64,000 bases of DNA from Prochlorococcus marinus str. MIT 9211 (lineage in GTDB: Bacteria > Cyanobacteriota > Cyanobacteriia > PCC-6307 > Cyanobiaceae), in the NCBI RefSeq assembly GCF_000018585.1, contig NC_009976.1:62001-126000 (forward strand). The letters are read 5' to 3'. Every line of letters begins with the position of its first letter. Positions within the stretch are counted from its first letter, which is position 1. A program made the position numbers and the translations under genes. Below, piece after piece: positions 1-64,000 of this stretch. Under the pieces are notes generated by a model, which had not been told where the DNA came from, ran no database searches, and saw only the letters and a program-made list of their open reading frames with translations.

Positions 1-1014
1 GGGAAAGCTAGGGCAGTATTAATTAATTCAGGTCAAGCTAATGCTTGTACTGGTACTCATGGTTTACTTGATGCTTTACAAGCTTCTAGCAGTCTTTCTA
101 AAGAATTAGGCTTCAAGACAGATGAAATATTGGTTTGCTCTACAGGAGTGATAGGGCAAAGAATACCAATGAAGAACTTGCTTTCAGGAATACCTCCTCT
201 TGTTGCAAATTTGAATGAGCAAGATGGCACTAATGCTGCAAATGCAATTTTGACTACTGATTTAACTAGTAAGCAAATTGCCCTTCAGGCATTTTTAGGA
301 GATAGGTGCATCACGATTGGGGGCATGGCAAAAGGCTCTGGGATGATTCATCCAGACATGGCAACTATGCTTGGTTTTATTACCTGTGATGCTGGAGTGC
401 CTATTCAAATCTGGAACGAAATGGTTCGGCAGGTCGTTGATGATTCTTTTAATGCAATTACTGTTGATGGAGATACCAGCACTAATGATGCATTTCTAGC
501 GTTTTCTTCTGGCCCAAGATTGCAGGCTCAAAACTTTGATTTTTTGAAAACTGGATTAAAGTGTGTAGCAGAATATTTAGCAAAATCTATTGCTAGAGAT
601 GGTGAAGGATCGAACTGCCTCATTGAAGTAAAAGTTGAAGGAGCAGATACAGCTTCATCGGCAAAAAAAATAGCTCGAACTATTTGTAGTTCTTCTTTAG
701 TGAAAACGGCTGTCAATGGTGCTGATCCTAATTGGGGCAGAATTGCAGCAGCAGCGGGTAGAGCGGGAGTAGACTTTGATCCAAAAAAAATGTCTATTTG
801 GATTGGCCCATATCAATTAATAAGTCATGGAGTTCCTTTATCTTTTAATAGAGATAAAGTTTCTTCTTATATGAGTGATATGCTAAAAAGCCTGGATAAT
901 GAGAGTTCTATAAATATAAAAGTTCTTATTGGTGATGGACCGTTCAAGTCATTAGCTTGGGGATGTGATCTTTCTGAAGAATATATCAAAATTAATTCGG
1001 AATATACTACCTAG
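1..1014 (+). CDS. argJ: ArgJ, bifunctional ornithine acetyltransferase / N-acetylglutamate synthase (5' end outside window)
   Basis: The reading frame is open from base 1, so the gene starts before the window; about 337 codons are present of a family usually near 400. ArgJ moves the acetyl group from N-acetylornithine to glutamate and so recycles acetyl in arginine synthesis. It is made as one chain that cuts itself before a Thr in the motif KGSGMIHPDMATML. That motif is intact, with the catalytic Thr codon at 364-366. Other family blocks are visible: NSGQANACTG near the start, DGDTSTNDA, and NGADPNWGRI. The gene is convergent with the ABC transporter that follows. Family assignment is firm; the true start cannot be seen. 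Confidence 0.96.
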   Translation, partial: GKARAVLINSGQANACTGTHGLLDALQASSSLSKELGFKTDEILVCSTGVIGQRIPMKNLLSGIPPLVANLNEQDGTNAANAILTTDLTSKQIALQAFLGDRCITIGGMAKGSGMIHPDMATMLGFITCDAGVPIQIWNEMVRQVVDDSFNAITVDGDTSTNDAFLAFSSGPRLQAQNFDFLKTGLKCVAEYLAKSIARDGEGSNCLIEVKVEGADTASSAKKIARTICSSSLVKTAVNGADPNWGRIAAAAGRAGVDFDPKKMSIWIGPYQLISHGVPLSFNRDKVSSYMSDMLKSLDNESSINIKVLIGDGPFKSLAWGCDLSEEYIKINSEYTT

Positions 1015-1046
1015 AGTTATGATCTATACCTTGTATTAAAATTAAT

Positions 1047-2879
1047 TTATATACTCTCATTATATTGCTTGTAGTTAGTCATTTCTCTGAATGAAGTAGA
1101 GCTTTCTCTTAAACTATCAAATCCACCTGAGGCTTTAATTCTTCCATTTTCAAATTCATATATGCAATCAGATTCCATAACAGTTGATATTCTATGAGCA
1201 ATTATAATAATAGTGCTTCTTCTACCTATAATTTCAATAGAATCCATTACTTGGGCTTCTGTATTGTTATCTAAAGAGCTTGTAGCTTCATCAAGAATTA
1301 ATAGTTTCGATTTTCTATAAAATGCTCTTGCGATTGCAATTCTTTGTCTCTGCCCACCAGATAGTTTGATACCATTTTCACCAATTTCAGTATAGATTCC
1401 CTCAGGCATTTGGCAGATTAAGTCTGCGATTTGTGCGGCTTGTAAGGAATCCCATGCTCTATCAATATTAATTTCTTCGTTATTTACTCCATACGCTACA
1501 TTTTCTAAAATATTGCTATTTAAAAGATTAATAGATTGTGGCACATAGGAACAACATGCCTGCCAAGCGGGAACTTCTGTTTCCGTAACATCTACACCAT
1601 CAATTTGTAGAGAGCCTGACGTTGGTCTTAAAAGTCCTAGGAGTTGATTGGCAGTCGTTGTTTTTCCACTTCCAGTTTTTCCAACTAATGCTATTCTTGA
1701 ACCTATTGGTATTGTCATGCTGACATTCTTTAATACTAGATCATCACTTTTTGGATATTTATAATTCACCTTATTTAATCTAATATATTTTTTGGGCTCC
1801 ATTCCTTTGGGAGAAGGCACCTCTTTTGATGAAATAGTTAATCTCTGCTTCTTAACTTGAATTAACTTTAGAGCTTCTTCTAAATCAGGTTTGCTCGATC
1901 TTAATGATGTTATTCCTCTAAATAAAGCTTGAAGAGGAGGAGTTAGTTTTAAAGATGCTAAAGCTAGTGTGGCAAGAAATGGAAGGATATCCAGTATTTT
2001 GGATGATGCATCGTTTTGTAGGATTGGTATTAAGCCAACTGAAAATATTAAAGTTATTGCGAATGGCTCTAATAATGCTTTTGGTGCTTCTGGTAAAAGT
2101 TGAGATTTCCATATATAAGGTATAGCTTTCTTCCCAGAATCGCTGTATTTTTTTTCAAAATAATTCTCTGAACTAGTCAAATGAACATCTATTATTGTTC
2201 TCATTGATTCTGTGAAAACATTATTGGTTAGCTTTTCAAGGTTAATTCTTTGAGAACTTGCAAATCTAAGGAAAGGTGTAATAACAATCATTATAAACAA
2301 ATAACACATTAACATGCTTATTATAATATATATAGATGCCAATCTTGTAATTGCTAAAACAGTGAAGCTGATAAATATGATTGGGAAAATCGCACTTGAT
2401 AATTCTAATAATGGCAATACAACAATATTAGAAACTCTCTCTATGATTACTAACGCTGTTGTAGATATATCACTCTTTTTTTGTGAGATAAAGAATTCAT
2501 AAGGGCTAGAAAGTGTATTTTTTAAGGCTAATGATGAAAGATCTTTCCAGATTAGGGCTTTTGTCTTAAGCTGTTGACTCCTTAAAAACAGTTTAAGAAA
2601 CGCAGCGACCCAGTTCATGCATATATATATAACAACTAATAGTAATATTTTAGAATTTTGATTATTGGCTATTGCATTACCAAATGGAATGGAGGGACTA
2701 TTTGCACCTCCTGCAAATAATGTGAATATTCTACTAATTAACGTAACTACAATTACATCTGATATTGCTGAAGTAATTGCTAATGGAAATAGACGAAGGA
2801 GAGATCTTCTCCTTCTCTTTGGTAGAGCCTGAAAAAGACTAACCAAGAGTCGGTAGGTTTTGCTGCTAGCAATAGCCAT
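1047..2879 (-). CDS. ABC exporter, fused membrane and ATPase domains (MsbA/multidrug type)
   Basis: This 610-aa protein has an N-terminal membrane domain with several hydrophobic stretches (about residues 25-330) followed by an ATPase domain. The Walker A GKTGSGKTT lies near residue 400, the signature LSGGQRQRIAIARAF near 505 and the Walker B LLILDEATSSLD just after it. The order, one half-transporter per chain, is that of type I exporters that work as homodimers and move lipids, glycolipids or peptides out of the cytoplasm; the substrate cannot be read from sequence. It sits alone between argJ (convergent, 32 bp apart) and the tmRNA gene, and its codons look more AT-rich than argJ. Start is ATG at 2879. 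Confidence 0.9.
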   Translation of the reverse strand: MAIASSKTYRLLVSLFQALPKRRRRSLLRLFPLAITSAISDVIVVTLISRIFTLFAGGANSPSIPFGNAIANNQNSKILLLVVIYICMNWVAAFLKLFLRSQQLKTKALIWKDLSSLALKNTLSSPYEFFISQKKSDISTTALVIIERVSNIVVLPLLELSSAIFPIIFISFTVLAITRLASIYIIISMLMCYLFIMIVITPFLRFASSQRINLEKLTNNVFTESMRTIIDVHLTSSENYFEKKYSDSGKKAIPYIWKSQLLPEAPKALLEPFAITLIFSVGLIPILQNDASSKILDILPFLATLALASLKLTPPLQALFRGITSLRSSKPDLEEALKLIQVKKQRLTISSKEVPSPKGMEPKKYIRLNKVNYKYPKSDDLVLKNVSMTIPIGSRIALVGKTGSGKTTTANQLLGLLRPTSGSLQIDGVDVTETEVPAWQACCSYVPQSINLLNSNILENVAYGVNNEEINIDRAWDSLQAAQIADLICQMPEGIYTEIGENGIKLSGGQRQRIAIARAFYRKSKLLILDEATSSLDNNTEAQVMDSIEIIGRRSTIIIIAHRISTVMESDCIYEFENGRIKASGGFDSLRESSTSFREMTNYKQYNESI

Positions 2880-2944
2880 TCACAAAACGTACTTAGTATT
2901 AGCAGCTTTTTTAATTCAATCGGCCAGTTTGTATGCTGTGAGAA

Positions 2945-3223
2945 GGGACCTTTCCAGGTCCCATAGATCATTTGAGTGATAAGGCTGATCTAACCCCATC
3001 TCCCTTAATAGGGTCAGGCAGCAACAGGTGCTGTCTGACGGGAGAAACTAACGATTTTGTTAGCGTTTATGTGTTTGCTCATGCCGAGCAGGCTTCAGTC
3101 ACCCTCCTGTTGTCACGTCGAAACCATTGCAGCCCCTTAAGATTGATTTGTTATGGAGCTGAGCGGAATCGAACCGCTGTCCGAAACACTGGTGTGGATC
3201 ACCTAGTCCATTGGAGAATGGAC
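2945..3223 (-). ncRNA. ssrA: Transfer-messenger RNA, permuted two-piece form
   Basis: On the minus strand the acceptor half comes first and the coding half second. The acceptor half holds a T arm (AGCGG-TTCGATT-CCGCT) and the 3' acceptor strand CAGCTCC plus discriminator A (3154-3161). After a 17-nt spacer (3137-3153) comes GGGGCTG (3130-3136), which pairs with CAGCTCC using one G-U pair, followed by the typical tmRNA start CAATGGTTTCGACGTG. The CCA end is not encoded. Processing must remove the spacer to give two RNA chains, as known for alpha-cyanobacteria. Perfect 6-bp hairpins flank the gene at 3206-3223 and 2945-2962; I used them as approximate ends. A TAATAAT box at 3241-3247 (minus strand) could be the -10 element. 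Confidence 0.93.
3014..3064 (-). other. ssrA: tmRNA tag-peptide reading frame
   Basis: Inside the coding half of the tmRNA the resume codon GCT starts a 16-codon frame that ends in TGA and reads ANKIVSFSRQTAPVAA. This matches the cyanobacterial tag pattern A-N-x-I-V-x-F-S-R-Q-x-A-P-V-A-A. The hydrophobic APVAA end marks stalled products for Clp-type proteases during trans-translation. Confidence 0.93.
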
Positions 3224-3306
3224 ATTTCTATTTTTGCAGCATTATTACCTTGCACACAAAAACTTTTAAATCCTTCAATTATTTTTTCTTTAAGGGTGCT
3301 AAATAA

Positions 3307-4431
3307 ATGAAACTTGTAGCGATAATTTCTCCAGGCCTTGAAGCTGAGGCAGCAAAAGAATTGTATGAATTGGGTGCAGCAGAAATTCAACCTTTACCAC
3401 GATGCGTAGAATTTCAAGTTGATTTGCAATGTTTTTATAGGATCCATTTGAGAAGTAGATTACCCTTTCGCTTCTTAAGAGAAATAGCCCGATTTCATTG
3501 TAATAATCCAGAATCTTTATATACAAATGCACAGCAAGCTTTTGATTGGATTAGATGGCTTCCTCCATCCAAAACGTTTAAGGTTGATGTCTCAGGAACT
3601 AGTTTTGGCTTAACGCATAGTCATTTCACAGCCTTACAAGTAAAAAATGCCATTATTGATTTACAACGAAGTTCTTGTGGAAAAAGATCCGATATAAGCG
3701 TTCAGGATCCAGACATATGTATTCATTTACATTTGCACAACAATCAGGCTGTTTTGAGTCTTGATTCATCCGCTCATAGCTTGCATAGAAGAGGTTTTCG
3801 TCCAGCGATGGGAGTTGCACCTTTAAAAGAAAACCTTGCTGCTGGCTTATTGCGTCTGACTAATTGGGACTTTTCTATGCCCTTAGTAGATCCATTGTGT
3901 GGCTCTGGGACTTTCTTAATCGAGGGAGCTGCACTAGCGCTTGGCTTAGCTCCAGGCTTACATCAAAAGTTTCTTTTTACAAATTGGCCCGATTTTGATA
4001 CTTCTTTATGGGAGCAGGAAAAGCATTTAGCTCAAGTTAGTCAATTACCTAAGCAACAGTTACCAAAAATTATCGGATGTGAGAAAAATAGTGAAATAGC
4101 TAATCAGGCAAAAAGTAATATAATTGAGTCAGGTTTAGGCTTAGAAATAAAGATTCAGAATAGTCATTTTTTTGATCTTGAATTGCCTAATGATAAAGGA
4201 CTGATTGTTTGTAATCCCCCTTATGGAAAAAGATCTGGAAAAGAAGAAGATTTGGAAACTTTATATAATGAACTTGGCTCTTTTTGTAAAAAGAAAGCTT
4301 CTGGATGGAATCTATGGCTACTTAATGGTAATCCAAACTTAAGTAAGTTTCTTAGATTAAAAGCTAAAAGGCGTATACCAGTCAGTAACGGAGGTATAGA
4401 TTGTCGATGGCTGCATTATGAGATTAATTGA
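3307..4431 (+). CDS. THUMP-domain RNA methyltransferase (RlmL/UPF0020 family)
   Basis: The 374-aa protein has an N-terminal THUMP-like RNA-binding region (about residues 45-155) and a Rossmann-fold methyltransferase domain. The SAM-binding loop DPLCGSGTFLIEGA lies near residue 195 and the catalytic motif ICNPPYGKR near 302; NPPY is typical of enzymes that methylate an exocyclic amino group. The closest known role is N2-guanine methylation of 23S rRNA by the N-terminal half of E. coli RlmL; the second RlmL half is missing here. ATG start at 3307. It is divergent from the tmRNA gene and its stop abuts the stop of the next, convergent gene. The target base is not predictable from sequence. Confidence 0.88.
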   Translation: MKLVAIISPGLEAEAAKELYELGAAEIQPLPRCVEFQVDLQCFYRIHLRSRLPFRFLREIARFHCNNPESLYTNAQQAFDWIRWLPPSKTFKVDVSGTSFGLTHSHFTALQVKNAIIDLQRSSCGKRSDISVQDPDICIHLHLHNNQAVLSLDSSAHSLHRRGFRPAMGVAPLKENLAAGLLRLTNWDFSMPLVDPLCGSGTFLIEGAALALGLAPGLHQKFLFTNWPDFDTSLWEQEKHLAQVSQLPKQQLPKIIGCEKNSEIANQAKSNIIESGLGLEIKIQNSHFFDLELPNDKGLIVCNPPYGKRSGKEEDLETLYNELGSFCKKKASGWNLWLLNGNPNLSKFLRLKAKRRIPVSNGGIDCRWLHYEIN

Positions 4432-4824
4432 TCAAGATTTTCCTAAAACAGCTTTAGTTGTTTTAGTTATTCCCTCCAGAGTTTCAGGCAAGTATGGCCC
4501 TTTAGCTAAATAACCACCTAGTCTTAAACAAGCACCTGCAAGGGTGATATTAATTAAACTTAGAATGATAAGTGTTCCTTCAACACCCAAATTGAGTTGG
4601 TTTTGCATCCAAAGATATAGCAAAATTTCACATGCTAATAAAGCAAATAGCATCAGAATTCCTCCTGTCGCAAGAAATATCCCTCCACTAATTAAGCGTC
4701 TTTTTTCACGATCCATTTCTTGTAAAGCAATTCGCACATGAAGGTCCATTACTGAGCTTGCAAGTGCCGTTACCCTTGCTGCAGCTCCTAGGCCTTTAGA
4801 TTTCTGAGAATTAGGGTTGGTCAT
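4432..4824 (-). CDS. Small two-helix membrane protein, holin-superfamily-III-like (phage_holin_3_6/DUF1469)
   Basis: This 130-aa protein has a polar, Arg/Lys/Glu-rich N-terminal half (VRIALQEMDREKRRLISGG) and two hydrophobic segments at about residues 48-72 and 80-100. That layout fits the putative Actinobacterial Holin-X family, widespread membrane proteins that are not true phage holins in bacteria of this kind. Its start codon overlaps the stop of the upstream 159-aa gene, so the two are probably translated together. No enzymatic motif is visible and the function is unknown. Confidence 0.7.
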   Translation of the reverse strand: MTNPNSQKSKGLGAAARVTALASSVMDLHVRIALQEMDREKRRLISGGIFLATGGILMLFALLACEILLYLWMQNQLNLGVEGTLIILSLINITLAGACLRLGGYLAKGPYLPETLEGITKTTKAVLGKS

Positions 4825-5303
4825 TAAGATCTTTTGCCTCCAGAGAGAAGGATTCCAAGCAAGACTCCTAAACCAGTGGCGATTCCAATAGCTAGAAGTG
4901 GTCTTTGACGAATAGGTTTTTCAATACGTGGCCTTAGTGTTTGATTTAACTCATCTAGTAGCTCTTCTAACTGCTTTTCTAATGGTTCCAAGCTTTCGGC
5001 AATGTCTTTGGTGCGATCTGTTGCTGAATTGAAGAGTTCTTCCAGTTGTTCTTTTACTCCATAGGTTGTTTTCCCAGAGTGGAGGGAAATCACACGAATC
5101 AATTCATCCAGACTGCCTCTAGTAGCTTCTAATGTTTGTTTAGCTACCTCAGGCCATTTTTCTTGAATCCTTGGCAGCAAGGCTTCGAATTGATCACTGA
5201 CCCATTGCTCAGAAAGATCAGTATTCAATTCGGTGTTGACTGATGCCTGGGCCTCGCAGGATGAGGAATTCGATGATTCCATAAAATCCATACTATTTAC
5301 CAA
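4824..5303 (-). CDS. Tail-anchored helical protein, DUF883 (ElaB/YqjD)-like
   Basis: The 159-aa product is mostly charged and helical: many Glu and Leu residues at heptad-like spacing around residues 40-130 suggest a coiled coil. It ends in a Gly-rich hydrophobic segment (IGIATGLGVLLGILLSGG) just before a short basic tail. That is the design of YqjD/ElaB-type proteins, which sit in the inner membrane by the C-terminus. The start codon chosen is ATG; a second in-frame ATG lies four codons downstream. It forms an overlapping pair with the small membrane protein downstream, suggesting the two act together at the membrane. Exact family membership is an inference. Confidence 0.7.
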   Translation of the reverse strand: MVNSMDFMESSNSSSCEAQASVNTELNTDLSEQWVSDQFEALLPRIQEKWPEVAKQTLEATRGSLDELIRVISLHSGKTTYGVKEQLEELFNSATDRTKDIAESLEPLEKQLEELLDELNQTLRPRIEKPIRQRPLLAIGIATGLGVLLGILLSGGKRS

Positions 5304-5505
5304 AGCCTAGAGACCACTTGGCTCCAATGGAACCCTTGTGATTGACGATCTTTTCAAATCAACGCAAGCCAATCAATAGAAAGAATGCAGGTATGGGATT
5401 GGATACTTGAAGATTTACTTAAATTGAAACGTCTTCTTTGCTTACATTTATTTGCTATATGAAGGCTTCTAGTGCTAAACGTCTTGTATAACTTATTTAG
5501 CGATT

Positions 5506-5637
5506 ATGGACGTCGGATTGTCTGCAATGTTTTTTGCGTCCAATACCCTCCCTACAGATTTTGGTTTAGTTCTTGCAGCAATTGCAGGAGCTGGGAGCTT
5601 GCTTTTGATTGCATTGAATTTCGTCCCAGGCGATTAA
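5506..5637 (+). CDS. 43-aa single-span membrane peptide, unrecognised
   Basis: ATG to TAA gives 43 codons that start MDVGLSAMFF and end ALNFVPGD, with one hydrophobic span at about residues 18-39 (GLVLAAIAGAGSLLLIALNF). The size and single span resemble the tiny subunits of photosystems, cytochrome b6f or NDH-1, but it matches none that I can name with confidence (not PsbM, PsbY, PsaI, PsaM, PetM or PetN by memory). It stands alone, with about 200 bp of upstream non-coding sequence and a possible terminator after it, so it likely has its own promoter. Confidence 0.7.
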   Translation: MDVGLSAMFFASNTLPTDFGLVLAAIAGAGSLLLIALNFVPGD

Positions 5638-5668
5638 ACGCAAATCTCTAGCATTTTATTTTTGGTTA

Positions 5669-5700
5669 AATCCCTTCTGCTAGGGGTTTGACTAATTTTT
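5669..5700 (+). terminator. Possible terminator after the 43-aa gene
   Basis: A short hairpin AATCCC-TTCTGCTA-GGGGTT (5669-5688, one G-T pair) is followed after a few bases by a T-rich stretch (ATTTTT). It lies 31 bp after the stop of the small gene. The T tract is not directly attached, so this is only a fair candidate. Confidence 0.35.
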
Positions 5701-5815
5701 GTTGACTTTTCAAGTTTCTTTAAACCAATAAATTTTTAATCAATCTATTAAAACTTTCAAAACCAAATAAATAATTGAATATTGAGGATTATTTTCTTCA
5801 ACTTATTTGATAATT

Positions 5816-6028
5816 ATGTCTATTCAAGAACCTATACAGTCTAGCTTGCAACAAAAATTTCAAGCTGAAAGGCTTGCTCGAATAATTCAAGATTGTGAAG
5901 ATATAGAAACCCTTAAAGCGATTGCAATAGAACTTTTAAAATTAAATCAGAAAAAGACTGCAATAGCTGAGTGGACCACTAGAAGAGCATTGGAAGCAGA
6001 ACAGATTCAATTCAAAGAAAAATTCTAA
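5816..6028 (+). CDS. Conserved small hypothetical protein, 70 aa
   Basis: I start the gene at ATG 5816; the frame also allows a TTG three codons upstream, but the ATG is the better start. The product is fully helical in character, with QQKFQAERLARIIQD, DIETLKAIAIELLKLNQ and a C-terminal TRRALEAEQIQF, and no hydrophobic span. It looks like a small soluble cyanobacterial protein that could bind a partner through an amphipathic helix. I do not recognise its function. It precedes the LigD-phosphoesterase-like gene by 42 bp in the same direction. Confidence 0.65.
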   Translation: MSIQEPIQSSLQQKFQAERLARIIQDCEDIETLKAIAIELLKLNQKKTAIAEWTTRRALEAEQIQFKEKF

Positions 6029-6070
6029 AGTAAAAATTTTTTAGAATTGTATGATTTACTCTCTAAAGCT

Positions 6071-6454
6071 ATGAAAAAAAGATGGGTTCTTTTGGAACAT
6101 AGAAGTTCAAGATATAGTCTTAATGAGATACATTTTGATTTGCTCCTAGAGGAGGAGCATGATTGTAGAACTTGGAGGTTAGAAGATTTACCAAAATGTG
6201 ATGGCCCACCTGTCGAGGCTCTTGCTAGTCCTCCGCATAATCTTTATTGGTTAGAAAGAAAAGAATCGGTTGTATCTGGAGGCAGGGGGTGGGCTAAGCG
6301 TGTAGAAGGGGGCATATTCATTGGTTGCTTGCCCTTGAGAGGCCATCAATCTCAAATTGCTGTTGAGCTAGTTGGAGACAGCATTTCTGGAGTTTTAGAA
6401 ATCAAAAATAATTTGTGCAACCTTGTATCTTTAGAAAAATTCAATTGCATTTAG
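6071..6454 (+). CDS. Stand-alone LigD 3'-phosphoesterase-like domain protein
   Basis: Starting from ATG 6071 the protein has 127 aa. Its pattern RWVLLEH, then HFDLLLEEE, then RTWRL, then PPHNLYWLE, then VSGGRGWAKRVEGGIF follows the layout of the 3'-phosphoesterase domain of bacterial DNA ligase D, where His, His and Asp residues bind the metal (here the H of LLEH and the HxD of IHFD). The Arg of the LigD YDxRLE motif is Leu here, as I recall for short stand-alone relatives. No polymerase or ligase domain is attached and no ku gene is in the window. It lies 63 bp upstream of smc. Fold assignment is likely; activity is unproven. Confidence 0.65.
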   Translation: MKKRWVLLEHRSSRYSLNEIHFDLLLEEEHDCRTWRLEDLPKCDGPPVEALASPPHNLYWLERKESVVSGGRGWAKRVEGGIFIGCLPLRGHQSQIAVELVGDSISGVLEIKNNLCNLVSLEKFNCI

Positions 6455-6517
6455 GCAATTGCTACTTGAGCTTCCTGAAGGCTTCGCTAGTCTTTGAACT
6501 CTATAGCTTTGGTCCTG

Positions 6518-9500
6518 TTGGTATACATCAATCAGGTAGAGCTTACAAATTTTAAGTCCTTTGGAGGGTCGATGACGATCCCTCTTGAAGAGGGCTTTAC
6601 TGTTGTAACTGGCCCCAATGGTTCTGGGAAAAGCAATATTTTAGATGGAATTTTGTTTTGCCTTGGCTTGGCGACTAGTAGAGGTATGCGCGCAGATAGA
6701 TTGCCAGACTTGGTAAATAGCGGTGTTTTAAGAGCTGGCAAATCAGCTGAAACGGTTGTTTCTGTTAGGTTTGATCTTCAAGATTGGCAACCAGATTCTG
6801 CAGAAGATGGTTTAGAGATTCCTAAAGAAGGACCATGGATCAAGCCAGATCAAAAGCAATGGACTGTAACTCGTCGCTTAAGGGTGATGCCAGGAGGCTC
6901 TTATAGCTCTATTTACAGTGCAGATGGTGAAATATGTAATTTGCAGCAACTACAGACTCAATTAAGACGTCTTCGTATTGATCCAGAAGGAAGCAACGTG
7001 GTTATGCAAGGGGATGTTACGCGCATTGTTTCTATGAGTAATAAAGATCGGCGTGGTTTAATTGATGAATTAGCAGGTGTTGCTCTTTTTGATCATCGCA
7101 TTGATCAAGCTAGAACAAAGCTTGATGACGTATTTGAACGTCAGGAGCGTTGTCGAATTGTTGAACAGGAGTTGTTTACGTCTAAGGTTCGTTTGGAGAA
7201 AGATTGTGAGAAAGCTCGTCTTTATAAACAATTAAAAGAGCAACATCAACTTGCAAGGCAGCAAGAATCTGTTCTTGCCTTTGAAGTGGCGAAAGATTCT
7301 TTGGAACAATTAAAAACTCGTCGAAGAAAGTTATTAGAAAAAGAAACTCTTGATCAAAATATTTTATTGGAGAAACAAAAGACACTTCAAACTTCATCTG
7401 AAATACTGAGTAAATTGCAGGAAGAAGTAAAAGCTTTAGGAGAAGACAAATTGATTGCAGTTCAGGCAGAGATTGCAGGCATAGAGACCCAGGCTAGAGA
7501 ACTTGAGAGACAGGCAGGACAACATAAACTTGATGGTGAAAAGCTTCAAGAGAAAAGGAAGGAATTAATTAATCGGCATCAAGAGATCAATGAAGATGTA
7601 CCAGAAGATATAGATTCAGAGCTTTCAAAAAGATTGCAGTTAGCAGAAAGTAAATGTAAAGATGCTGAATCTGCTGTAGAAGTTTCTAGAAGAAGACTTG
7701 CTGATGTTGCAGGACGTTCTGGTGCTTTGGTTGAAGAGCATAGAGATCGCAACTTTGCCAGACAAAATCTTCACTCTCAATTAAAACCTCTGCAGCATGA
7801 GCAGCAAAAATTGGAAGAGAGATTATTGCAGATTACTGAGAGACTTGATGAGTTAGCCGTAGATCAGACTAAAGATAGTTGTGAGGATAAGAAACTACAA
7901 AATGAATTAAACCTTCTTGATAACGAATGGAAATTACTTGTAGATCAAATTGACCAATTAAAACATTTTGTTGACAGCACAAGTGAAGATTTGTCTATAC
8001 AAGAAAGGACGAGATTTCGTCTTGAGAAGGATCAAGCCAGAATGGAGAAAGAGATAGCTCGCTTAGAAAGTAGAAGAGAAACATTGAATGAAAGTAGAGG
8101 TACAGGTGCTTTAAGGCTTTTGCTTCAGTCTGGCTTAGAAGGTATACATGGACCTGTAGCTCAGTTAGCAGAAGTTGATAATATTCACCGGCTTGCCGTT
8201 GAAGTTGCTGCGGGTGCTAGAATTGGTCAAATTGTGGTAGATAATGATCAAATAGCAGCTCGTGCAATTGATTTGTTAAAGACTAAGAAAGCAGGAAGAT
8301 TAACTTTTTTACCTCTCAATAAAATTAAGAGCTCAGGAGATAATAGTAAGCTTAAATCTTTTTCAAATGCTACAAATAGATATATGGAAGGATTAATTGG
8401 TGGTGCAATTGAATTAGTTAAGTTTGAGTCTATTTATAAAGGTGTTTTTTCTTATGTATTTGGAGATACTCTTGTTTTTAAAGATATTAATTCTGCACGT
8501 TCATACTTAGGAAGATATAGATCAGTGACTCTTGGGGGTGAGCTTTTAGAGAAAAGTGGAGCAATGACTGGTGGTAATTTTTCAGCTAGAAGCGGTGCTT
8601 TAAGTTTTGGTATTAGCACTGAAGCTGATGAAATCGAACCATTGCGCCAAAGGTTGCTTGAACTTGGAGAAACTCTTTTGAAGTGTAGAAAAGAAGAAGC
8701 CTCTTTACGCGATCTTCTTAATCAGAATAGACCTCTATTAAGCAAGCTAGAGAAAAGACAGGCATCTTTAGATGCTCAACGTTCAACATTTAAAAGATCT
8801 AACAGTCCATTGATAGAACGCACGAAAGAACGAGCTGATCGTCTCAATGCTTTGGGAAAAACAAAACAAGAATATATTTTGCGTTTGGGTTCTCTTAAGC
8901 AAGCAATAGAACCACTTGTTATTGCTTTAAAAGATTTAGAAGATAAAGAAAAGTTAGTTAAATCAGATGAGCATTCAGAAAATTGGCGCAAATTACAAGA
9001 TGATCTTGAAGCAGCTGATGCAATGCTTGTAGAAGCTAGAGCTGAGAGAGACGACTTATTAAATGATAAACGTCAACGTGAATTAGTTTTAGATCGTTTA
9101 GAGGATCAAAAAAATTCATTAATTGCGGAACAAGATAGATTGCAAGAGTCAATTGATTTATTAACTAAACAACATATAAAGTGGCGTGAACAAAATCAAG
9201 CTTTAGGCGTACATCGCAAGGAACTTGAAAAAGAAAAGCAAAATCTAGAAACCCATTTTGGTCAAAAACGTCAAGAACGAGATAAAGCAGAAGCAGATCT
9301 TGCTAATCAGCGACAAAAGCTTCAAGATTTACAATTCAAATTTGAGAGATTAAAAGAAGAGATCTTGAGTGTTAATGAGGAACTTAGACATAGCCACATC
9401 AGACTAAATGAATTAGAAGCTAATCTTCCAGACCCATTACCTGATATTCCAGAAGAAGTAAGAATAAATGGATTGGATTTTATACAGGATCAATTGAAAA

Positions 9501-10117
9501 ACTTAGAGAATCGTCTAGAAGCTCTTGAGCCAGTGAATATGCTTGCCTTAGAGGAATTGGAAAAATTAGAATCTAGACTCTTTGCTCTTGCTGAAAAGCT
9601 AGAAGTTTTGACAGAAGAACGTTCTGAATTGTTATTGCGTGTTGAAACAGTAGCTACTCTGCGTCAAGAGGCCTTTATGGAAGCTTTTGAAGCGGTTGAT
9701 GGATATTTCCGTGAAATCTTTGCAAGTCTCTCGGAAGGGGATGGTCATCTTCAATTGGACAATCCTGAAGATCCTTTAGAGGGAGGTCTTACATTAGTAG
9801 CACATCCAAAAGGTAAATCTGTTAGAAGACTGGCTGCAATGTCAGGAGGAGAAAAGTCTTTGACAGCATTAAGTTTCTTATTTGCATTACAACGTTTTCG
9901 TCCATCACCTTTTTATGCATTAGATGAAGTGGATAGTTTTTTGGATGGCGTCAATGTTGAGCGCTTATCTTCTTTAATTGCTAGACAGTCTGAGGATGCA
10001 CAGTTTATGGTTGTAAGTCATCGTCGTCCAATGATTGGAGCTGCGACAAGAACTATTGGTGTAACTCAAGCTCGAGGAAACCATACTCAGGTTGTTGGTT
10101 TGCCCACGGCAGCTTGA
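6518..10117 (+). CDS. smc: Chromosome segregation protein SMC
   Basis: The 1199-aa protein has the full SMC plan: a head with Walker A GPNGSGKS near residue 32, a long coiled coil, a hinge at about residues 525-690 (with VAAGARIGQIVVDND and GAMTGG), a returning coiled coil, and a C-terminal head with signature MSGGEKSLTAL near 1107 and Walker B FYALDEVDSFLDG near 1132. SMC is the ATP-driven loop-extruding core of bacterial condensin and acts on the nucleoid. The most likely start is TTG at 6518 (MVYINQVELTNFKSFGG), where homology of the family begins; the frame stays open a few codons upstream. ScpA and ScpB partners are not in the window. Confidence 0.96.
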   Translation: MVYINQVELTNFKSFGGSMTIPLEEGFTVVTGPNGSGKSNILDGILFCLGLATSRGMRADRLPDLVNSGVLRAGKSAETVVSVRFDLQDWQPDSAEDGLEIPKEGPWIKPDQKQWTVTRRLRVMPGGSYSSIYSADGEICNLQQLQTQLRRLRIDPEGSNVVMQGDVTRIVSMSNKDRRGLIDELAGVALFDHRIDQARTKLDDVFERQERCRIVEQELFTSKVRLEKDCEKARLYKQLKEQHQLARQQESVLAFEVAKDSLEQLKTRRRKLLEKETLDQNILLEKQKTLQTSSEILSKLQEEVKALGEDKLIAVQAEIAGIETQARELERQAGQHKLDGEKLQEKRKELINRHQEINEDVPEDIDSELSKRLQLAESKCKDAESAVEVSRRRLADVAGRSGALVEEHRDRNFARQNLHSQLKPLQHEQQKLEERLLQITERLDELAVDQTKDSCEDKKLQNELNLLDNEWKLLVDQIDQLKHFVDSTSEDLSIQERTRFRLEKDQARMEKEIARLESRRETLNESRGTGALRLLLQSGLEGIHGPVAQLAEVDNIHRLAVEVAAGARIGQIVVDNDQIAARAIDLLKTKKAGRLTFLPLNKIKSSGDNSKLKSFSNATNRYMEGLIGGAIELVKFESIYKGVFSYVFGDTLVFKDINSARSYLGRYRSVTLGGELLEKSGAMTGGNFSARSGALSFGISTEADEIEPLRQRLLELGETLLKCRKEEASLRDLLNQNRPLLSKLEKRQASLDAQRSTFKRSNSPLIERTKERADRLNALGKTKQEYILRLGSLKQAIEPLVIALKDLEDKEKLVKSDEHSENWRKLQDDLEAADAMLVEARAERDDLLNDKRQRELVLDRLEDQKNSLIAEQDRLQESIDLLTKQHIKWREQNQALGVHRKELEKEKQNLETHFGQKRQERDKAEADLANQRQKLQDLQFKFERLKEEILSVNEELRHSHIRLNELEANLPDPLPDIPEEVRINGLDFIQDQLKNLENRLEALEPVNMLALEELEKLESRLFALAEKLEVLTEERSELLLRVETVATLRQEAFMEAFEAVDGYFREIFASLSEGDGHLQLDNPEDPLEGGLTLVAHPKGKSVRRLAAMSGGEKSLTALSFLFALQRFRPSPFYALDEVDSFLDGVNVERLSSLIARQSEDAQFMVVSHRRPMIGAATRTIGVTQARGNHTQVVGLPTAA

Positions 10118-10184
10118 GAAGAATGCATCTATTCTGAATTTTGAATCAAAATGATTTCCACAGTCCATAACTGAACTCATTAGC

Positions 10185-11249
10185 TTGACCAATCAACCTT
10201 TCCCAAACGAATCAACAGAAGCAGTACCAACTGACAGACTTTGGTTGCGTTCAGAGTTGATGGGGACTCAAGTCATAACGAGAGATACAGGCCGGCGTCT
10301 TGGTGTTGTGGGTGAAGTAGTCGTAGATATTGATGGAAGGGAAGTTGTCGCACTTGGTCTTAGGGATAATCCTTTAACTCGTTTTCTGCCTGGTCTTCCA
10401 AAATGGATGCTTCTTGAGAGAATTCGACAGGTTGGAGATGTGATTTTGGTTGACTCAATAGATTCTTTGAGTCAGGAATTCATTTCTGAGAGGTATAGCA
10501 AGGTAATTAACTGTCAAGTAATCACCGAATCTGGTCAGCAGTTAGGAAGAGTACTTGGCTTTTCTTTTGATATTGAAACAGGGGAATTAATGAGTTTAGT
10601 GATGGGTGCTGTAGGTGTGCCTTTGCTAGGTGAAGGGGTGTTAAGCACTTGGGAAATTCCAGTTAATGAAATTGTTAGTAGTGGTGCAGATAGAATTATT
10701 GTTTATGAAGGAGCAGAAGAGAAACTTAAGCAATTAAGTAGTGGATTGTTGGAAAAACTAGGAGTAGGTGGGTCAAGTTGGGAGGAACGAGAAAGAGAGC
10801 GTTATAGGGTGAACCTTGTTCCAGTTGAGAATCAATTGTCCTCTGGAGAAGATATAGAGCTAGATCAGAAATCTTTAAAGGCTTCCTCTGAAGAAGAATT
10901 TATTCAAGAAGAACAAGAAATGGAATATGTTGAAGTTCAAGATAGCAGTTCATTTAGTCAATTGAAATCTAGATATTTAGAAGATTCATCTATATCAAGC
11001 TCCCCTGCATTGTCTGACTATCCTCAAGAAAATAGAGGTGATTCTAGATTCTCAGATCAGACTTATTCATCTAGAGAATCTTTAGATAATAATATGCTCA
11101 TATCTAAAAAGAAAACTTTATCTCGTAGACCTATAAAAAGCTCTGAAGACCTCGTAGATGTAGAGCCATTAGAATTAGAAATAAAGGATAGTAAGTCTAA
11201 CAAAGAAGATAATAAATCAACAAATAACATAATTGAAGATCCTTGGTAA
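10185..11249 (+). CDS. PRC-barrel domain protein with acidic tail
   Basis: The 354-aa protein has two PRC-barrel-like repeats, each with a G-x-x-L-G-x-V motif: TGRRLGVVGEVVVDIDGREV at about residues 35-54 and GQQLGRVLGFSFD near 117. PRC barrels are small beta folds found in the photosynthetic reaction-centre H subunit and in RimM. The last 150 residues are Ser/Glu/Asp-rich and low in complexity, probably disordered. The start used is TTG at 10185; no ATG lies close upstream. It follows smc by 67 bp. A conserved cyanobacterial protein of unknown role, perhaps in membrane or RNA-protein assembly. Confidence 0.8.
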   Translation: MTNQPFPNESTEAVPTDRLWLRSELMGTQVITRDTGRRLGVVGEVVVDIDGREVVALGLRDNPLTRFLPGLPKWMLLERIRQVGDVILVDSIDSLSQEFISERYSKVINCQVITESGQQLGRVLGFSFDIETGELMSLVMGAVGVPLLGEGVLSTWEIPVNEIVSSGADRIIVYEGAEEKLKQLSSGLLEKLGVGGSSWEERERERYRVNLVPVENQLSSGEDIELDQKSLKASSEEEFIQEEQEMEYVEVQDSSSFSQLKSRYLEDSSISSSPALSDYPQENRGDSRFSDQTYSSRESLDNNMLISKKKTLSRRPIKSSEDLVDVEPLELEIKDSKSNKEDNKSTNNIIEDPW

Positions 11250-11266
11250 ATCTATTTTCTAAGTAA

Positions 11267-12586
11267 TCATTCATCACTGGATGATAAAAATTCTTTTGAT
11301 ATCAAATTTATTATTTCTTTAGTCATTCTTTTAGTAGCTCCTGGCTGACCTCTGAGACTTCTTAAGTCTTCTTTTTGACCTTCCAGTCGATTTGGTGATT
11401 GTAGCCAGTCAAATGCTTCTTGGGCAAGATCTTTTGGGTAAAGAGTCCCAATTCTTTCTGGAACTATTAGTCTATTTGCAGATATATTTGGCCAGGCCAT
11501 ATAACCTTTTTTTCTTAGACGCCAGAACGAGATTAGAATGCCAATAAACCACTTTAGAATTGGTAGCCGGCCAATTATTCCAAGGAATCCATCCCAAGCT
11601 TGCATAACATTGAGATGCTGTGTAGGAATAATTACAATCATTGGTACAGCCAAAGCACCTAGCTCTGCAGTATTGGCTCCTACTGTTGTTAATGCTAGGT
11701 CACATTGACTAAGAGCATTATGTGCAGGATGTTCTTCAATGAGGGTTATCTCTGTTCCAGCTTTAGTAATCATTACTTTCAAAGATTGATCATTCTTGAG
11801 TGATATTATTTTTTTGATTCCAGATTGATAGTTATTTGCTATGGGATTTTTTCTTGAATTACTAAAAGTTTCTAACTCTTGAATATTGGTCGTTGGTGCA
11901 ATAGGTAAAAGGAAGTTGCAACTAGGTAATAGTTTGGATAATTCATCTGCTAATTCGAGAAAAAATGGAATGCCTACGCAAAGCTTTGCTTTCTTAGAAC
12001 CTGGTAATAAAGCTACCCACTCACCTTGCTTATTAGGTAAAGGGTTTATATCTTTTGCTTGGCTTGTTAAATCCGCCATTAAATCCCCAACAACTGTGCA
12101 ACGTTTTCTCAAATGTTTTGGTAAAGATTGTTTTATTTTCTCTGACATAGCAGCGATTCGATTATTCCAAAAAGGCCATCTTGCAATCCACTCTGCGTAA
12201 GTCAAATGCAAGTACCTCAGTCTTGCTGAAAGCAATACACTCCAGAATTGATCGCCCCCTAAGAAAATGACAAGACCTTTTTTAGGCCAATAACTGTATT
12301 TATGAGGATTAACTAACAGGGTCCAAAAGTGTTTTGCAGGAGAAATACTTTCAAAGTAATGCCATTGATTAGCAACTTTATGTTCATTGCCTGTTGCGTT
12401 AGGGCAGGGCACTAGCACTAGACGAATACAAATTTTGGAATCAATTGCTTTAGGTTGCATCAACAATTTGGAATGCAGCCTCTCCACAACTGGTTTCACC
12501 CAAGTAGTAATTTCTCCAGGACCGTTAGAAATTACTACTATTGAAAAAGTTGGTTTTTCCAGTAATTCTGGCGAAATGGAATTCAA
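11267..12586 (-). CDS. LpxB-like glycosyltransferase (lipid-A-disaccharide synthase-related)
   Basis: The 439-aa protein begins, after a short leader, with SIVVISNGPGEITTWVKPVV, a GT-B-fold nucleotide-sugar glycosyltransferase start found in cyanobacterial relatives of LpxB. Further blocks include VALLPGSKKAKLCVGIPFF in the middle and the C-terminal donor-site-like region SQCDLALTTVGANTAELGALAVPMIVI, which I quote only by its start at about residue 295. Start is TTG at 12586. It may act in envelope glycolipid synthesis, but true LpxB activity is not shown. It lies just downstream of tRNA-Leu on the same strand and is convergent with the PRC-barrel gene. Confidence 0.75.
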   Translation of the reverse strand: MNSISPELLEKPTFSIVVISNGPGEITTWVKPVVERLHSKLLMQPKAIDSKICIRLVLVPCPNATGNEHKVANQWHYFESISPAKHFWTLLVNPHKYSYWPKKGLVIFLGGDQFWSVLLSARLRYLHLTYAEWIARWPFWNNRIAAMSEKIKQSLPKHLRKRCTVVGDLMADLTSQAKDINPLPNKQGEWVALLPGSKKAKLCVGIPFFLELADELSKLLPSCNFLLPIAPTTNIQELETFSNSRKNPIANNYQSGIKKIISLKNDQSLKVMITKAGTEITLIEEHPAHNALSQCDLALTTVGANTAELGALAVPMIVIIPTQHLNVMQAWDGFLGIIGRLPILKWFIGILISFWRLRKKGYMAWPNISANRLIVPERIGTLYPKDLAQEAFDWLQSPNRLEGQKEDLRSLRGQPGATKRMTKEIINLISKEFLSSSDE

Positions 12587-12601
12587 TTTCTAGATAAATC
12601 A

Positions 12602-12683
12602 TGCGGATGGCGAGACTTGAACTCGCAAGGCCGAAGCCACACGCTCCTTAGACGTGCGTGTCTACCAATTCCACCACATCCGC
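12602..12683 (-). tRNA. trnL: tRNA-Leu, anticodon AAG
   Basis: A complete class II tRNA folds on the minus strand: acceptor GCGGATG pairs with CATCCGC plus discriminator A; the D arm is GTGGAATTGGTAGACAC; the anticodon stem CACGT/GCGTG holds the loop CTAAGGA; the variable arm is TGGCTTCGGCCTT; the T arm is GCGAG-TTCAAGT-CTCGC. The anticodon at 12647-12649 reads AAG, so it decodes CUU directly, and other CUN codons if A34 is changed to inosine. No CCA is encoded. The identity set (long variable arm, A discriminator) fits leucine. Confidence 0.93.
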
Positions 12684-12800
12684 TTAACAAACAAAGTCTT
12701 AAGACTAAGTTGAATAAGATCATAACGGCAACCTTTATTGAAATCTTGCGACTTATGGGTGCGAGCGCTGATACGATCCGCTAAATAATTGCAGTTTTTA

Positions 12801-14147
12801 ATGCCGATCGGCAAGGTTCTAATAGCTAATCGAGGTGAGATTGCCTTGAGAATACTCCGTAGCTGTAGGGAGTTAGGGATTTCTACTGTTGCGGTATATA
12901 GCACCATTGATAGGAATGCATTGCATGTTCAGCTTGCTGATGAAGCGGTTTGCGTAGGTGATTCTCCTAGCAATAAGAGTTATTTAAATGTTCCAAACAT
13001 TTTGGCTGCAGCCACTTCTAGAGGGGTTGATGCGATTCATCCGGGTTATGGATTTCTCGCTGAAAATGATCGTTTTGCCGAAATGTGCAGCGATCATGGG
13101 ATTGTTTTTGTTGGTCCTTCTGCTAATGCAATTCGATCTATGGGAGATAAGGCCACAGCCAAATCAACAATGATGAAAGTTGGAGTCCCAACAGTTCCTG
13201 GCACTGATGGCCTCTTATCAAGCTCTGAAGAGGCAGCTTTTTTGGCAAGCGAAATGGGATATCCAGTCATGATCAAAGCCACTGCAGGTGGCGGTGGGAG
13301 GGGTATGCGCCTAGTTAATGGTCCAGATTCAATCGAAGATTTGTTTAAAGCAGCCCAAGGTGAGGCAGAGGCGGCTTTTGGAAATCCTGGCTTGTATATG
13401 GAAAAATTTATTGATAGACCGCGTCATGTTGAAGTTCAGATTTTGGCGGATAGGCATGGAAATGTTGTTCATCTTGGCGAGAGAGATTGTTCTATACAAC
13501 GAAGACATCAGAAGCTATTAGAAGAATCACCTAGTCCTGCACTTGATTCTCAATTGCGAATCAAAATGGGAGAGGCTGCTGTTTCAGCGGCTAAGAGCAT
13601 TAAGTATGAAGGTGCAGGTACTGTTGAATTTTTGCTCGATCGTCAAGGTAATTTTTACTTTATGGAGATGAATACACGAATACAGGTTGAGCATCCGGTT
13701 ACTGAAATGGTTACTGGTGTTGATTTAATTGCTGAACAACTTCGTATAGCAGGTGGCGATTCAATTTCATTTCAACAAGATGAAATACAACTACGCGGCC
13801 ATGCAATTGAATGCAGGATTAACGCGGAAGATTCAACGCATAATTTTCGTCCTTCTCCAGGAAGGATTACAGGTTGGTTACCGCCTGGAGGCCCTGGGGT
13901 TCGAGTAGATAGTCATGTCTATACGGGTTATGAGATTCCTCCTTTTTATGATTCCTTAATTGGTAAGTTGATTGTTTGGGATCATGACCGAGATTCTGCT
14001 TTGAAAAGGATGAGAAGAGCTTTAAATGAATGTGCTGTAACAGGTATTCCTACTACTATTGATTTCCATTTGAAGCTACTTAATCGAGATGATTTTCTGA
14101 AAGGAGATGTACATACCAAATATGTTGAGCAAGAAATGCTTAATTAA
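12801..14147 (+). CDS. accC: Biotin carboxylase subunit of acetyl-CoA carboxylase
   Basis: The 448-aa protein starts [20 protein letters not shown] at ATG 12801 (an upstream in-frame TTG at 12789 is less likely). It has the ATP-grasp glycine loop GGGGRGMR, the biotin-carboxylase blocks [20 protein letters not shown] and [16 protein letters not shown], and the C-terminal [11 protein letters not shown] motif. It carboxylates biotin on AccB with ATP and bicarbonate, the first half-reaction of malonyl-CoA formation for fatty acids. The length equals the family norm. The accB partner is not in the window. It is divergent from tRNA-Leu. Confidence 0.97.
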
Positions 14148-14173
14148 GCAGTTTGCTTTCATAATTCATTTCT

Positions 14174-14494
14174 TTAAAGGAAGGAATTGCTTCTCAAAAG
14201 CATTTGAGAAATGATTCCTTGCGGTCCAACTAGTAATTCTCTTATCAGGCTCAGAAACCCGAACCAGATTACAGGAGTAATATCAACTCCTCCAATAGGG
14301 GGGATAAGACGCCTTGAGATGACTAGGAAAGGCTCCGTGGGGACAGTAAATAAGAGCCAAAATTTATTCTTGAAATTTTCTTTTGGATACCATGTCATTA
14401 CTATCCGAATTAGGAAGGCAATTGATAGTCCTGCCAAAAGAAAGCCCATTGAAAAATGGATAATTGGGAGTGCTTCAATCAAGATTGGCGTCAC
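14174..14494 (-). CDS. YggT family membrane protein
   Basis: The 106-aa protein begins at a GTG codon and has two hydrophobic segments: about residues 14-34 (MGFLLAGLSIAFLIRIVMTW) and 75-95, linked by the YggT-type motif WLLFTVPTEPFLVISRRLIPPIGGVDITP, of which TEPFL..RR.IPP is diagnostic. Cyanobacterial and plastid YggT proteins (Ycf19/CCB3 kin) affect nucleoid distribution or cytochrome b6 assembly; which applies here is not clear. The last codons lie inside a long hairpin (14181-14220). It is convergent with accC and divergent from psbX. Confidence 0.87.
   Translation of the reverse strand: MTPILIEALPIIHFSMGFLLAGLSIAFLIRIVMTWYPKENFKNKFWLLFTVPTEPFLVISRRLIPPIGGVDITPVIWFGFLSLIRELLVGPQGIISQMLLRSNSFL
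14181..14220. repeat. 40-bp stem-loop across the 3' end of yggT
   Basis: AAGGAAT at 14181-14187 pairs with ATTCCTT at 14214-14220, and TTCTCAAA at 14191-14198 pairs with TTTGAGAA at 14203-14210, around a 4-base loop AGCA; the 3x3 bases between the two helices pair only by wobble. It lies 34 bp after the accC stop and covers the last 13 or so yggT codons. There is no T tract on either side, so a bidirectional terminator or RNA-stability element is only a guess. Confidence 0.6.
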
Positions 14495-14522
14495 AAAGCT
14501 CTAAGGATCTGTTCATCTATCG

Positions 14523-14553
14523 TATAAACATGCGATTAATCCGTAGGATTAAT
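14523..14553 (+). promoter_or_regulatory. Probable psbX promoter and leader inverted repeat
   Basis: A TATAAA box at 14523-14528 is followed within 6 bp by a perfect inverted repeat ATTAATCC-GTA-GGATTAAT (14535-14553). If TATAAA is the -10 element, the repeat begins at or next to the start of the psbX transcript, 27 bp before its ATG. It could be an operator or a leader hairpin that shields the 5' end. Confidence 0.45.
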
Positions 14554-14579
14554 GTGCTTTTGCTTTTGAAATAGCTGTA

Positions 14580-14756
14580 ATGGCTTTTCCTGTGTTGAAT
14601 CTTCTTCTTGATGTTGCGGTTTCTAGTGAGGCAGCGACTAACTCGGCGATCGGTATGATTGGCAGTTTTTTAGCTGCAGCTGCTTTTATCGTGGTCCCAG
14701 CAGCATCCTTTTTGATTTGGGTCTCTCAGAAAGATGCTCTAGAAAGAAAGCGCTAG
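14580..14756 (+). CDS. psbX: Photosystem II protein PsbX
   Basis: This 58-codon gene is too short for most length cut-offs. The product has one span ([21 protein letters not shown]) and ends [11 protein letters not shown], which matches the PsbX pattern of a hydrophobic helix with I-V-x-P followed by I-x-x-S-Q-K-D. PsbX is a peripheral single-helix subunit near cytochrome b559 and affects plastoquinone turnover. The N-terminal 24 residues are longer than in freshwater PsbX and resemble marine picocyanobacterial forms. ATG at 14580; its own promoter lies in the gap to yggT. Confidence 0.88.
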
Positions 14757-14844
14757 GCTCTAGGCAATTCGTGCTTCTTTCTTAGACTGATCTTATGAGG
14801 TTGAATTTCATCCTCTTTAAAGGTCATTTTTGGGGGCTTAACTT

Positions 14845-15831
14845 TTGGTCAATGCCAGTCTTAATTGGGCCAGCATTGTAGGGATTGTCCTGGCTGTATC
14901 CGGCGCAGGTCTTTATTTCCTGCGGTCCTTCAAGCCAGCTCTTGCTAGAGATTACGATGTTTTTTTTGCGGCAATAGGTCTTCTTTGTGGAGGCATTCTT
15001 TTTTTCCAGGGCTGGCGTTTAGATCCTATTCTTCAATTTGGGCAGTTTTTGCTTGCTGGAACAACAGTATTTTTTGCTTATGAGAGTGTTCGTTTAAGAG
15101 GCGTTGCCACTGATCAGGCAAGGCGATCTTCTTTTTTTGATGACGAGTTTGATGCACCTCCAATGCCTAATAGAGGCTTTAGAGGCCCTGATGAAAATGA
15201 TTTTGATCAATTCCAGGACCCACCGACCAATAGAAGAAGATTCTCTTCTGCAGATAGTGAAACTTATGATCAACCTGAAGAAGATTTTTACAGATCTCGC
15301 AGAACGGCACGACCAGCTATACCTGAACAAGCAGCAAGCAGAAGAATTCGTCCTCAAAGGGAATCTTTAAATCAAGATTCAGTGCAATCTAGAAGGATGG
15401 CACGATTTAGAAATGAAGACGATCAACAAGGTAAAAGATCAAATTTTGGCGATAGAAGAAGTTTTCGACAAGATCAACGAAGAGGGAGTCGACCTTCCCC
15501 TGCTACGGAAAACTCTATTAATCGACGAGGAAGGTCAAGTCAGTCAATCAACGCTCGGGAAGAAAATAAAACTAATCGAGAAATCGATTCTGTACGCAGG
15601 TATAGAGAGCCTCAAGGCGCTCCAATTAATAGAAATGCTGAAGATGCTGCGTTTTCTTCACAAGACAGACGAGGAAAACGAAGGTCAGATAAACCAAAAG
15701 AAAGACCAGAATCCTCATCAAGAGGCTCAGCAAGTTTTTCTAATGACGAAATGAGGAGGAGGAGGCCATCCAGATCTTCTTTTGAAACCTCTAATAAGCC
15801 AAGAGATAATAGTTCTAGATTTGATGACTAA
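14845..15831 (+). CDS. ycf66: Ycf66 family protein with long Arg-rich tail
   Basis: The first 86 residues form the Ycf66 domain: three membrane spans around residues 9-27, 38-55 and 64-82 with the block LARDYDVFFAAIGLL between the first two. The other 240 residues are Arg/Ser/Asp/Gln-rich, low in complexity and probably disordered, with a strongly positive net charge. Start is TTG at 14845, where the domain begins, with a GGGGGC stretch upstream that could serve as ribosome site. Ycf66 is found in cyanobacteria and some plastids; its role is unknown. It follows psbX by 88 bp on the same strand. Confidence 0.88.
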   Translation: MVNASLNWASIVGIVLAVSGAGLYFLRSFKPALARDYDVFFAAIGLLCGGILFFQGWRLDPILQFGQFLLAGTTVFFAYESVRLRGVATDQARRSSFFDDEFDAPPMPNRGFRGPDENDFDQFQDPPTNRRRFSSADSETYDQPEEDFYRSRRTARPAIPEQAASRRIRPQRESLNQDSVQSRRMARFRNEDDQQGKRSNFGDRRSFRQDQRRGSRPSPATENSINRRGRSSQSINAREENKTNREIDSVRRYREPQGAPINRNAEDAAFSSQDRRGKRRSDKPKERPESSSRGSASFSNDEMRRRRPSRSSFETSNKPRDNSSRFDD

Positions 15832-15863
15832 ATAGTTAGTGATTCATTCTTAGTAGGCAAGCA

Positions 15864-16112
15864 TTAGGAAACAAAACCAGCCCATTGAAGAAAATTTGTT
15901 CTGCTGATTATCTCGATTAATAAAATTGCAAGAAAGCCAACCATTGCAAACCTTCCATTTGCTCTTTCAGCATATTCACTCCAACCAAATGAGGGAACAT
16001 CTGTAGACGATGCACTTCTTAGAGGTTGAGTTTCATTGGGGGAATCCTTTGGGGATTCAGTATTTTCCAACGAACTGTCTTCTTCTTTGAAGTTTGAACT
16101 GTTTACTGGCAT
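15864..16112 (-). CDS. hli: High-light-inducible protein (Hli/SCP)
   Basis: The 82-aa protein has a polar 42-residue leader and then the chlorophyll-binding helix motif AERANGRFAMVGFLAILLIE, the ExxNGRxAMxGF signature of Hli proteins. These single-helix relatives of LHC proteins bind chlorophyll and carotenoid and protect photosystem assembly under stress. ATG at 16112. It lies 12 bp downstream of the SbmA-type ABC transporter on the same strand, so both may share a transcript. Confidence 0.92.
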   Translation of the reverse strand: MPVNSSNFKEEDSSLENTESPKDSPNETQPLRSASSTDVPSFGWSEYAERANGRFAMVGFLAILLIEIISRTNFLQWAGFVS

Positions 16113-16124
16113 AGAACTAGCTTT

Positions 16125-18113
16125 TTAGGATTGAGATAATTCATAGGTGGCTGCAGGAATCAATCGCCAACTTCCATCTCCAATAATCTCAAGAACAGAG
16201 TCGTGATAGTCAATAAGTGTTGGTCTGTGACCAACACTTATACAAGATAAATCTCTTTTCTTAAGTAATTGATACAGATGCTTTTCTGTTTTTACATCTA
16301 ATGCACTTGTTGCTTCATCTAAAACAACAAATTTTGGTGAGTTAAGCAATAGCCTTCCAAAAGCAAGTCTTTGCTGTTCTCCTAATGAGAGAAGCCTTGG
16401 CCAATCTTGTTTAACATCAAGGTCAGGATATCTTTCCAGCAATGAAGGCAGTTTTACTTCTTCAAGAACTGCTCTGAGATGATCATCGCTAAACCGATTC
16501 TTATCTAATGGATAGCAAAGTTGCTCTCTGAGTGAACCGAGAGTCATATATGGCTTTTGAGGAATAAATAGTAATTCACCTCTCTTGGGGGAACTGACTC
16601 GACCTTTTTGTGATGACCATAAACCACTTATTACTCGTAATAAAGATGTTTTTCCACAGCCTGAAGGCCCTGTTACTAGAAGATTTTGCTTTGCTTCAAT
16701 AGTAAGGTCTAAGTTTTTAATTAATATATTATCTTTGAAGGGAGTTTTGACATTCACTTTGTTCAGTACAATTGATTCACTATCTTTTACTTCTGCTACA
16801 AAATCTTTATACTGCTCATTATCTATTTCGCTCATATTTGTTTGAAAACCTTCCAAACGACCAATAGATGCTGAGAACCTTGCTAAAGTATCAATTTTAT
16901 AAATTATAAAAAATAGAGATCCTTCAAGAAGTTGATAATTCACTCGTGCTTGAGTGAATTGCCCAAAATCCATTTGTCCGGTCAAAATAGGCACAGCTAA
17001 AATAATATAAGGTATGAAAACACTTCCATATATTCCTGATCGTTGAAGTACTCTTATCATTGCGGACCATATAATCAGCAGATTAAAATTCTTAACTACT
17101 GTTCCTAATCTCCTTTGAACTTCTTTCGATTCTTGCTCTTCTCCAGAATAAAATGCTATTGATTCTGAATTATTACGTATATGAACTAATCCATAACGGA
17201 AATCTGCCTCGTATCTAAGTTGATCATAGTTTAGTCTAAACAATTTTTTACTAGCAAAAACCAATAAAAAGGTAATTACTCCAGCATATATAATTAAAGC
17301 TATTGTTAACTCCTTACTAATACTTAATAGTATCAATATATTTAATGAGAATGTTAATATTGAGTCGAATATATTTAATGATAAATCTAGAGCTTGATTG
17401 GTAAAATCTTTGGTATCCTCAGTGATCCTTTGATCAGGATTATCAACATCAGTATCCTGCTCTTCGTTTGGATTGAGAATGTAATAGGTTTGATCTTTTA
17501 AATAGTCATTAATTAAGCTTTTAGATAGCCATTCTCTCCAAAGTAGCTGTAGCTTCTCAGTAAGATAAAATTGTAAACTTCTTATAGGTAATGCAGTGAT
17601 AAAACATATTCCAAGTATCCAAAGATTACGATAACTTGCGCTCTTGTCCTTTGCAATCAAAGCGTTAGTTATATCTCGAACAAGAAAAGTTATCCCAGCA
17701 TTAATACCATTTACTGAAAGCAGCATTAATATAATGCAGCCAAGAATCAACCATGGAACCCATCTTTTTTGGCGGAATTGTGCCCTAAAGGTAATAAAAC
17801 AGGCAACCCCTAAACAGAATAGTCCTGTGATTGAAAAGCCTAACTTGCCATCCCAAATCTTTTGCAATGAATCTTGAACTCCACCCAAGTATTGATTAGT
17901 TAAGTCTTGAGATGAGCTTGAAAGAAGGCTCATCAAACCCGTCAGTAGAAATAAAACTGTTCCTGCAACGCAAAAGAGCATTGCGAGAAGCATCAGTATG
18001 AACAACCATCCGTTTGATTCTGTATATGGAAGAAAATATGGCTGAGTGAGTTTTCTTAGCTTTCTGAGCTGGCTAAAAAGGTCTTTTTGAATATTTGAGA
18101 TTGTGGGTGCCAT
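16125..18113 (-). CDS. ABC transporter, SbmA/BacA-type membrane domain fused to ATPase (ABCD-like)
   Basis: The 662-aa protein has an N-terminal membrane domain with about six spans (residues 35-420), including the family block LQFYLTEKLQLLWREWLSKS near residue 190, then an ATPase domain with Walker A GPSGCGKTSLLR near 485, signature LSLGEQQRLAFGRLL near 585 and Walker B FVVLDEATSALD. This fusion is that of YddA/Rv1819c and peroxisomal ABCD proteins; relatives import peptides, vitamin B12 or acyl-CoA. The signature LSLGEQQR instead of LSGGQ is usual for this group. ATG at 18113. The substrate is unknown. Confidence 0.87.
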   Translation of the reverse strand: MAPTISNIQKDLFSQLRKLRKLTQPYFLPYTESNGWLFILMLLAMLFCVAGTVLFLLTGLMSLLSSSSQDLTNQYLGGVQDSLQKIWDGKLGFSITGLFCLGVACFITFRAQFRQKRWVPWLILGCIILMLLSVNGINAGITFLVRDITNALIAKDKSASYRNLWILGICFITALPIRSLQFYLTEKLQLLWREWLSKSLINDYLKDQTYYILNPNEEQDTDVDNPDQRITEDTKDFTNQALDLSLNIFDSILTFSLNILILLSISKELTIALIIYAGVITFLLVFASKKLFRLNYDQLRYEADFRYGLVHIRNNSESIAFYSGEEQESKEVQRRLGTVVKNFNLLIIWSAMIRVLQRSGIYGSVFIPYIILAVPILTGQMDFGQFTQARVNYQLLEGSLFFIIYKIDTLARFSASIGRLEGFQTNMSEIDNEQYKDFVAEVKDSESIVLNKVNVKTPFKDNILIKNLDLTIEAKQNLLVTGPSGCGKTSLLRVISGLWSSQKGRVSSPKRGELLFIPQKPYMTLGSLREQLCYPLDKNRFSDDHLRAVLEEVKLPSLLERYPDLDVKQDWPRLLSLGEQQRLAFGRLLLNSPKFVVLDEATSALDVKTEKHLYQLLKKRDLSCISVGHRPTLIDYHDSVLEIIGDGSWRLIPAATYELSQS

Positions 18114-18379
18114 GGAATATTTTTGGATTTATTTAAGTCAAATTGCTTGGGAATTCTTACTCGTGATAGGAATCAAGAAATTTAATGGAGGATTATCTAG
18201 TAATTATATGATTTCTTGGTTAATCAATTTTTCCCACTTGTTTGGGATTTAGATTTCCTCAATTCACTTTTTGAGATCCACCTTAGTTTTTTGGCGCAGC
18301 CTTCATCAGACAAGAATGATCTAACAAGGAAATTCTTAGGCTTTTAGAAATAACTAGAAACTTATTTGGTAAAACTACT
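18114..18379. other. Intergenic gap, no gene seen
   Basis: This AT-rich gap lies between the start of the ABC transporter and the stop of hinT. I see no open frame with a recognisable product, no tRNA and no strong hairpin; it probably holds the ABC-hli promoter. Confidence 0.5.
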
Positions 18380-18721
18380 TTAGCCTGGAGGCCAGGTTAA
18401 AGTACGACCTCCAATAACATGTATATGCAAATGAAAGACAGTCTGACCCGCTTCAGCCCCCGTATTTATAACGGTTCTCCAATTACTTAACCCTTCTTTG
18501 ATAGCAACTTTTTTTGCAACCAAAAGTAAATGGCCTAGTAGGTTTGAGTCTTCCTTTTGCGCTTCCATAAGACTGGGTAATGATTTTCTTGGAATTACCA
18601 GAATATGAACTGGAGCAGCTGGTTGAATATCACGGAAAGCTAGACAGAGTGAATCGCTATAAACTTCATCGCAGGGGATTTCTCCCCGAAGAATGCGATG
18701 AAAAATTGTTTCTTCGGTCAT
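18380..18721 (-). CDS. hinT: HIT-family nucleotide hydrolase (HinT-like)
   Basis: The 113-aa protein starts ETIFHRILRGEIPCDEVY and carries the histidine triad HLHIHVIGG near residue 96, with the catalytic middle His. HinT-type enzymes cleave AMP from lysine or nucleoside phosphoramidates and act as cytoplasmic dimers. The length matches bacterial HinT. It is the last gene of a same-strand run def, rpsU, 46-aa gene, hinT. Confidence 0.92.
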   Translation of the reverse strand: MTEETIFHRILRGEIPCDEVYSDSLCLAFRDIQPAAPVHILVIPRKSLPSLMEAQKEDSNLLGHLLLVAKKVAIKEGLSNWRTVINTGAEAGQTVFHLHIHVIGGRTLTWPPG

Positions 18722-18753
18722 TACATCTATTAGAACAGACTGACTTTTTCAGA

Positions 18754-18894
18754 TTAATGAGCTTTTAAAGGCTTTTCTGAATAAGGTTGGGGTCCTATTG
18801 AAGGTGGTAAATTATTTTTGGCACTGGGACTGCCTAAGGTAAATTCGAGTGCTTCGGCTAACCAATACCTTAGATTTTGTAGGGATTTAGACAT
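18754..18894 (-). CDS. 46-aa conserved-looking small protein, unrecognised
   Basis: ATG to TAA gives 46 codons beginning MSKSLQNLRYWLAEALEFTL, followed by a Pro-rich end (PPSIGPQPYSEKP). The YWLAEALEF part would form a short amphipathic helix; there is no membrane span. It sits between rpsU and hinT, ending 32 bp before the hinT start, which supports translation as part of that run. I recall similar short cyanobacterial proteins with a YWLAxAIEF-type start but no known role. Confidence 0.6.
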   Translation of the reverse strand: MSKSLQNLRYWLAEALEFTLGSPSAKNNLPPSIGPQPYSEKPLKAH

Positions 18895-19035
18895 GAGCTA
18901 GTAATCCAACTACTTTCAGTTTGTATATACCTAAGAAATCTTCAAAGAGTAATTTCACTCTATTTTTAAAAATTTAAATTATTTGTTAATACTTTTCGCT
19001 AGTAGCAAACTTCCCAAGAGACATCAAAGTAACTC

Positions 19036-19206
19036 TTATCGACTTCTTTTCCTTTGGATTTGCTTACGCTTGTATTTTTCAAAAGGAGTCTCATGATGTC
19101 GGAGCCGCTTGATTTCTAGAAAAATACCTGCTTTAGAGACTTGACGCTTGAAGCGTCTAATAGCAGATTCAATCCCTTCATTTTCACCAACTGTGATTTG
19201 CGACAT
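19036..19206 (-). CDS. rpsU: 30S ribosomal protein S21
   Basis: This 56-codon gene encodes [20 protein letters not shown] followed by [20 protein letters not shown] and a basic end [13 protein letters not shown]. The V-x-x-N-E-x-I-x-x-A-x-R-R-F-K-R pattern and the basic C-terminus are diagnostic of S21, a small late-binding 30S protein that helps mRNA binding during initiation. Length is as expected. It lies 80 bp downstream of def on the same strand. Confidence 0.95.
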
Positions 19207-19286
19207 TAGAATAAAACTAAGAATTTAATACTAACAAAAATGAATACATAAGAATATGTAGTTGTTTATTTGCCTACAAATGTTTT

Positions 19287-19892
19287 TTAGATAATTGAAA
19301 TTACATCTTCACTATTAAAGCCATGTTCTTGCAATTCCTTGCTTAGATCATTTTCATTAGTAACTCTATCAACAAAAAGGACTCCATTGAGGTGGTCCAT
19401 TTCATGTTGGATACATCTAGACAATAGACCATCCGCATTCATTTTCTTAGGTCTTCCCATTTCATCACGGAAATTTAATTTAATAGATGATGGTCTAATT
19501 ACATTTAGATATACTCCAGGGATACTAAGGCAACCTTCTTCATAAGTTTCTATTGCTGCACTAAAGTCAGTAATTTGAGGATTAATAAGAACAATTGGAG
19601 GAGTAGTAGAGTTTTCAATATCTAAATCTATGACTAGAAGTTGTTTATGAATTCCTACTTGGGGCGCTGCTAAACCTATACCTTTAGCTGAATACATGCT
19701 ATGGAGCATTTTTTTTATTAATGTTCTTATAGAGTTATCCACTTTGCTGACTCGTTGCGCAGTTTGTCTCAGTTCTAAGTTGCCTAGTGTATGTATCTTC
19801 AGAGAAGGTTTTTCAGTAGGCTCTTTTGAAACAGCAATACTATTGCTGCCTTTTTCGGCATTCTTTGCGAGTTGAGCAAAACTTCTAGCCAA
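19287..19892 (-). CDS. def: Peptide deformylase
   Basis: The 201-aa protein has all three deformylase motifs: GIGLAAPQVG at 71-80, EGCLSIPG with metal-binding Cys121, and QHEMDHLNG with metal-binding His163 and His167 and catalytic Glu164. It removes the formyl group from the N-terminus of new proteins using iron or zinc. The first 30 residues are an extension beyond the usual start (LKIHTLGNLELRQTA); the start used is TTG at 19892. It leads a same-strand run with rpsU. Confidence 0.95.
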   Translation of the reverse strand: MARSFAQLAKNAEKGSNSIAVSKEPTEKPSLKIHTLGNLELRQTAQRVSKVDNSIRTLIKKMLHSMYSAKGIGLAAPQVGIHKQLLVIDLDIENSTTPPIVLINPQITDFSAAIETYEEGCLSIPGVYLNVIRPSSIKLNFRDEMGRPKKMNADGLLSRCIQHEMDHLNGVLFVDRVTNENDLSKELQEHGFNSEDVISII

Positions 19893-19969
19893 GGAGAATT
19901 TTGTTTAATACTTATGACTTTACTCATTTTTAAGAACGATTATCAATTTTTTCAAGCAAATTAAAAAGT

Positions 19970-21907
19970 ATGGTTTCACCAAAGAATCAAGTCAGTTCAA
20001 AATTCTTAGATGCAGAGGTTGTTTTGGGTGAATTCCCCAAAATCAAATCCCCTAGAATTCTTGGTGATTGGGTCTTCTGGCTAGAACAGCGTCCTTATGA
20101 GAATGGGAGAACCACACTCCTCACTCGTCCTTGGGGGAGGTTTGATTGCCTTCCACAAGAGTTAACACCTTTTCCAGTAAATCTTAGAACTCGTTTGCAT
20201 GGTTATGGAGGTTCGCCACTTGCCTTGGTTAAGCAAGCTGATTGCTTTGTAATGACATGGATTGATGACCAGCAAGGGGGTTTATGGCATCAAAAATGGA
20301 TTATTGCTGATCAAACAAAACCAACAATTTTAAAATCTCTGTCTAGCCCAATTTGTTTATCTTTGAAGGACAAGTATTGTCTTGCTGATGGTTTGATTGA
20401 CTTACAATTTAATAGATGGATTGGTGTGATGGAGGAAGATAATAAAGATTATTTGGTTTCATTTGCGCTCGATAAAGAATTAAAAGCACCAATGATTCTT
20501 CATCAAGCAATTGATTTTCTTGGGTATCCAACATTAAGTATAAAGTCTGATCAATTGGCATGGGTTGAGTGGCAAAAGCCATACATGCCATGGGATCAAA
20601 GCCAAATCTTTCACTCTTTTATTAATGACATAGGTAAACTTAGCTCAGTTTCGATGTTGTCTGGATCAGATAAATCTTCCCAAAAAAGTTCTGCTTTTCA
20701 GCCTCAATGGTTGCCTAATGGTCAATTAATTGTAGCTGAAGATAGTAGTGGATGGTGGAATCTTAAGATTGCAGGGCCAGATTTTTCTTCTAATTTAACT
20801 AATCAATTTAGTAATCTTTGGCATATAAAAGCTGAAGCTGCCTGTCCCCAGTGGATTCATGGGATGTCTACCATTGCTTCTTCTGGGAAAAAAGAAATTG
20901 TTGCTCTTAGTTGTCAAGAAGGTAGTTGGTCCATGAGTGTTGTAAACAAGAGTGGTTCAGTCACAAAGTTGCAACTACCTTTTGAACATTTTGAAGATGT
21001 ATCTTCTGAGGAAGGAAAGGCAGTTGCAATAGCAGCTAATTCTTTCCTAGATTCTGGTCTGCTTGAAGTGAATTTAAAAAATGGTAGTTGGATTCATAAT
21101 TCCTTTAGAGAGTCAATAGTTAAACCACAAGAAATCAGTATTGCTGAATCATTTTGGTTTAAGGGTTTTGGAGGTGAGATGAGTCATGCTTGGTATTACC
21201 CCCCGATTCAGGGTCGATTGAACTATTCACCTCTTTTAGTGAAAGCTCATAGTGGTCCTACTTCTATGGCAAAAAGAGGTTTGAATTTAGAAATTCAGTT
21301 CTGGACTTCTCGAGGATGGGGTGTTTTAGATGTTAATTACGCAGGATCAACAGGCTTTGGTCGAGCTTATAGAGATCGCTTAAAACATTCTTGGGGAGAG
21401 GCAGATGTTTTTGATTGCTCTCAAGCTGCCATGGAATTAATTAATAATGGGAAAGCCGATAAAAATTTAGTTGCTATTGAAGGATCTAGCGCAGGAGGTT
21501 TCACGAGTTTATGTTGCCTATGCTTTAGAAATATTTTTAGGGTCGCTTCTTGTAAATACCCAGTAATTGATCTTCTTGATATGGCAAACTCAACCCATCG
21601 CTTTGAAGAGTATTACTTAGATTTCCTGATAGGTAAATTTAACAATAACAAGCATTTGTATATGAGCAGATCTCCTATCAATAATTTAGATAAGATTACT
21701 TGCCCTGTAATCTTATTTCAAGGATTAAAAGATAAGGTTGTTTCTCCTGAGAAAACTAAAGATTTGTTTACAGCTTTGAAAAATAAGAAAATACCTACTG
21801 AATTACATGTTTTTGATAATGAAGGTCATGGCTTTAATCATCGGTCTACAAAAATTAAAGTTTTGCGAGAAACAGAATCATTTTTTAGAGAGCATTTAGG
21901 TATCTAA
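19970..21907 (+). CDS. S9-family serine peptidase (prolyl oligopeptidase / acylaminoacyl-peptidase type)
   Basis: The 645-aa protein has an N-terminal propeller-like region (about residues 20-400) and a C-terminal alpha/beta-hydrolase domain. The nucleophile motif IEGSSAGGF puts the Ser near residue 507; the Asp lies in FQGLKDKVVSPEKT and the His in DNEGHGFNH near the end. Such enzymes clip short peptides from their N-termini in the cytoplasm. There is no signal peptide. ATG at 19970. It overlaps the end of the convergent sufS by 4 bp. Confidence 0.9.
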   Translation: MVSPKNQVSSKFLDAEVVLGEFPKIKSPRILGDWVFWLEQRPYENGRTTLLTRPWGRFDCLPQELTPFPVNLRTRLHGYGGSPLALVKQADCFVMTWIDDQQGGLWHQKWIIADQTKPTILKSLSSPICLSLKDKYCLADGLIDLQFNRWIGVMEEDNKDYLVSFALDKELKAPMILHQAIDFLGYPTLSIKSDQLAWVEWQKPYMPWDQSQIFHSFINDIGKLSSVSMLSGSDKSSQKSSAFQPQWLPNGQLIVAEDSSGWWNLKIAGPDFSSNLTNQFSNLWHIKAEAACPQWIHGMSTIASSGKKEIVALSCQEGSWSMSVVNKSGSVTKLQLPFEHFEDVSSEEGKAVAIAANSFLDSGLLEVNLKNGSWIHNSFRESIVKPQEISIAESFWFKGFGGEMSHAWYYPPIQGRLNYSPLLVKAHSGPTSMAKRGLNLEIQFWTSRGWGVLDVNYAGSTGFGRAYRDRLKHSWGEADVFDCSQAAMELINNGKADKNLVAIEGSSAGGFTSLCCLCFRNIFRVASCKYPVIDLLDMANSTHRFEEYYLDFLIGKFNNNKHLYMSRSPINNLDKITCPVILFQGLKDKVVSPEKTKDLFTALKNKKIPTELHVFDNEGHGFNHRSTKIKVLRETESFFREHLGI

Positions 21908-23163
21908 GAATTTTCTTGTAGGAAATTTATGCTGGATATTAGTTGAGAAACAAAAGTATCTATTTCATCTATTGTTGATGTAAAACTAAGACTTGCTCTA
22001 GCTGATGAACTAATTCCATAGTGTTTGTGCAGTGGTTGGCAACAATGATGTCCACTTCGAATGCATATATTGCTTGTATCTAGAAGGGATGCAATATCAT
22101 TTGAATGCAATTTATTTATTGTAAAGGTTGCGAGGGGAGCTCGATTACTTTGTATTTTTGGATTTGGACCAATAATATTAATACCTTCAATAGTTTCTAA
22201 TTGCTGGAAAAGATATTTAGTAAGTTTTTTTTCATAAGCATGTATATTATTTAGGCCTATGGACTCGAGATAAGTTAAGGCGGCTCCCATTCCAATTGCC
22301 TCTCCTATAGCTGGAGTACCTGCTTCAAATTTGTGAGGCAAATCTGCCCAGCTACTTTTATTTAAAGACACTTCTTGTATCATTTCCCCTCCTCCTAAAA
22401 AAGGAGGCATTTTTTCCAATAGATTTTCTTTTGCCCATAAAAAACCACATCCTGTTGGTCCACATAATTTATGAGAAGAGCCTGCTAGAAAATCAATATT
22501 TAATTTTTTAACATCGATAGGTTGATGAGCAAGACTTTGACAAGCATCGACAAGAATTAAAGCATCAGCACTATGTGCCTTCTGAGTAATTTCAGCAATA
22601 GGATTACAACATCCCAATGTATTACTAATATGTTGTAAACTCAATATCCTTGTTTTTTCATTTAATTTACTATAGGCATCTTCAAGATCTAATTGTCCAC
22701 TTGAAGTGATTCCTATATATCTTAAATTGCATTTTTTTCTTTCAGCTAGTAATTGCCAAGGTACGATATTACTATGATGCTCCATTAAGCTAATTAAGAT
22801 TTCATCGCCCTCTTTTAGCTCTGAATCACCCCAGGAATGAGCGACTAAGTTTATAGCTTCAGTGGCATTTCTTGTAAAAACAATTTCTCTTTCAGAAGAT
22901 GCATTAATAAATTTGGATGTTATTGTACGTGCTTTTTCAAAAGCCTCTGTTGCTTTTGCACTTAATTGATGGGCACCCCGGTGAACATTTGCATTTTCAT
23001 ATTTATAATAATGGCTGATAGCTTCAATAACTTTCTTTGGCTTTTGACTTGTAGCGGCATGGTCTAAATAAACCAAAGGGTTATTTTTGAGATCTTCACT
23101 AGAGAAAAGAGGAAAGTCCTTTCTTGTTAATTTAGCTAGATTTTTTTCATTAATAGTCATCAT
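21904..23163 (-). CDS. sufS: Cysteine desulfurase SufS
   Basis: This 419-aa class V aminotransferase-fold enzyme has the PLP lysine in AGSSHKLCGPTGCGF, the block YLDHAATSQKP near the start, and the active-site Cys in IRSGHHCCQP near residue 370, as in group II (SufS) desulfurases. It takes sulphur from cysteine as a persulphide for Fe-S cluster assembly on SufBCD. ATG at 23163. It is the last gene of sufB-sufC-sufD-sufS, 1 bp after the sufD stop. No sufE is present in the window. Confidence 0.96.
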   Translation of the reverse strand: MMTINEKNLAKLTRKDFPLFSSEDLKNNPLVYLDHAATSQKPKKVIEAISHYYKYENANVHRGAHQLSAKATEAFEKARTITSKFINASSEREIVFTRNATEAINLVAHSWGDSELKEGDEILISLMEHHSNIVPWQLLAERKKCNLRYIGITSSGQLDLEDAYSKLNEKTRILSLQHISNTLGCCNPIAEITQKAHSADALILVDACQSLAHQPIDVKKLNIDFLAGSSHKLCGPTGCGFLWAKENLLEKMPPFLGGGEMIQEVSLNKSSWADLPHKFEAGTPAIGEAIGMGAALTYLESIGLNNIHAYEKKLTKYLFQQLETIEGINIIGPNPKIQSNRAPLATFTINKLHSNDIASLLDTSNICIRSGHHCCQPLHKHYGISSSARASLSFTSTIDEIDTFVSQLISSINFLQENS

Positions 23164-23164
23164 A

Positions 23165-24391
23165 TTACTCGCTTAGGAATTCATTAAGAAAAGACCATCT
23201 CATAACTTCTAAGGGAATATTTCTAATAATTTCTTTCGCATATCCATTGACTATTAATGCTGCTGCATTTTCTGCTGATAAACCACGACTTTGTAAATAG
23301 AAAAGCTCATCTTCTTGAAGGTTACTAATGGTTGCACCATGTGTGCAAGAAACATCGTCTGCAATAATTTTCAATTCAGGTTTTGTATCTATTTGGGCTC
23401 TGTTTGAAAGAAGAAGATTTTTGCTTAGTTGTGAAGCATTAGTCTTTTGCGCAAGTTTTGGAACTTCTATTAATCCATTGAAGATTGAATGTGATTTATC
23501 TAAGGCAATTGCTTTTTGTAATTGCCTTAGAGTTCCTCCTGGACCATCAAACTTGACTGCAGAATGTGTAGATAATTGCTGACTATCTTTCGCCACCTGA
23601 AGGCCTTGAAGATCAGTTAATGCACTACCTTCAAGTTGAATTATGGTTGGCTTTAAATGGCTTAAATCCCAGCCTTCTTGAAAACTATTAAAAAAATAAT
23701 TGCTATCTGATTTCTGGAAAATAGATATTCCTGCAAATAAACTAGAATCTTCTCTACCCATTGCTATCAAACCATGATGCACTTTTGAATTATTATCTAG
23801 ATGTATTTCACATACATGACTATGCGCTGATTTATTTGCACCTAAGATGATTTCTAATAGATTCAAATTAGCACCTTTTTCTACTATTATTAGTACTCTA
23901 CTAAAGCTTAATTGGTTTATATTTTTAGGTATGACTAACTCTAGTCCAGTAGAATTTGATTCTGATATTCTTAAAGCTATTAATTGATTATTAGATGAAT
24001 GATTTAGTGATAATATCCAATCATGACTAGGGTCAATATGTTCATCTGCTTTTTTCAAATACCTTTGCAATTCATCTCCCATCATTAGCGACATCCCCTT
24101 TGGTAAAGATGCTTCATCAAGTTTACTTATATTTGAATTTATAATAATTCTAAAAGAATTCTTGGCTAATTGAGGGATTGTTTGATCTATATCTTTGGGT
24201 TCTATTCTCTTTGACATTGGTAGAGAAAGTATATTATTTATTTTTTTTGTATCTATTAACTTCCATTCTTCTAATTTATTATTTGGGATTCCTATTTCCC
24301 CTAAGTACTTACGGCCACTTTCTTGAATTCTTCTTAAGTCTCCAGAGGCTGCAGGAAGAGATTGTATCCAATTTTTTAAAAGTTCACTCAT
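23165..24391 (-). CDS. sufD: Fe-S assembly scaffold subunit SufD
   Basis: The 408-aa protein ends with the SufB/SufD core: CEIHLDNNSKVHHGLI, then [28 protein letters not shown] near residue 350, of which SCTHGA and FYLQSRGL are diagnostic. It forms the SufB-SufC2-SufD scaffold on which clusters are built. It is weakly conserved in its N-terminal third, as usual for SufD. ATG at 24391, 8 bp after sufC. Confidence 0.95.
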   Translation of the reverse strand: MSELLKNWIQSLPAASGDLRRIQESGRKYLGEIGIPNNKLEEWKLIDTKKINNILSLPMSKRIEPKDIDQTIPQLAKNSFRIIINSNISKLDEASLPKGMSLMMGDELQRYLKKADEHIDPSHDWILSLNHSSNNQLIALRISESNSTGLELVIPKNINQLSFSRVLIIVEKGANLNLLEIILGANKSAHSHVCEIHLDNNSKVHHGLIAMGREDSSLFAGISIFQKSDSNYFFNSFQEGWDLSHLKPTIIQLEGSALTDLQGLQVAKDSQQLSTHSAVKFDGPGGTLRQLQKAIALDKSHSIFNGLIEVPKLAQKTNASQLSKNLLLSNRAQIDTKPELKIIADDVSCTHGATISNLQEDELFYLQSRGLSAENAAALIVNGYAKEIIRNIPLEVMRWSFLNEFLSE

Positions 24392-24399
24392 TATTTAGT

Positions 24400-25173
24400 T
24401 CAAATGTCTTTCTTTTTTAGTAGATCATATCCACCCTTTTCTAATTCAATAGCAAGATTCTTATTGCCTGTCTTTACAATCTTACCTGCATCCATTATGT
24501 GAACAAAAGTTGGTTCTATCTCATTTAATAGCCTTTGATAATGAGTGATCAAGATTGTAGCGGTATCTTTTTTTGAAAGAGCATTAATTGCTTGAGAAAC
24601 TATTCTAAGTGAATCTATATCTAATCCTGAATCCGTTTCATCTAAGATAGAAATTAATGGTTCTAGTAGAGACATTTGCAATATTTCATTTCTCTTTTTC
24701 TCTCCTCCTGAAAAACCTTCATTCACATTACGCTCCAAAAAACTGTCCTTCATTTGTATAAGATTTATACTTTCTTTAACAATCTCGTCAAAATCAAAAG
24801 AATCTAGTTCTTCTTTACCAAGATATTTTCTTCTTGAGTTGGTTGCAGCTCTGAGGAATTCGCTATTACTCACTCCAGGAATCTCGACTGGATATTGGAA
24901 GCCTAGGAATATACCCATCGAAGCAATTTCCTCAGGGTCTAATTTCTCTAGGCTCTGACCTTTGAAAATTATTTCTCCTGAAGTAATTGAATAAAGAGGG
25001 TGCCCAGCAATTACTTTTGAAAGTGTGCTTTTCCCGCTACCATTACGCCCCATTATTGCATGGATTTCACCGGCATTAACTTTAAGATTTACTCCATTCA
25101 ATATCTTTTGACCTTCGATACCAGCATGCAGGTCATTGATTTCTAGTAGAACTTCTGTCGTTTGGGTGATCAC
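24400..25173 (-). CDS. sufC: Fe-S assembly ATPase SufC
   Basis: The 257-aa ATPase has Walker [18 protein letters not shown] near residue 41, the SufC block [14 protein letters not shown], signature [15 protein letters not shown] and the Walker [28 protein letters not shown] with an ABC fold is typical of SufC rather than of a transporter ATPase. It drives shape change of the SufBD dimer in the cytoplasm. ATG at 25173. A 71-bp gap separates it from sufB. Confidence 0.97.
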
Positions 25174-25244
25174 TTGGTAATGAATGAGAGGCTAGTATTT
25201 TGTAGTGCCTTAGTTGGCTTGTTAGTTTGCTGAAGCTACTAGTT

Positions 25245-26693
25245 TTAGCCTACAGACCCTTCTAGTTTTAATGCAAGAAGATTGTTGGCTTCTGAAGCAA
25301 ATTCCATTGGTAATTTATTAAACACGTCACGACAAAATCCATTTACCATCATCGATACTGCTTCTTCATTACTAATTCCGCGACTTTGAAGGTAAAATAA
25401 TTGGTCTTCGGATATTTTTGATGTACTTGCTTCATGTTCAATATTTGATTTTGATTGCTTAGATTGTATATATGGATATGTATTAGCTTCTGCTTCATCA
25501 CCAATTAATAATGAGTCACATTGACTAAAATTTTTTGCTCCTGCTGCTCTAGTACCTATTTCGACTAAGCCTCTATAACTATTTTTTGATTTACCTACAC
25601 TTATACCTTTACTAATAATTTTAGAACGTGTTTTAGGTCCAATATGAATCATTTTTGTTCCAGTATCAGCTATTTGCTTGTTATTAGTTAAGGCAACGGA
25701 ATAGAATTCTCCTGTCGAATTTGCTCCTAGCAACACACAGCTAGGATATTTCCATGTGATGGCAGATCCAGTCTCGACTTGAGACCAACTAATTTTGCTA
25801 TTTTTACCTCGACATTGACCTCTTTTGGTTACAAAATTATAAATACCTCCAACGCCATTTTTATCTCCTGAATACCAGTTCTGAACTGTTGAATATTTAA
25901 TAGATGCATCATCCAGGGCTATAAGTTCCACTACAGCAGCATGAAGCGTGTTTGTATCGAACATAGGAGCCGTACAACCCTCCAGGTAACTCACAGAAGA
26001 ACCAGACTCAGCTACAATTAATGTTCTTTCAAATTGACCAGAATCACCTGAATTGATTCTAAAATAAGAAGACAATTCCATAGGGCATGTAATTCCTTTA
26101 GGGATAAATACAAAGGAACCATCACTAAAAACTGCCGAATTTAAAGCAGCAAAGAAATTATCATTTTTAGGCACAACTGTTCCTAGGTATCGTTCAATTA
26201 ATTCTGGGTACTCTTGAACAGCTTCACTGATTGAGCAAAAAATTACACCATCTTCTGCCAGTTTTTCTTTAAATGTAGTTGCAATTGAAACACTGTCGAA
26301 AACTGCATCTACAGCAACATTAGATAATCTTTTTTGTTCACTTAATGGAATTCCTAACTTTTCGAAAGTTTCTAATATTTCTGGGTCCACTTCATCTAAA
26401 CTTTTCTTTTTCTCTATATCTTTAGGAGCTGCGTAATATCTAATATTTTGGTAATCTATTTTTGGATATCCTAGGTTTGCCCATTCTGGCTCCTTCATCG
26501 TAAGCCATTTCCTATATGCATCTAGACGAAACTTCAGAAGAAAATCCGGCTCATTCTTTTTCATTGATATTAATCTAATTACATCTTCATTTAGACCCTT
26601 CGCGATTTTTTCAGTTTCTATATTTGTTAGGAAACCGTACTTATATGAATTTGATGTAGCGATGACCTCTGCAATGGAATTGGTATTACTCAT
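25245..26693 (-). CDS. sufB: Fe-S assembly scaffold subunit SufB
   Basis: The 482-aa protein shows the SufB blocks [58 protein letters not shown] and, near the C-terminus, [20 protein letters not shown]. SufB carries the Cys and Glu residues that hold the nascent [4Fe-4S] cluster. ATG at 26693, first gene of sufBCDS; a strong inverted repeat lies 25-48 bp upstream. Length matches cyanobacterial and plastid SufB. Confidence 0.97.
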
Positions 26694-26717
26694 GGGGTTA
26701 GCATTAATTACTTTCTT

Positions 26718-26741
26718 TCAATTGCGAAGACCTGCAATTGA
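26718..26741. promoter_or_regulatory. Perfect inverted repeat between sufB and its divergent neighbour
   Basis: TCAATTGC at 26718-26725 and GCAATTGA at 26734-26741 form a perfect 8-bp inverted repeat with an 8-bp spacer, about 16 bp centre to centre, the spacing of a dimeric helix-turn-helix operator. It lies in the 99-bp gap between sufB and the 26793 gene. The bases do not match the CAAC-N6-GTTG repeats reported for SufR in Synechocystis, so the binding protein is unknown. Confidence 0.5.
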
Positions 26742-26792
26742 TTCATTTCCACTCCTTGTACTCTAGGTTACATCCTCAGGAAACATTTTTGA

Positions 26793-27158
26793 ATGAGTAG
26801 TCAGATGTCAGAGAGAGAAGACCTTCTGAGCCTAGAGGAAATAAAGAGAATCGATGCATTAGACCTTTCTACTATAGAAAAACATCACCTACGTTTAATT
26901 GCTCATTGCCTTGCATCTTTTAAGTCAATGTCCAAGTCCTCTTCCATGAAAAACTTTCCATCTGCAGAAAGTCGCCTTGCATGGTGTACTGACCAAGCAA
27001 GTCTTGAAGGGCAAGAAGCTTTTATAACTCTCCTCTTGCAGCAATTTATAGTCGCTGAAAAGTATTTGGACAAGCTAGCGAAGCTATATGAAATTCAACC
27101 CTTGGAAATCACCTTAGATCAATTGATCGCTTTTACCATTTCAGAAAGCAACCATTAA
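26793..27158 (+). CDS. Conserved hypothetical protein divergent from sufB
   Basis: The 121-aa soluble protein is mostly helical (LSLEEIKRIDALDLSTIEKHHLRLIAHCLASFKSM and QEAFITLLLQQFIVAEKYLDKL in two parts). It has two Cys residues and no helix-turn-helix or metal-binding motif that I recognise, so it does not look like SufR, the repressor usually found divergent from suf in cyanobacteria. Its place suggests a link to Fe-S assembly, but this is inference. ATG at 26793. Confidence 0.75.
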   Translation: MSSQMSEREDLLSLEEIKRIDALDLSTIEKHHLRLIAHCLASFKSMSKSSSMKNFPSAESRLAWCTDQASLEGQEAFITLLLQQFIVAEKYLDKLAKLYEIQPLEITLDQLIAFTISESNH

Positions 27159-27189
27159 TCACTTGCTATGACTTTGCAACTGCAAGTGA
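27159..27189 (+). terminator. Possible terminator after the sufB-divergent gene
   Basis: TCACTTGC (27159-27166) pairs with GCAAGTGA (27182-27189) right after the stop codon; the 15-bp spacer contains a further small TTGCA/TGCAA helix. A T run (ATTTTT) follows about 20 bp later, too far for a classic intrinsic terminator. The rest of the gap to 27406 shows nothing else I can name. Confidence 0.4.
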
Positions 27190-27406
27190 AAAAGCACTTC
27201 ATGATTTTTAGGTATTTTGAAAGAAAAAGTGAGTTCAGCACAATTGTTTGGCAAGACTCTCGACCATGACCAGCTAAAAATGTTTAACAATTGTTTTGAA
27301 CCAAATTTTTACCACATTGCTGCAAAACCCTTTCCTGGACTTATATCTTGGCATTGGTTTATTTTTGGGAATTGGCATTTGTAGTCAGTAGATCCTGACC
27401 ACAGTC

Positions 27407-28573
27407 ATGAAGGACGCCCAATCTGACGAAAATCAGAGGATACTGATCCCGAACAAAAACGGAGGTTTTCGAGACGTGGCCCAAGATAGAGAATCACTGT
27501 CACGTCTAACCCTTCGTCAATTAAGACTGAAAGCAAGTGATTTAGGCATACCTTTATATAGTCGCAAGACCAAATCAGTTCTTGCGAATGAAATCCTTTT
27601 GTATCAGGAAAGAAAGGAGTCGGAAAATCATTTAGTTGCTTCTAATGCAGTTAAAGGTCCAAGAGGCTTAATTAATAACTCTTTTTTCGCTTCCAAAACT
27701 TCAACTAGGGTTGTTTTTCTTCCTAGAGATCCTGAATGGGCTTATGTTTTTTGGGAGATTTCTGAAACTGATCGAAAAAGTGCCCAGGAAAAAGGTGCAA
27801 GCAGATTATGTTTGCGATTGGCTGATGTGACAACAGTTAAAAAAGGAGCTGTTAATCCAGGGACACTGAGAGAGGTAATAGTGGATAGTCATAGTACAGA
27901 ATGGTATTTGCCTATACCTATTGGGGACAGAGATTATCGAGTAGAGCTTGGCTATCGTTTTGGTGCAGAATGGATTTCGTTGGCATTTTCTTCTATTGCT
28001 CGTGTCCCTTCATTACATCCAAGCGAGCAGATATTGGATCAGTTTGTCCCTTTTAGTTTAGAAGCTACTACTAGTAGTGATTTGATAGAAAACACTTCTG
28101 AAGCAATCGAGAAACAAGATAGTGGTTTACATGAGCGCTTATATCAAACAGCCACAACTCATTTCGAGAAAACCAGAGTTGGTTCTGAAGAATTCCAGCA
28201 AGGTAATAGATCTAGTCAAGAAGAACTTAATGATTCTGGTTCAGGTCTTTGGGCGAGTGGTTTGAATCAATCAGGGATTGGAGGATTGCAACCTAGAGAA
28301 AGATCTTTTTGGTTAGTGGCCGATGCAGAATTGATTGTTTATGGATCCACAGATCCTTCTGCAAAACTTACTATTGGCGGCGAAGAGGTGCCATTGGCTG
28401 CTGATGGAACATTTCGTTTACAAGTACCTTTTAGGGATGGATCTCAGAATTATTTGATACAAGCTGAGGATTCAACTAGAACTCAAAAACGAAATGTTGA
28501 AATGAAATTTGAACGCATTACTCCTGAAGATAATACAAATCCAATTGATCAAGCCAAGTCCGAATGGTTCTAA
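27407..28573 (+). CDS. DUF4912 domain protein
   Basis: The 388-aa protein has an N-terminal SAP/Rho-N-like helix pair (LTLRQLRLKASDLGIPLYSR at about residues 31-50) and then the DUF4912 block VVFLPRDPEWAYVFWEISET near residue 105. A Ser/Gln/Glu-rich linker leads to a C-terminal beta domain (ELIVYGSTDPSAKLTIGGEE near 303, then DGTFRLQVPFRDG) resembling an Ig-like or glucodextranase-type fold. The DUF4912 domain is of unknown function and often linked to DNA-binding helices. ATG at 27407. Confidence 0.8.
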   Translation: MKDAQSDENQRILIPNKNGGFRDVAQDRESLSRLTLRQLRLKASDLGIPLYSRKTKSVLANEILLYQERKESENHLVASNAVKGPRGLINNSFFASKTSTRVVFLPRDPEWAYVFWEISETDRKSAQEKGASRLCLRLADVTTVKKGAVNPGTLREVIVDSHSTEWYLPIPIGDRDYRVELGYRFGAEWISLAFSSIARVPSLHPSEQILDQFVPFSLEATTSSDLIENTSEAIEKQDSGLHERLYQTATTHFEKTRVGSEEFQQGNRSSQEELNDSGSGLWASGLNQSGIGGLQPRERSFWLVADAELIVYGSTDPSAKLTIGGEEVPLAADGTFRLQVPFRDGSQNYLIQAEDSTRTQKRNVEMKFERITPEDNTNPIDQAKSEWF

Positions 28574-28584
28574 CTTCTTAAATA

Positions 28585-28755
28585 ATGTTGCGTTGGTTTG
28601 TCGCATTCACTCCTATTGGAGGAGCAATTATTCTTCCTCTGGTAGTGCCATTTATTGTTGATCGTTTTGGCATTGGACTAGGAGTATTTTCAACCTTGCT
28701 TTTAAGTTCGTTGTGGTTTGTTGCAATGCTTAGAACCTCAGAGATGCCTCATTAA
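28585..28755 (+). CDS. 56-aa two-span membrane protein, unrecognised
   Basis: ATG at 28585 opens 56 codons: a span around residues 4-24 (with GGAIILPLVVPFIV), a short DRFGIG turn, and a second span (GVFSTLLLSSLWFVAML), ending RTSEMPH. It starts 11 bp after the DUF4912 stop on the same strand and is followed by pgm 45 bp later. The compact hairpin shape with conserved-looking Pro and Gly suggests a real small thylakoid or plasma membrane protein; I cannot name it. Confidence 0.65.
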   Translation: MLRWFVAFTPIGGAIILPLVVPFIVDRFGIGLGVFSTLLLSSLWFVAMLRTSEMPH

Positions 28756-28800
28756 AAATTAAAATTGGGCACAATCTATTTATCAAATGCATCTTAACTA

Positions 28801-30462
28801 ATGTCTTCTCAGTCTAATTTAAATGAAGTAATCCCTTTAAGAGTAAAGCTAGGGCATTCTTTTACTGATCAAAAGCCAGGAACTTCTGGTTTAAGAAAAA
28901 GCACAAAGCAATTTCAAGAGAATCATTATTTAGAGAGTTTTATTGAATCAATCTTTCGCACTCTTCCAGGAGTAAAAGGAGGAATTTTAATTCTTGGTGG
29001 TGATGGTCGCTTTGGTAATAGAAAAGCAATTGATGTAATAATTCGAATGGCAGCCGCTCATGGTGTTCGTAAAGTAATAACAACTGTTGATGGCATTCTC
29101 TCAACCCCAGCAGCCTCTCACCTGATTAGAATTAATAATTCAATTGGAGGAATTATCCTTTCTGCTAGTCATAATTCAGGTGGAAAAGATGGAGATTTTG
29201 GAGTAAAGATTAATGGATCTAATGGTGGACCTGCATCTGAATCTTTGACTAATTCTATTTATGCTTGCTCACAGAATTTGAAAGAATATCAGATTATTCA
29301 AAATCAAGAAATTTCTTTAAGTGTTCCTGGTGAATATGAGATCTTTTCTATGAAAGTGGAAGTTATTGATGGATTAAAAGATTATATAGATCTCATGCAA
29401 ACTATTTTTGACTTTGATCGAATTGGTGCTTTTTTAACTAAAGACTTTCCTATTGCATTTGATGCACTAAATGCAGTCACTGGACCTTATGCTAAAAAAA
29501 TTTTAGAAGATATTTTAGGAGCATGTAAAGGCACCGTTAAGAATGGAGTTCCTTTGGAGGATTTTGGAGGCTGTCATCCTGACCCAAATCTTACATACGC
29601 AAAGGAACTGGCTGACGCATTACTTTTAGGCAATAAATATTTCTTTGGAGCTGCTTGTGATGGTGATGGTGATAGGAATATGATTTTAGGCAAGGGATGC
29701 TTTGTAAATCCAAGTGATAGTCTTGCGGTTTTAGCTGCTAATGCAGATTGTGTACCAGCTTATTCAAGTGGGCTTTTAGGTATTGCAAGATCAATGCCAA
29801 CTAGTTCAGCAGTGGACATTGTTGCCAAAGATTTGGGTGTGAAATGTTATGAGACACCTACAGGGTGGAAATTTTTTGGGAATCTTTTGGACTCTGGTCA
29901 AATTACCCTTTGCGGTGAAGAAAGTTTTGGAACTGGTAGTAATCATGTTCGAGAAAAGGATGGATTATGGGCCGTTTTATTTTGGCTACAAATATTGGCA
30001 GATAAAAAATGTTCTGTTCATGAATTAATGCATCGCCATTGGAGTAAATATGGACGCCATTATTACTCTCGTCATGATTATGAAGAAATCTCTTCGGAAA
30101 TAGCGAAAGATTTATATCAAAGAGTTGAGTTAATGCTCCCTTCTCTATCTGGAAAACAGTTTGGTAGAAGAGTAGTTAAACTTGCCGATAATTTTAGTTA
30201 TAAAGATCCTATTGACAGTTCTATAACAACAAATCAGGGCTTAAGAATTTTATTAGATGATGGAAGTCGTGTGATTTTGCGTCTATCTGGAACAGGTACT
30301 AGAGGAGCAACTCTTAGAGTATATTTAGAAAGTTATGTAGCATCTGACGGTAATCTAAACCAAGATCCTCAAAGTGCTCTTTGTGAATTAATTAGAGATA
30401 TTGACTATCTTGCTGAAATCACTAAAAGAACAGGGATGACATCTCCCACGGTTATAACCTAA
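28801..30462 (+). CDS. pgm: Phosphoglucomutase
   Basis: The 553-aa alpha-D-phosphohexomutase has the phosphoserine loop GIILSASHNSGG near residue 120, the metal-binding loop CDGDGDRNMILG near 295, the sugar-binding TPTGWKFFGNLLD / CGEESFGTGSNH region and the phosphate-binding RLSGTGTRGATLRVY near the C-terminus. These are features of the eukaryote-like, long PGM type. It interconverts glucose-1- and glucose-6-phosphate for glycogen and sugar-nucleotide synthesis. ATG at 28801. Confidence 0.95.
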   Translation: MSSQSNLNEVIPLRVKLGHSFTDQKPGTSGLRKSTKQFQENHYLESFIESIFRTLPGVKGGILILGGDGRFGNRKAIDVIIRMAAAHGVRKVITTVDGILSTPAASHLIRINNSIGGIILSASHNSGGKDGDFGVKINGSNGGPASESLTNSIYACSQNLKEYQIIQNQEISLSVPGEYEIFSMKVEVIDGLKDYIDLMQTIFDFDRIGAFLTKDFPIAFDALNAVTGPYAKKILEDILGACKGTVKNGVPLEDFGGCHPDPNLTYAKELADALLLGNKYFFGAACDGDGDRNMILGKGCFVNPSDSLAVLAANADCVPAYSSGLLGIARSMPTSSAVDIVAKDLGVKCYETPTGWKFFGNLLDSGQITLCGEESFGTGSNHVREKDGLWAVLFWLQILADKKCSVHELMHRHWSKYGRHYYSRHDYEEISSEIAKDLYQRVELMLPSLSGKQFGRRVVKLADNFSYKDPIDSSITTNQGLRILLDDGSRVILRLSGTGTRGATLRVYLESYVASDGNLNQDPQSALCELIRDIDYLAEITKRTGMTSPTVIT

Positions 30463-30564
30463 ACTTTTTGAAATTGTTCTTATTTATTTTAATTATTTTA
30501 GTTGACGAAGGATTTAGCAGATCATCATATTTTAAGTAATAATTATATTGAACTGTAATTTAAC

Positions 30565-31932
30565 TTGGTTCAAGATCTTTTTACTTTTCAGAATGATCAA
30601 GAACTCAAGAGGCAAGCACCTCTTGCAGAAAGACTGCGCCCTACAACGCTTGATGATTTTGTTGGGCAACAAGCGATTCTTGGACCAGGAAGGCTCTTAA
30701 GAAGAGCTATTGAATGTGATCGGGTTGGGAATATTTTGTTTCAAGGCCCCCCTGGTATTGGAAAAACAACTTTGTCTAAAATTATTGCCTCTAATACTAG
30801 GGCTCACTTCAGTGAGCTTAATGCGGTTTTGTCAGGTATTAAAGAATTGCGTCAGGAAATTGATGCGGCAAAAAATAGGTTAGGCCAGCATGGACTTAGA
30901 ACAATACTTTTTATTGATGAGGTGCATAGATTCACTACTTCTCAACAAGATGCTCTATTGCCATGGGTTGAAAATGGAACTTTTATTTTTATAGGAGCAA
31001 CAACAGAAAATCCATATTTTGAAGTAAATCAAGCTTTGGTAAGTAGATCTAGAGTTTTTCGTTTACGTCCGCTTCAGGAAAAAGACATGTATCAGATTTT
31101 AGATAGAGCATTAAAAGATATAGAGAAAGGGTATGGAGCTAAAGAAATTAAATTAACTATTCAAGCAAAAAATCATTTAATTGATGTTGCCAATGGTGAT
31201 GCTCGTAGCCTCTTGAATGCTCTAGAACTAGCGGTAGAAACTACACAGGCTGATGACAAAGGTTGTATCAACATTGATATTTCTATAGCAGAAGAATCTA
31301 TTCAGGAACGTGCTGTTCTTTATAACAAGAATGGAGATGCACACTTTGACACAATCAGTGCCTTTATTAAATCATTAAGAGGCTCAGACCCTGATGCAGC
31401 ATTGTTTTGGTTGGCTCAAATGCTTGAAGCAGGAGAAAGTCCAAGATATATTTTTCGCAGAATGCTTATAGCAGCAGCGGAAGACATTGGTTTAGCAGAT
31501 CCTAACGCAATTGTTGTTATTGAGTCTTGTGCTTCAGCTTTTGACAGAGTTGGTTTACCAGAAGGTAATTATTTACTTTCAGAGGCTGCTCTTTATCTAG
31601 CATGTACTGAAAAAAGTAATAGCGTTTTGGGCATTAACTCAGCAATACACTCTGTTAAGAACTCTCAAAAGCAAGATGTTCCTAATCATCTTCAAGATTC
31701 TCATAGGGACTCTGAAAAATCGAAAGCTCGATCTGATTACCTTTATCCACATAATTACCAAGGAAATTGGGTATCTCAACAATATTTACCAAGAGATCTG
31801 CAGAGAGAAGTATTTTGGGAACCAACGATAAATGGTTGGGAAGGTAAGAGAAGAAAATTATTTGCTGAAAGAAAGAAAAGGCAAATTTCATCAGGGCTTG
31901 ATTCTACCGAAAACCAATCACCAAAATTTTAA
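30565..31932 (+). CDS. rarA: Replication-associated recombination protein RarA (MgsA)
   Basis: The 455-aa AAA+ ATPase starts at TTG 30565 and contains LAERLRPTTLDDFVGQQAIL, Walker A GPPGIGKTTL near residue 62, Walker B LFIDEVHRF near 116, sensor 1 IGATTENPYF and the MgsA C-terminal tetramerisation region (SPRYIFRRMLIAAAEDIGLADP). RarA acts at stalled replication forks near SSB. The last 60 residues end in a basic stretch and show the usual YLPRDLQREVFWEP block. Confidence 0.93.
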   Translation: MVQDLFTFQNDQELKRQAPLAERLRPTTLDDFVGQQAILGPGRLLRRAIECDRVGNILFQGPPGIGKTTLSKIIASNTRAHFSELNAVLSGIKELRQEIDAAKNRLGQHGLRTILFIDEVHRFTTSQQDALLPWVENGTFIFIGATTENPYFEVNQALVSRSRVFRLRPLQEKDMYQILDRALKDIEKGYGAKEIKLTIQAKNHLIDVANGDARSLLNALELAVETTQADDKGCINIDISIAEESIQERAVLYNKNGDAHFDTISAFIKSLRGSDPDAALFWLAQMLEAGESPRYIFRRMLIAAAEDIGLADPNAIVVIESCASAFDRVGLPEGNYLLSEAALYLACTEKSNSVLGINSAIHSVKNSQKQDVPNHLQDSHRDSEKSKARSDYLYPHNYQGNWVSQQYLPRDLQREVFWEPTINGWEGKRRKLFAERKKRQISSGLDSTENQSPKF

Positions 31933-31990
31933 TTCAGCAATTTTAGGTCAATGACTCAAAGACGAAGTACGCTTGAATTTAGAACTTTAG

Positions 31991-32467
31991 ATGATTGCAA
32001 TGCCTCTTCAAGTTGGTGATACAGCCCCAGAATTTACTTTGCCTGATCCAAATGGCACTTTAGTTTCTTTATCTTCGTTTAGGGGACAAAGGGTTGTAAT
32101 TTATTTCTATCCAAAAGACAATACCCCTGGCTGTACAAAAGAAGCATGCAATTTCCGTGATTTGTGGAAAGATTTTAAATCTAATAACATAAAAGTAATA
32201 GGTATTAGTAAGGACTCAGGAACTTCTCATTTGAAATTTATTAGTAAATACCAATTACCTTTCACTTTGCTCTCTGATAGCGAACCTTGTCCAGTTGCAT
32301 CTTCTTATGAAAGTTATGGTTTGAAGAAGTTTATGGGTAAAGAATATTTAGGAATGATGAGAAAGACTTTTGTAATTGACTCTGAGGGAAAGATTGAATT
32401 GATTTATCATAAGGTTAAAGCTGAGATTATGGCTAAACAAATTCTTGATGATCTTTCCCTTACGTAA
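31991..32467 (+). CDS. bcp: Peroxiredoxin Q / bacterioferritin comigratory protein
   Basis: The 158-aa thioredoxin-fold protein contains the peroxidatic motif YPKDNTPGCTKEACNFRD, with the Cys pair CTKEAC spaced as in PrxQ (peroxidatic Cys and resolving Cys five residues apart). It reduces hydrogen peroxide and lipid peroxides using thioredoxin. ATG at 31991; a second ATG at 32000 could also be used. It is convergent with coaX, the stops only 2 bp apart. Confidence 0.94.
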   Translation: MIAMPLQVGDTAPEFTLPDPNGTLVSLSSFRGQRVVIYFYPKDNTPGCTKEACNFRDLWKDFKSNNIKVIGISKDSGTSHLKFISKYQLPFTLLSDSEPCPVASSYESYGLKKFMGKEYLGMMRKTFVIDSEGKIELIYHKVKAEIMAKQILDDLSLT

Positions 32468-32469
32468 TT

Positions 32470-33156
32470 CTAATTAATTAGATTTATCATTCCTTCTAAA
32501 ACAAGATTAGGGCAATGATTAACATCAATCTCAAGAGCTTGTAGATGTTCCAAAAGTAATTCTGAGTCTCCTCCGCAGAGCCAAATTGGTATTTTTTCTT
32601 CTCGTTGAGTTATTAATAAGGTGCCTAATAATGAATTCAAGCTACCTTTTATCATTGCTTCTTCAGTTCCCATTGGAAATTCTTCAGGTGGAATATTGGT
32701 TTGAGTGATTTGGTTGAGATTTTCTGTGCCATTAGCCATTGCTGATTGTTGGAGCCTTAAGCCAGGTATAAGTTGTCCTCCATCAAATTCTCCAGTAGAT
32801 GTGATTTTAGTAAGACTAAGAATCGTTCCTGCATCGGCAATTAAAAGACCATTGCTATGCATATTTTTAGCCTTGGCTTTTTGAAATGCTTGCCATCCTG
32901 CTAAGGCTCTATCAATCCCTAGCCATAAAGGTAGCTTTAAAAGAGGCACCTCGGTTATTTTGAGCTGAGTGGAAGAAGTGAGGAAATGATTCTTTGGTAC
33001 TGGACCAACTGCGGCCCATTTGCATATAGAAAATAAATCTGATTTCAGGTTGCTTAAACTTGGTTGGGTATGAGTAAAACTCCAGCTGTTGTTATTCTCT
33101 AACGCCCAATGCCAGCGAGTATTACCAATTAATAAACAACATTTTTTCTCTTTCAA
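32470..33156 (-). CDS. coaX: Type III pantothenate kinase
   Basis: The 228-aa acetate/sugar-kinase-fold protein has the phosphate loop LLIGNTRWHWAL at its N-terminus (D of the usual DxGNT replaced by the I-G-N-T form), IADAGTILSLTKI in the middle and the pantothenate-side GGQLIPGLRLQQSAM block. It makes 4-phosphopantothenate, the first step to coenzyme A. The start overlaps the cysH stop by 4 bp. The missing Asp in the first loop is unusual, so activity deserves a check. Cyanobacterial CoaX proteins tend to be shorter and more divergent than the Bacillus type. Confidence 0.82.
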   Translation of the reverse strand: MKEKKCCLLIGNTRWHWALENNNSWSFTHTQPSLSNLKSDLFSICKWAAVGPVPKNHFLTSSTQLKITEVPLLKLPLWLGIDRALAGWQAFQKAKAKNMHSNGLLIADAGTILSLTKITSTGEFDGGQLIPGLRLQQSAMANGTENLNQITQTNIPPEEFPMGTEEAMIKGSLNSLLGTLLITQREEKIPIWLCGGDSELLLEHLQALEIDVNHCPNLVLEGMINLIN

Positions 33157-33920
33157 TTTGGAATGCCCTCAGTTTCATTTGAAATGTGAATTCCACATTC
33201 TTGTTTTAATCCTCCGAACCTCGTATCTCTTCCCATACTCTGAGGACCATCTGGAGCGCTTGAATGCCAATCTCCAACTGTTGAATAACCTTGATCAAAA
33301 AGTGGATGATGGGGAAGATTATTTTTTTCCATATAATAAAAAATATCTTTTGGACTCCACTCGAGAATTGGTCTGAGTGAAAGACGATTTCGGATGTGAT
33401 CTAATAATGTCATTGTCCCTCTATGCTTGGTTTGCCCACCTCGAACACCACTCGCCCAACATTTAACTCTTAAGTCTTCTAAGGCTTTTTCCAACGGCGT
33501 TACTTTACGAATCAGGTGATATTTCTCAATATCTTTCACTGAATTATTTTTCCATAGCTGCCCTTCTAAAGCCTCCATCCTTGCTGGTGACATTTCACTT
33601 TGGACAATTTTTAGATTGAGATGAAGTTTTTCAGTGAGTAGTTCAGCATATTGATAAGTTTCTGTAGGCAGGTAACCAGTATCAACCCAAATAACTTTAA
33701 TTTTTTTTGCAGCCTTAATTTGTGAAAGCATGTTTAATAAGACGCATGATTGAATACCAAAACTTGTCGTGAGGGTGAAATTTTCACCAAATTGTTCATA
33801 GCCCCATTCCATTCGTTGTTCGGGAGACATCTTTTTAAGATGTTGCCGAGCTTCTTCAATCGGAATTTTCAAAAGGGAATTGCTTTTCATGTTTTTATTA
33901 GGGATGTTTTTACTCTCCAT
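33153..33920 (-). CDS. cysH: Phosphoadenylyl-sulfate (PAPS) reductase
   Basis: The 255-aa protein has the PP-loop-type site TTSFGIQSCVLLNML near residue 52, the block VIWVDTGYLPTETYQYAELL and the C-terminal catalytic motif KQECGIHI near residue 245. It lacks the two extra CC pairs of APS reductases that bind a [4Fe-4S] cluster, so PAPS is the more likely substrate, reduced with thioredoxin to sulphite. ATG at 33920. It is co-transcribed with coaX by a 4-bp overlap. Confidence 0.93.
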   Translation of the reverse strand: MESKNIPNKNMKSNSLLKIPIEEARQHLKKMSPEQRMEWGYEQFGENFTLTTSFGIQSCVLLNMLSQIKAAKKIKVIWVDTGYLPTETYQYAELLTEKLHLNLKIVQSEMSPARMEALEGQLWKNNSVKDIEKYHLIRKVTPLEKALEDLRVKCWASGVRGGQTKHRGTMTLLDHIRNRLSLRPILEWSPKDIFYYMEKNNLPHHPLFDQGYSTVGDWHSSAPDGPQSMGRDTRFGGLKQECGIHISNETEGIPN

Positions 33921-33978
33921 TGTCGCTTTTGATTAGAGGTTCACTTAGTTTCTTTTAATAGTCTCAGGCCTGATTCTC

Positions 33979-35157
33979 ATGGCTGTCAATTTTTCTAATT
34001 CTGAACCTGTTGTATTAATAGGAGGCGGATTTGCTGGATTAACCACGGCATTGGCTTTAAGTAGGGATAGACCAAGATGTCCAATTATCCTGGTTGAACC
34101 ACGACCGAGATTTGTTTTTATACCACTTCTTTATGAACTTTTAAGTGGTGAAGTTAGATTGTGGGAGATTGCGCCTTCTTTAAGGAATCTGATTGCAGGC
34201 AAGGGAATAATTGTTATTCAAGAATATGTCAAGAAAATGGATATTGATAGAAAGCTAGTTATTACTTCTTCTGGCAAAGCAATTGACTATTCACAACTTG
34301 TCATTGCAACTGGATCAAAACCAGATTTTTTGGGCATTCCTGGGGCTTCTGATCACGCTTTGATGTTTAATCAAATAGAAGATGTGCAAATATTGAAAGA
34401 TTTAATTTCTAGACTAAAAAACTGTTCTTCAGAGAAAAAATCATTAGTGATTGTTGGTGCAGGTTCTGCCGGAGTGGAACTTGCTTGTAAAGTTGCAGAT
34501 CTTGTGGAGAATCAAGTAAAGATTCACTTGATTGAATCTGCAGAAAGAGTATTACCCAAGGGACAATCTTTTAATCAGGAACAAGTTGAACTTGCCTTAA
34601 AAAAAAGGAGAGTAGAAATTCATTTGCAAACAAGTGTCACAGCAGTTACGGCAGATAGCATTCACTTAAAAACTATGAATGAACATGCTTTATCGAGTAT
34701 TACTCATTCAGGTTTGGTTTGGACTGCTGGTGTGAAGCCAGTACTCCCATTGGGGATGCCTCCCGAAAACTTGCTGCTAGGGCGAATTTCTATTGACTCT
34801 TCTTTAAGAGTTAATGGATCACAAGATATTTTTGCTATTGGTGATATTGCTTTTAACGCAGATAACCCTTGGAAACCAACTGCGCAAGTTGCAATTCAAC
34901 AAGGAGAGACTGCTGCTAAGAACATAGTTGCGATTCGTGAAAGAAGACCTCTAGAACCTTTTCTGTTTAGAGATTTAGGAGAAATGCTCAGTTTGGGGAT
35001 TGGAGATGCAACTATTACAGGATTGGGGATGACAATGTCTGGTCCTCTTGCTTTTCAATTAAGGCGCATGGCTTATTTGTCTAAGTTGCCTAGACTTTCT
35101 TTAGGGATTCGTTCTGCTAGTGCCTGGCTGATACCTGATGACAAGAAATCTTTTTAA
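33979..35157 (+). CDS. ndh: Type II NADH dehydrogenase
   Basis: The 392-aa flavoprotein has two dinucleotide-binding motifs: VVLIGGGFAGLTTALAL near residue 12 for FAD and SLVIVGAGSAGVELACKV near 155 for NAD(P)H, plus the FAD-site Asp region DIFAIGDIAF near 288 and TAQVAIQQGETAAKNI. This is the NDH-2 layout, a single-subunit, non-proton-pumping NAD(P)H:quinone oxidoreductase at the membrane. It starts 58 bp after the divergent cysH and precedes the SLC13/Ktr genes on the same strand. Confidence 0.92.
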   Translation: MAVNFSNSEPVVLIGGGFAGLTTALALSRDRPRCPIILVEPRPRFVFIPLLYELLSGEVRLWEIAPSLRNLIAGKGIIVIQEYVKKMDIDRKLVITSSGKAIDYSQLVIATGSKPDFLGIPGASDHALMFNQIEDVQILKDLISRLKNCSSEKKSLVIVGAGSAGVELACKVADLVENQVKIHLIESAERVLPKGQSFNQEQVELALKKRRVEIHLQTSVTAVTADSIHLKTMNEHALSSITHSGLVWTAGVKPVLPLGMPPENLLLGRISIDSSLRVNGSQDIFAIGDIAFNADNPWKPTAQVAIQQGETAAKNIVAIRERRPLEPFLFRDLGEMLSLGIGDATITGLGMTMSGPLAFQLRRMAYLSKLPRLSLGIRSASAWLIPDDKKSF

Positions 35158-35250
35158 TTGGAGGAAATTGAGTAAGGTTATATCAAGCTCTTTTTCATTA
35201 GCTTCATTTGTACCAAGACTTTTGGATGAAGGTAATAGAACTGAACAAAT

Positions 35251-37080
35251 ATGGATGAGTTAATAGTGGTTTTAGAAAACCCTCAGGCGCTAATAACTTT
35301 GGGAGTTTTGGTATTAGCAGTAGTGCTATTTATTAGTGGTTTGCTTGCACCTGAATTAACCGGTCTTTTAAGTGTGGCGTTGTTAATGGCTACAGGAGTC
35401 CTGTCACCTCACAAGGCTTTATCTGGTTTTGGTAGTCCAGCCTTGATAACTTTAATGGGATTGTTCGCTGTATCTGCAGCACTATTTAAAAGTGGTGCGT
35501 TAGATAGATTGCGAGAATTTATAGCTTCAGAAAGTATTAGAACTCCTCGTCGTTTAATTGCATTTTTAGGCTTTATTGTAGCTCCCATATCAGGGATAGT
35601 TCCTAATACACCTGTAGTTGCATCACTTTTACCTGTGATAGAAGCTTGGTGTTTTAAACGCAAACTTTCCCCTTCCAGGGTATTACTACCTCTTTCCTTT
35701 GCAACAGTTTTAGGAGGCACTCTTACTTTATTAGGTAGCTCGGTGAATCTATTGGTTAGTGATATAAGTCAGCAACTTGGGTATGGGTCTTTAGAATTAT
35801 TTAGTTTCACTGCGATAGGTGTTCCAATTTGGCTGGTGGGGACAGCTTATTTATTGTTAGCGCCTCAAAGACTGTTGCCTGACCGAGGAAGAGATAATGG
35901 GGAATTTGGAGGTAGTGCAGACCAGACGGGATACTTCACTGAAGTGACTATTCCCATAGATTCAGATTTAGTTGGACAGTCTCTGCATAACAGTAGATTG
36001 CAACGTCGATTTGATGTTGATGTTTTGGAGCTTCAAAGGGGAAAGGAAAGATTGCTTCCCCCGCTCGCAGATAGAACTATTGAGCCTGGAGATAGATTAT
36101 TGCTTCGTGTGACTCGTGCAGATTTATTGCGTCTTCAGCAAGAACATACTGTTCAGTTGGCTAAACAGAATTTTGTCAATGCTTCAGAGGAGCAAGTGGA
36201 GCCGTTTTTACGAGAAGGTCAAAAAACAGTTGAGGTTCTTCTTCCAGCAGGATCAACCTTGGCTGGTGCGAGTTTGAGAGAATTAAGATTTCGACAACGC
36301 CATAATGCAACTGTCTTAGCTCTTAGGCGAGGACAGCAGACTGTCCAAGAACGTTTAGGTCAAGCAATTTTGCGAGAAGGAGATGTATTGCTTTTACAAG
36401 CTCCGATAGATTCAATTCGTGGACTGCAGGCTAGTAATGATTTGCTTGTCTTAGATCAATTTGAAAATGACTTGCCTACTATCAGACGCAAGCCAATTAC
36501 CATTGGCATTGCTATTGCGATGGTTCTCTTACCTGCCCTTACTTCCCTGCCATTAGTTGCATCCGTTTTGATAGCAATGATTCTAATGGTTGTTAGTGGT
36601 TGTTTGCGCCCTGCAGAGGTGCAGAGTTCTATACGTCTAGATGTAATTCTCTTGCTGGGGTCTCTATCTAGTTTTAGTGTTGCGATGCAGGCGACAGGGT
36701 TAGCTGATGCTTTTGCTGCAACTCTTGAGTATTGGTTAAAGGGATTACCTACATATTTTTCTTTACTAGTTGTTTTCTTTGCTACGACTATAGTTACTCA
36801 GTTTATTAGTAATGCTGCTTCAGTAGCTTTACTGGCACCAGTTGCAGTTCAGCTTGCTTCGGGAATGAACTTACCTCCCATGGCTCTTTTGATGACAGTT
36901 TTATTTGGCGCGAGTCAATCTTTTCTGACACCTATGGGGTACCAAACAAATTTAATGGTTTTTGGCCCTGGTAGGTATCGTTTCCTTGATGTGACTAGAT
37001 ATGGAGCTGGATTGACTGCATTAATGACTCTCATTGTTCCTTTATTAATTATTTGGCAATACGGAGGAACTTTTAGGTAA
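35251..37080 (+). CDS. SLC13/DASS-type anion-sodium symporter with two TrkA-C (RCK_C) domains
   Basis: The 609-aa protein has membrane helices in residues 10-205, two soluble TrkA-C repeats (about 225-300 and 320-395, each ending in a G-D-x-L-L-L motif such as EPGDRLLLRV and REGDVLLLQAP), and membrane helices again to the end. Family signatures include VPNTPVVASLLPV and SNAASVALLAPVAV with the SNT/SNA-like ion site. Relatives carry sulphate or dicarboxylates with sodium; the RCK_C domains may sense nucleotides. It sits 42 bp before ktrB, so a role in sodium/potassium balance is a fair alternative. Confidence 0.85.
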   Translation: MDELIVVLENPQALITLGVLVLAVVLFISGLLAPELTGLLSVALLMATGVLSPHKALSGFGSPALITLMGLFAVSAALFKSGALDRLREFIASESIRTPRRLIAFLGFIVAPISGIVPNTPVVASLLPVIEAWCFKRKLSPSRVLLPLSFATVLGGTLTLLGSSVNLLVSDISQQLGYGSLELFSFTAIGVPIWLVGTAYLLLAPQRLLPDRGRDNGEFGGSADQTGYFTEVTIPIDSDLVGQSLHNSRLQRRFDVDVLELQRGKERLLPPLADRTIEPGDRLLLRVTRADLLRLQQEHTVQLAKQNFVNASEEQVEPFLREGQKTVEVLLPAGSTLAGASLRELRFRQRHNATVLALRRGQQTVQERLGQAILREGDVLLLQAPIDSIRGLQASNDLLVLDQFENDLPTIRRKPITIGIAIAMVLLPALTSLPLVASVLIAMILMVVSGCLRPAEVQSSIRLDVILLLGSLSSFSVAMQATGLADAFAATLEYWLKGLPTYFSLLVVFFATTIVTQFISNAASVALLAPVAVQLASGMNLPPMALLMTVLFGASQSFLTPMGYQTNLMVFGPGRYRFLDVTRYGAGLTALMTLIVPLLIIWQYGGTFR

Positions 37081-37122
37081 ATACTGGTTATGGAAAGTCT
37101 TTTTTTCTTTAGTTATTAAACA

Positions 37123-38526
37123 GTGCGCTTCTCTAAAACAATTAATTTAAAACAAGCTTGGTATAGACGCTTAAGTGTTCCTCAGTTCACTATTGCTACT
37201 GGCTTTTTGATTGTTGTGGTTGGTACTTTCATTTTGGCTACTCCTCTTTGTTCTAAAGAAGATGTTGGACTTTGGGAATCTTTTTTTACGGCTACTTCAG
37301 CCATAACTGTGACAGGCTTAACAATCATCGATATAGGTAATGATTTAACGATATTTGGTCAAATGATTTTGGCGTTACTGCTTTTAATTGGTGGCTTAGG
37401 CCTAATGGCGATAACGACTTTTTTACAAGGCTTTGTTATTAGTGGAACAGAATTGAGAACTCGTCTAGATAAAGGTAAAACATTGGATGAGTTTGGTGTA
37501 GGTGGTGTTGGTAAAACTTTCAGAGGCATTGTGTTAACTGCTACTGTGTTGATTTGTATTGGTGCATTTTTTCTTTTTTACTTTGGCTTTAACAATATTT
37601 CTAATTTAAGAGAAAGGTTTTGGGCAGCACTTTTCCATAGCATCTCTGCTTATAACAATGCTGGCTTTGGATTATGGGCAGACAGCATGCAGTCATATAG
37701 AAATAATTGGGTAGTCAATGTTGTAGTTATTTTGTTAATAATTTTAGGTGGACTAGGTTGGCGAGTTACAAGCGATTTATGGATGAATCGTAAAAATTTT
37801 TCTTTCCGCAAATTAAGTCTTCATACTCGCTTAGTAATAAGGACATCGGCACTTTTAATTACTTTAGGAACAGTTGGATTATTAGTAACTGAGTCGATTG
37901 GCCAAGGCTATTTCTTTTCTGAGATAAGCTTGCTAGAAAGATTAGTTACTTCTTTGTTTGAATCTGTGAGTGCGAGAACTGCTGGGTTTACTAATATGCC
38001 TATTTCAGTTCAAAGTATTACTGACTCAGGACTTTTACTTTTAATGACTTTAATGTTTATAGGAGCTAGTCCAGGCGGAACAGGGGGGGGTATTAAGACT
38101 ACTACTATTGCGGCTTTGATGGCTGCAACTAGATCAACTTTGAGAGGCCAGGATGATGTAATTATCCGTAATCGACAAATTTCAGATAAAATTGTTTTAA
38201 AGGCAGTCGGTATTACGGTTGGATCTCTTGTTTTTGTTTTAGTGATGGCTTTGTTAATAACAATGAATAATAGTTTTGAGGGTAAAGAGCTTTTTTCATT
38301 TTTGGAAATACTGTTTACTTGTATCTCTGCATTTGCAACTGTAGGTTTTGATCTTGGTGTAACAGAACAATTAAGTCACTTTGGTCAATTTGTACTTGTG
38401 GTAGGAATGTTTGTAGGAAGACTTGGCATTCTTTTATTGTTAAGTGCTATTTGGCAAATGCTTAATACAGGAAGTATGCATATTCATAACCGTGTTGGCT
38501 ATCCAAGAGAGGATCTTTATGTTTGA
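37123..38526 (+). CDS. ktrB: Sodium-dependent potassium uptake channel subunit KtrB
   Basis: The 467-aa membrane protein starts at GTG 37123 and shows the four pore-loop repeats of the Trk/Ktr/HKT superfamily, each with the filter Gly: SAITVTGLTIID near residue 63, SAYNNAGFGLW near 178, SARTAGFTNM near 288 and SAFATVGFDLGV near 405. The third-repeat loop GASPGGTGGGIKT is the gating loop typical of KtrB. It forms a K+ channel gated by KtrA. It is followed by ktrA 24 bp downstream. Confidence 0.93.
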   Translation: MRFSKTINLKQAWYRRLSVPQFTIATGFLIVVVGTFILATPLCSKEDVGLWESFFTATSAITVTGLTIIDIGNDLTIFGQMILALLLLIGGLGLMAITTFLQGFVISGTELRTRLDKGKTLDEFGVGGVGKTFRGIVLTATVLICIGAFFLFYFGFNNISNLRERFWAALFHSISAYNNAGFGLWADSMQSYRNNWVVNVVVILLIILGGLGWRVTSDLWMNRKNFSFRKLSLHTRLVIRTSALLITLGTVGLLVTESIGQGYFFSEISLLERLVTSLFESVSARTAGFTNMPISVQSITDSGLLLLMTLMFIGASPGGTGGGIKTTTIAALMAATRSTLRGQDDVIIRNRQISDKIVLKAVGITVGSLVFVLVMALLITMNNSFEGKELFSFLEILFTCISAFATVGFDLGVTEQLSHFGQFVLVVGMFVGRLGILLLLSAIWQMLNTGSMHIHNRVGYPREDLYV

Positions 38527-38550
38527 ATTTTTCTTGATTGAGGCAGAATT

Positions 38551-39255
38551 ATGAGTGAATGGTGGCAATGGTTGCCTAAAAAAGAAGGCGATTCACTTGG
38601 GTTCGCCGTAGTAGGCATTGGTCGTTTTGGTAGTGCCGTTTGCCGGGAACTACTTCGTAATGGAGCTGATGTTCTCGCAGTCGATCTTTCTGAGAAAGCT
38701 ATTGATGAGTTAAGGCAACTTGAACCTTCTATAGAGGCTAGAGTTGTCGATTCTACTGATGAAGAATCGATGAGAGAAGCAGGTGTGCTTGAAATGGGGA
38801 CAGTAGTCGTTGGTATTAGTGAGCCAATCGAGGCGAGTATTACAACTACATTGATTGCAAAAGATACAGACGGAAGTCGTGTTCAACAGGTAATTGCTAG
38901 AGCCACTAGTGATTTACACGAAAGAATGTTGAAACGAGTAGGTGCAGATAGGGTTGTTTTCCCTTCAAGAATGCAAGGCGAACGCCTCGGCCTCGAATTG
39001 GTTAGACCAAATTTGATAGAGCGATTGGAATTAGATGATCAAACAGGAATTGATGAAATAAAGGTTCCTGCAATTTTTATAGGACGCTCTCTTCGGGATC
39101 TTAATCTTCGTAAGAATTATCTTGTGAATGTTTTAGCAGCAGGACCAGCAGAGCGTTTAACAGTGAATCCTCCTGCTAAATATATTTTGGAGGAAGACCA
39201 TGTTTTAGTGGTTATGGGTTTAATGGAAGATTTGCAAAAACTACCCCAAGTTTGA
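38551..39255 (+). CDS. ktrA: Potassium uptake regulatory subunit KtrA
   Basis: The 234-aa RCK protein has a Rossmann NAD/ATP-binding site [18 protein letters not shown] near residue 19, acidic residue after beta 2 (DVLAVDLSE) and a C-terminal RCK_C domain ([16 protein letters not shown] near 170, ending [10 protein letters not shown]). An octameric ring of KtrA gates KtrB and responds to ATP/ADP. ATG at 38551. It follows ktrB directly and anmK starts 10 bp after it. Confidence 0.94.
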
Positions 39256-39265
39256 AGAACTAGGC

Positions 39266-40405
39266 ATGTATGTTTTGGGGATGATGAGTGGCACCAGTGC
39301 TGATGGTGTAGATACTGTTTTAGCTGAATTTACGGGTAATCCAGATCAACCGCAGTGGAGGATTATCAATTCAACTTCACATGAATATCCCAATAATTTA
39401 AAGCAGGCGATTATTGATTTTGGCCAAGGATGCAGTTTTAGTAGTCAACAGTTCATCGAGCTATCAGAAGCGATTACCGAGTTTTATGCAATGGCCGCAA
39501 AGAGTTGTGACCCCAAAGGCATTGCTTTAATTGCGGGATGTCATGGCCAGACCGTTTTTCATAGGCCTCCATCTGGTGCAAAGCGTGGCTCCAGTCTGCA
39601 AATACTTCAAGCCCCTTTATTGGCAATTCTTATTGATAAAACTGTTATTTACGACTTCAGATCTAAAGACTTAGCTTTAGGCGGGCAAGGTGCACCTTTG
39701 GTTCCATTACTTGATGCAGCCTTAATAGGAGCATGCACAGGCTGGAGAGCAGTGCTCAATTTAGGAGGCATCGCAAATATTTCTCTTATTCCACCAAGGT
39801 CTGGCCCTGACAAGACTTCTCCAGTATTGGGCTGGGATTGTGGACCTGCAAATACTTTAATTGATCTTGCAGTGCAGCAGAGAACTAATCATGAACTCTA
39901 TTTTGACCATGATGGATTGATTGCGCTAAATGGATCTCCTGATTTTGATGCAATCGAACAGTGGTTAAATGAACCCTTTTTCAAAAAACCCCCTCCTAAA
40001 TCAACTGGCAGAGAGCAATTTGGTTTAAAGGATTTAGAAAGGCGGATGACTCAGATAAATCGCTCTTCTACAAAAGATTTAGTTTCAACTTTGACCATCT
40101 TTTCTGCGTGTGTCATTGCTCAGGATTTGCACAATTTATATAAATCTAAAATGATCAAACCTATCGAACTATTTATCGCAGGAGGAGGATCTGAAAATCC
40201 AGTCTTGTTTAGAGAAATTCAACTTAGATGTAGAGGTATGAGAGTAAGAAGTATTGGTGAAATAGGTATTCCAGTTAAGTCTAGAGAACCTTTAACATTT
40301 GCATTGCTGGCATGGTGGCACCTTTTAAATAAACCAGGCTCTTCAACAGCTATTACTGGAGTATCAAAAGGAGCTGTTTTAGGTGTGCAAGTTCACCCAA
40401 ATTAA
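39266..40405 (+). CDS. anmK: Anhydro-N-acetylmuramic acid kinase
   Basis: The 379-aa sugar-kinase-fold protein begins [20 protein letters not shown], the signature phosphate loop of AnmK, and carries [10 protein letters not shown] near residue 92, [16 protein letters not shown] near 135, [10 protein letters not shown] and [12 protein letters not shown]. It phosphorylates and opens 1,6-anhydro-MurNAc during recycling of cell-wall fragments. ATG at 39266, 10 bp after ktrA, so it probably shares its transcript. Confidence 0.95.
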
Positions 40406-40409
40406 ATTT

Positions 40410-40709
40410 TTAGGGTTTGTATAGCTTGAATCTTCTTGGTGCACCTCTTAATCGCCTGATTTGCTGAGCTTCTAATGAAGAAATAAACTGTTCAGTACTC
40501 TCTTCAGATAAATGCTTGGCATTAGAAAAACTTTCAGTTGCTTTAAAACGTTGTAATCCTTCTTGAATAAGAACTTTAGCCATATTGCTGACTGTTCTAG
40601 ATTCTTTTTCTGCTAAACAACTCAACTCATCACATAAGTTTTCTGGTAGTACGACTTGTATGCGTGGCGACTTTGGCTTACCACTTGATGAATTTTGACG
40701 GGTAGCCAT
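40410..40709 (-). CDS. Ribbon-helix-helix (CopG/Arc-type) DNA-binding protein
   Basis: The 99-aa protein has a basic N-terminal arm and then RIQVVLPENLCDELSCLAEK followed by ESRTVSNMAKVLIQEGLQRF, the beta-strand / helix / turn / helix pattern of ribbon-helix-helix repressors, in residues 15-55. The rest is polar with a basic end (RRLRGAPRRFKLYKP). RHH proteins bind as dimers to short repeats, often near their own promoter; an inverted repeat lies 8-42 bp upstream of the start. No toxin gene is adjacent, so an antitoxin role is not supported. Confidence 0.8.
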   Translation of the reverse strand: MATRQNSSSGKPKSPRIQVVLPENLCDELSCLAEKESRTVSNMAKVLIQEGLQRFKATESFSNAKHLSEESTEQFISSLEAQQIRRLRGAPRRFKLYKP

Positions 40710-40716
40710 GACCCAC

Positions 40717-40751
40717 TATCAGTAACGGGTAATAAATAGTGTACACTGATA
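40717..40751. promoter_or_regulatory. Candidate operator upstream of the RHH gene
   Basis: TATCAGT (40717-40723) and ACTGATA (40745-40751) form a 7-bp inverted repeat, and between them lies a 10-bp palindrome AGTGTACACT (40738-40747) that overlaps the right arm. This cluster starts 8 bp from the RHH start codon and fits self-regulation by the RHH protein. The link is inferred from position only. Confidence 0.4.
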
Positions 40752-40906
40752 TGCAAGGATAGTATCCACGAGTATGATTTCCTTAAGTTCGCATGGCCTT
40801 CCTCACTCCAACTTAATAAGGCTGTTTCGAGTCATCTTTTGATGGCAAGAGGAGACATCCTCGAATATCCGATTGATTTTTATCAAGTTAGTAAAAGGAT
40901 TTTTTA

Positions 40907-41275
40907 ATGGCTAAACCAATGCTCCCAAAGTCACCTAGTAGTAGATCTAGATCGCATTCATCACAATCTATTGAGAATAAGGTTGCTTCTAAGGTTAGAG
41001 CTAGTCGTAAGCGTCGCAGGACCTCTGACAATAGTGATGTCCTAGTCTCTGCTGTAATTAGTTCATATCTTTTGACTCATTTGCACCATGTTTTACAAAA
41101 AGCGGAATATGGAGCGATGCAAGAAGGCAGAGGTGCTCAAGCAGCTAATTTTGCTCAATTGAGGAAAGTACTTTGTATGGATGCTAGGAGTATGCAGGAT
41201 GCCTCCGCTTTGGGTTTTGTAGATGGTGATTGTAAAAAGTTTTCTGATTCCAATTTCGGGTCAAAAGTTGCTTAA
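40907..41275 (+). CDS. Conserved hypothetical protein with basic N-terminus
   Basis: The 122-aa protein has a Ser/Arg/Lys-rich first 45 residues (with RASRKRRRTS) that look disordered and could bind nucleic acid, then a helical domain with VSAVISSYLLTHLHHVLQKA and AANFAQLRKVLCMDARSMQD. I recognise no family. ATG at 40907, after a good purine-rich stretch AAAAGGA. It is divergent from the RHH gene across a 197-bp gap and is followed 32 bp later by a 76-aa gene. Confidence 0.7.
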   Translation: MAKPMLPKSPSSRSRSHSSQSIENKVASKVRASRKRRRTSDNSDVLVSAVISSYLLTHLHHVLQKAEYGAMQEGRGAQAANFAQLRKVLCMDARSMQDASALGFVDGDCKKFSDSNFGSKVA

Positions 41276-41307
41276 TTGAATAGGGTTAATTAGATACATC
41301 AAATCTT

Positions 41308-41538
41308 ATGGGCAGCAATGCCGCTAAGCTCTATCAAAAGATAGAAGCAGATCCTTCATATACAAAGATGCTTTTTCGTCAAGCTCTTCAAGACCCTCAA
41401 GGTGCTGTTAAAGCAATTTGTGAAATAGGCGAACATCTTGGTTTGCCTGTTACTGAGGAAGAAGTTAAAACCTATATTTCGACTCTGGATGATTTTGAAA
41501 CGAAACAATGGCTGATTAAAGCTAGAGGAGGTTTATAA
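41308..41538 (+). CDS. Small helical protein, weakly Nif11-like
   Basis: The 76-aa protein reads LYQKIEADPSYTKMLFRQAL, then DPQGAVKAICEIGEHLGLPV, then TEEEVKTYISTLDD and ends KARGGL. The plan (short helices, D-P near the middle, a G-hydrophobic-x-hydrophobic turn followed by T-x-E-E-hydrophobic) resembles the Nif11 domain, which also forms leaders of some cyanobacterial peptide precursors. There is no cysteine-rich core after the Gly-Gly and no modifying enzyme nearby, so a peptide-precursor role is not supported. ATG at 41308. Confidence 0.65.
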   Translation: MGSNAAKLYQKIEADPSYTKMLFRQALQDPQGAVKAICEIGEHLGLPVTEEEVKTYISTLDDFETKQWLIKARGGL

Positions 41539-41540
41539 AT

Positions 41541-41705
41541 TCAATGAGAATTTTTTGTAGAGGATTTTTCTTTTACTAGAGGTGCCTTAGGTGCTTCTCG
41601 TTTGTCATAGCCCCCTCCCCCTGCCAAAGTCCAAAAAAACCAGTAGCTAGGAATAGCCAACGCTGCGGCTAAGATGATCCCTGTAATTTGTTCCAGTCTT
41701 ACCAT
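41541..41705 (-). CDS. 54-aa single-span membrane protein, unrecognised
   Basis: On the minus strand ATG at 41705 opens 54 codons: MVRLEQITGIILAAALAIPS leads into a span that ends WFFWTLAGGGG, followed by a polar, Lys-rich tail (REAPKAPLVKEKSS). It is convergent with the 76-aa gene, the stops only 2 bp apart, and divergent from the ABC-F gene. Such tight fit into a gap and the clear topology support a real gene. I do not recognise the family. Confidence 0.6.
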   Translation of the reverse strand: MVRLEQITGIILAAALAIPSYWFFWTLAGGGGYDKREAPKAPLVKEKSSTKNSH

Positions 41706-41789
41706 TTCTGTAGACCCGGAATGATTAATATTTAAAGTCGGGGCTTCTTGGTAATTCTAAAACTTACATACATTTGAGGGTTGCTATTA

Positions 41790-43517
41790 GTGATAAGACT
41801 TGAACGAGTTACTAAAATTTATCCGACAGGTGAAGTCCTTAAAGATATTACTTGGGAAATCAAGGCTGGCCAAAGAGTTGGTCTAGTAGGCGTTAATGGT
41901 GCAGGTAAATCTACACAACTTAAAATTATCTTTGGTTTAGAACAGCCCACGAGCGGGGAAGTTGTTCGTCAGGGAGAACCATGTATTGCTTATTTAAAGC
42001 AAGAATTTGATGTTGATACTTCTAGAACAGTTAGAGAGGAATTGTTTCAGGCATTTGCTGATGCAGCATTAATTTTAAATCAAAAACTTGTAGTTGAATC
42101 CGCAATGGAGACTCAAGCAGCATTAAAAGATGGAGAGTATTTAGATGGTTTAGTCAAAGAGTTAGGAATTCTTCAAGCAAAATTTGAAGCATTGAATGGT
42201 TATCAATTGGAGGCAAAAATAGAAAAATTATTACCAAAGATTGGTTTTAACTCTAAAGAAGCTGAGCAGTTAGTTGGTGATTACTCTGGTGGTTGGCAGA
42301 TGCGAATAGCATTAGGGAAGATTCTGCTCCAAGATCCTGACTTATTGTTGCTGGATGAGCCTACTAATCATTTAGATATAGAAACAATTGAATGGCTGGA
42401 AAGTTATTTGATAGAACAAAATGCAGCAATGGTTATCATTAGTCACGATAGGAAATTCTTAGATAAAATTTGTACACATATTGTTAATACTGAAAGAGGC
42501 AAATCCAGAACCTATTTAGGTAACTACACTTCTTATATAGAGCAAAAAATATTAGAAGAAGAATCTATGCAAGCAGCTTTTGAACGCCAACAAAAAGATT
42601 TGAATACTCAACAAGCTTATATTGATAGATTTAGGGCGAGTGCAACCAGAAGCACGCAAGCTAAAAGTCGTGAGAAGATGATTAGTAAAATTGATAGAAT
42701 AGAAGCACCATTACATAGTTTAAGTAAGCCTATATTTTCTTTTCCAAAAGCACCCAGACCAGGAAGAAAGGTTGCAAGTATAGAAGATTTATCGCTTACT
42801 TATGGTGAAAAGATTATTTTTCTTGGAGCCAATCTTCAGATTGAGCCTGGAGACCATATAGCACTTGTGGGTCCAAATGGATCAGGGAAATCAACTCTTC
42901 TTCGTTTGCTGATGGGATTAGAGAAGCCTGAAGACGGATTAATATCATTAGGTCCTCATAATATTATTCCAAATTATTTTGAACAAAATCAGTCAGAAGC
43001 GCTTGATCTTTCAAATACAGTAATTGAAACTTTATTTTCTGCAGTTCCTGATTGGACTCAAACGCAAGTTCGTTCTTTACTTGGAAATTTTGGCTTTACA
43101 AAAGATGAGGTTTTTAAGCATGTTGGAAATTTAAGTGGAGGAGAGAAAGCACGCTTGGCTTTGGCTTTAATAATTGTTAGACCATGTAATTTACTTTTAC
43201 TTGATGAACCTACAAATCACTTAGATATTCCTGCAAAGGAAATGTTGGAAAATGCGATTAGAGATTTTTCGGGCTCAGTAGTTATTGTGTCACATGATCG
43301 ATATTTTATCTCAAAAGTTGCCAATCGAATTGTTGAAATTAGAGATGGCCAAATGTTTCTTTATAGAGGCAATTATAATTATTTCTTGGATAAAAAAAAG
43401 GAGGAGGTAAAGCTTAAGCAAGAAGAGTTGGCATTAGCAGAGAAAGAAGCCAAGAGGATTGCTAATCGTGCAAATCAAAGAAAAAAGAAATTATTAAGGA
43501 AGCAAACCAGAAATTGA
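41790..43517 (+). CDS. ABC-F family ATPase (ribosome-associated, Uup/EttA/YheS type)
   Basis: From GTG 41790 the protein has 575 aa and starts MIRLERVTKIYPTGEVLKDI. It has two ATPase domains and no membrane spans: Walker A GVNGAGKSTQLK near residue 36 and [12 protein letters not shown] near 365, signatures YSGGWQMRIALGK and LSGGEKARLALAL, and two LLLLDEPTNHLDI Walker B motifs. The linker between the domains is helical and basic (SATRSTQAKSREKM). ABC-F proteins act on the ribosomal E site. The C-terminal Lys/Arg coiled coil points to a Uup-like member; DNA or ribosome target is open. Confidence 0.92.
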   Translation: MIRLERVTKIYPTGEVLKDITWEIKAGQRVGLVGVNGAGKSTQLKIIFGLEQPTSGEVVRQGEPCIAYLKQEFDVDTSRTVREELFQAFADAALILNQKLVVESAMETQAALKDGEYLDGLVKELGILQAKFEALNGYQLEAKIEKLLPKIGFNSKEAEQLVGDYSGGWQMRIALGKILLQDPDLLLLDEPTNHLDIETIEWLESYLIEQNAAMVIISHDRKFLDKICTHIVNTERGKSRTYLGNYTSYIEQKILEEESMQAAFERQQKDLNTQQAYIDRFRASATRSTQAKSREKMISKIDRIEAPLHSLSKPIFSFPKAPRPGRKVASIEDLSLTYGEKIIFLGANLQIEPGDHIALVGPNGSGKSTLLRLLMGLEKPEDGLISLGPHNIIPNYFEQNQSEALDLSNTVIETLFSAVPDWTQTQVRSLLGNFGFTKDEVFKHVGNLSGGEKARLALALIIVRPCNLLLLDEPTNHLDIPAKEMLENAIRDFSGSVVIVSHDRYFISKVANRIVEIRDGQMFLYRGNYNYFLDKKKEEVKLKQEELALAEKEAKRIANRANQRKKKLLRKQTRN

Positions 43518-43522
43518 TCCAA

Positions 43523-44665
43523 TTAATCTTTTTTGAAATTGCTTATATCTACTGGGAGTATAGAGACAGTTATCCTCCTTTTGTTTCTGACAAGCGTCAA
43601 TCTTAGCCTCTTACTCAATCCATTTTTATTAATTTTGTCAACTACATCTTGAGGACCATCAACTTTTATACCATTAATTGCAAGAATAATATCATTAACC
43701 TTTAGACCTTCTTTCTCAGCTGGACTTCCAGGAAGAATATTTATAATTTGTGCCCCTTTTGTAGAGATATAGTTGTCTTCAGGTTGATTTATTAAATAAG
43801 TAAGGTTTACTCCAATCATTGGATGGATGGCTTTGCCTCTTGCTACTAATTGACTTGCAATCTGAATTGCTTGATTGATAGGTATTGCAAAACCTAGGCC
43901 TGCCCCTGGGCCAGATCTGACTAATGTATTAATTCCTATTACTTCTCCATTAGAGTTTAGTAATGGACCACCAGAATTGCCTGGATTGATTGCTGCATCA
44001 GTTTGTATAAGCTTTAACCTTTTGTCTGCAATACCTAGCTGAGAAACATTTCTATTAAGGTTACTAATAATCCCTAGTGTCACTGTTTTTTCTAGACCAA
44101 AAGGACTTCCAACGGCAATAGCCCATTCACCTACAACAAGTTTGTCGGAATCGCCTAATTTTGCAATTGGCCATGGACCCTTTCCTTCTATACCTATCAC
44201 GGCTAGATCTGTGAGGGCGTCTTGACCGATCACCCTGGCTGGGAATCTTCTTCCATCTGACAAGCCAACAACTAATTTGTCAGTATTTTCAATCACATGT
44301 GCGTTAGTTAATACCAGACCTTTAGAAGAAAAAATCACTCCACTCCCATGACCTAGCTGCAATCTAGATTTGGGCATTTTTAATTTTGGCTGATTGAAAA
44401 ACCTCTCTAAAGAAGGATCTATAAAAAAATTGGGAGGGAAAAGATTATTTCTGGAAACTACTTGTCTTTGAGTCTCCACAGTAACGACAGCAGGTCCACT
44501 TTCGTTGATGGCTTCAGTAACAAAAGAGTTTTGAGATCTAACTGTTAATTGAGCTAATTTGAAATTTGTTGCAGCTGAAATTTGCTGAGTGCCATTAGTA
44601 AAAACATAGGCCCCAACAAGTAATACACCAAATCCTGATTCAGCAATGAGTTTCTTTAGACTCAT
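43523..44665 (-). CDS. Deg/HtrA-type serine protease with PDZ domain
   Basis: The 380-aa protein has an N-terminal hydrophobic signal or anchor (residues 8-25), a trypsin-like domain with the triad His123 (TNAHVIEN), Asp153 (DALTDLAVI) and Ser231 (NPGNSGGPL), and one PDZ domain from about residue 280 (GAQIINILPGSPAEKEGL, then GIKVDGPQDVVDKIN). Deg proteases act in the periplasm or thylakoid lumen on damaged proteins, including photosystem II. The single PDZ is normal for cyanobacterial HhoA/HhoB/HtrA. ATG at 44665. Confidence 0.94.
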   Translation of the reverse strand: MSLKKLIAESGFGVLLVGAYVFTNGTQQISAATNFKLAQLTVRSQNSFVTEAINESGPAVVTVETQRQVVSRNNLFPPNFFIDPSLERFFNQPKLKMPKSRLQLGHGSGVIFSSKGLVLTNAHVIENTDKLVVGLSDGRRFPARVIGQDALTDLAVIGIEGKGPWPIAKLGDSDKLVVGEWAIAVGSPFGLEKTVTLGIISNLNRNVSQLGIADKRLKLIQTDAAINPGNSGGPLLNSNGEVIGINTLVRSGPGAGLGFAIPINQAIQIASQLVARGKAIHPMIGVNLTYLINQPEDNYISTKGAQIINILPGSPAEKEGLKVNDIILAINGIKVDGPQDVVDKINKNGLSKRLRLTLVRNKRRITVSILPVDISNFKKD

Positions 44666-44804
44666 CTATACCAAAAAGAAATTTTTTTGTTTACCAAACT
44701 AACCTATTAGGAAATTGCTATAGAAGGTTTCACTATTGATTTGTCTTTAGACCTAACCCTTTAAGATGAGTTGAGGAAACCAATCAAACTTCAGATGTGA
44801 ATAA

Positions 44805-45071
44805 ATGCAGAGTTATTTTTTCTCATCTTTGTATCTTCTTGCAGTTATCTTTCTGCTATGGAAAGCGTTTGGAGTGATGTTTAAAGGTTTTTCAGCTGCT
44901 GATGGATTCTCAAGTATGCAAGATAAGGCAACAGAGGATCGGACTGGTAAGTTGACTATCCATCCTGAACTTCTTAATAAAGAAGGGCGTATTACTAAAG
45001 AAGATTTGCTTACAGTTCGCTTTTCAAAAGATCTAGACCCTCCTAATTCTTCTGATAGATCTACGGAATAG
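44805..45071 (+). CDS. DUF2973-like small membrane protein
   Basis: The 88-aa protein has one N-terminal span (FFSSLYLLAVIFLLWKAFGV) and a polar tail with DRTGKLTIHPELLNKEGRIT and EDLLTVRFSKD. The tail pattern GKLTxHPELLDxxGxIT-EELLTVRF is what I remember for cyanobacterial DUF2973 proteins; the function is unknown. ATG at 44805. It is divergent from the Deg protease gene and precedes the next small gene by 59 bp on the same strand. Confidence 0.75.
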   Translation: MQSYFFSSLYLLAVIFLLWKAFGVMFKGFSAADGFSSMQDKATEDRTGKLTIHPELLNKEGRITKEDLLTVRFSKDLDPPNSSDRSTE

Positions 45072-45130
45072 GAAATGTGAGATTCTTAGATTAAGACTGT
45101 TTTAATGCATTACTACAAGGGAGATTAATT

Positions 45131-45514
45131 GTGGAACAAAGAACGCGAATAGTGGTTGCAGTCCTCAAGGCATTGAAATTGCCACCAAGATTTCGATTAA
45201 GACTTTTAAAAGAGGATCCAGTGCGTCTTGAATTAAGTCTCACGCCAGCTTATGGGAAAGATCCTGTCCAAGTTGGATTGGTCGAGTCTCTTGATTTAGT
45301 AGCTAGACGTGATCGAGAGGGACGGATTCCACGGGATCTTCCAGGAACTTGGGATTGGACGGTTCGACATGGAAAAGTAAGTACAGGTGGTTGGAACCCT
45401 TTGCTGAAAGAGGCTTTGCAAACTATGTTTGAAACTGGTTTGCCTGCAATACTTTATGAAGAGTTGACTGGCGAGGAATATCATCCTGTGGATGGTGCAA
45501 AGCACGTTAGATAA
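45131..45514 (+). CDS. Conserved cyanobacterial hypothetical protein, 127 aa
   Basis: The 127-aa soluble protein starts at GTG 45131 with a good GGGAG ribosome site 9 bp upstream. It has a basic N-terminus (PPRFRLRLLKEDPVRLELSL) and a central DLPGTWDWTVRHGKVSTGGW segment. I recognise no domain. It lies between the DUF2973-like gene and an hli gene on one strand. Confidence 0.7.
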   Translation: MEQRTRIVVAVLKALKLPPRFRLRLLKEDPVRLELSLTPAYGKDPVQVGLVESLDLVARRDREGRIPRDLPGTWDWTVRHGKVSTGGWNPLLKEALQTMFETGLPAILYEELTGEEYHPVDGAKHVR

Positions 45515-45600
45515 GACCTATTACAATTCCACTTCTGTTGTGATGGATCTACTTTTCGTTAATTTCTAGATAGAATTACTAAAGTTGTTTATAGATTCTT

Positions 45601-45747
45601 ATGTCTCAAAATATTCCTCCACGTTATGGATTTGTAAATTATGCTGAAATTTGGAATGGGCGCCTTGCAATGATTGGCATTTTGGTTGGTTTAAGTACTG
45701 AACTATTGACGGGCCAAGGAATTCTTGGACAGATTGGCTTTGGTTAA
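45601..45747 (+). CDS. hli: Short high-light-inducible protein (Hli)
   Basis: This 48-codon gene encodes a minimal Hli: RYGFVNYAEIWNGRLAMIGI, then LVGLSTELLTGQGILGQIGF. The ExWNGRLAMIG chlorophyll-binding motif is complete. Short Hli proteins of this type are abundant in Prochlorococcus and bind chlorophyll near the photosystems. ATG at 45601; a TATAGAT box about 12 bp upstream may be the -10 element. Confidence 0.93.
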   Translation: MSQNIPPRYGFVNYAEIWNGRLAMIGILVGLSTELLTGQGILGQIGFG

Positions 45748-45785
45748 TTATTTAACAAACCTTTCCGTTTTTTATTCTTTTTAAT

Positions 45786-46934
45786 TTGGATACAGCATCG
45801 CTCCCCAGCTATTCAGTTCAGGAGTTAAATCATGCAATAGGTCATTTGCTTTCCAGAGGATTTTCTCCGCGGTTTTATTTGCATGCAACAGTATCCAAGT
45901 CCCAATTAAAGAATGGTCACTTATGGCTCACTCTTACGGATGGCCACGCAAGTATTTCAGCAGTGATATGGGCATCCACTCTGAAAAAATTTACCTATAG
46001 GCCAAATGATCAAGATGGTATTGAGATTTTAGGAAAATTAAATTTCTGGGAAAACAGAGCGAATTTGGTTGTACAAATAATAGAAATGCGACCATCTATC
46101 TCAACTGTTTTAAGGAAATTTGAAGTTGTTAGAAAATTATTAATTCAAGAGGGTTTGATCGATGAAAGTAGAAGAAGACCCTTACCCAATTATCCAAGAA
46201 ATATAGCTGTTCTTACCAGTGTCCCAAGTTCTGCACTGGCAGATATACTACGAACGGCAAAGGAAAGATGGCCACTGACGAAAGTATTTATTTTCCCTAT
46301 ACCTGTTCAAGGCGATGTGGCATCAAAGATTACAAATGTCTTGGCTAATTTAGTTAAGCATTACAGACATTTTTCAATTGAAGCGATTGTTTTGGCTCGA
46401 GGAGGTGGAAGTAGAGAAGATCTAATGGTCTTTGATAATGAAGAATTATGCAGAAGCTTTTCTTCTTTACCTATTCCTTTGATTACTGGTCTTGGTCATG
46501 AGGATGATTTAACCGTTGTTGACCTTGTCGCAGATCATCGCTCTGCGACACCAACCGCGGCTATTGTTGATTTATTGCCTAGTCGAGAAATCGCAAAAGG
46601 TCATTGCTTACAGATGCGACATCGACTAAAGGATTATTTCACTTGGACTATTCGTAAAGAAAAAGACCTATTTAATGAACGTCTAATTAAATGGAAAGCT
46701 TCTTCACCTTTGACTTTGATTAATCGCTTTAAAGAAAACTTAGATAAAAGATCTCGACTTCTTCTAGCATTATCACCTGAGTCTCTTTTCAAACGAGGAT
46801 TTTGCATAGTTACTAATCAGTCCTCTAATGCGATTAGAAATTGTAATGATGTTGAGGTTGCAGATAAGTTAACTATCCAATTGATAGATGGCTATATTGA
46901 ATCAAGTGTAGAAAATATTCATTGTGTGAGGTAG
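45786..46934 (+). CDS. xseA: Exodeoxyribonuclease VII large subunit
   Basis: The 382-aa protein has an N-terminal OB-fold (YSVQELNHAIGHLLSRGF, then GHLWLTLTDGHASISAVIW) and the XseA catalytic domain with RRRPLPNYPRNIAVLTSVPS, VLARGGGSREDLMVFD near residue 205 and GLGHEDDLTVVDLVADHRSATPTAA, of which the GHExDxTxxDxxAD.R..TPTAA pattern is diagnostic. With XseB it degrades single-stranded DNA in both directions. It starts at TTG 45786; the length is slightly below the usual 400 or more. Confidence 0.95.
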   Translation: MDTASLPSYSVQELNHAIGHLLSRGFSPRFYLHATVSKSQLKNGHLWLTLTDGHASISAVIWASTLKKFTYRPNDQDGIEILGKLNFWENRANLVVQIIEMRPSISTVLRKFEVVRKLLIQEGLIDESRRRPLPNYPRNIAVLTSVPSSALADILRTAKERWPLTKVFIFPIPVQGDVASKITNVLANLVKHYRHFSIEAIVLARGGGSREDLMVFDNEELCRSFSSLPIPLITGLGHEDDLTVVDLVADHRSATPTAAIVDLLPSREIAKGHCLQMRHRLKDYFTWTIRKEKDLFNERLIKWKASSPLTLINRFKENLDKRSRLLLALSPESLFKRGFCIVTNQSSNAIRNCNDVEVADKLTIQLIDGYIESSVENIHCVR

Positions 46935-46939
46935 TTGCA

Positions 46940-47251
46940 ATGAAAAACTTAGATTCTAGTAATAAGGCAAAAAAACAATTATTGCAATCAAATGATAAAT
47001 CTTCTTTAGAACAATTTAGGAAAGAATGTTATGTTAAAATTTGCAATTTATCTTACGAAGAATCTTTGAGGGAGTTAGATATGTTGTTAGATACAATGCA
47101 AGAGTCTGATTTGCAAGTAGAAGATCTTCAAAGATCTTACATTAAGGGGAATATATATCTTGAACATTGCCAGGAATTATTAGATCAAGTTGAACAAGAT
47201 GTGATTGAAATTAATGAAGAAAAAATTAATGAATTAAATAATCATAGTTAA
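46940..47251 (+). CDS. xseB: Exodeoxyribonuclease VII small subunit
   Basis: Starting from ATG 46940, 5 bp after the xseA stop, the 103-aa protein contains the XseB core LSYEESLRELDMLLDTMQES followed by DLQVEDLQRSYIKGNIYLEH and CQELLDQVEQDV. XseB is a helical hairpin that coats the coiled-coil arm of XseA. The first 35 residues are a polar extension not found in the short E. coli protein. Confidence 0.93.
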   Translation: MKNLDSSNKAKKQLLQSNDKSSLEQFRKECYVKICNLSYEESLRELDMLLDTMQESDLQVEDLQRSYIKGNIYLEHCQELLDQVEQDVIEINEEKINELNNHS

Positions 47252-47264
47252 CTCATGGAATTTG

Positions 47265-47603
47265 CTAATCTGCCTCTTCAGCGCTAACATCGATAGTTGC
47301 TGAAGAAGCTGGAATATTGGGTTGATTTGGTTTATTTAGAGATTCTCCTGTAATTTTTGTTGAACCGCATAAAGGACATTGAATAAATTCAGATGAATAT
47401 GTAGTGCCACAAACCTTACAAGTATTCATGCGTGATCTTAAAATCTTCCACCCTAACCAGCCAAAAATTGTAAGTATTACTGGTATAAATAAAGTAGCTA
47501 AAATAATACCACTAGTCAAATTAATTAAAAATTTACCTGCAGGAGTAGGTAAAAGAAATAGTAAAATAATTGCAATTGATATTATTCCTTTAGATTGATT
47601 CAT
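47265..47603 (-). CDS. Membrane protein with zinc ribbon
   Basis: The 112-aa protein has two hydrophobic segments (about residues 8-28 and 30-50) and then a rubredoxin-type zinc ribbon MNTCKVCGTTYSSEFIQCPL with CxxC...CPLC spacing, followed by an acidic tail. The ribbon would face the cytoplasm and may bind a protein or RNA partner. No family name is certain. ATG at 47603; it starts 1 bp after the BrkB-family stop on the same strand, so the pair likely share a transcript. Confidence 0.72.
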   Translation of the reverse strand: MNQSKGIISIAIILLFLLPTPAGKFLINLTSGIILATLFIPVILTIFGWLGWKILRSRMNTCKVCGTTYSSEFIQCPLCGSTKITGESLNKPNQPNIPASSATIDVSAEEAD

Positions 47604-47604
47604 T

Positions 47605-48546
47605 TTAGTTATTAACTTTCATTATTTTTCCTTTTCTATACTTGTTCATTTGGTTTGTTGCTAAGACAACACTCCAACATTGTCCAAAATAAAGTATTAA
47701 GCCGACTATCCATATCCACAGTGTTAGAACTAATACACCACTAATGATTCCATATGCTTGGAATCGAGATCCAAGAGATAAGATTGTTCTACTTACAGCA
47801 GAGTTTAGTATTGTTAATAGAACTCCAATCATTATTGAGCCTGGAATTAATGGGCGCATAGGAACTTTTCTGGGGGGGACTAAGTATTGCAATAAGAATG
47901 CCATAACAGAAAAGCCTATGAATGGAATGATTATTTGACCAACTTCGATTACGGGTATTTTGGATAATGTATTTGCTATTTCAGGACTGTTATTTTTTAG
48001 GTCTGTCCATACTGCACCTGGAATTAGTCTCACATAGGCACTTATTTCATCAAGAACCATTAGGAATCCAACCAGAAGTACGACTAAGAAAGCTTCTATT
48101 CGATTTCTAATAAAGCGAAATGCTTGCATTCGAAAGGGTGTTTCATCAGGTTTTGTTGGCAGAGCATCTTCCCAAAGCCTGTCTGAACCTCTTTGCAAAG
48201 TTAGGTATGCGTTGCCTGCAGTAATAACCAGAAACATTGCTCCTAGGATCCCAGCACCAAATCTTTGATTTACAAGCTTTACTAATGTTGTATCCACTAA
48301 ACCAACTACTGAAGGGGGTAGCACCTGAGCTGCTAGTCCAATTATTTGTTGATCTAGACCTTGTTGCTTTCCAAGAAACCAAGACGCTACGGAAAGTGAA
48401 ATCAATAGGATTGGGAAAAAAGACTGCAGAGTGTAATAAGCAAAGGCTGCACTTAGATCCACACAGTGACAGCGATTCCATCTACGCGATGCTTGCCATA
48501 AACTTCTAAGAAACCATCGCAATTGGCTTTTCCAGCGATTGACCAC
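47605..48546 (-). CDS. YihY/BrkB (RNase BN-like) family membrane protein
   Basis: The 313-aa protein has about six membrane spans and the family blocks DLSAAFAYYTLQSFFPILLI near residue 30, LVPPRKVPMRPLIPGSIM near 225 and YGIISGVLVLTLWIWIVGLI near 270. It was once called RNase BN, but family members are now viewed as membrane transporters or unknowns. GTG start at 48546. It precedes the zinc-ribbon protein by 1 bp. Confidence 0.87.
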   Translation of the reverse strand: MVNRWKSQLRWFLRSLWQASRRWNRCHCVDLSAAFAYYTLQSFFPILLISLSVASWFLGKQQGLDQQIIGLAAQVLPPSVVGLVDTTLVKLVNQRFGAGILGAMFLVITAGNAYLTLQRGSDRLWEDALPTKPDETPFRMQAFRFIRNRIEAFLVVLLVGFLMVLDEISAYVRLIPGAVWTDLKNNSPEIANTLSKIPVIEVGQIIIPFIGFSVMAFLLQYLVPPRKVPMRPLIPGSIMIGVLLTILNSAVSRTILSLGSRFQAYGIISGVLVLTLWIWIVGLILYFGQCWSVVLATNQMNKYRKGKIMKVNN

Positions 48547-48640
48547 TCTTTGCCCAAAACTAGATATTTATAATTTTACCTGGAAATAAGTAGCATATTT
48601 CTCAGCCCATGTTTTATTTGATACTCAGAACTGATGAATG

Positions 48641-49483
48641 CTATAGATTTAAATTTATTTGTGGGTAAATATACTCCATTAGTATATTACTCCAAGGGAT
48701 TAACTGTTCTAAATGATCTGAGGAAATGGCAGTAACTAAGGGGAAATTTCTAGAGCTAAGGTCTTCACCTGGCTTAACATTTTTTGGGTTAATATCTAAC
48801 CATTTTATAATGCAATTTAACTCAGTTAAAATTAGCCAAGCGGCTGCTATATCCCATATCTTAGGAGAAGCTTCTAAAGCTCCAAAAGTTTGACCAAGAG
48901 CAACACTTGACATATTTAAACTGGATACACCTAATAAGCGAATTTTTCCAGGAAATCTTTCATGAGGTTTTTTTTGCAAAATGTTGATTGAGCGACTACA
49001 AAGAGATACGCACTGACTTTGAGAGTGCAAATTTCTTTTTGATTTTATTGACTGACCATTAATCCAAACTCCTTTCCCTCGAATAGCAAGAATTCTTTTT
49101 TTGAGAACAGGTATATCTAGAAAAGCTGTTTCTGGCTCTCCATCTCGAAAACGTGCAATAGAAATACCCCAATGAGGAATTCCCGCTGCAAAGTTTGTTG
49201 TCCCGTCTAAAGGGTCGACTACCCAAAATGCATTTGTAGTTGGCAAAATTTTAGATCCCTCTTCACTTAGTATGCCTTCTTGATTATTAGTAATCTCTGA
49301 AATTCCATTAATAATAAACTGATCACTCCATCTATCACAATTTGTGATTAATGTCCCGTCAGGTTTTATTTCAGTATTGACTTTTCCAAAATCTTTGAGT
49401 TGACGCCCTGCCACGCTATCAATCATTTCGTTTATTGAAATGAGTTGTAGATTGTCAAGTGGATTTGCAGATTCTTGATTCAT
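48641..49483 (-). CDS. Inositol monophosphatase family phosphatase
   Basis: The 280-aa protein carries the metal-binding motif WVVDPLDGTTNFAAGIPHWG near residue 90, Glu of the EEGSK block near 76, and the second motif region SPKIWDIAAAWLILTELNC near 210. This family includes inositol-1-phosphatase, FBPase-like and PAP phosphatases; the substrate cannot be decided. ATG at 49483. It lies 10 bp downstream of the tolC-like gene on the same strand. Confidence 0.9.
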   Translation of the reverse strand: MNQESANPLDNLQLISINEMIDSVAGRQLKDFGKVNTEIKPDGTLITNCDRWSDQFIINGISEITNNQEGILSEEGSKILPTTNAFWVVDPLDGTTNFAAGIPHWGISIARFRDGEPETAFLDIPVLKKRILAIRGKGVWINGQSIKSKRNLHSQSQCVSLCSRSINILQKKPHERFPGKIRLLGVSSLNMSSVALGQTFGALEASPKIWDIAAAWLILTELNCIIKWLDINPKNVKPGEDLSSRNFPLVTAISSDHLEQLIPWSNILMEYIYPQINLNL

Positions 49484-49493
49484 AATAATTCTA

Positions 49494-51011
49494 TTATAGA
49501 AGTTCTATACATGGTGAAGCCATCTTCTCAGTATTTATAACTATACTTTTATCTACATTGTTATTTTCTTGTCTTGGGTTTGCATCTGTTCTTTTGTTAC
49601 AACCTTTCAACCTTTCAATCCCAGTCTCTCTTCTAAGATTAACTAAGTTTGAATTATAATCTGTGATAGCTATAATATAATTTACTTCTGCTTGTGTTAG
49701 ATCTCTTTGATTAGTCACTACTTCCCGTTGAGTTGTTATGCCTGCTTTTAACCGTAATAAAGCTAATCGAAGAGACTCTCTTGCAGAAATAATTTCATTA
49801 TAAGTATTAGAAATATTTTGCTTTGCTATTTCTAGATTAAAAAAACTCTCTTCTATTTCTTCTCGGATTTGCTTCTTTTTTAACTCGATATCAAATTCGA
49901 GTTCTTTGCTTTTTTCTTTTTTAGATTTATAAATTGACTTACCATAACCACCATCAAAAACCTTCCAGTCAAATTGAAGTCCTATAGTATTACTTTCACT
50001 AAATACTTCATTTCCAGTGTCTGGATCAGCTACTGCTACCTCACCCTTAGCAAAAGAAGTAGTATAGGTGTTAAAGATACTCAGTTTTGGTTGAATTGCT
50101 GCTAGCGCTGAGTTTGCTTGATTATTATTTATAGATACTTTAAGGATTAACTTTTCAATTTCTTTTTGAAATGAGTATGCTGATAGAATACTTTCTTCAA
50201 GAGAAGTATCCCACAAACCAATAATTGCTGTTTTCGATGTGATGATTGGGTTGGTTGTTGAGTTTAGGTTCAGAATGTTGGCTAGCTTTCTTTGATTTAT
50301 TTTTAGCTCACCTGACTTCTTGGACAGCAGTTGCTTATCTTTTGAAAGCTGAGTTTGAGCCTCTAAAACTTCAAATTTTGTACCAATTCCTACATCTAAT
50401 CTTACCTCAGCTTCTTTTAGAGAAGTTTCGGAAGTTAAGATTGAATCCTTAGCGATACGAACCTCTTGATTCGATTTTTGTAACTGGAAGAATTGTTTTA
50501 GCCCTTCTAGATATAAATCTCTTAGTTTGATTTCATATGAAATTTTTGCGTTTTCTAATTTATCTTTTGCAGCCTCAATATCAGGAATGCGAGCAGGGTT
50601 GATTAGATACCATCTCACTGTCGCACTCAAGTTGGCTTTCCATTGCTTGCTAGAAGTATCTGCAGAAGAATTTTTATCTGTACTTCCTGCTAGATATTGA
50701 GGTAAACCTGATCCGGAAATGTCTAGATTTGGGTACCAAGCTGATAGCTCACTTCTTAAATCGAACTTTGCTTGCTTAATCTTGCTTTTCATTATTTCTA
50801 TTTCTGGATTATTCTGTTCAATGAGATTTTTTATATTATCTTTTGTTATTTCCAATTCATTTTGGATTAATACCTCTTGAGAGTCTTTTGGTAACTTCCA
50901 ATTTTGTTTGTCTGTAAATGCTTGTACTTTATTTTGTATTCCTGCACATGTGATTAAACCTGCGTTTAGAAGGATTGTTGTAATGATTAACTTTGCAGAG
51001 GGTTTGCGCAT
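49494..51011 (-). CDS. TolC-family outer membrane efflux protein
   Basis: From ATG 51011 the protein has 505 aa with a signal peptide (about residues 5-30, LIITTILLNAGLITCAGIQN) and the two-fold TolC plan of long helical hairpins: first repeat with QNNPEIEIMKSKIKQAKFDL and EAEVRLDVGIGTKFEVLEAQ; second with NISNTYNEIISARESLRLAL and LLRLKAGITTQREVVTNQRD. The GxGT...Q and GxxT...V..Q.DLT motifs are diagnostic. It forms an outer membrane channel that pairs with inner-membrane exporters; no membrane-fusion protein lies nearby. Confidence 0.92.
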   Translation of the reverse strand: MRKPSAKLIITTILLNAGLITCAGIQNKVQAFTDKQNWKLPKDSQEVLIQNELEITKDNIKNLIEQNNPEIEIMKSKIKQAKFDLRSELSAWYPNLDISGSGLPQYLAGSTDKNSSADTSSKQWKANLSATVRWYLINPARIPDIEAAKDKLENAKISYEIKLRDLYLEGLKQFFQLQKSNQEVRIAKDSILTSETSLKEAEVRLDVGIGTKFEVLEAQTQLSKDKQLLSKKSGELKINQRKLANILNLNSTTNPIITSKTAIIGLWDTSLEESILSAYSFQKEIEKLILKVSINNNQANSALAAIQPKLSIFNTYTTSFAKGEVAVADPDTGNEVFSESNTIGLQFDWKVFDGGYGKSIYKSKKEKSKELEFDIELKKKQIREEIEESFFNLEIAKQNISNTYNEIISARESLRLALLRLKAGITTQREVVTNQRDLTQAEVNYIIAITDYNSNLVNLRRETGIERLKGCNKRTDANPRQENNNVDKSIVINTEKMASPCIELL

Positions 51012-51033
51012 CAAAAATCTTTTTGGAAAAATA

Positions 51034-52428
51034 CTAGGTTACATTCTTCCCTTTTCCTATCGCTTTATTTATGAAGTCTGAAGGACTATAAACTATATCT
51101 ATAGGGATTTTTAGCGCTTTGCTCACTTCATCTATATGCATATCATCTAGAAAAATTGGCATTTCATGCCTCAGCATTACTGACGGGACTAACAGTCTCT
51201 CTCCTAGATTTTCATTCTGCAAGCCTTGGATCAGATCTTGACCAGTCAGTAGCCCTGTAACTACTTTGTCTTGCCCCCAGTATGTACTTGAAAGGCCAAA
51301 TAGATTTATTGAAAAAAGATCTATTTTGTTTAGCCTTGCACATGCAGGTTTGAGCGCATCTTCGACAAGCTTCCCTACAACCCAGCTGCACTGCCTTGGG
51401 GTATTTATTTTTTTGGGGAGGTGTTGGGTAGCTTGATCCATGCTTTCTAAAAACGATCGGATGCTTCCTACTCCATTCTCTTCTTGTGGAAGATCTTCAT
51501 ATGATTCTCTTCTAGGCAATTCTTTCCCTGCTAATAAATACCATTCGTCTGAGAGCCATGCAAAATTAGTTCCAATAAAAGATTTGTAATTTTCTTGCAG
51601 CCTTTCTACTTGATCAATAACTGTTTTTGCACATTTTGTATCAACAGGCTTTAGACAATCATTTTTTGGACGAAAACGTGTCAGACCCACTGGTACCACA
51701 GCTGTGGAAAGAATTACAGGCCATTCACCCTTAGAATATCTAAAGAGATCATTCAAAGTGTTCTCTAAAGCTTTCCCATCATTAAGACCAGGACAAACAA
51801 CAACTTGAGCATGCAATTGTAGATTTCGCTTGGAAAACCACTCTATTTGCTTCATTATTAATCCTGCTCGGTTGTTGTTTAATAACTTGATCCTTAGGTT
51901 TGGATCTGTAGCGTGCACAGAGACAAAGAGAGGGGATAGACGTTGCTTCTCAATTCTTCCCCAATCCTTTTCCCCTAGATTGGTCAAGGTTAAATAAGAG
52001 CCATATAGGAAGCTCATCCGAAAATCATCATCTTTGATATACAAACTTTTTCTCCGTCCTTCAGGTTGTTGATCTATAAAGCAAAAAGGACACTGATTAT
52101 TACATTGATTAATCCCATCAAATAGGGCTTCCGTAAAAGCTAAGCCTAGACCTTCATCATTATCTTTCTCAAAATTGATCTGATGTACTTTTCCAGTTTT
52201 ATCAATCACTTCTAGGTCGAGCTCTTCTTCAACTATTAGATACCGATAATCTATGAGATCTCTAGGTTTTACTCCATTAATACTGATAACTTGATCGCCA
52301 GGCTCAAACCCAAGGTCTTCTCCAATGGACCCAGGCTCCACAGATTCAACTACTGCAGGTCTAGGATCTTTAATGCCATTTGATTGTTGGGTTTTTTCTG
52401 CAACGCTCAGAGAGGGTTCGTTCCACAC
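51034..52428 (-). CDS. PDZ / radical-SAM-like / DUF512 cyanobacterial Fe-S protein (TIGR03279 type)
   Basis: The 464-aa protein starts with a PDZ-like region (DLGFEPGDQVISINGVKPRD near residue 39), then a radical-SAM-type cluster motif NNQCPFCFIDQQPEGRRKSL with Cys residues near 112-119, and a DUF512 domain with RFRPKNDCLKPVD near 251 and a C-terminal block ending VTGLLTGQDLI..L. This order defines a putative Fe-S oxidoreductase found in cyanobacteria and plants' relatives; function is unknown. GTG start at 52428. The cluster is probably supplied by Suf. Confidence 0.9.
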   Translation of the reverse strand: MWNEPSLSVAEKTQQSNGIKDPRPAVVESVEPGSIGEDLGFEPGDQVISINGVKPRDLIDYRYLIVEEELDLEVIDKTGKVHQINFEKDNDEGLGLAFTEALFDGINQCNNQCPFCFIDQQPEGRRKSLYIKDDDFRMSFLYGSYLTLTNLGEKDWGRIEKQRLSPLFVSVHATDPNLRIKLLNNNRAGLIMKQIEWFSKRNLQLHAQVVVCPGLNDGKALENTLNDLFRYSKGEWPVILSTAVVPVGLTRFRPKNDCLKPVDTKCAKTVIDQVERLQENYKSFIGTNFAWLSDEWYLLAGKELPRRESYEDLPQEENGVGSIRSFLESMDQATQHLPKKINTPRQCSWVVGKLVEDALKPACARLNKIDLFSINLFGLSSTYWGQDKVVTGLLTGQDLIQGLQNENLGERLLVPSVMLRHEMPIFLDDMHIDEVSKALKIPIDIVYSPSDFINKAIGKGKNVT

Positions 52429-52690
52429 AGGTCAACAGGATTGAATGTTTTGAGAGGGAAGCATCGTTATTCTATTAGCAACAGTCATGCAGTCTGCTTA
52501 ATTCGAATTTCGCAAACAAGCTTTGGGGCTTCTTATAATGTGGAAAGGTCTTAATCTATCTTTCACGAATTTCTTAATTTAGTAAGTTATTTAATAATAA
52601 GAAAAACTTCTCTTCCTGCCCTTTTCTATTTGTTCTTAAAGCATCCTGAACAATTTCTTCTCCACTAACAAGCCCACTGATTGCTCAGAG
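52429..52690. other. Intergenic gap between divergent genes, no gene seen
   Basis: The 262-bp gap between the PDZ/radical-SAM gene and the DUF3120 gene shows no open frame of note, no tRNA and no strong repeat. It should hold both promoters. TATAATG at about 52536 on the plus strand is a possible -10 box, over 140 bp from the start. Confidence 0.4.
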
Positions 52691-53377
52691 GTGTATTTGT
52701 CTAACCCAAGAACATTGCAATTTTGGGCTAGTACGCTTGTGGTTCTTCCTGTCTTTTTGCAAGCTCCTTGGGTCCATTTTCATCCATTGTCAGCGCTGTT
52801 GTTTACTTTTGTCCTGTTACTAGGGGGAATACTTTTAGAAGATTTAATTAATGCAAAATGGTCTCGGATTGGATCTCTTTTAGTGGGGGTAAGTGGAAGT
52901 TGGTTAGGAGGGTGCTTGTTTTGGGGTTGGTTGCGAATGTATCCAGTGCTTCATCTGCCTGTCGAAGCTGTGGCCCTTCCTGCTGCTTTTTTAGGAATCA
53001 CCTCTAGATGGCGAATAGGCGCAGGGTTTTACTTGTCTTGTTTATTGGGGACAGCTTTTACTGATCTAATGATGGTTTTGACAGGGGTTATGAAGCAATG
53101 GCCTGATGTTGTTAATTCTTCTTTTGACAATGCTGCTGAGACTCTTCATTCAACAGCTTTAAATCTTTTGAACCCAATTTCCCTAGCAATGCTATTGATA
53201 GCTGCGCTTTTGATAGTTTGTATATCTGATCAAATGCGGCAAAGAGGTAATCTTGCAAGTTCTTTGGAAGGAGGTACTTGGTTGGTGGCAAGTGCTGCCT
53301 TGACTACAACACTCTGGGTTGACGGGTTGTTCTTCATAACAACTTTGATCCAACCAAAACTAAGTGGCTTGATTTAA
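52691..53377 (+). CDS. DUF3120 membrane protein
   Basis: The 228-aa protein has about six hydrophobic spans and the family-like start TLQFWASTLVVLPVFLQAPW near residue 8, with GSWLGGCLFWGWLRMYPVLH near 75 and LPVEAVALPAAFLGITSRWR following. This is a conserved cyanobacterial membrane protein of unknown role. GTG start at 52691. nadB follows 18 bp after its stop, so they may be co-transcribed. Confidence 0.82.
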   Translation: MYLSNPRTLQFWASTLVVLPVFLQAPWVHFHPLSALLFTFVLLLGGILLEDLINAKWSRIGSLLVGVSGSWLGGCLFWGWLRMYPVLHLPVEAVALPAAFLGITSRWRIGAGFYLSCLLGTAFTDLMMVLTGVMKQWPDVVNSSFDNAAETLHSTALNLLNPISLAMLLIAALLIVCISDQMRQRGNLASSLEGGTWLVASAALTTTLWVDGLFFITTLIQPKLSGLI

Positions 53378-53395
53378 TGAACTCATGAAAGATTT

Positions 53396-55084
53396 ATGAG
53401 GCTTAGTAATACTTCTAATTCCCTTATTCCTACTTATTGGGATGTAGTTGTCATAGGTGCTGGCGCGGCTGGTCTAATGACTTGTCTTGAGATGCCTTCT
53501 AATTTGAAAATATTGCTTTTAAATAGAAATACCAGCAAAAGGTCATCTAGTCGATGGGCTCAAGGAGGGATAGCGGCAGTCACTCGATTTGAAGATAGTT
53601 TTGCAAGTCATGCAGAAGATACTTTTAAGGCAGGAGCAGGGTTATGCGATTCTGATGCAGTAAAAATGCTTGTCGAAGAAGCCCCTAAATGTGTTCAGCG
53701 TCTACAGAATTTGGGAATGGAATTTGATAGAGATAACAATGGCCTTGCTACAACCTTAGAGGCTGCTCATTCTCATAGAAGGGTTTTGCATGTTCAGGAT
53801 CGCACAGGAAGAGCATTAGTAGAGGTGCTTAGGGATCAAGTTGAACAGCGTTCTAATATTCTTCATAGACGAGGCGTTCGAGTTACTCAACTTTTAGTTG
53901 ACAATAATCATTGTTTTGGAGTGCAGCTACTAGATGGACCTTATTTGCACTCTGTTTTGTCAAGAGCAGTGGTTTTGGCTTCAGGGGGCGGTGGTCATTT
54001 GTTTAAAAACACTACTAATCCTGCTCAAGCATGTGGAGAAGGCTTGGCCTTGGCTTGGAACGCAGGCGCAGCTATAGAGGATCTTGAATTTGTTCAATTT
54101 CACCCTACTGCTTTAAAGCTGAAAGGAGCTTCATGCTTTTTAATCTCTGAAGCTGTCCGAGGTGAAGGTGCTGTTTTAGTTGATCATTTTGGCAATAGTC
54201 CTGTGTCTCATCTAGCAAGGAAAGATCTCGCTTCAAGAGATCAAGTTAGTAGGGCTTTGTTTCAAGCTATGCAAAGCCAGAAAGTAAATCATTTAGGCCT
54301 GGATTTAACGCGGATTCCTCCAAAGAAAATTGAAACTCGGTTTCCTTCCATTCTTCAAAGATGTAGAGAATTTGGTGTAGACCCTATGAAAACTGTAATT
54401 CCAGTTGCACCGGCAGCACATTATTGGATGGGTGGTGTTGCCACGGATTTGAATGCTGCAACATCCTTATCAGGTCTTTATGCAGTTGGCGAGGTTGCTT
54501 GTACTGGTGTTCATGGAGCAAATAGATTAGCAAGTAATTCATTGATGGAATGTCTTGTATTCGCTAGGAAAATGTCAGCAATTGAGTTAATAGATAGTTG
54601 TAAGTTGCCACGCATTACCAAAGAGCTAATTACAGTTGATTCATCAATCCCACTACAGGGAAAATTAAGTACTGATTATTTAACAAATGCTATTGAAGAT
54701 TTAAGGCAATTATGTTGGAAGCAAGCAGGTGTAGATAGAACAGAAAAAGGAATGATGTATGCAATCAGATCTATTAAAAAGGATCTTGATTGTTTAAATA
54801 AGGAGCCATTATTAGAATTTCTTAGAAATCAAAATATTGATATATGTAATTATTTCAATGAAAGTAACCGTAAGTCTTTAAATCTTCTTTTGGATTTAAG
54901 TCATAGACAACTTAGTAGTTTATTAATGTTGCAAGCTTGCTTATTCAGAAAGGAAAGTAGAGGAGGACATTTTAGACGCGATTCACCTCACCAATTACCT
55001 TTTTGGAAGTGCCACTCGAGGCAAATTTTAGGCAAAGAAATTGCTACAAGGCCAATTGAAAATTCACTTTCTAGAAATCCCTAG
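53396..55084 (+). CDS. nadB: L-aspartate oxidase
   Basis: The 562-aa flavoprotein has the FAD site VVVIGAGAAGLMTCLEM near residue 20, then SSRWAQGGIAAVTRFEDSFA, AAHSHRRVLHVQDRTGRALV near 124, EFVQFHPTAL near 240, SEAVRGEGAVL, and GANRLASNSLMECLVFARKM near 382. It turns aspartate into iminoaspartate for NAD synthesis. The same fold includes succinate dehydrogenase subunit A, but the short length and the pattern ASNSLLE favour NadB. ATG at 53396. Its last 14 bp overlap the convergent VKOR gene. Confidence 0.94.
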   Translation: MRLSNTSNSLIPTYWDVVVIGAGAAGLMTCLEMPSNLKILLLNRNTSKRSSSRWAQGGIAAVTRFEDSFASHAEDTFKAGAGLCDSDAVKMLVEEAPKCVQRLQNLGMEFDRDNNGLATTLEAAHSHRRVLHVQDRTGRALVEVLRDQVEQRSNILHRRGVRVTQLLVDNNHCFGVQLLDGPYLHSVLSRAVVLASGGGGHLFKNTTNPAQACGEGLALAWNAGAAIEDLEFVQFHPTALKLKGASCFLISEAVRGEGAVLVDHFGNSPVSHLARKDLASRDQVSRALFQAMQSQKVNHLGLDLTRIPPKKIETRFPSILQRCREFGVDPMKTVIPVAPAAHYWMGGVATDLNAATSLSGLYAVGEVACTGVHGANRLASNSLMECLVFARKMSAIELIDSCKLPRITKELITVDSSIPLQGKLSTDYLTNAIEDLRQLCWKQAGVDRTEKGMMYAIRSIKKDLDCLNKEPLLEFLRNQNIDICNYFNESNRKSLNLLLDLSHRQLSSLLMLQACLFRKESRGGHFRRDSPHQLPFWKCHSRQILGKEIATRPIENSLSRNP

Positions 55085-56021
55085 GACCTTTGTAATTACT
55101 AATATTTGCTAATTCATTTAGAGACTTTATTCCAGCTTCAATTTTTCCATTTATCTCCCATGATGGGAATCCTGTGATTTCTTTTTCTTGGCAAAGCTTA
55201 GTTTGGCTATTGATTCCATCTGGAGCACATTCCACTAATAAAAGCTTCGAACTTGCTTCCTTCCCAAACATTTCGTTTTGCTCATGACAATGAGGGCACC
55301 AATATGCAGAGTATTTAACTGCTCCTATAGAGGTTAAATGTTCTGCAAGGGCTATAGCAGAAGGTGTGCTTTTTGAAAGTACTATTGGGGCTGAACCTGC
55401 TTCAGGATTTAGCCCAGCCTTTAATGGACTTGAGTCAACAGATGAGGACCAAATTAAACCACCTAGTAATACAGTAATTGATATTAGGAAACCTTTGAAT
55501 ATCATTTCTCTTGGATCATCCCATGCTCCTCCAATCATAGTTAAAATTAAAATTGATATTGAAAGAAATGCCGAAAGAATACAAAAAAAACAAAATGCTT
55601 TTATTTTTAAAAGCATTATCCCAATTAGAAGAAGGCTAAAAATAGCCATACCAGTTGAGAGAAAAAACAGACTCCACCATGTAGCTCTTGAGAAATCCCT
55701 TTTTCTTTCAGCAAGTATTGGAAGGAAAGGCAATATTGCTAAAATTAATACTGTCAAATAGCTGAGAAAACCAATAAAAGACAGGGGAATTGAATAACCA
55801 TTCCCCTGAAAAATATTGCCCCATGGACTATTTAGAACTTTGTCACACCCTGCGGCACCACCGGGACAGGTAAGTGCGCCAACCCATCCCCATTTATGTA
55901 GTGTGATAGAACCTGTATCTATTACTCCTATTGTTGAAAGTATTGCAATGGTAATTCTTGCCACTTTGGAGCCCTGTTCATTACGGCGTCGACTTTTAAG
56001 GCGAGATGAGCTCATATTCAT
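55071..56021 (-). CDS. VKOR-thioredoxin fusion (disulphide-forming membrane protein)
   Basis: The 316-aa protein has a VKOR domain with about five spans (residues 20-190) that holds the loop Cys52/Cys59 (TCPGGAAGCDKVLNSPWG) and the active CxxC at Cys144/Cys147 (KAFCFFCILS), then a thioredoxin-like domain with CxxC at Cys242/Cys245 (YWCPHCHEQ). The fused thioredoxin passes disulphides from quinone-linked VKOR to lumenal or periplasmic proteins; plant LTO1 is the known relative. ATG at 56021. It overlaps nadB by 14 bp and is divergent from rimO. Confidence 0.93.
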   Translation of the reverse strand: MNMSSSRLKSRRRNEQGSKVARITIAILSTIGVIDTGSITLHKWGWVGALTCPGGAAGCDKVLNSPWGNIFQGNGYSIPLSFIGFLSYLTVLILAILPFLPILAERKRDFSRATWWSLFFLSTGMAIFSLLLIGIMLLKIKAFCFFCILSAFLSISILILTMIGGAWDDPREMIFKGFLISITVLLGGLIWSSSVDSSPLKAGLNPEAGSAPIVLSKSTPSAIALAEHLTSIGAVKYSAYWCPHCHEQNEMFGKEASSKLLLVECAPDGINSQTKLCQEKEITGFPSWEINGKIEAGIKSLNELANISNYKGPRDF

Positions 56022-56108
56022 CAGAAAGACTTTTCAATTCTTGCAGCTTTCTGCGCAAGAAGCTTTTATTTTGATTAAAAGAATTTTATTTTGCTTGGAG
56101 TTGAGTTA

Positions 56109-57497
56109 ATGCATACATCTGTTTTCAAGGAACCTAAAAATAATGATGCTGTGCTCTCTAATCATTGCAATGCCTCAGTAGCTTTTTTGCATCTTGGTTG
56201 TGAGAAGAACTTAGTAGATACTGAACACATGATGGGGTTGTTGGCTAGTGAAGGTTATGGCGTTAGTAGCAATACTGATGATGCAGAAGTTGTTGTAGTG
56301 AATACTTGCAGTTTCATCGAGCAAGCTCGTGAAGAATCTGTTCGCGCATTAGTAGGACTAGCAGACCAGGGTAAAGAAATAATTATTGCTGGTTGCTTGG
56401 CTCAACATTTTAAAAGTGAGTTGCTTGAATCTATCCCCGAAGCCAAAGCTATTGTTGGCACTGGAGATTATCAAAATATTATTGAAGTGCTTCAAAGAGT
56501 TCGTCAGGGGGAAAGAGTTAACCAAGTAAGTGAAAATCCTAAGTTTGTTGGCGATGAAAACCTACCTCGCTATAGGACAACTGGTCGATTTGTTTCGTAT
56601 TTAAAGGTCGCTGAAGGATGTAATTACCGATGCGCTTTTTGCATTATTCCAACTTTGAGAGGAAATCAACGTAGCAGATCTGTTCAATCAATTGTTAATG
56701 AAGCGAACCAATTAGCCAAAGAAGGTATTCAAGAATTAATTTTAATTAGTCAGATCACAACTAATTATGGAATGGACCTATATGGAAGGCCTTATCTTGC
56801 AGACCTTTTAAGAGCACTTAGTCATGTAGATATTCCTTGGATTCGTATTCATTATGCTTATCCAACCGGTTTAACTCCAGAAGTTGTTTTGGCATATAAG
56901 GAAGTACCCAACGTATTGCCATATTTTGACTTGCCTTTGCAACATAGTCATCCAGATGTTTTAAGAGCAATGAATCGCCCTTGGCAATCAGATGTTAGCT
57001 CTGCTCTGCTTAATCGGATTAAAGAGCAATTACCAGAAGCTGTTATGCGCACAACCTTAATAGTTGGCTTTCCTGGAGAGACAAAAGCACAATTTGACCA
57101 TCTTTGTGCTTTTGTAGAAAACCAGAAATTTGATCATGTTGGAGTATTTGCTTTCTCCAGAGAAGAGGGTACTGAGGCTGCAAAACTTCCTAATCAGGTG
57201 CCTTTTGAAATTGCACAAGCTAGAAAAGATAAACTTGTTGCTATTCAACAACCTATATCAGCTGCCAAAAACCAAGCCTTAATAGGACAAACTGTAGACG
57301 TTTTGATTGAACGTGAAGATCTTGCGACAGGAGAGTTAATTGGCCGCTCAGCTAGATTTGCTCCTGAGGTTGATGGAGAAGTTAGATTGCGTCCCTCCCA
57401 AGTTTTGTTTAATGATCTTCATGGGAAGATAGTTCCTGCATTGATTACAGGCTCTGAGCTATATGATCTAACAGGTGAAATAAATCATTTAAATTAA
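56109..57497 (+). CDS. rimO: Ribosomal protein S12 methylthiotransferase RimO
   Basis: From ATG 56109 the 462-aa protein has an N-terminal UPF0004 domain with three Cys residues ([34 protein letters not shown]), the radical-SAM motif [20 protein letters not shown] near residue 175, and a C-terminal TRAM domain ([20 protein letters not shown]). GxQRSRS and LGCEKN-L-D point to RimO rather than MiaB. It adds a methylthio group to Asp89 of S12 and holds two [4Fe-4S] clusters. Confidence 0.93.
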
Positions 57498-57586
57498 ATC
57501 AACTTGATTGCTTTTAATATTTTTTGTATAGCAAAAGCTGCTCCTAGGCCAAGTACAACTATGCCGAAGTAAAAAACAATTCCCAT
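57494..57586 (-). CDS. petL: 30-aa single-span peptide, PetL-like (cytochrome b6f subunit)
   Basis: ATG at 57586 opens 30 codons: [20 protein letters not shown] followed by [10 protein letters not shown]. One span with a short polar end in IKLI or similar is the plan of PetL, the smallest subunit of the cytochrome b6f complex, in which it stabilises the dimer. Its stop overlaps the convergent rimO stop by 4 bp. The name rests on remembered resemblance of the ending and size; another tiny membrane subunit is possible. Confidence 0.5.
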
Positions 57587-57659
57587 TCTAGAAAAATGAT
57601 CCAACACTATTCGAACAGATTAATCTATGATTTGTTCAGGAGTAAAGGAGGTTTGATTT

Positions 57660-58079
57660 TTAGTCTTGAACATATGCAATTCCATGAATGAGGCAGTATT
57701 CAGCCTTTTGGAGTTCTCTCCCTAGATATAACGCATGATCTAAACGACTGATAAGTATAGTCTCTTTTTCTACTTCTGAGAGTTTGATACCTAGCTCTTT
57801 TGCAGTTTGACCTTTATAAACCTTGTTTGGACAACGCTTTTCACCTTTTTCACATTTAATTGGTTTGCCTGTATCAGGATCAATTGCTCTACCAAGCTTA
57901 TCTATATCGTTTTTATAGTGCTCTACAATAATTTCCTTAGTGTCCTGATCTAGTTTAATTATAAAGTAACCCTTTGGATCTAAGGCTATAAATCGCCTGG
58001 AATGTTTTTCATCAATATTTGCTATTTCTTTCGATAATGCTTCAGAGTACATTTTTTGGATCATAGATTCAGTGTCCAA
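57660..58079 (-). CDS. DUF4346 protein
   Basis: The 139-aa protein ends with SRLDHALYLGRELQKAEYCL then IHGIAYVQD, the diagnostic end of DUF4346, a domain seen in cyanobacteria and elsewhere fused to folate- or pterin-linked enzymes and related to methyltransferase subunit MtrA. The middle has DPKGYFIIKLDQDTKEIIVE and four Cys residues of which CEKGEKRCPNK may bind metal. ATG at 58079. Function is unknown. Confidence 0.8.
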   Translation of the reverse strand: MDTESMIQKMYSEALSKEIANIDEKHSRRFIALDPKGYFIIKLDQDTKEIIVEHYKNDIDKLGRAIDPDTGKPIKCEKGEKRCPNKVYKGQTAKELGIKLSEVEKETILISRLDHALYLGRELQKAEYCLIHGIAYVQD

Positions 58080-58245
58080 TCAGCATAAATATGGAATTCA
58101 AAAAGCTTTTTGATGTATGAATATTTTACGCATGATCAATCAAATTCGATATTTTATTTTCATATGAAAAGATGGTTTTTTGGGAAAATAGATTTTTCTT
58201 GGTACATATTGATAAGCAAGACTTGATCTTTCGTTTTTTTGCGGA

Positions 58246-58482
58246 ATGATTAGTATCAAGAAATATAGGCTTGTAATGCTTTTCCCTCTAATTAGGTCTA
58301 GAAGTGAACTAGCTTTACTTACTAGAGAATTATCTGGAAATTCTAAGGCCAACTTGAAATCTACTGAAAATAGCTTTGGCACTGGCAACACTATTCTTAG
58401 TGAGAAGAACCATCGATTAAAGATTAAAAAAACCTACCAAAAAGAAACTGGTAACTATTTGAAGAAGAAATTGCCTGTTTAA
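58246..58482 (+). CDS. Possible small basic protein, 78 aa
   Basis: An open frame from ATG 58246 encodes a Lys/Arg-rich product (SIKKYRLVMLFPLIRSRSEL at the start; KIKKTYQKETGNYLKKKLPV at the end). It stops 2 bp before the start of the 47-aa zinc-ribbon frame, which fits a two-gene unit. There is no known motif, and an open frame also runs on the other strand at 58140-58391, so this may be a chance frame. Confidence 0.3.
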   Translation: MISIKKYRLVMLFPLIRSRSELALLTRELSGNSKANLKSTENSFGTGNTILSEKNHRLKIKKTYQKETGNYLKKKLPV

Positions 58483-58484
58483 TT

Positions 58485-58628
58485 ATGAGGTTGAAATTTA
58501 TTGGCTATTGTAATTTATGTTTGAATTGGTTCTCATTTAATCGATTCCTGCCTTTATCTATGATGAGAAACGATGAGAAAAAGTGTACATATTGTGGATC
58601 TCAACTAACTATTAAGAAATGGACTTGA
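58485..58628 (+). CDS. 47-aa putative zinc-ribbon protein
   Basis: ATG at 58485 opens 47 codons with two CxxC knuckles: YCNLCLNW near residue 8 and CTYCGSQ near 37, spaced to bind one zinc ion. The rest is basic and aromatic. Such tiny zinc ribbons are common in picocyanobacteria but mostly unstudied. It follows the 78-aa frame by 2 bp; stop is convergent with the 72-aa gene, 2 bp apart. Confidence 0.5.
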   Translation: MRLKFIGYCNLCLNWFSFNRFLPLSMMRNDEKKCTYCGSQLTIKKWT

Positions 58629-58630
58629 GT

Positions 58631-58849
58631 CTAATTAGAGATCAAACTCTTTAATGCTAGTAGTAATATTAGATTAACAACAATAAATGATATATATACA
58701 ATTCTTGGATTCTTTAATCCTTTAGGTGCAGTCATTTCAACTCCAAATAACCTGAATAGAACTTGTTTATCGTCATTGTCATACTGTAAAAGCCCCTTAG
58801 ATTCAGGATCAGATTGATTCTCGCTTTTTATATTTCCTTGGTCTTCCAT
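58631..58849 (-). CDS. Tail-anchored small membrane protein, 72 aa
   Basis: The 72-aa protein has an acidic N-terminal half (MEDQGNIKSENQSDPESKG), a middle QVLFRLFGVEMTAPKGLKNP and a C-terminal span (VYISFIVVNLILLLALKSLI). The F-G-V-x-M-x-A-P-K-G block looks conserved. It lies 26 bp after the FemAB-like gene on the same strand. Function is unknown. Confidence 0.65.
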   Translation of the reverse strand: MEDQGNIKSENQSDPESKGLLQYDNDDKQVLFRLFGVEMTAPKGLKNPRIVYISFIVVNLILLLALKSLISN

Positions 58850-58875
58850 AGACTTATTAAAAAACTATATAAAAA

Positions 58876-60048
58876 CTATAGTTCTGGAGCATTGGATTTA
58901 AAAGGAACTTCATTGTTTGATGTATTGATTTCTTCATTAATATAACTGTTGATCTTTGGAAGCCATTCTTTTATCAGCTGATTCATATCTCTTTGATACC
59001 ACTTGTGCAGACTGGTTCTAGGAGTAGCAACAAATCCACGTCTACTTTTGTGCGATCCTCCTGCGCCAGGATCAAAGCTTTTGATTCCATGCTTAATTGC
59101 CCATGTAATTGGAGAGTAATAACAAACTTCGAAATGTAGGCAATCAATTTCTTCCTTACTTCCCCAATATCGACCCCATAGCATGTTTTTATTTTTTATA
59201 CATAGCGACATAGCGACTGGTTCTTTTTTGTTTCCATGATGTGCACTAAAGAATAAAAGTTTATCTCTTTGGCTTTCTAATTCTAGACTTGTAAAGAATT
59301 CTTTTGTTAAATATTTGCTTCCCCATACTCCCCATTTGGCACAGTGTTGTTTATATAAATGATACATAGTATTTAAGATGCTCTGGTCAATTTCATTTGA
59401 ACTTATTGTTGAAATTACTAAACCAGATTTCTGAACAGATTTGCGCTCTCTTTTGATATTTCGTCTTTGATTAGAATTAAATTTATCAAGATATTCATCG
59501 AAGTTCTTTTCACCCTGAGATTGCCATATGCTTTGTCGATTCAACCATGGTAAATATTTTGACTTCTCTGCTATTTTCTTCCATTTAGGATCTACATAAA
59601 GGAAGTTACAACTTAGTATCCCATTTCGTATTGCGAATGTATCTATAATCTCTAACATTCTTATTGTTATTTCCTCTGCATTCTCTTCTGGTGAAATAAA
59701 GAATTTATACCCTTCTACTGGGCTTAGCGGACTCATCCCTATAAGTTTTGGATAATACCTAAGTCCTAATTCTTCAGATAATTTTACAAATGAATGATCA
59801 AATATAAATTCTCCATAACTGTGATTTTTTAAATATAGAGGTGCAAGTGCTATAGGCTTATTATCTTTCCAGATTCCTAGATGTATAGGTTGCCAGCCAA
59901 GCTTTGGCGAAATACTCCCAGAATGTTCTAATGAATAAAGCCAATCCCATTCAAAGAAAGGGTGCGAATCTTTATCCTGAAGATCTTTCCAATATTCTTT
60001 TGGTATTTCTTCAATTGATTTATGCCAAGTTGCTAAAATGTTTCCCAT
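58876..60048 (-). CDS. FemAB-like acetyltransferase-fold protein (DUF482/COG3146, peptidogalycan family)
   Basis: The 390-aa protein has a two-lobed GNAT-like plan. Family blocks are FFEWDWLYSLEHSGSISPKL near residue 31, NQRRNIKRERKSVQKSGL near 194, MLWGRYWGSKEEIDCLHFEV near 288 and FDPGAGGSHKSRRGFVATPR near 335 with the conserved K-x-x-R-G-F. Members are called peptidogalycan synthesis or recognition proteins, but no activity is proven. ATG at 60048; next gene upstream, 12 bp away, is the RibD-C protein. Confidence 0.87.
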   Translation of the reverse strand: MGNILATWHKSIEEIPKEYWKDLQDKDSHPFFEWDWLYSLEHSGSISPKLGWQPIHLGIWKDNKPIALAPLYLKNHSYGEFIFDHSFVKLSEELGLRYYPKLIGMSPLSPVEGYKFFISPEENAEEITIRMLEIIDTFAIRNGILSCNFLYVDPKWKKIAEKSKYLPWLNRQSIWQSQGEKNFDEYLDKFNSNQRRNIKRERKSVQKSGLVISTISSNEIDQSILNTMYHLYKQHCAKWGVWGSKYLTKEFFTSLELESQRDKLLFFSAHHGNKKEPVAMSLCIKNKNMLWGRYWGSKEEIDCLHFEVCYYSPITWAIKHGIKSFDPGAGGSHKSRRGFVATPRTSLHKWYQRDMNQLIKEWLPKINSYINEEINTSNNEVPFKSNAPEL

Positions 60049-60060
60049 AGAATCAATGCT

Positions 60061-60729
60061 TTAAGCATAATTTCTTATATACTGCAGCATTAATTCATTT
60101 CCTTCTAAGTATTCTGTTTTTTTTAATATCCAAGAATTTGATTTAGTAAGGTTATTAGGAAGGTTATTAGAATTTACCCATAGTTTTTCACCTCCTAATA
60201 CTTTAGGAATAATAGTAATTTGCAATTCATTAATCTTGTCTTCTATTAAAAATGATTCAACCAAGTCTGGACCACCTAGAAGAACTATTTTAGATAAACC
60301 CTTCTTTTTTAGTGTAGCTAAAGTCTCTGTCAAATTATTGTCAAATTCTAATATATTCTCAAATAAAGCTGAGCATATGTCTAATGTTTCAATTCTTTTT
60401 CTTGTTAACAACCAACGCCTAATCGGTTGGTCAAAAAAAGGCCATTGAGGGATAAAATTTGCTTCTTTACTAACTACTATGCAAATTGGCTGAGCGCCTT
60501 TTCTATTAAAAGAACGTTGTTTAATTAATTTAGGATTCTTAATTAGACAGGTATTTTTATGTGCTCTTAATGTACCAGCACCCATTAATGTTGCATCAGA
60601 CCAGGCTAAAGCTTGTTCTAAAACATCTCTGTCTCCTTTGCCGCCAATATGTTGCCCTGGCTTATCACTAAAACCTATCCTTCCATCTAAGCTTATAGCT
60701 AATACAAGCTTCACCCAAGGCAAACTCAA
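60061..60729 (-). CDS. RibD C-terminal / dihydrofolate-reductase-fold reductase
   Basis: The 222-aa protein has the RibD_C fold: KLVLAISLDGRIGFSDKPGQ near residue 7, GGKGDRDVLEQALAWSDATL then MGAGTLRAHKNTCLI near 51, and LLGGPDLVESFLIEDKINEL near 155 with the NADPH-binding GG. The deaminase half of RibD is absent. It could be the riboflavin-path reductase as a separate protein or another pterin-type reductase. ATG at 60729. A pterin-synthase-like gene lies just upstream. Confidence 0.82.
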   Translation of the reverse strand: MSLPWVKLVLAISLDGRIGFSDKPGQHIGGKGDRDVLEQALAWSDATLMGAGTLRAHKNTCLIKNPKLIKQRSFNRKGAQPICIVVSKEANFIPQWPFFDQPIRRWLLTRKRIETLDICSALFENILEFDNNLTETLATLKKKGLSKIVLLGGPDLVESFLIEDKINELQITIIPKVLGGEKLWVNSNNLPNNLTKSNSWILKKTEYLEGNELMLQYIRNYA

Positions 60730-60763
60730 AATTTTAATGATTACCCATTAGCTCTTTAATCTA

Positions 60764-61654
60764 TTAGATATTTTGACAACTTGAATCGTTTGGATAGATT
60801 TCGGCTGCATTGTTAGGACTCTCTTGCAGTCGGACTTTGTGCAAAGTAGCCCCAATTTCTTTGATTGGCTCGACTAGCCGGTCTGCAATATGAAGAGCAA
60901 TATTTTCCGCAGTTGGAACACATTTCGCAAAAAATGGAATATCTTTATTTAAAAAGGTGTGATCGAAAGGCTCTATAACTAAATCATCAACTAGTTTTTG
61001 TAATGCAGACAAATCACATATCATTCCGGTTCTACTATCTATCGCACCTTTGACAGTTATATCAACTAGGTAGTTATGACCATGCCCATGGGGTCGAGCA
61101 CATTTTCCATAGATTACTTCATTTTCATTTGGAGAAAGCTCTTCCCTCGCTAGCCGATGAGCTGCTGCAAAATGTTTCTGAATAGTTAGGTAAGCATTCA
61201 TATCTTCTCCACTGTAGTCCGCCCATAGGCTTTTCTGCTCGTAAAGTCTAAGTGAAACGATGGGAAGGTGAGGTTGGAGTCGATTCCATATGATTCGCAC
61301 TAATGCTTCAGTAGTTGGTAAACAACCTTCAGAAGTGCTGATATCAAATTCAGGCCATGTTTCATTTAAAAAACGAAAGTCAAGGTGATTGGTAACTTCT
61401 TGCCTGATTGCATGCTTCACTTCTGAAAGATTAAGAACCATTCCATCACTATCGAGTTCTCCTGCCATAGAGACAATTAACTCATAATTATGTCCATGGC
61501 CTGGAGCTAATGCACAGTTACCAAAGCAAGAAGCGTTATCATCATCTGACAATTCTGGTAGCCAGTAACGATGGCTTGAGCTAAAGCATGCTCTACGTGT
61601 GATTACACAAGAGCGTCCTTTGCCATGATTTGTATGAGATGTGATCTCAGTCAT
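60764..61654 (-). CDS. Tandem 6-pyruvoyl-tetrahydropterin synthase / QueD-family protein
   Basis: The 296-aa protein contains two PTPS-fold repeats in one chain. Repeat 1 (residues 20-145) has FSSSHRYWLPELS, CALAPGHGHNYELIVSMAGE and LDFRFLNETWP. Repeat 2 (155-285) has FAAAHRLAREELS, CARPHGHGHNYLVDITVKGA and FDHTFLNKDIPFF, then PTAENIALHIADRL. Both keep the zinc His residues and the catalytic Cys; the C-x4-GHGHNY form is closer to eukaryotic PTPS than to E. coli QueD. It likely makes a pterin or the queuosine precursor. ATG at 61654. Confidence 0.9.
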   Translation of the reverse strand: MTEITSHTNHGKGRSCVITRRACFSSSHRYWLPELSDDDNASCFGNCALAPGHGHNYELIVSMAGELDSDGMVLNLSEVKHAIRQEVTNHLDFRFLNETWPEFDISTSEGCLPTTEALVRIIWNRLQPHLPIVSLRLYEQKSLWADYSGEDMNAYLTIQKHFAAAHRLAREELSPNENEVIYGKCARPHGHGHNYLVDITVKGAIDSRTGMICDLSALQKLVDDLVIEPFDHTFLNKDIPFFAKCVPTAENIALHIADRLVEPIKEIGATLHKVRLQESPNNAAEIYPNDSSCQNI

Positions 61655-61706
61655 AAAAGTTTCACATCAACATTCATCTTAAGTAGCTTTCTTGCTTTCT
61701 GTCTTT

Positions 61707-62300
61707 ATGGATGATTTATCTCGTTTCAATCAAGTATGTAAAAAGTTAGGAGGTCGTAATCTTTATTTAGTAGGGATGATGGGATCTGGGAAGTCACGAA
61801 CAGGCCCAGTTTTAGCTAAAAAACTTTCGTATGGTTTTGTTGATGTTGATGATGTTATAGAAAAAGTTACTAATCAATCCATTTCAGAAATCTTTGACCA
61901 AGAAGGTGAAATTGGCTTTAGAGAGATAGAAACGCAAATTTTGCAAGAGATTGGTCAGAGACATTCTCTAGTTGTAGCAACTGGCGGAGGTATTGTTACT
62001 CGACCAGAAAATTGGGGAATATTGCATCAAGGTGTTGTTATTTGGATTGATCTAGATCGTGAGATTGCTTTGTCAAGATTGCGCTCTGATGAAACACCGA
62101 GACCATTACTTCAAAAAAACCTTGACGATAACTTTGACTGTTTATTTAAGGAGCGCTTGCCTATTTATTTGGAATCGGATGTACATCTTTCTGTTCGGGA
62201 AGAGTCTCCAGATGACGTTGCAATTGGTATATGCACTAACTTGCAATTGTTGCTTCTTAAAGATGAGGGTCTAGACGGACGGCAAACCATTGAAGAGTAA
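61707..62300 (+). CDS. aroK: Shikimate kinase
   Basis: From ATG 61707 the 197-aa P-loop kinase has LVGMMGSGKSRTGPVLAKKL near residue 22, the shikimate-binding DVDDVIE and GFREIETQILQEI, the GGG turn VVATGGGIVTRPEN near 90 and the lid RPLLQ near 128. It phosphorylates shikimate in aromatic amino-acid synthesis. The family's usual length is about 175-190. Its last 44 bp overlap the convergent crr7 gene. Confidence 0.95.
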   Translation: MDDLSRFNQVCKKLGGRNLYLVGMMGSGKSRTGPVLAKKLSYGFVDVDDVIEKVTNQSISEIFDQEGEIGFREIETQILQEIGQRHSLVVATGGGIVTRPENWGILHQGVVIWIDLDREIALSRLRSDETPRPLLQKNLDDNFDCLFKERLPIYLESDVHLSVREESPDDVAIGICTNLQLLLLKDEGLDGRQTIEE

Positions 62301-62517
62301 ACCCTGGTTTGATTTCAAGATCACATGCTGTATCTAATAATCTTTGAGCAGCAGATTCTACTGAGCCTTGGCTTTTGAGATCTTTTGGTAGTTCTTGTAA
62401 TTTACCTAACCAACTCTCTAACCAAAACAAGGTTTCATCTTTATCTAAAAATCTCTCTTCCTGACCAGGTTCAAGAACTACATAGTGGTCACAAGCGCGA
62501 ATTAGAGGATTTGACAT
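62257..62517 (-). CDS. CRR7-like protein (chlororespiratory reduction 7, DUF3571)
   Basis: I start at ATG 62517 (MSNPLIRACDHYVVLEPGQE); the open frame extends upstream but family similarity begins here. The 86-aa protein ends SAAQRLLDTACDLEIKPGFT then LQWFAVRLDPHL, a pattern I know from CRR7, which in plants is needed to assemble the thylakoid NDH complex. It is soluble. The last 44 bp overlap aroK end to end. Confidence 0.8.
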   Translation of the reverse strand: MSNPLIRACDHYVVLEPGQEERFLDKDETLFWLESWLGKLQELPKDLKSQGSVESAAQRLLDTACDLEIKPGFTLQWFAVRLDPHL

Positions 62518-62555
62518 GACAATCACTTTTGAACAGTTGGTAAGCTTCTTTCTTT

Positions 62556-63281
62556 TTATGATCCGGCAGAAGAAAATTCCATTAAATCTATTTCTAATTG
62601 ATCGCGCCAATCAAATAAGTTCTTGAGTATTGGATTATCACTAAAACCTTTACAGCCTTTGTTGGCAAGGCGTATCCCTGAAGAAGTCGGAAACTTTATT
62701 AGCGATAACTGCGCTGCTACTGCAAGGTCCGCAATACTAAGTTCATTACCCACTAACCATTTTTTTGTATTCACCAGACTTGACAACTTTTCTAAGCTTT
62801 CTAGGAGAGATGCCTCTTGTTCATTATTTACTAAGTCACTAATTTCATTAATGAATTGGCAAGGAATACCACCAATGATTTGCTTGAGTGAAGCTGGAAG
62901 CTCGTCTGGTAAAAGAGCTACTCTTAAGTCTTCGTCAATAGCTGCTGCTTGTAAGAGGGCTCTTCTGGCAGCCTTCGCTAAAGTGGTATCTGCCCAATCT
63001 TCAATGATATGAGCCTGAGCTGCTTCTTTGGGGTCATTAGGGAAAAGCTTAGGTTCAGCCTCAATGCCTTCTAAATATTTAATAATTTCACTTGAATCAG
63101 CGATTATATTTCCGTTGTCTACTATGACTGGCACTTGCCTTTGTCCAGACAGACGAAATACATTCATTTGACCTATTCCAGGCATCACTTCAATAACTCT
63201 GTAACTTATTGCTTTTGCCTGTAACGCCATTCTTACCTTTAAGCAAAAGGACGAATGGCGAAATTGATATAGTTCCAACAT
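62556..63281 (-). CDS. Glutathione S-transferase-like protein
   Basis: The 241-aa protein has a thioredoxin-like N-terminal domain (LYQFRHSSFCLKVRMALQAK with a CxxK in place of CPYC, then VPVIVDNGNIIADSSEIIKY near 50, where DSSEI is the glutathione-binding motif) and an all-helical C-terminal domain (NELSIADLAVAAQLSLIKFP near 195). The substrate is open. ATG at 63281. It lies 38 bp upstream of crr7 on the same strand. Confidence 0.88.
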   Translation of the reverse strand: MLELYQFRHSSFCLKVRMALQAKAISYRVIEVMPGIGQMNVFRLSGQRQVPVIVDNGNIIADSSEIIKYLEGIEAEPKLFPNDPKEAAQAHIIEDWADTTLAKAARRALLQAAAIDEDLRVALLPDELPASLKQIIGGIPCQFINEISDLVNNEQEASLLESLEKLSSLVNTKKWLVGNELSIADLAVAAQLSLIKFPTSSGIRLANKGCKGFSDNPILKNLFDWRDQLEIDLMEFSSAGS

Positions 63282-63340
63282 AAAACTTTGCTCTCAAAGA
63301 AGGGCAGAGTAGATATTAAATGTATGCAAGAGTGACTCCA

Positions 63341-63547
63341 ATGGGTGAGTTTTTTTCAAATGTTTCTAGATATCCCAAATATCTCATTACGATCATCCTT
63401 GGAATCTTTACGGCGTTTCTTCAACCATTAATTCGCAGAAGTAAAAATCCTCTCACAGCAATAGCACTCATAGCAGCTTTTATTAGTGCTGCTATGACTC
63501 TTTATTTTGTAGTGAAAGCAATGGTTTTCCCTTCATCAATGATTTAG
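63341..63547 (+). CDS. DUF751 (Ycf33-type) small membrane protein
   Basis: From ATG 63341 the 68-aa protein starts [20 protein letters not shown], the DUF751 start (EFFxNVSRYPxYLI), with two spans at about residues 14-32 and 45-63. An ATG seven codons upstream (63320) is possible but family similarity begins here. Related to plastid Ycf33; function unknown. It ends 2 bp before rbfA. Confidence 0.85.
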
Positions 63548-63549
63548 TT

Positions 63550-63942
63550 ATGGCACATGGTCGTCGTGTTGAAAAAGTTTCTGCTCTCATTCGAAAGGAA
63601 ATGAGTCAACTATTGCTTGATGGAATAAGGGATGAAAGAGTTGCTTCCAGTATGGTAACTATTACTGAAGTAGAGGTTTCAGGAGATTTACAGCACTGCA
63701 AAATCTTTGTGAGTATTTTTGGCCAGGATCCAAAAAGAGAAGAGGCGTTTTCTGGTTTACAAGCAGCTAGTGGATTTTTGAGGGGTGAGTTGGGTAGAAG
63801 ATTGCAAATGAGGAGAGCCCCAGAAATTGTTTTTAAATTAGATAAGGGGATGGAGAAAGGCTCTTCAGTATTAGATCTTTTGGGAAAACTTGAAGAAGAG
63901 AGAAAAAACAAAGATGAAATTTCTGAAGGAATGAATTTTTAG
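63550..63942 (+). CDS. rbfA: 30S ribosome-binding factor RbfA
   Basis: The 130-aa KH-fold protein has [20 protein letters not shown] at its start, [20 protein letters not shown] near residue 37, and [20 protein letters not shown] near 87. RbfA helps mature the 5' end of 16S rRNA on the 30S particle. ATG at 63550, 2 bp after the DUF751 stop and 2 bp before the next gene, which argues for one operon. Confidence 0.95.
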
Positions 63943-63944
63943 CG

Positions 63945-64000
63945 ATGCCTTCGTTTGATCGCCAGGTTCTTCGACGCAAGGTTTCTGAAATCTTTGTTAT
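63945..64000 (+). CDS. Start of next gene, truncated by window end; possible beta-hexosaminidase/GH3
   Basis: An ATG at 63945, 2 bp after rbfA, opens a frame that runs off the window: MPSFDRQVLRRKVSEIFVM. Only about 18 residues are visible. In picocyanobacteria a glycoside hydrolase family 3 gene often follows rbfA and starts with a similar RRxVxxxxVxRASG pattern, so this is my guess by context; the visible part alone does not prove it. Confidence 0.5.
   Translation, partial: MPSFDRQVLRRKVSEIFV

Follow-up and report, generated by a model that had tools for sequence, protein, structure and literature searches.

The 3'-phosphoesterase (PE) superfamily is reportedly the subject of papers in PNAS in 2010 and in NAR in 2011 and 2012. 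In the PE domain of P. aeruginosa LigD, manganese is bound by His42, His48 and Asp50 and sulphate by Arg52, His84 and Tyr88, and Gln40 and Ser61 also belong to the active site, according to a review (PMC8656161). The same review describes LigD mutated at His84 or Tyr88 as inactive and names archaeal PEs of Methanosarcina barkeri, Korarchaeum and Methanocella (PMC8656161).

We analysed a window of 64,000 nucleotides from Prochlorococcus marinus MIT 9211, whose genome is a single contig of 1,688,963 bases (1.69 Mb); the window covers bases 62001-126000 of it. An open reading frame on the plus strand at 6071-6454, stop codon included, begins with ATG, ends with TAG and encodes a protein of 127 aa. 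A first-pass annotation of this stretch had described a stand-alone LigD-PE-like domain just upstream of smc, marked by HFD and VSGGRG blocks and by a Leu in place of the Arg of DxRLE. The two blocks are there, as His21-Phe-Asp23 and as residues 68-73, and the replacement is seen as Leu25 within IHFDLLLE. The proposed relationship is borne out by profile search with a family alignment, by profile-profile comparison with hhalign and, weakly, by fold search. The best reading of these data is that the 127-aa family belongs to the LigD PE superfamily as a divergent stand-alone member.

The gene has homologues, keeps invariant residues, is linked to smc and is under selection. It is not a chance reading frame, because homologues are present in 115 of 251 genomes of the window genome's family, 12 columns are invariant across the 48-member family alignment and dN/dS is 0.19-0.31 in the seven pairs compared (rough estimates in the three pairs with dS >1). 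In the region 5304-6600, no RNA element matched Rfam at the gathering threshold and promoter-like sites were not in excess (4, against a shuffle mean of 3.5); terminator-like sites numbered 4 against a shuffle mean of 1.0. Among the open-licence papers listed by literature searches, none is about this gene by its title or the start of its abstract.

By itself, the 127-aa protein matched no Pfam family at E<=10, no NCBIfam family and, at a significant level, no PDB sequence, and its link to PE therefore depends on the family profile. Profile searches were performed with a 48-row family alignment (A1). Against 177,635 PDB sequences, the top five matches of A1 were 3p43, 3p4h, 3n9b, 2lj6 and 5dmp, all of them PEs, with E-values from 2.8e-5 to 0.0069, followed by a CDGSH protein at 0.063. 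Two of the five are labelled 'uncharacterized' in that set and are named PE in the fold search described below. A1 was also compared with an alignment of eight PE domains from plasmid-encoded proteins (A2) using hhalign, which gave an E-value of 1.6e-6, a probability of 90 and a score of 42.6 over 105 columns. None of 100 column-shuffled versions of A2 equalled this score, the highest reaching 23.9, and reversed A2 scored 13.8.

The first-pass annotation had proposed a check against PF13298, and its outcome was divided. Matches were found among the relatives, with 33 of the 48 family members matching PF13298 at a loose E<=10 (best 2e-6) and three of the 48 matching TIGR02777 at E<=0.1 (best 4.6e-4), and not for the window's protein alone. 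In a sample of 291 genomes of the phylum, PF13298 was matched at E<=0.001 in nine, all of one genus and with 27 bits at best, and its curated cut-off of 31.1 bits was passed in none.

CDGSH iron-sulphur proteins were a second candidate, with weak matches around CRTW..CDG (E 0.084 for the single protein and 0.063 for the profile). In the PDB search with the single protein, CDGSH chains stood above the PE chains 3p43 (E 0.19) and 3p4h (E 0.77). We rejected this assignment because the profile matches to PE are better and longer and because the other aligned family sequences lack the Cys43 of the window's protein.

Structure prediction from the single sequence gave a model with a pLDDT of 30.5. 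From a three-row alignment, the best of five AlphaFold models reached a pLDDT of 53, the others 35-37. A Foldseek search with the pLDDT-53 model returned PE chains at ranks 1-7 of 350,542 in the PDB, with probabilities of 0.94-1.00, at rmsd values of 6.1-9.0 Å and none with E<=0.001. The only other high-probability match in the best 50 rows was RelE (40 columns, probability 0.85, E 1.2). This fold search is weak, and it depends on the PDB, the training set of AlphaFold. Three kinds of evidence, from profile, profile-profile and fold comparison, thus point to the PE superfamily, the fold part weakly. A resemblance of motifs with no true relation to LigD PE would agree with the unmatched single protein and with the lack of anything above the Pfam cut-off in the 291 genomes. 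We consider it very improbable, since the profile search, the shuffle-controlled profile-profile comparison and the fold search all name PE.

The active site of the PE-like protein was compared with that of P. aeruginosa LigD PE (PF13298/TIGR02777; PDB 3n9b, 3n9d, 2lj6) using correspondences from the hhalign comparison of A1 and A2 and residue counts from a 51-sequence family alignment that includes the window's protein. All codons given here are on the plus strand. The metal triad His42/His48/Asp50 is kept in sequence as His10 (6098-6100), His21 and Asp23 (both within 6131-6145), each in 51/51 sequences. Of the phosphate ligands, His84 is likewise kept, as His56, in 51/51, whereas the Arg52 position is Leu25 (6131-6145) and the Tyr88 position is Trp60 (with His56 in 6236-6250), again in 51/51 each. 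The Ser61 position is occupied by Thr34, with Thr or Ser in 50/51, and the Gln40 position by Leu8, with Leu in 50/51. Cys32 and Trp35, which flank Thr34 at 6164-6175, Arg72 and Gly73 of the VSGGRG loop (6272-6289), and Gly81 are also invariant (51/51), Cys32 and Arg72 being invariants new to this family. Arg and Tyr are both present in all eight plasmid-encoded PE domains of A2 (8/8).

A metal half that is kept and a phosphate half that is altered in a fixed manner look more like remodelling of an enzyme than like its decay. With two of the three defining phosphate ligands replaced, we call the protein PE-like, a member of the same superfamily and not a LigD-type PE. PE-type catalysis in this family is in doubt, because LigD mutants at His84 or Tyr88 are reported to be inactive and the Arg52 and Tyr88 positions are Leu and Trp here. 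Of the first-pass reading, the stand-alone PE-like domain is supported by the PE homology, the metal triad and the fourth His; the 3'-end cleaning function is putative, and beyond the change of Arg to Leu the Trp at the Tyr88 position, the Leu at the Gln40 position and the lack of anything above the PF13298 cut-off in the 291 genomes count against it. The changed Arg52 and Tyr88 positions would also fit a catalytically dead PE fold, retained as an adaptor that binds DNA ends or phosphate and possibly acts with SMC. Against this stand the invariance of the three metal ligands and of the His84 position, which is unusual in a dead enzyme, and part of the genomic data considered below; in our view such an adaptor is quite improbable.

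Further differences from LigD PE lie in the architecture. The 127-aa protein is fused to neither ligase nor polymerase, its genome has no detectable Ku or ATP-dependent ligase, five extra residues separate its two metal His in the hhalign alignment, and it scores below the Pfam cut-off. With its weak model as the query, the fold matches that rank first are PE chains. The archaeal PEs 3p43 (which we take to be the Methanosarcina PE), 3p4h and 5dmp resemble it as compact PE domains and are among its best profile matches and its top seven fold matches. In contrast to the Leu and Trp of the 127-aa family, 3p43 and 3p4h have Arg (within HYDFRLE and HWDLRLE) and Tyr (within HPLAY and HDLSY) in the alignments of the PDB profile search. 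A Streptomyces fungicidicus plasmid encodes another short PE protein (WP_121549226.1, 202 aa; locus L098) whose neighbours are not ligase or polymerase. This protein, annotated as 'DNA polymerase ligase N-terminal domain-containing protein', has the canonical HFDFRL and HPLEY, unlike the 127-aa family. It comes from plasmid searches that covered the best 60 of 501 and the best 60 of 466 records; among the matches listed, many are annotated as ligD, many are unannotated and one is annotated as a methyltransferase. Stand-alone PE-like proteins with a residue other than Arg at the Arg52 position and with a VSGGRG block seem to occur in planctomycetes and others, and the 127-aa family may belong with them to a wider clade.

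To describe the distribution of the gene, we used 251 genomes from 59 genera of the window genome's family, which we read as Cyanobiaceae (Prochlorococcus, marine Synechococcus and Cyanobium). The 115 genomes with a homologue represent 30 of the 59 genera in a search with the single sequence, and the profile search gave a similar picture; among good-quality genomes of the family, 82 of 167 carry the gene. In the phylum sample the gene was matched in 30 of 291 genomes, all 30 within this family, and no match was found in the sampled genomes beyond it. The sole relative in a collection of named genomes was from Prochlorococcus sp. AG-409-A10, at 50% identity. The gene is thus not confined to MIT 9211. 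Four genomes (G045, G009, G072 and G102) were absent from the profile matches, although smc and the upstream holin-like and RlmL-like genes are in place in all four; tblastn of the family against these stretches gave a best E-value of 0.024 among the best three rows for each.

Mobile elements were searched with relatives of the gene. Plasmids gave no match at E<=1 to one relative (L038), tblastn of another (L051) against phages gave four weak matches, the best at E 0.9, and a second scan of viral contigs for relatives returned nothing. The single relative on a viral contig, IMGVR_UViG_3300006334_001400 (L081), lies on a sequence that carries T4-like cyanophage structural genes, by reading, up to ~4180. 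From 4183 to its end, this contig is 95% identical to L051 and is Prochlorococcus-type host sequence, so that the junction near 4183 of phage genes and host sequence is probably an assembly chimera. A phage origin was rejected, as the phage matches are only weak and the one viral-contig relative looks like such a chimera.

In the window, the PE-like gene is followed on the plus strand by the chromosome-organising gene smc at 6518-10117, recognised by the Pfam SMC_N and hinge domains and probably starting at a TTG codon at 6518, as judged from the sequence. Upstream, a conserved ORF of 70 aa at 5816-6028 (plus strand) has matches in 17 of 51 loci, counting that of the window itself, and none to a Pfam or NCBIfam family. 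A hydrophobic 43-aa ORF lies at ~5506-5637 on the plus strand, and L081 has an ORF like it ahead of its copy of the gene; our guess would be a small membrane or photosystem subunit. The neighbours that have Pfam names are SMC, PRC-barrel, holin-like, DUF883 and RlmL-like, the last of the rRNA methyltransferase type and situated beyond two oppositely oriented genes.

The distance from the end of the gene match to the smc match is 62-101 bp, on the same strand, in 94 of the 99 genomes for which positions of both are listed. The five genomes in which the gene is unlinked from smc all belong to one genus (g10), and in three of them (L037, L105 and L106) it lies near an ORF that we take to be mfd. 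Across the family sample, smc is present in 227 of 251 genomes, compared with 115 for the PE-like gene. In one genome (G025), the gene is intact while smc is a remnant. At this locus (L047; G025:C1:1532000-1545000), a short piece of smc remains at ~6900-7140 with its neighbours intact, and the N-terminal 324 aa of SMC had no match at E<=1e-20 in the genome, which is 95% complete. SMC was apparently lost in this picocyanobacterial lineage.

An obligate SMC accessory was rejected as the main reading, given the five unlinked genomes and the intact gene beside the smc remnant in G025. The position before smc is a conserved neighbourhood and possibly reflects co-transcription; it is not an obligate partnership. 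The same data bear on the dead adaptor for SMC, which would be favoured by the linkage in 94 of 99 genomes. The persistence of the gene in G025, its location apart from smc in five genomes and the difference between 227 and 115 genomes argue against it.

The first-pass annotation had seen no Ku or ligase nearby, and this extends to the genome as a whole. Neither Ku (PF02735) nor an ATP-dependent ligase (PF01068) was matched anywhere in the genome at E<=0.001, with positive control searches, and PF13298 likewise had no match genome-wide at this threshold. The 127-aa protein is therefore not part of a Ku-LigD system. AP_endonuc_2 (PF01261, the endonuclease IV type) had no match in the MIT 9211 genome. 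A single Exo_endo_phos protein, ExoIII-like by reading, is encoded at C1:454422-455177, and it was the only candidate found for a classical AP endonuclease or 3'-phosphatase. With an ExoIII-like protein present, this genome has no obvious gap in 3'-end cleaning.

These results also bear on the substrate. The PE fold and metal site may have been kept for something other than DNA ends, such as RNA 3' ends (2',3'-cyclic or 3'-phosphate, or tail trimming) or a small phosphodiester. This would agree with the kept metal site and with two of three phosphate-site residues unlike those of DNA-acting PEs in 51/51 sequences, with a genome without Ku, ATP-dependent ligase or PF13298, and with an ExoIII-like protein already available for DNA 3' ends. 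Nevertheless, we judge a different substrate unlikely: there is no positive evidence for a link to RNA, smc lies directly downstream, and the other Pfam-named neighbours are PRC-barrel, holin-like and DUF883, with the RlmL-like gene only beyond the two opposite genes.

We therefore return to the PE-like protein as an enzyme acting on 3' ends. We consider it fairly probable that it is a divergent one-domain protein of the PE superfamily, a predicted one-metal 3'-end phosphoesterase that is independent of NHEJ. Judged from its conserved residues, it is probably active and metal-dependent, with an altered phosphate site. In the mechanism that we propose, a small beta-rich domain would bind a single divalent metal ion, probably Mn2+, with His10, His21 and Asp23 as ligands, and His56 would place the phosphate beside the metal. 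The predicted reaction is hydrolysis of a phosphoester at the 3' end of a nucleic acid, which would remove either a 3'-phosphate or a ribonucleotide at the 3' terminus. Trp60, perhaps together with the invariant Arg72, would make up for the lost contacts of Arg52 and Tyr88. The VSGGRG loop with Arg72, the alignment of which differs between the PDB profile search and hhalign, falls close to the loop behind the His84-Tyr88 motif of PE domains, and Arg72 may perhaps take over from Arg52. The enzyme would work outside NHEJ, most likely in housekeeping repair or trimming of 3' ends beside the ExoIII-like protein. More tentatively, the family could be a new PE clade whose phosphate-binding Arg sits on an active-site loop (Arg72) instead of the barrel (Arg52, here Leu), with Trp in place of Tyr88. 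The gene next to smc would then encode a 3'-end enzyme that is independent of NHEJ and has a novel substrate or a novel chemistry; we hold this possible, though rather doubtful.

If this reading is right, a PE-type protein has been retained without NHEJ, in a phylum of which 0 of 291 sampled genomes rise above the PF13298 cut-off. Its naturally altered PE active site may help to study metal binding apart from phosphate binding. Picocyanobacteria are the most abundant phototrophs of the ocean. In their streamlined genomes, where few genes are dispensable, a conserved protein that Pfam and NCBIfam leave unnamed in MIT 9211 would thus be given a testable function.
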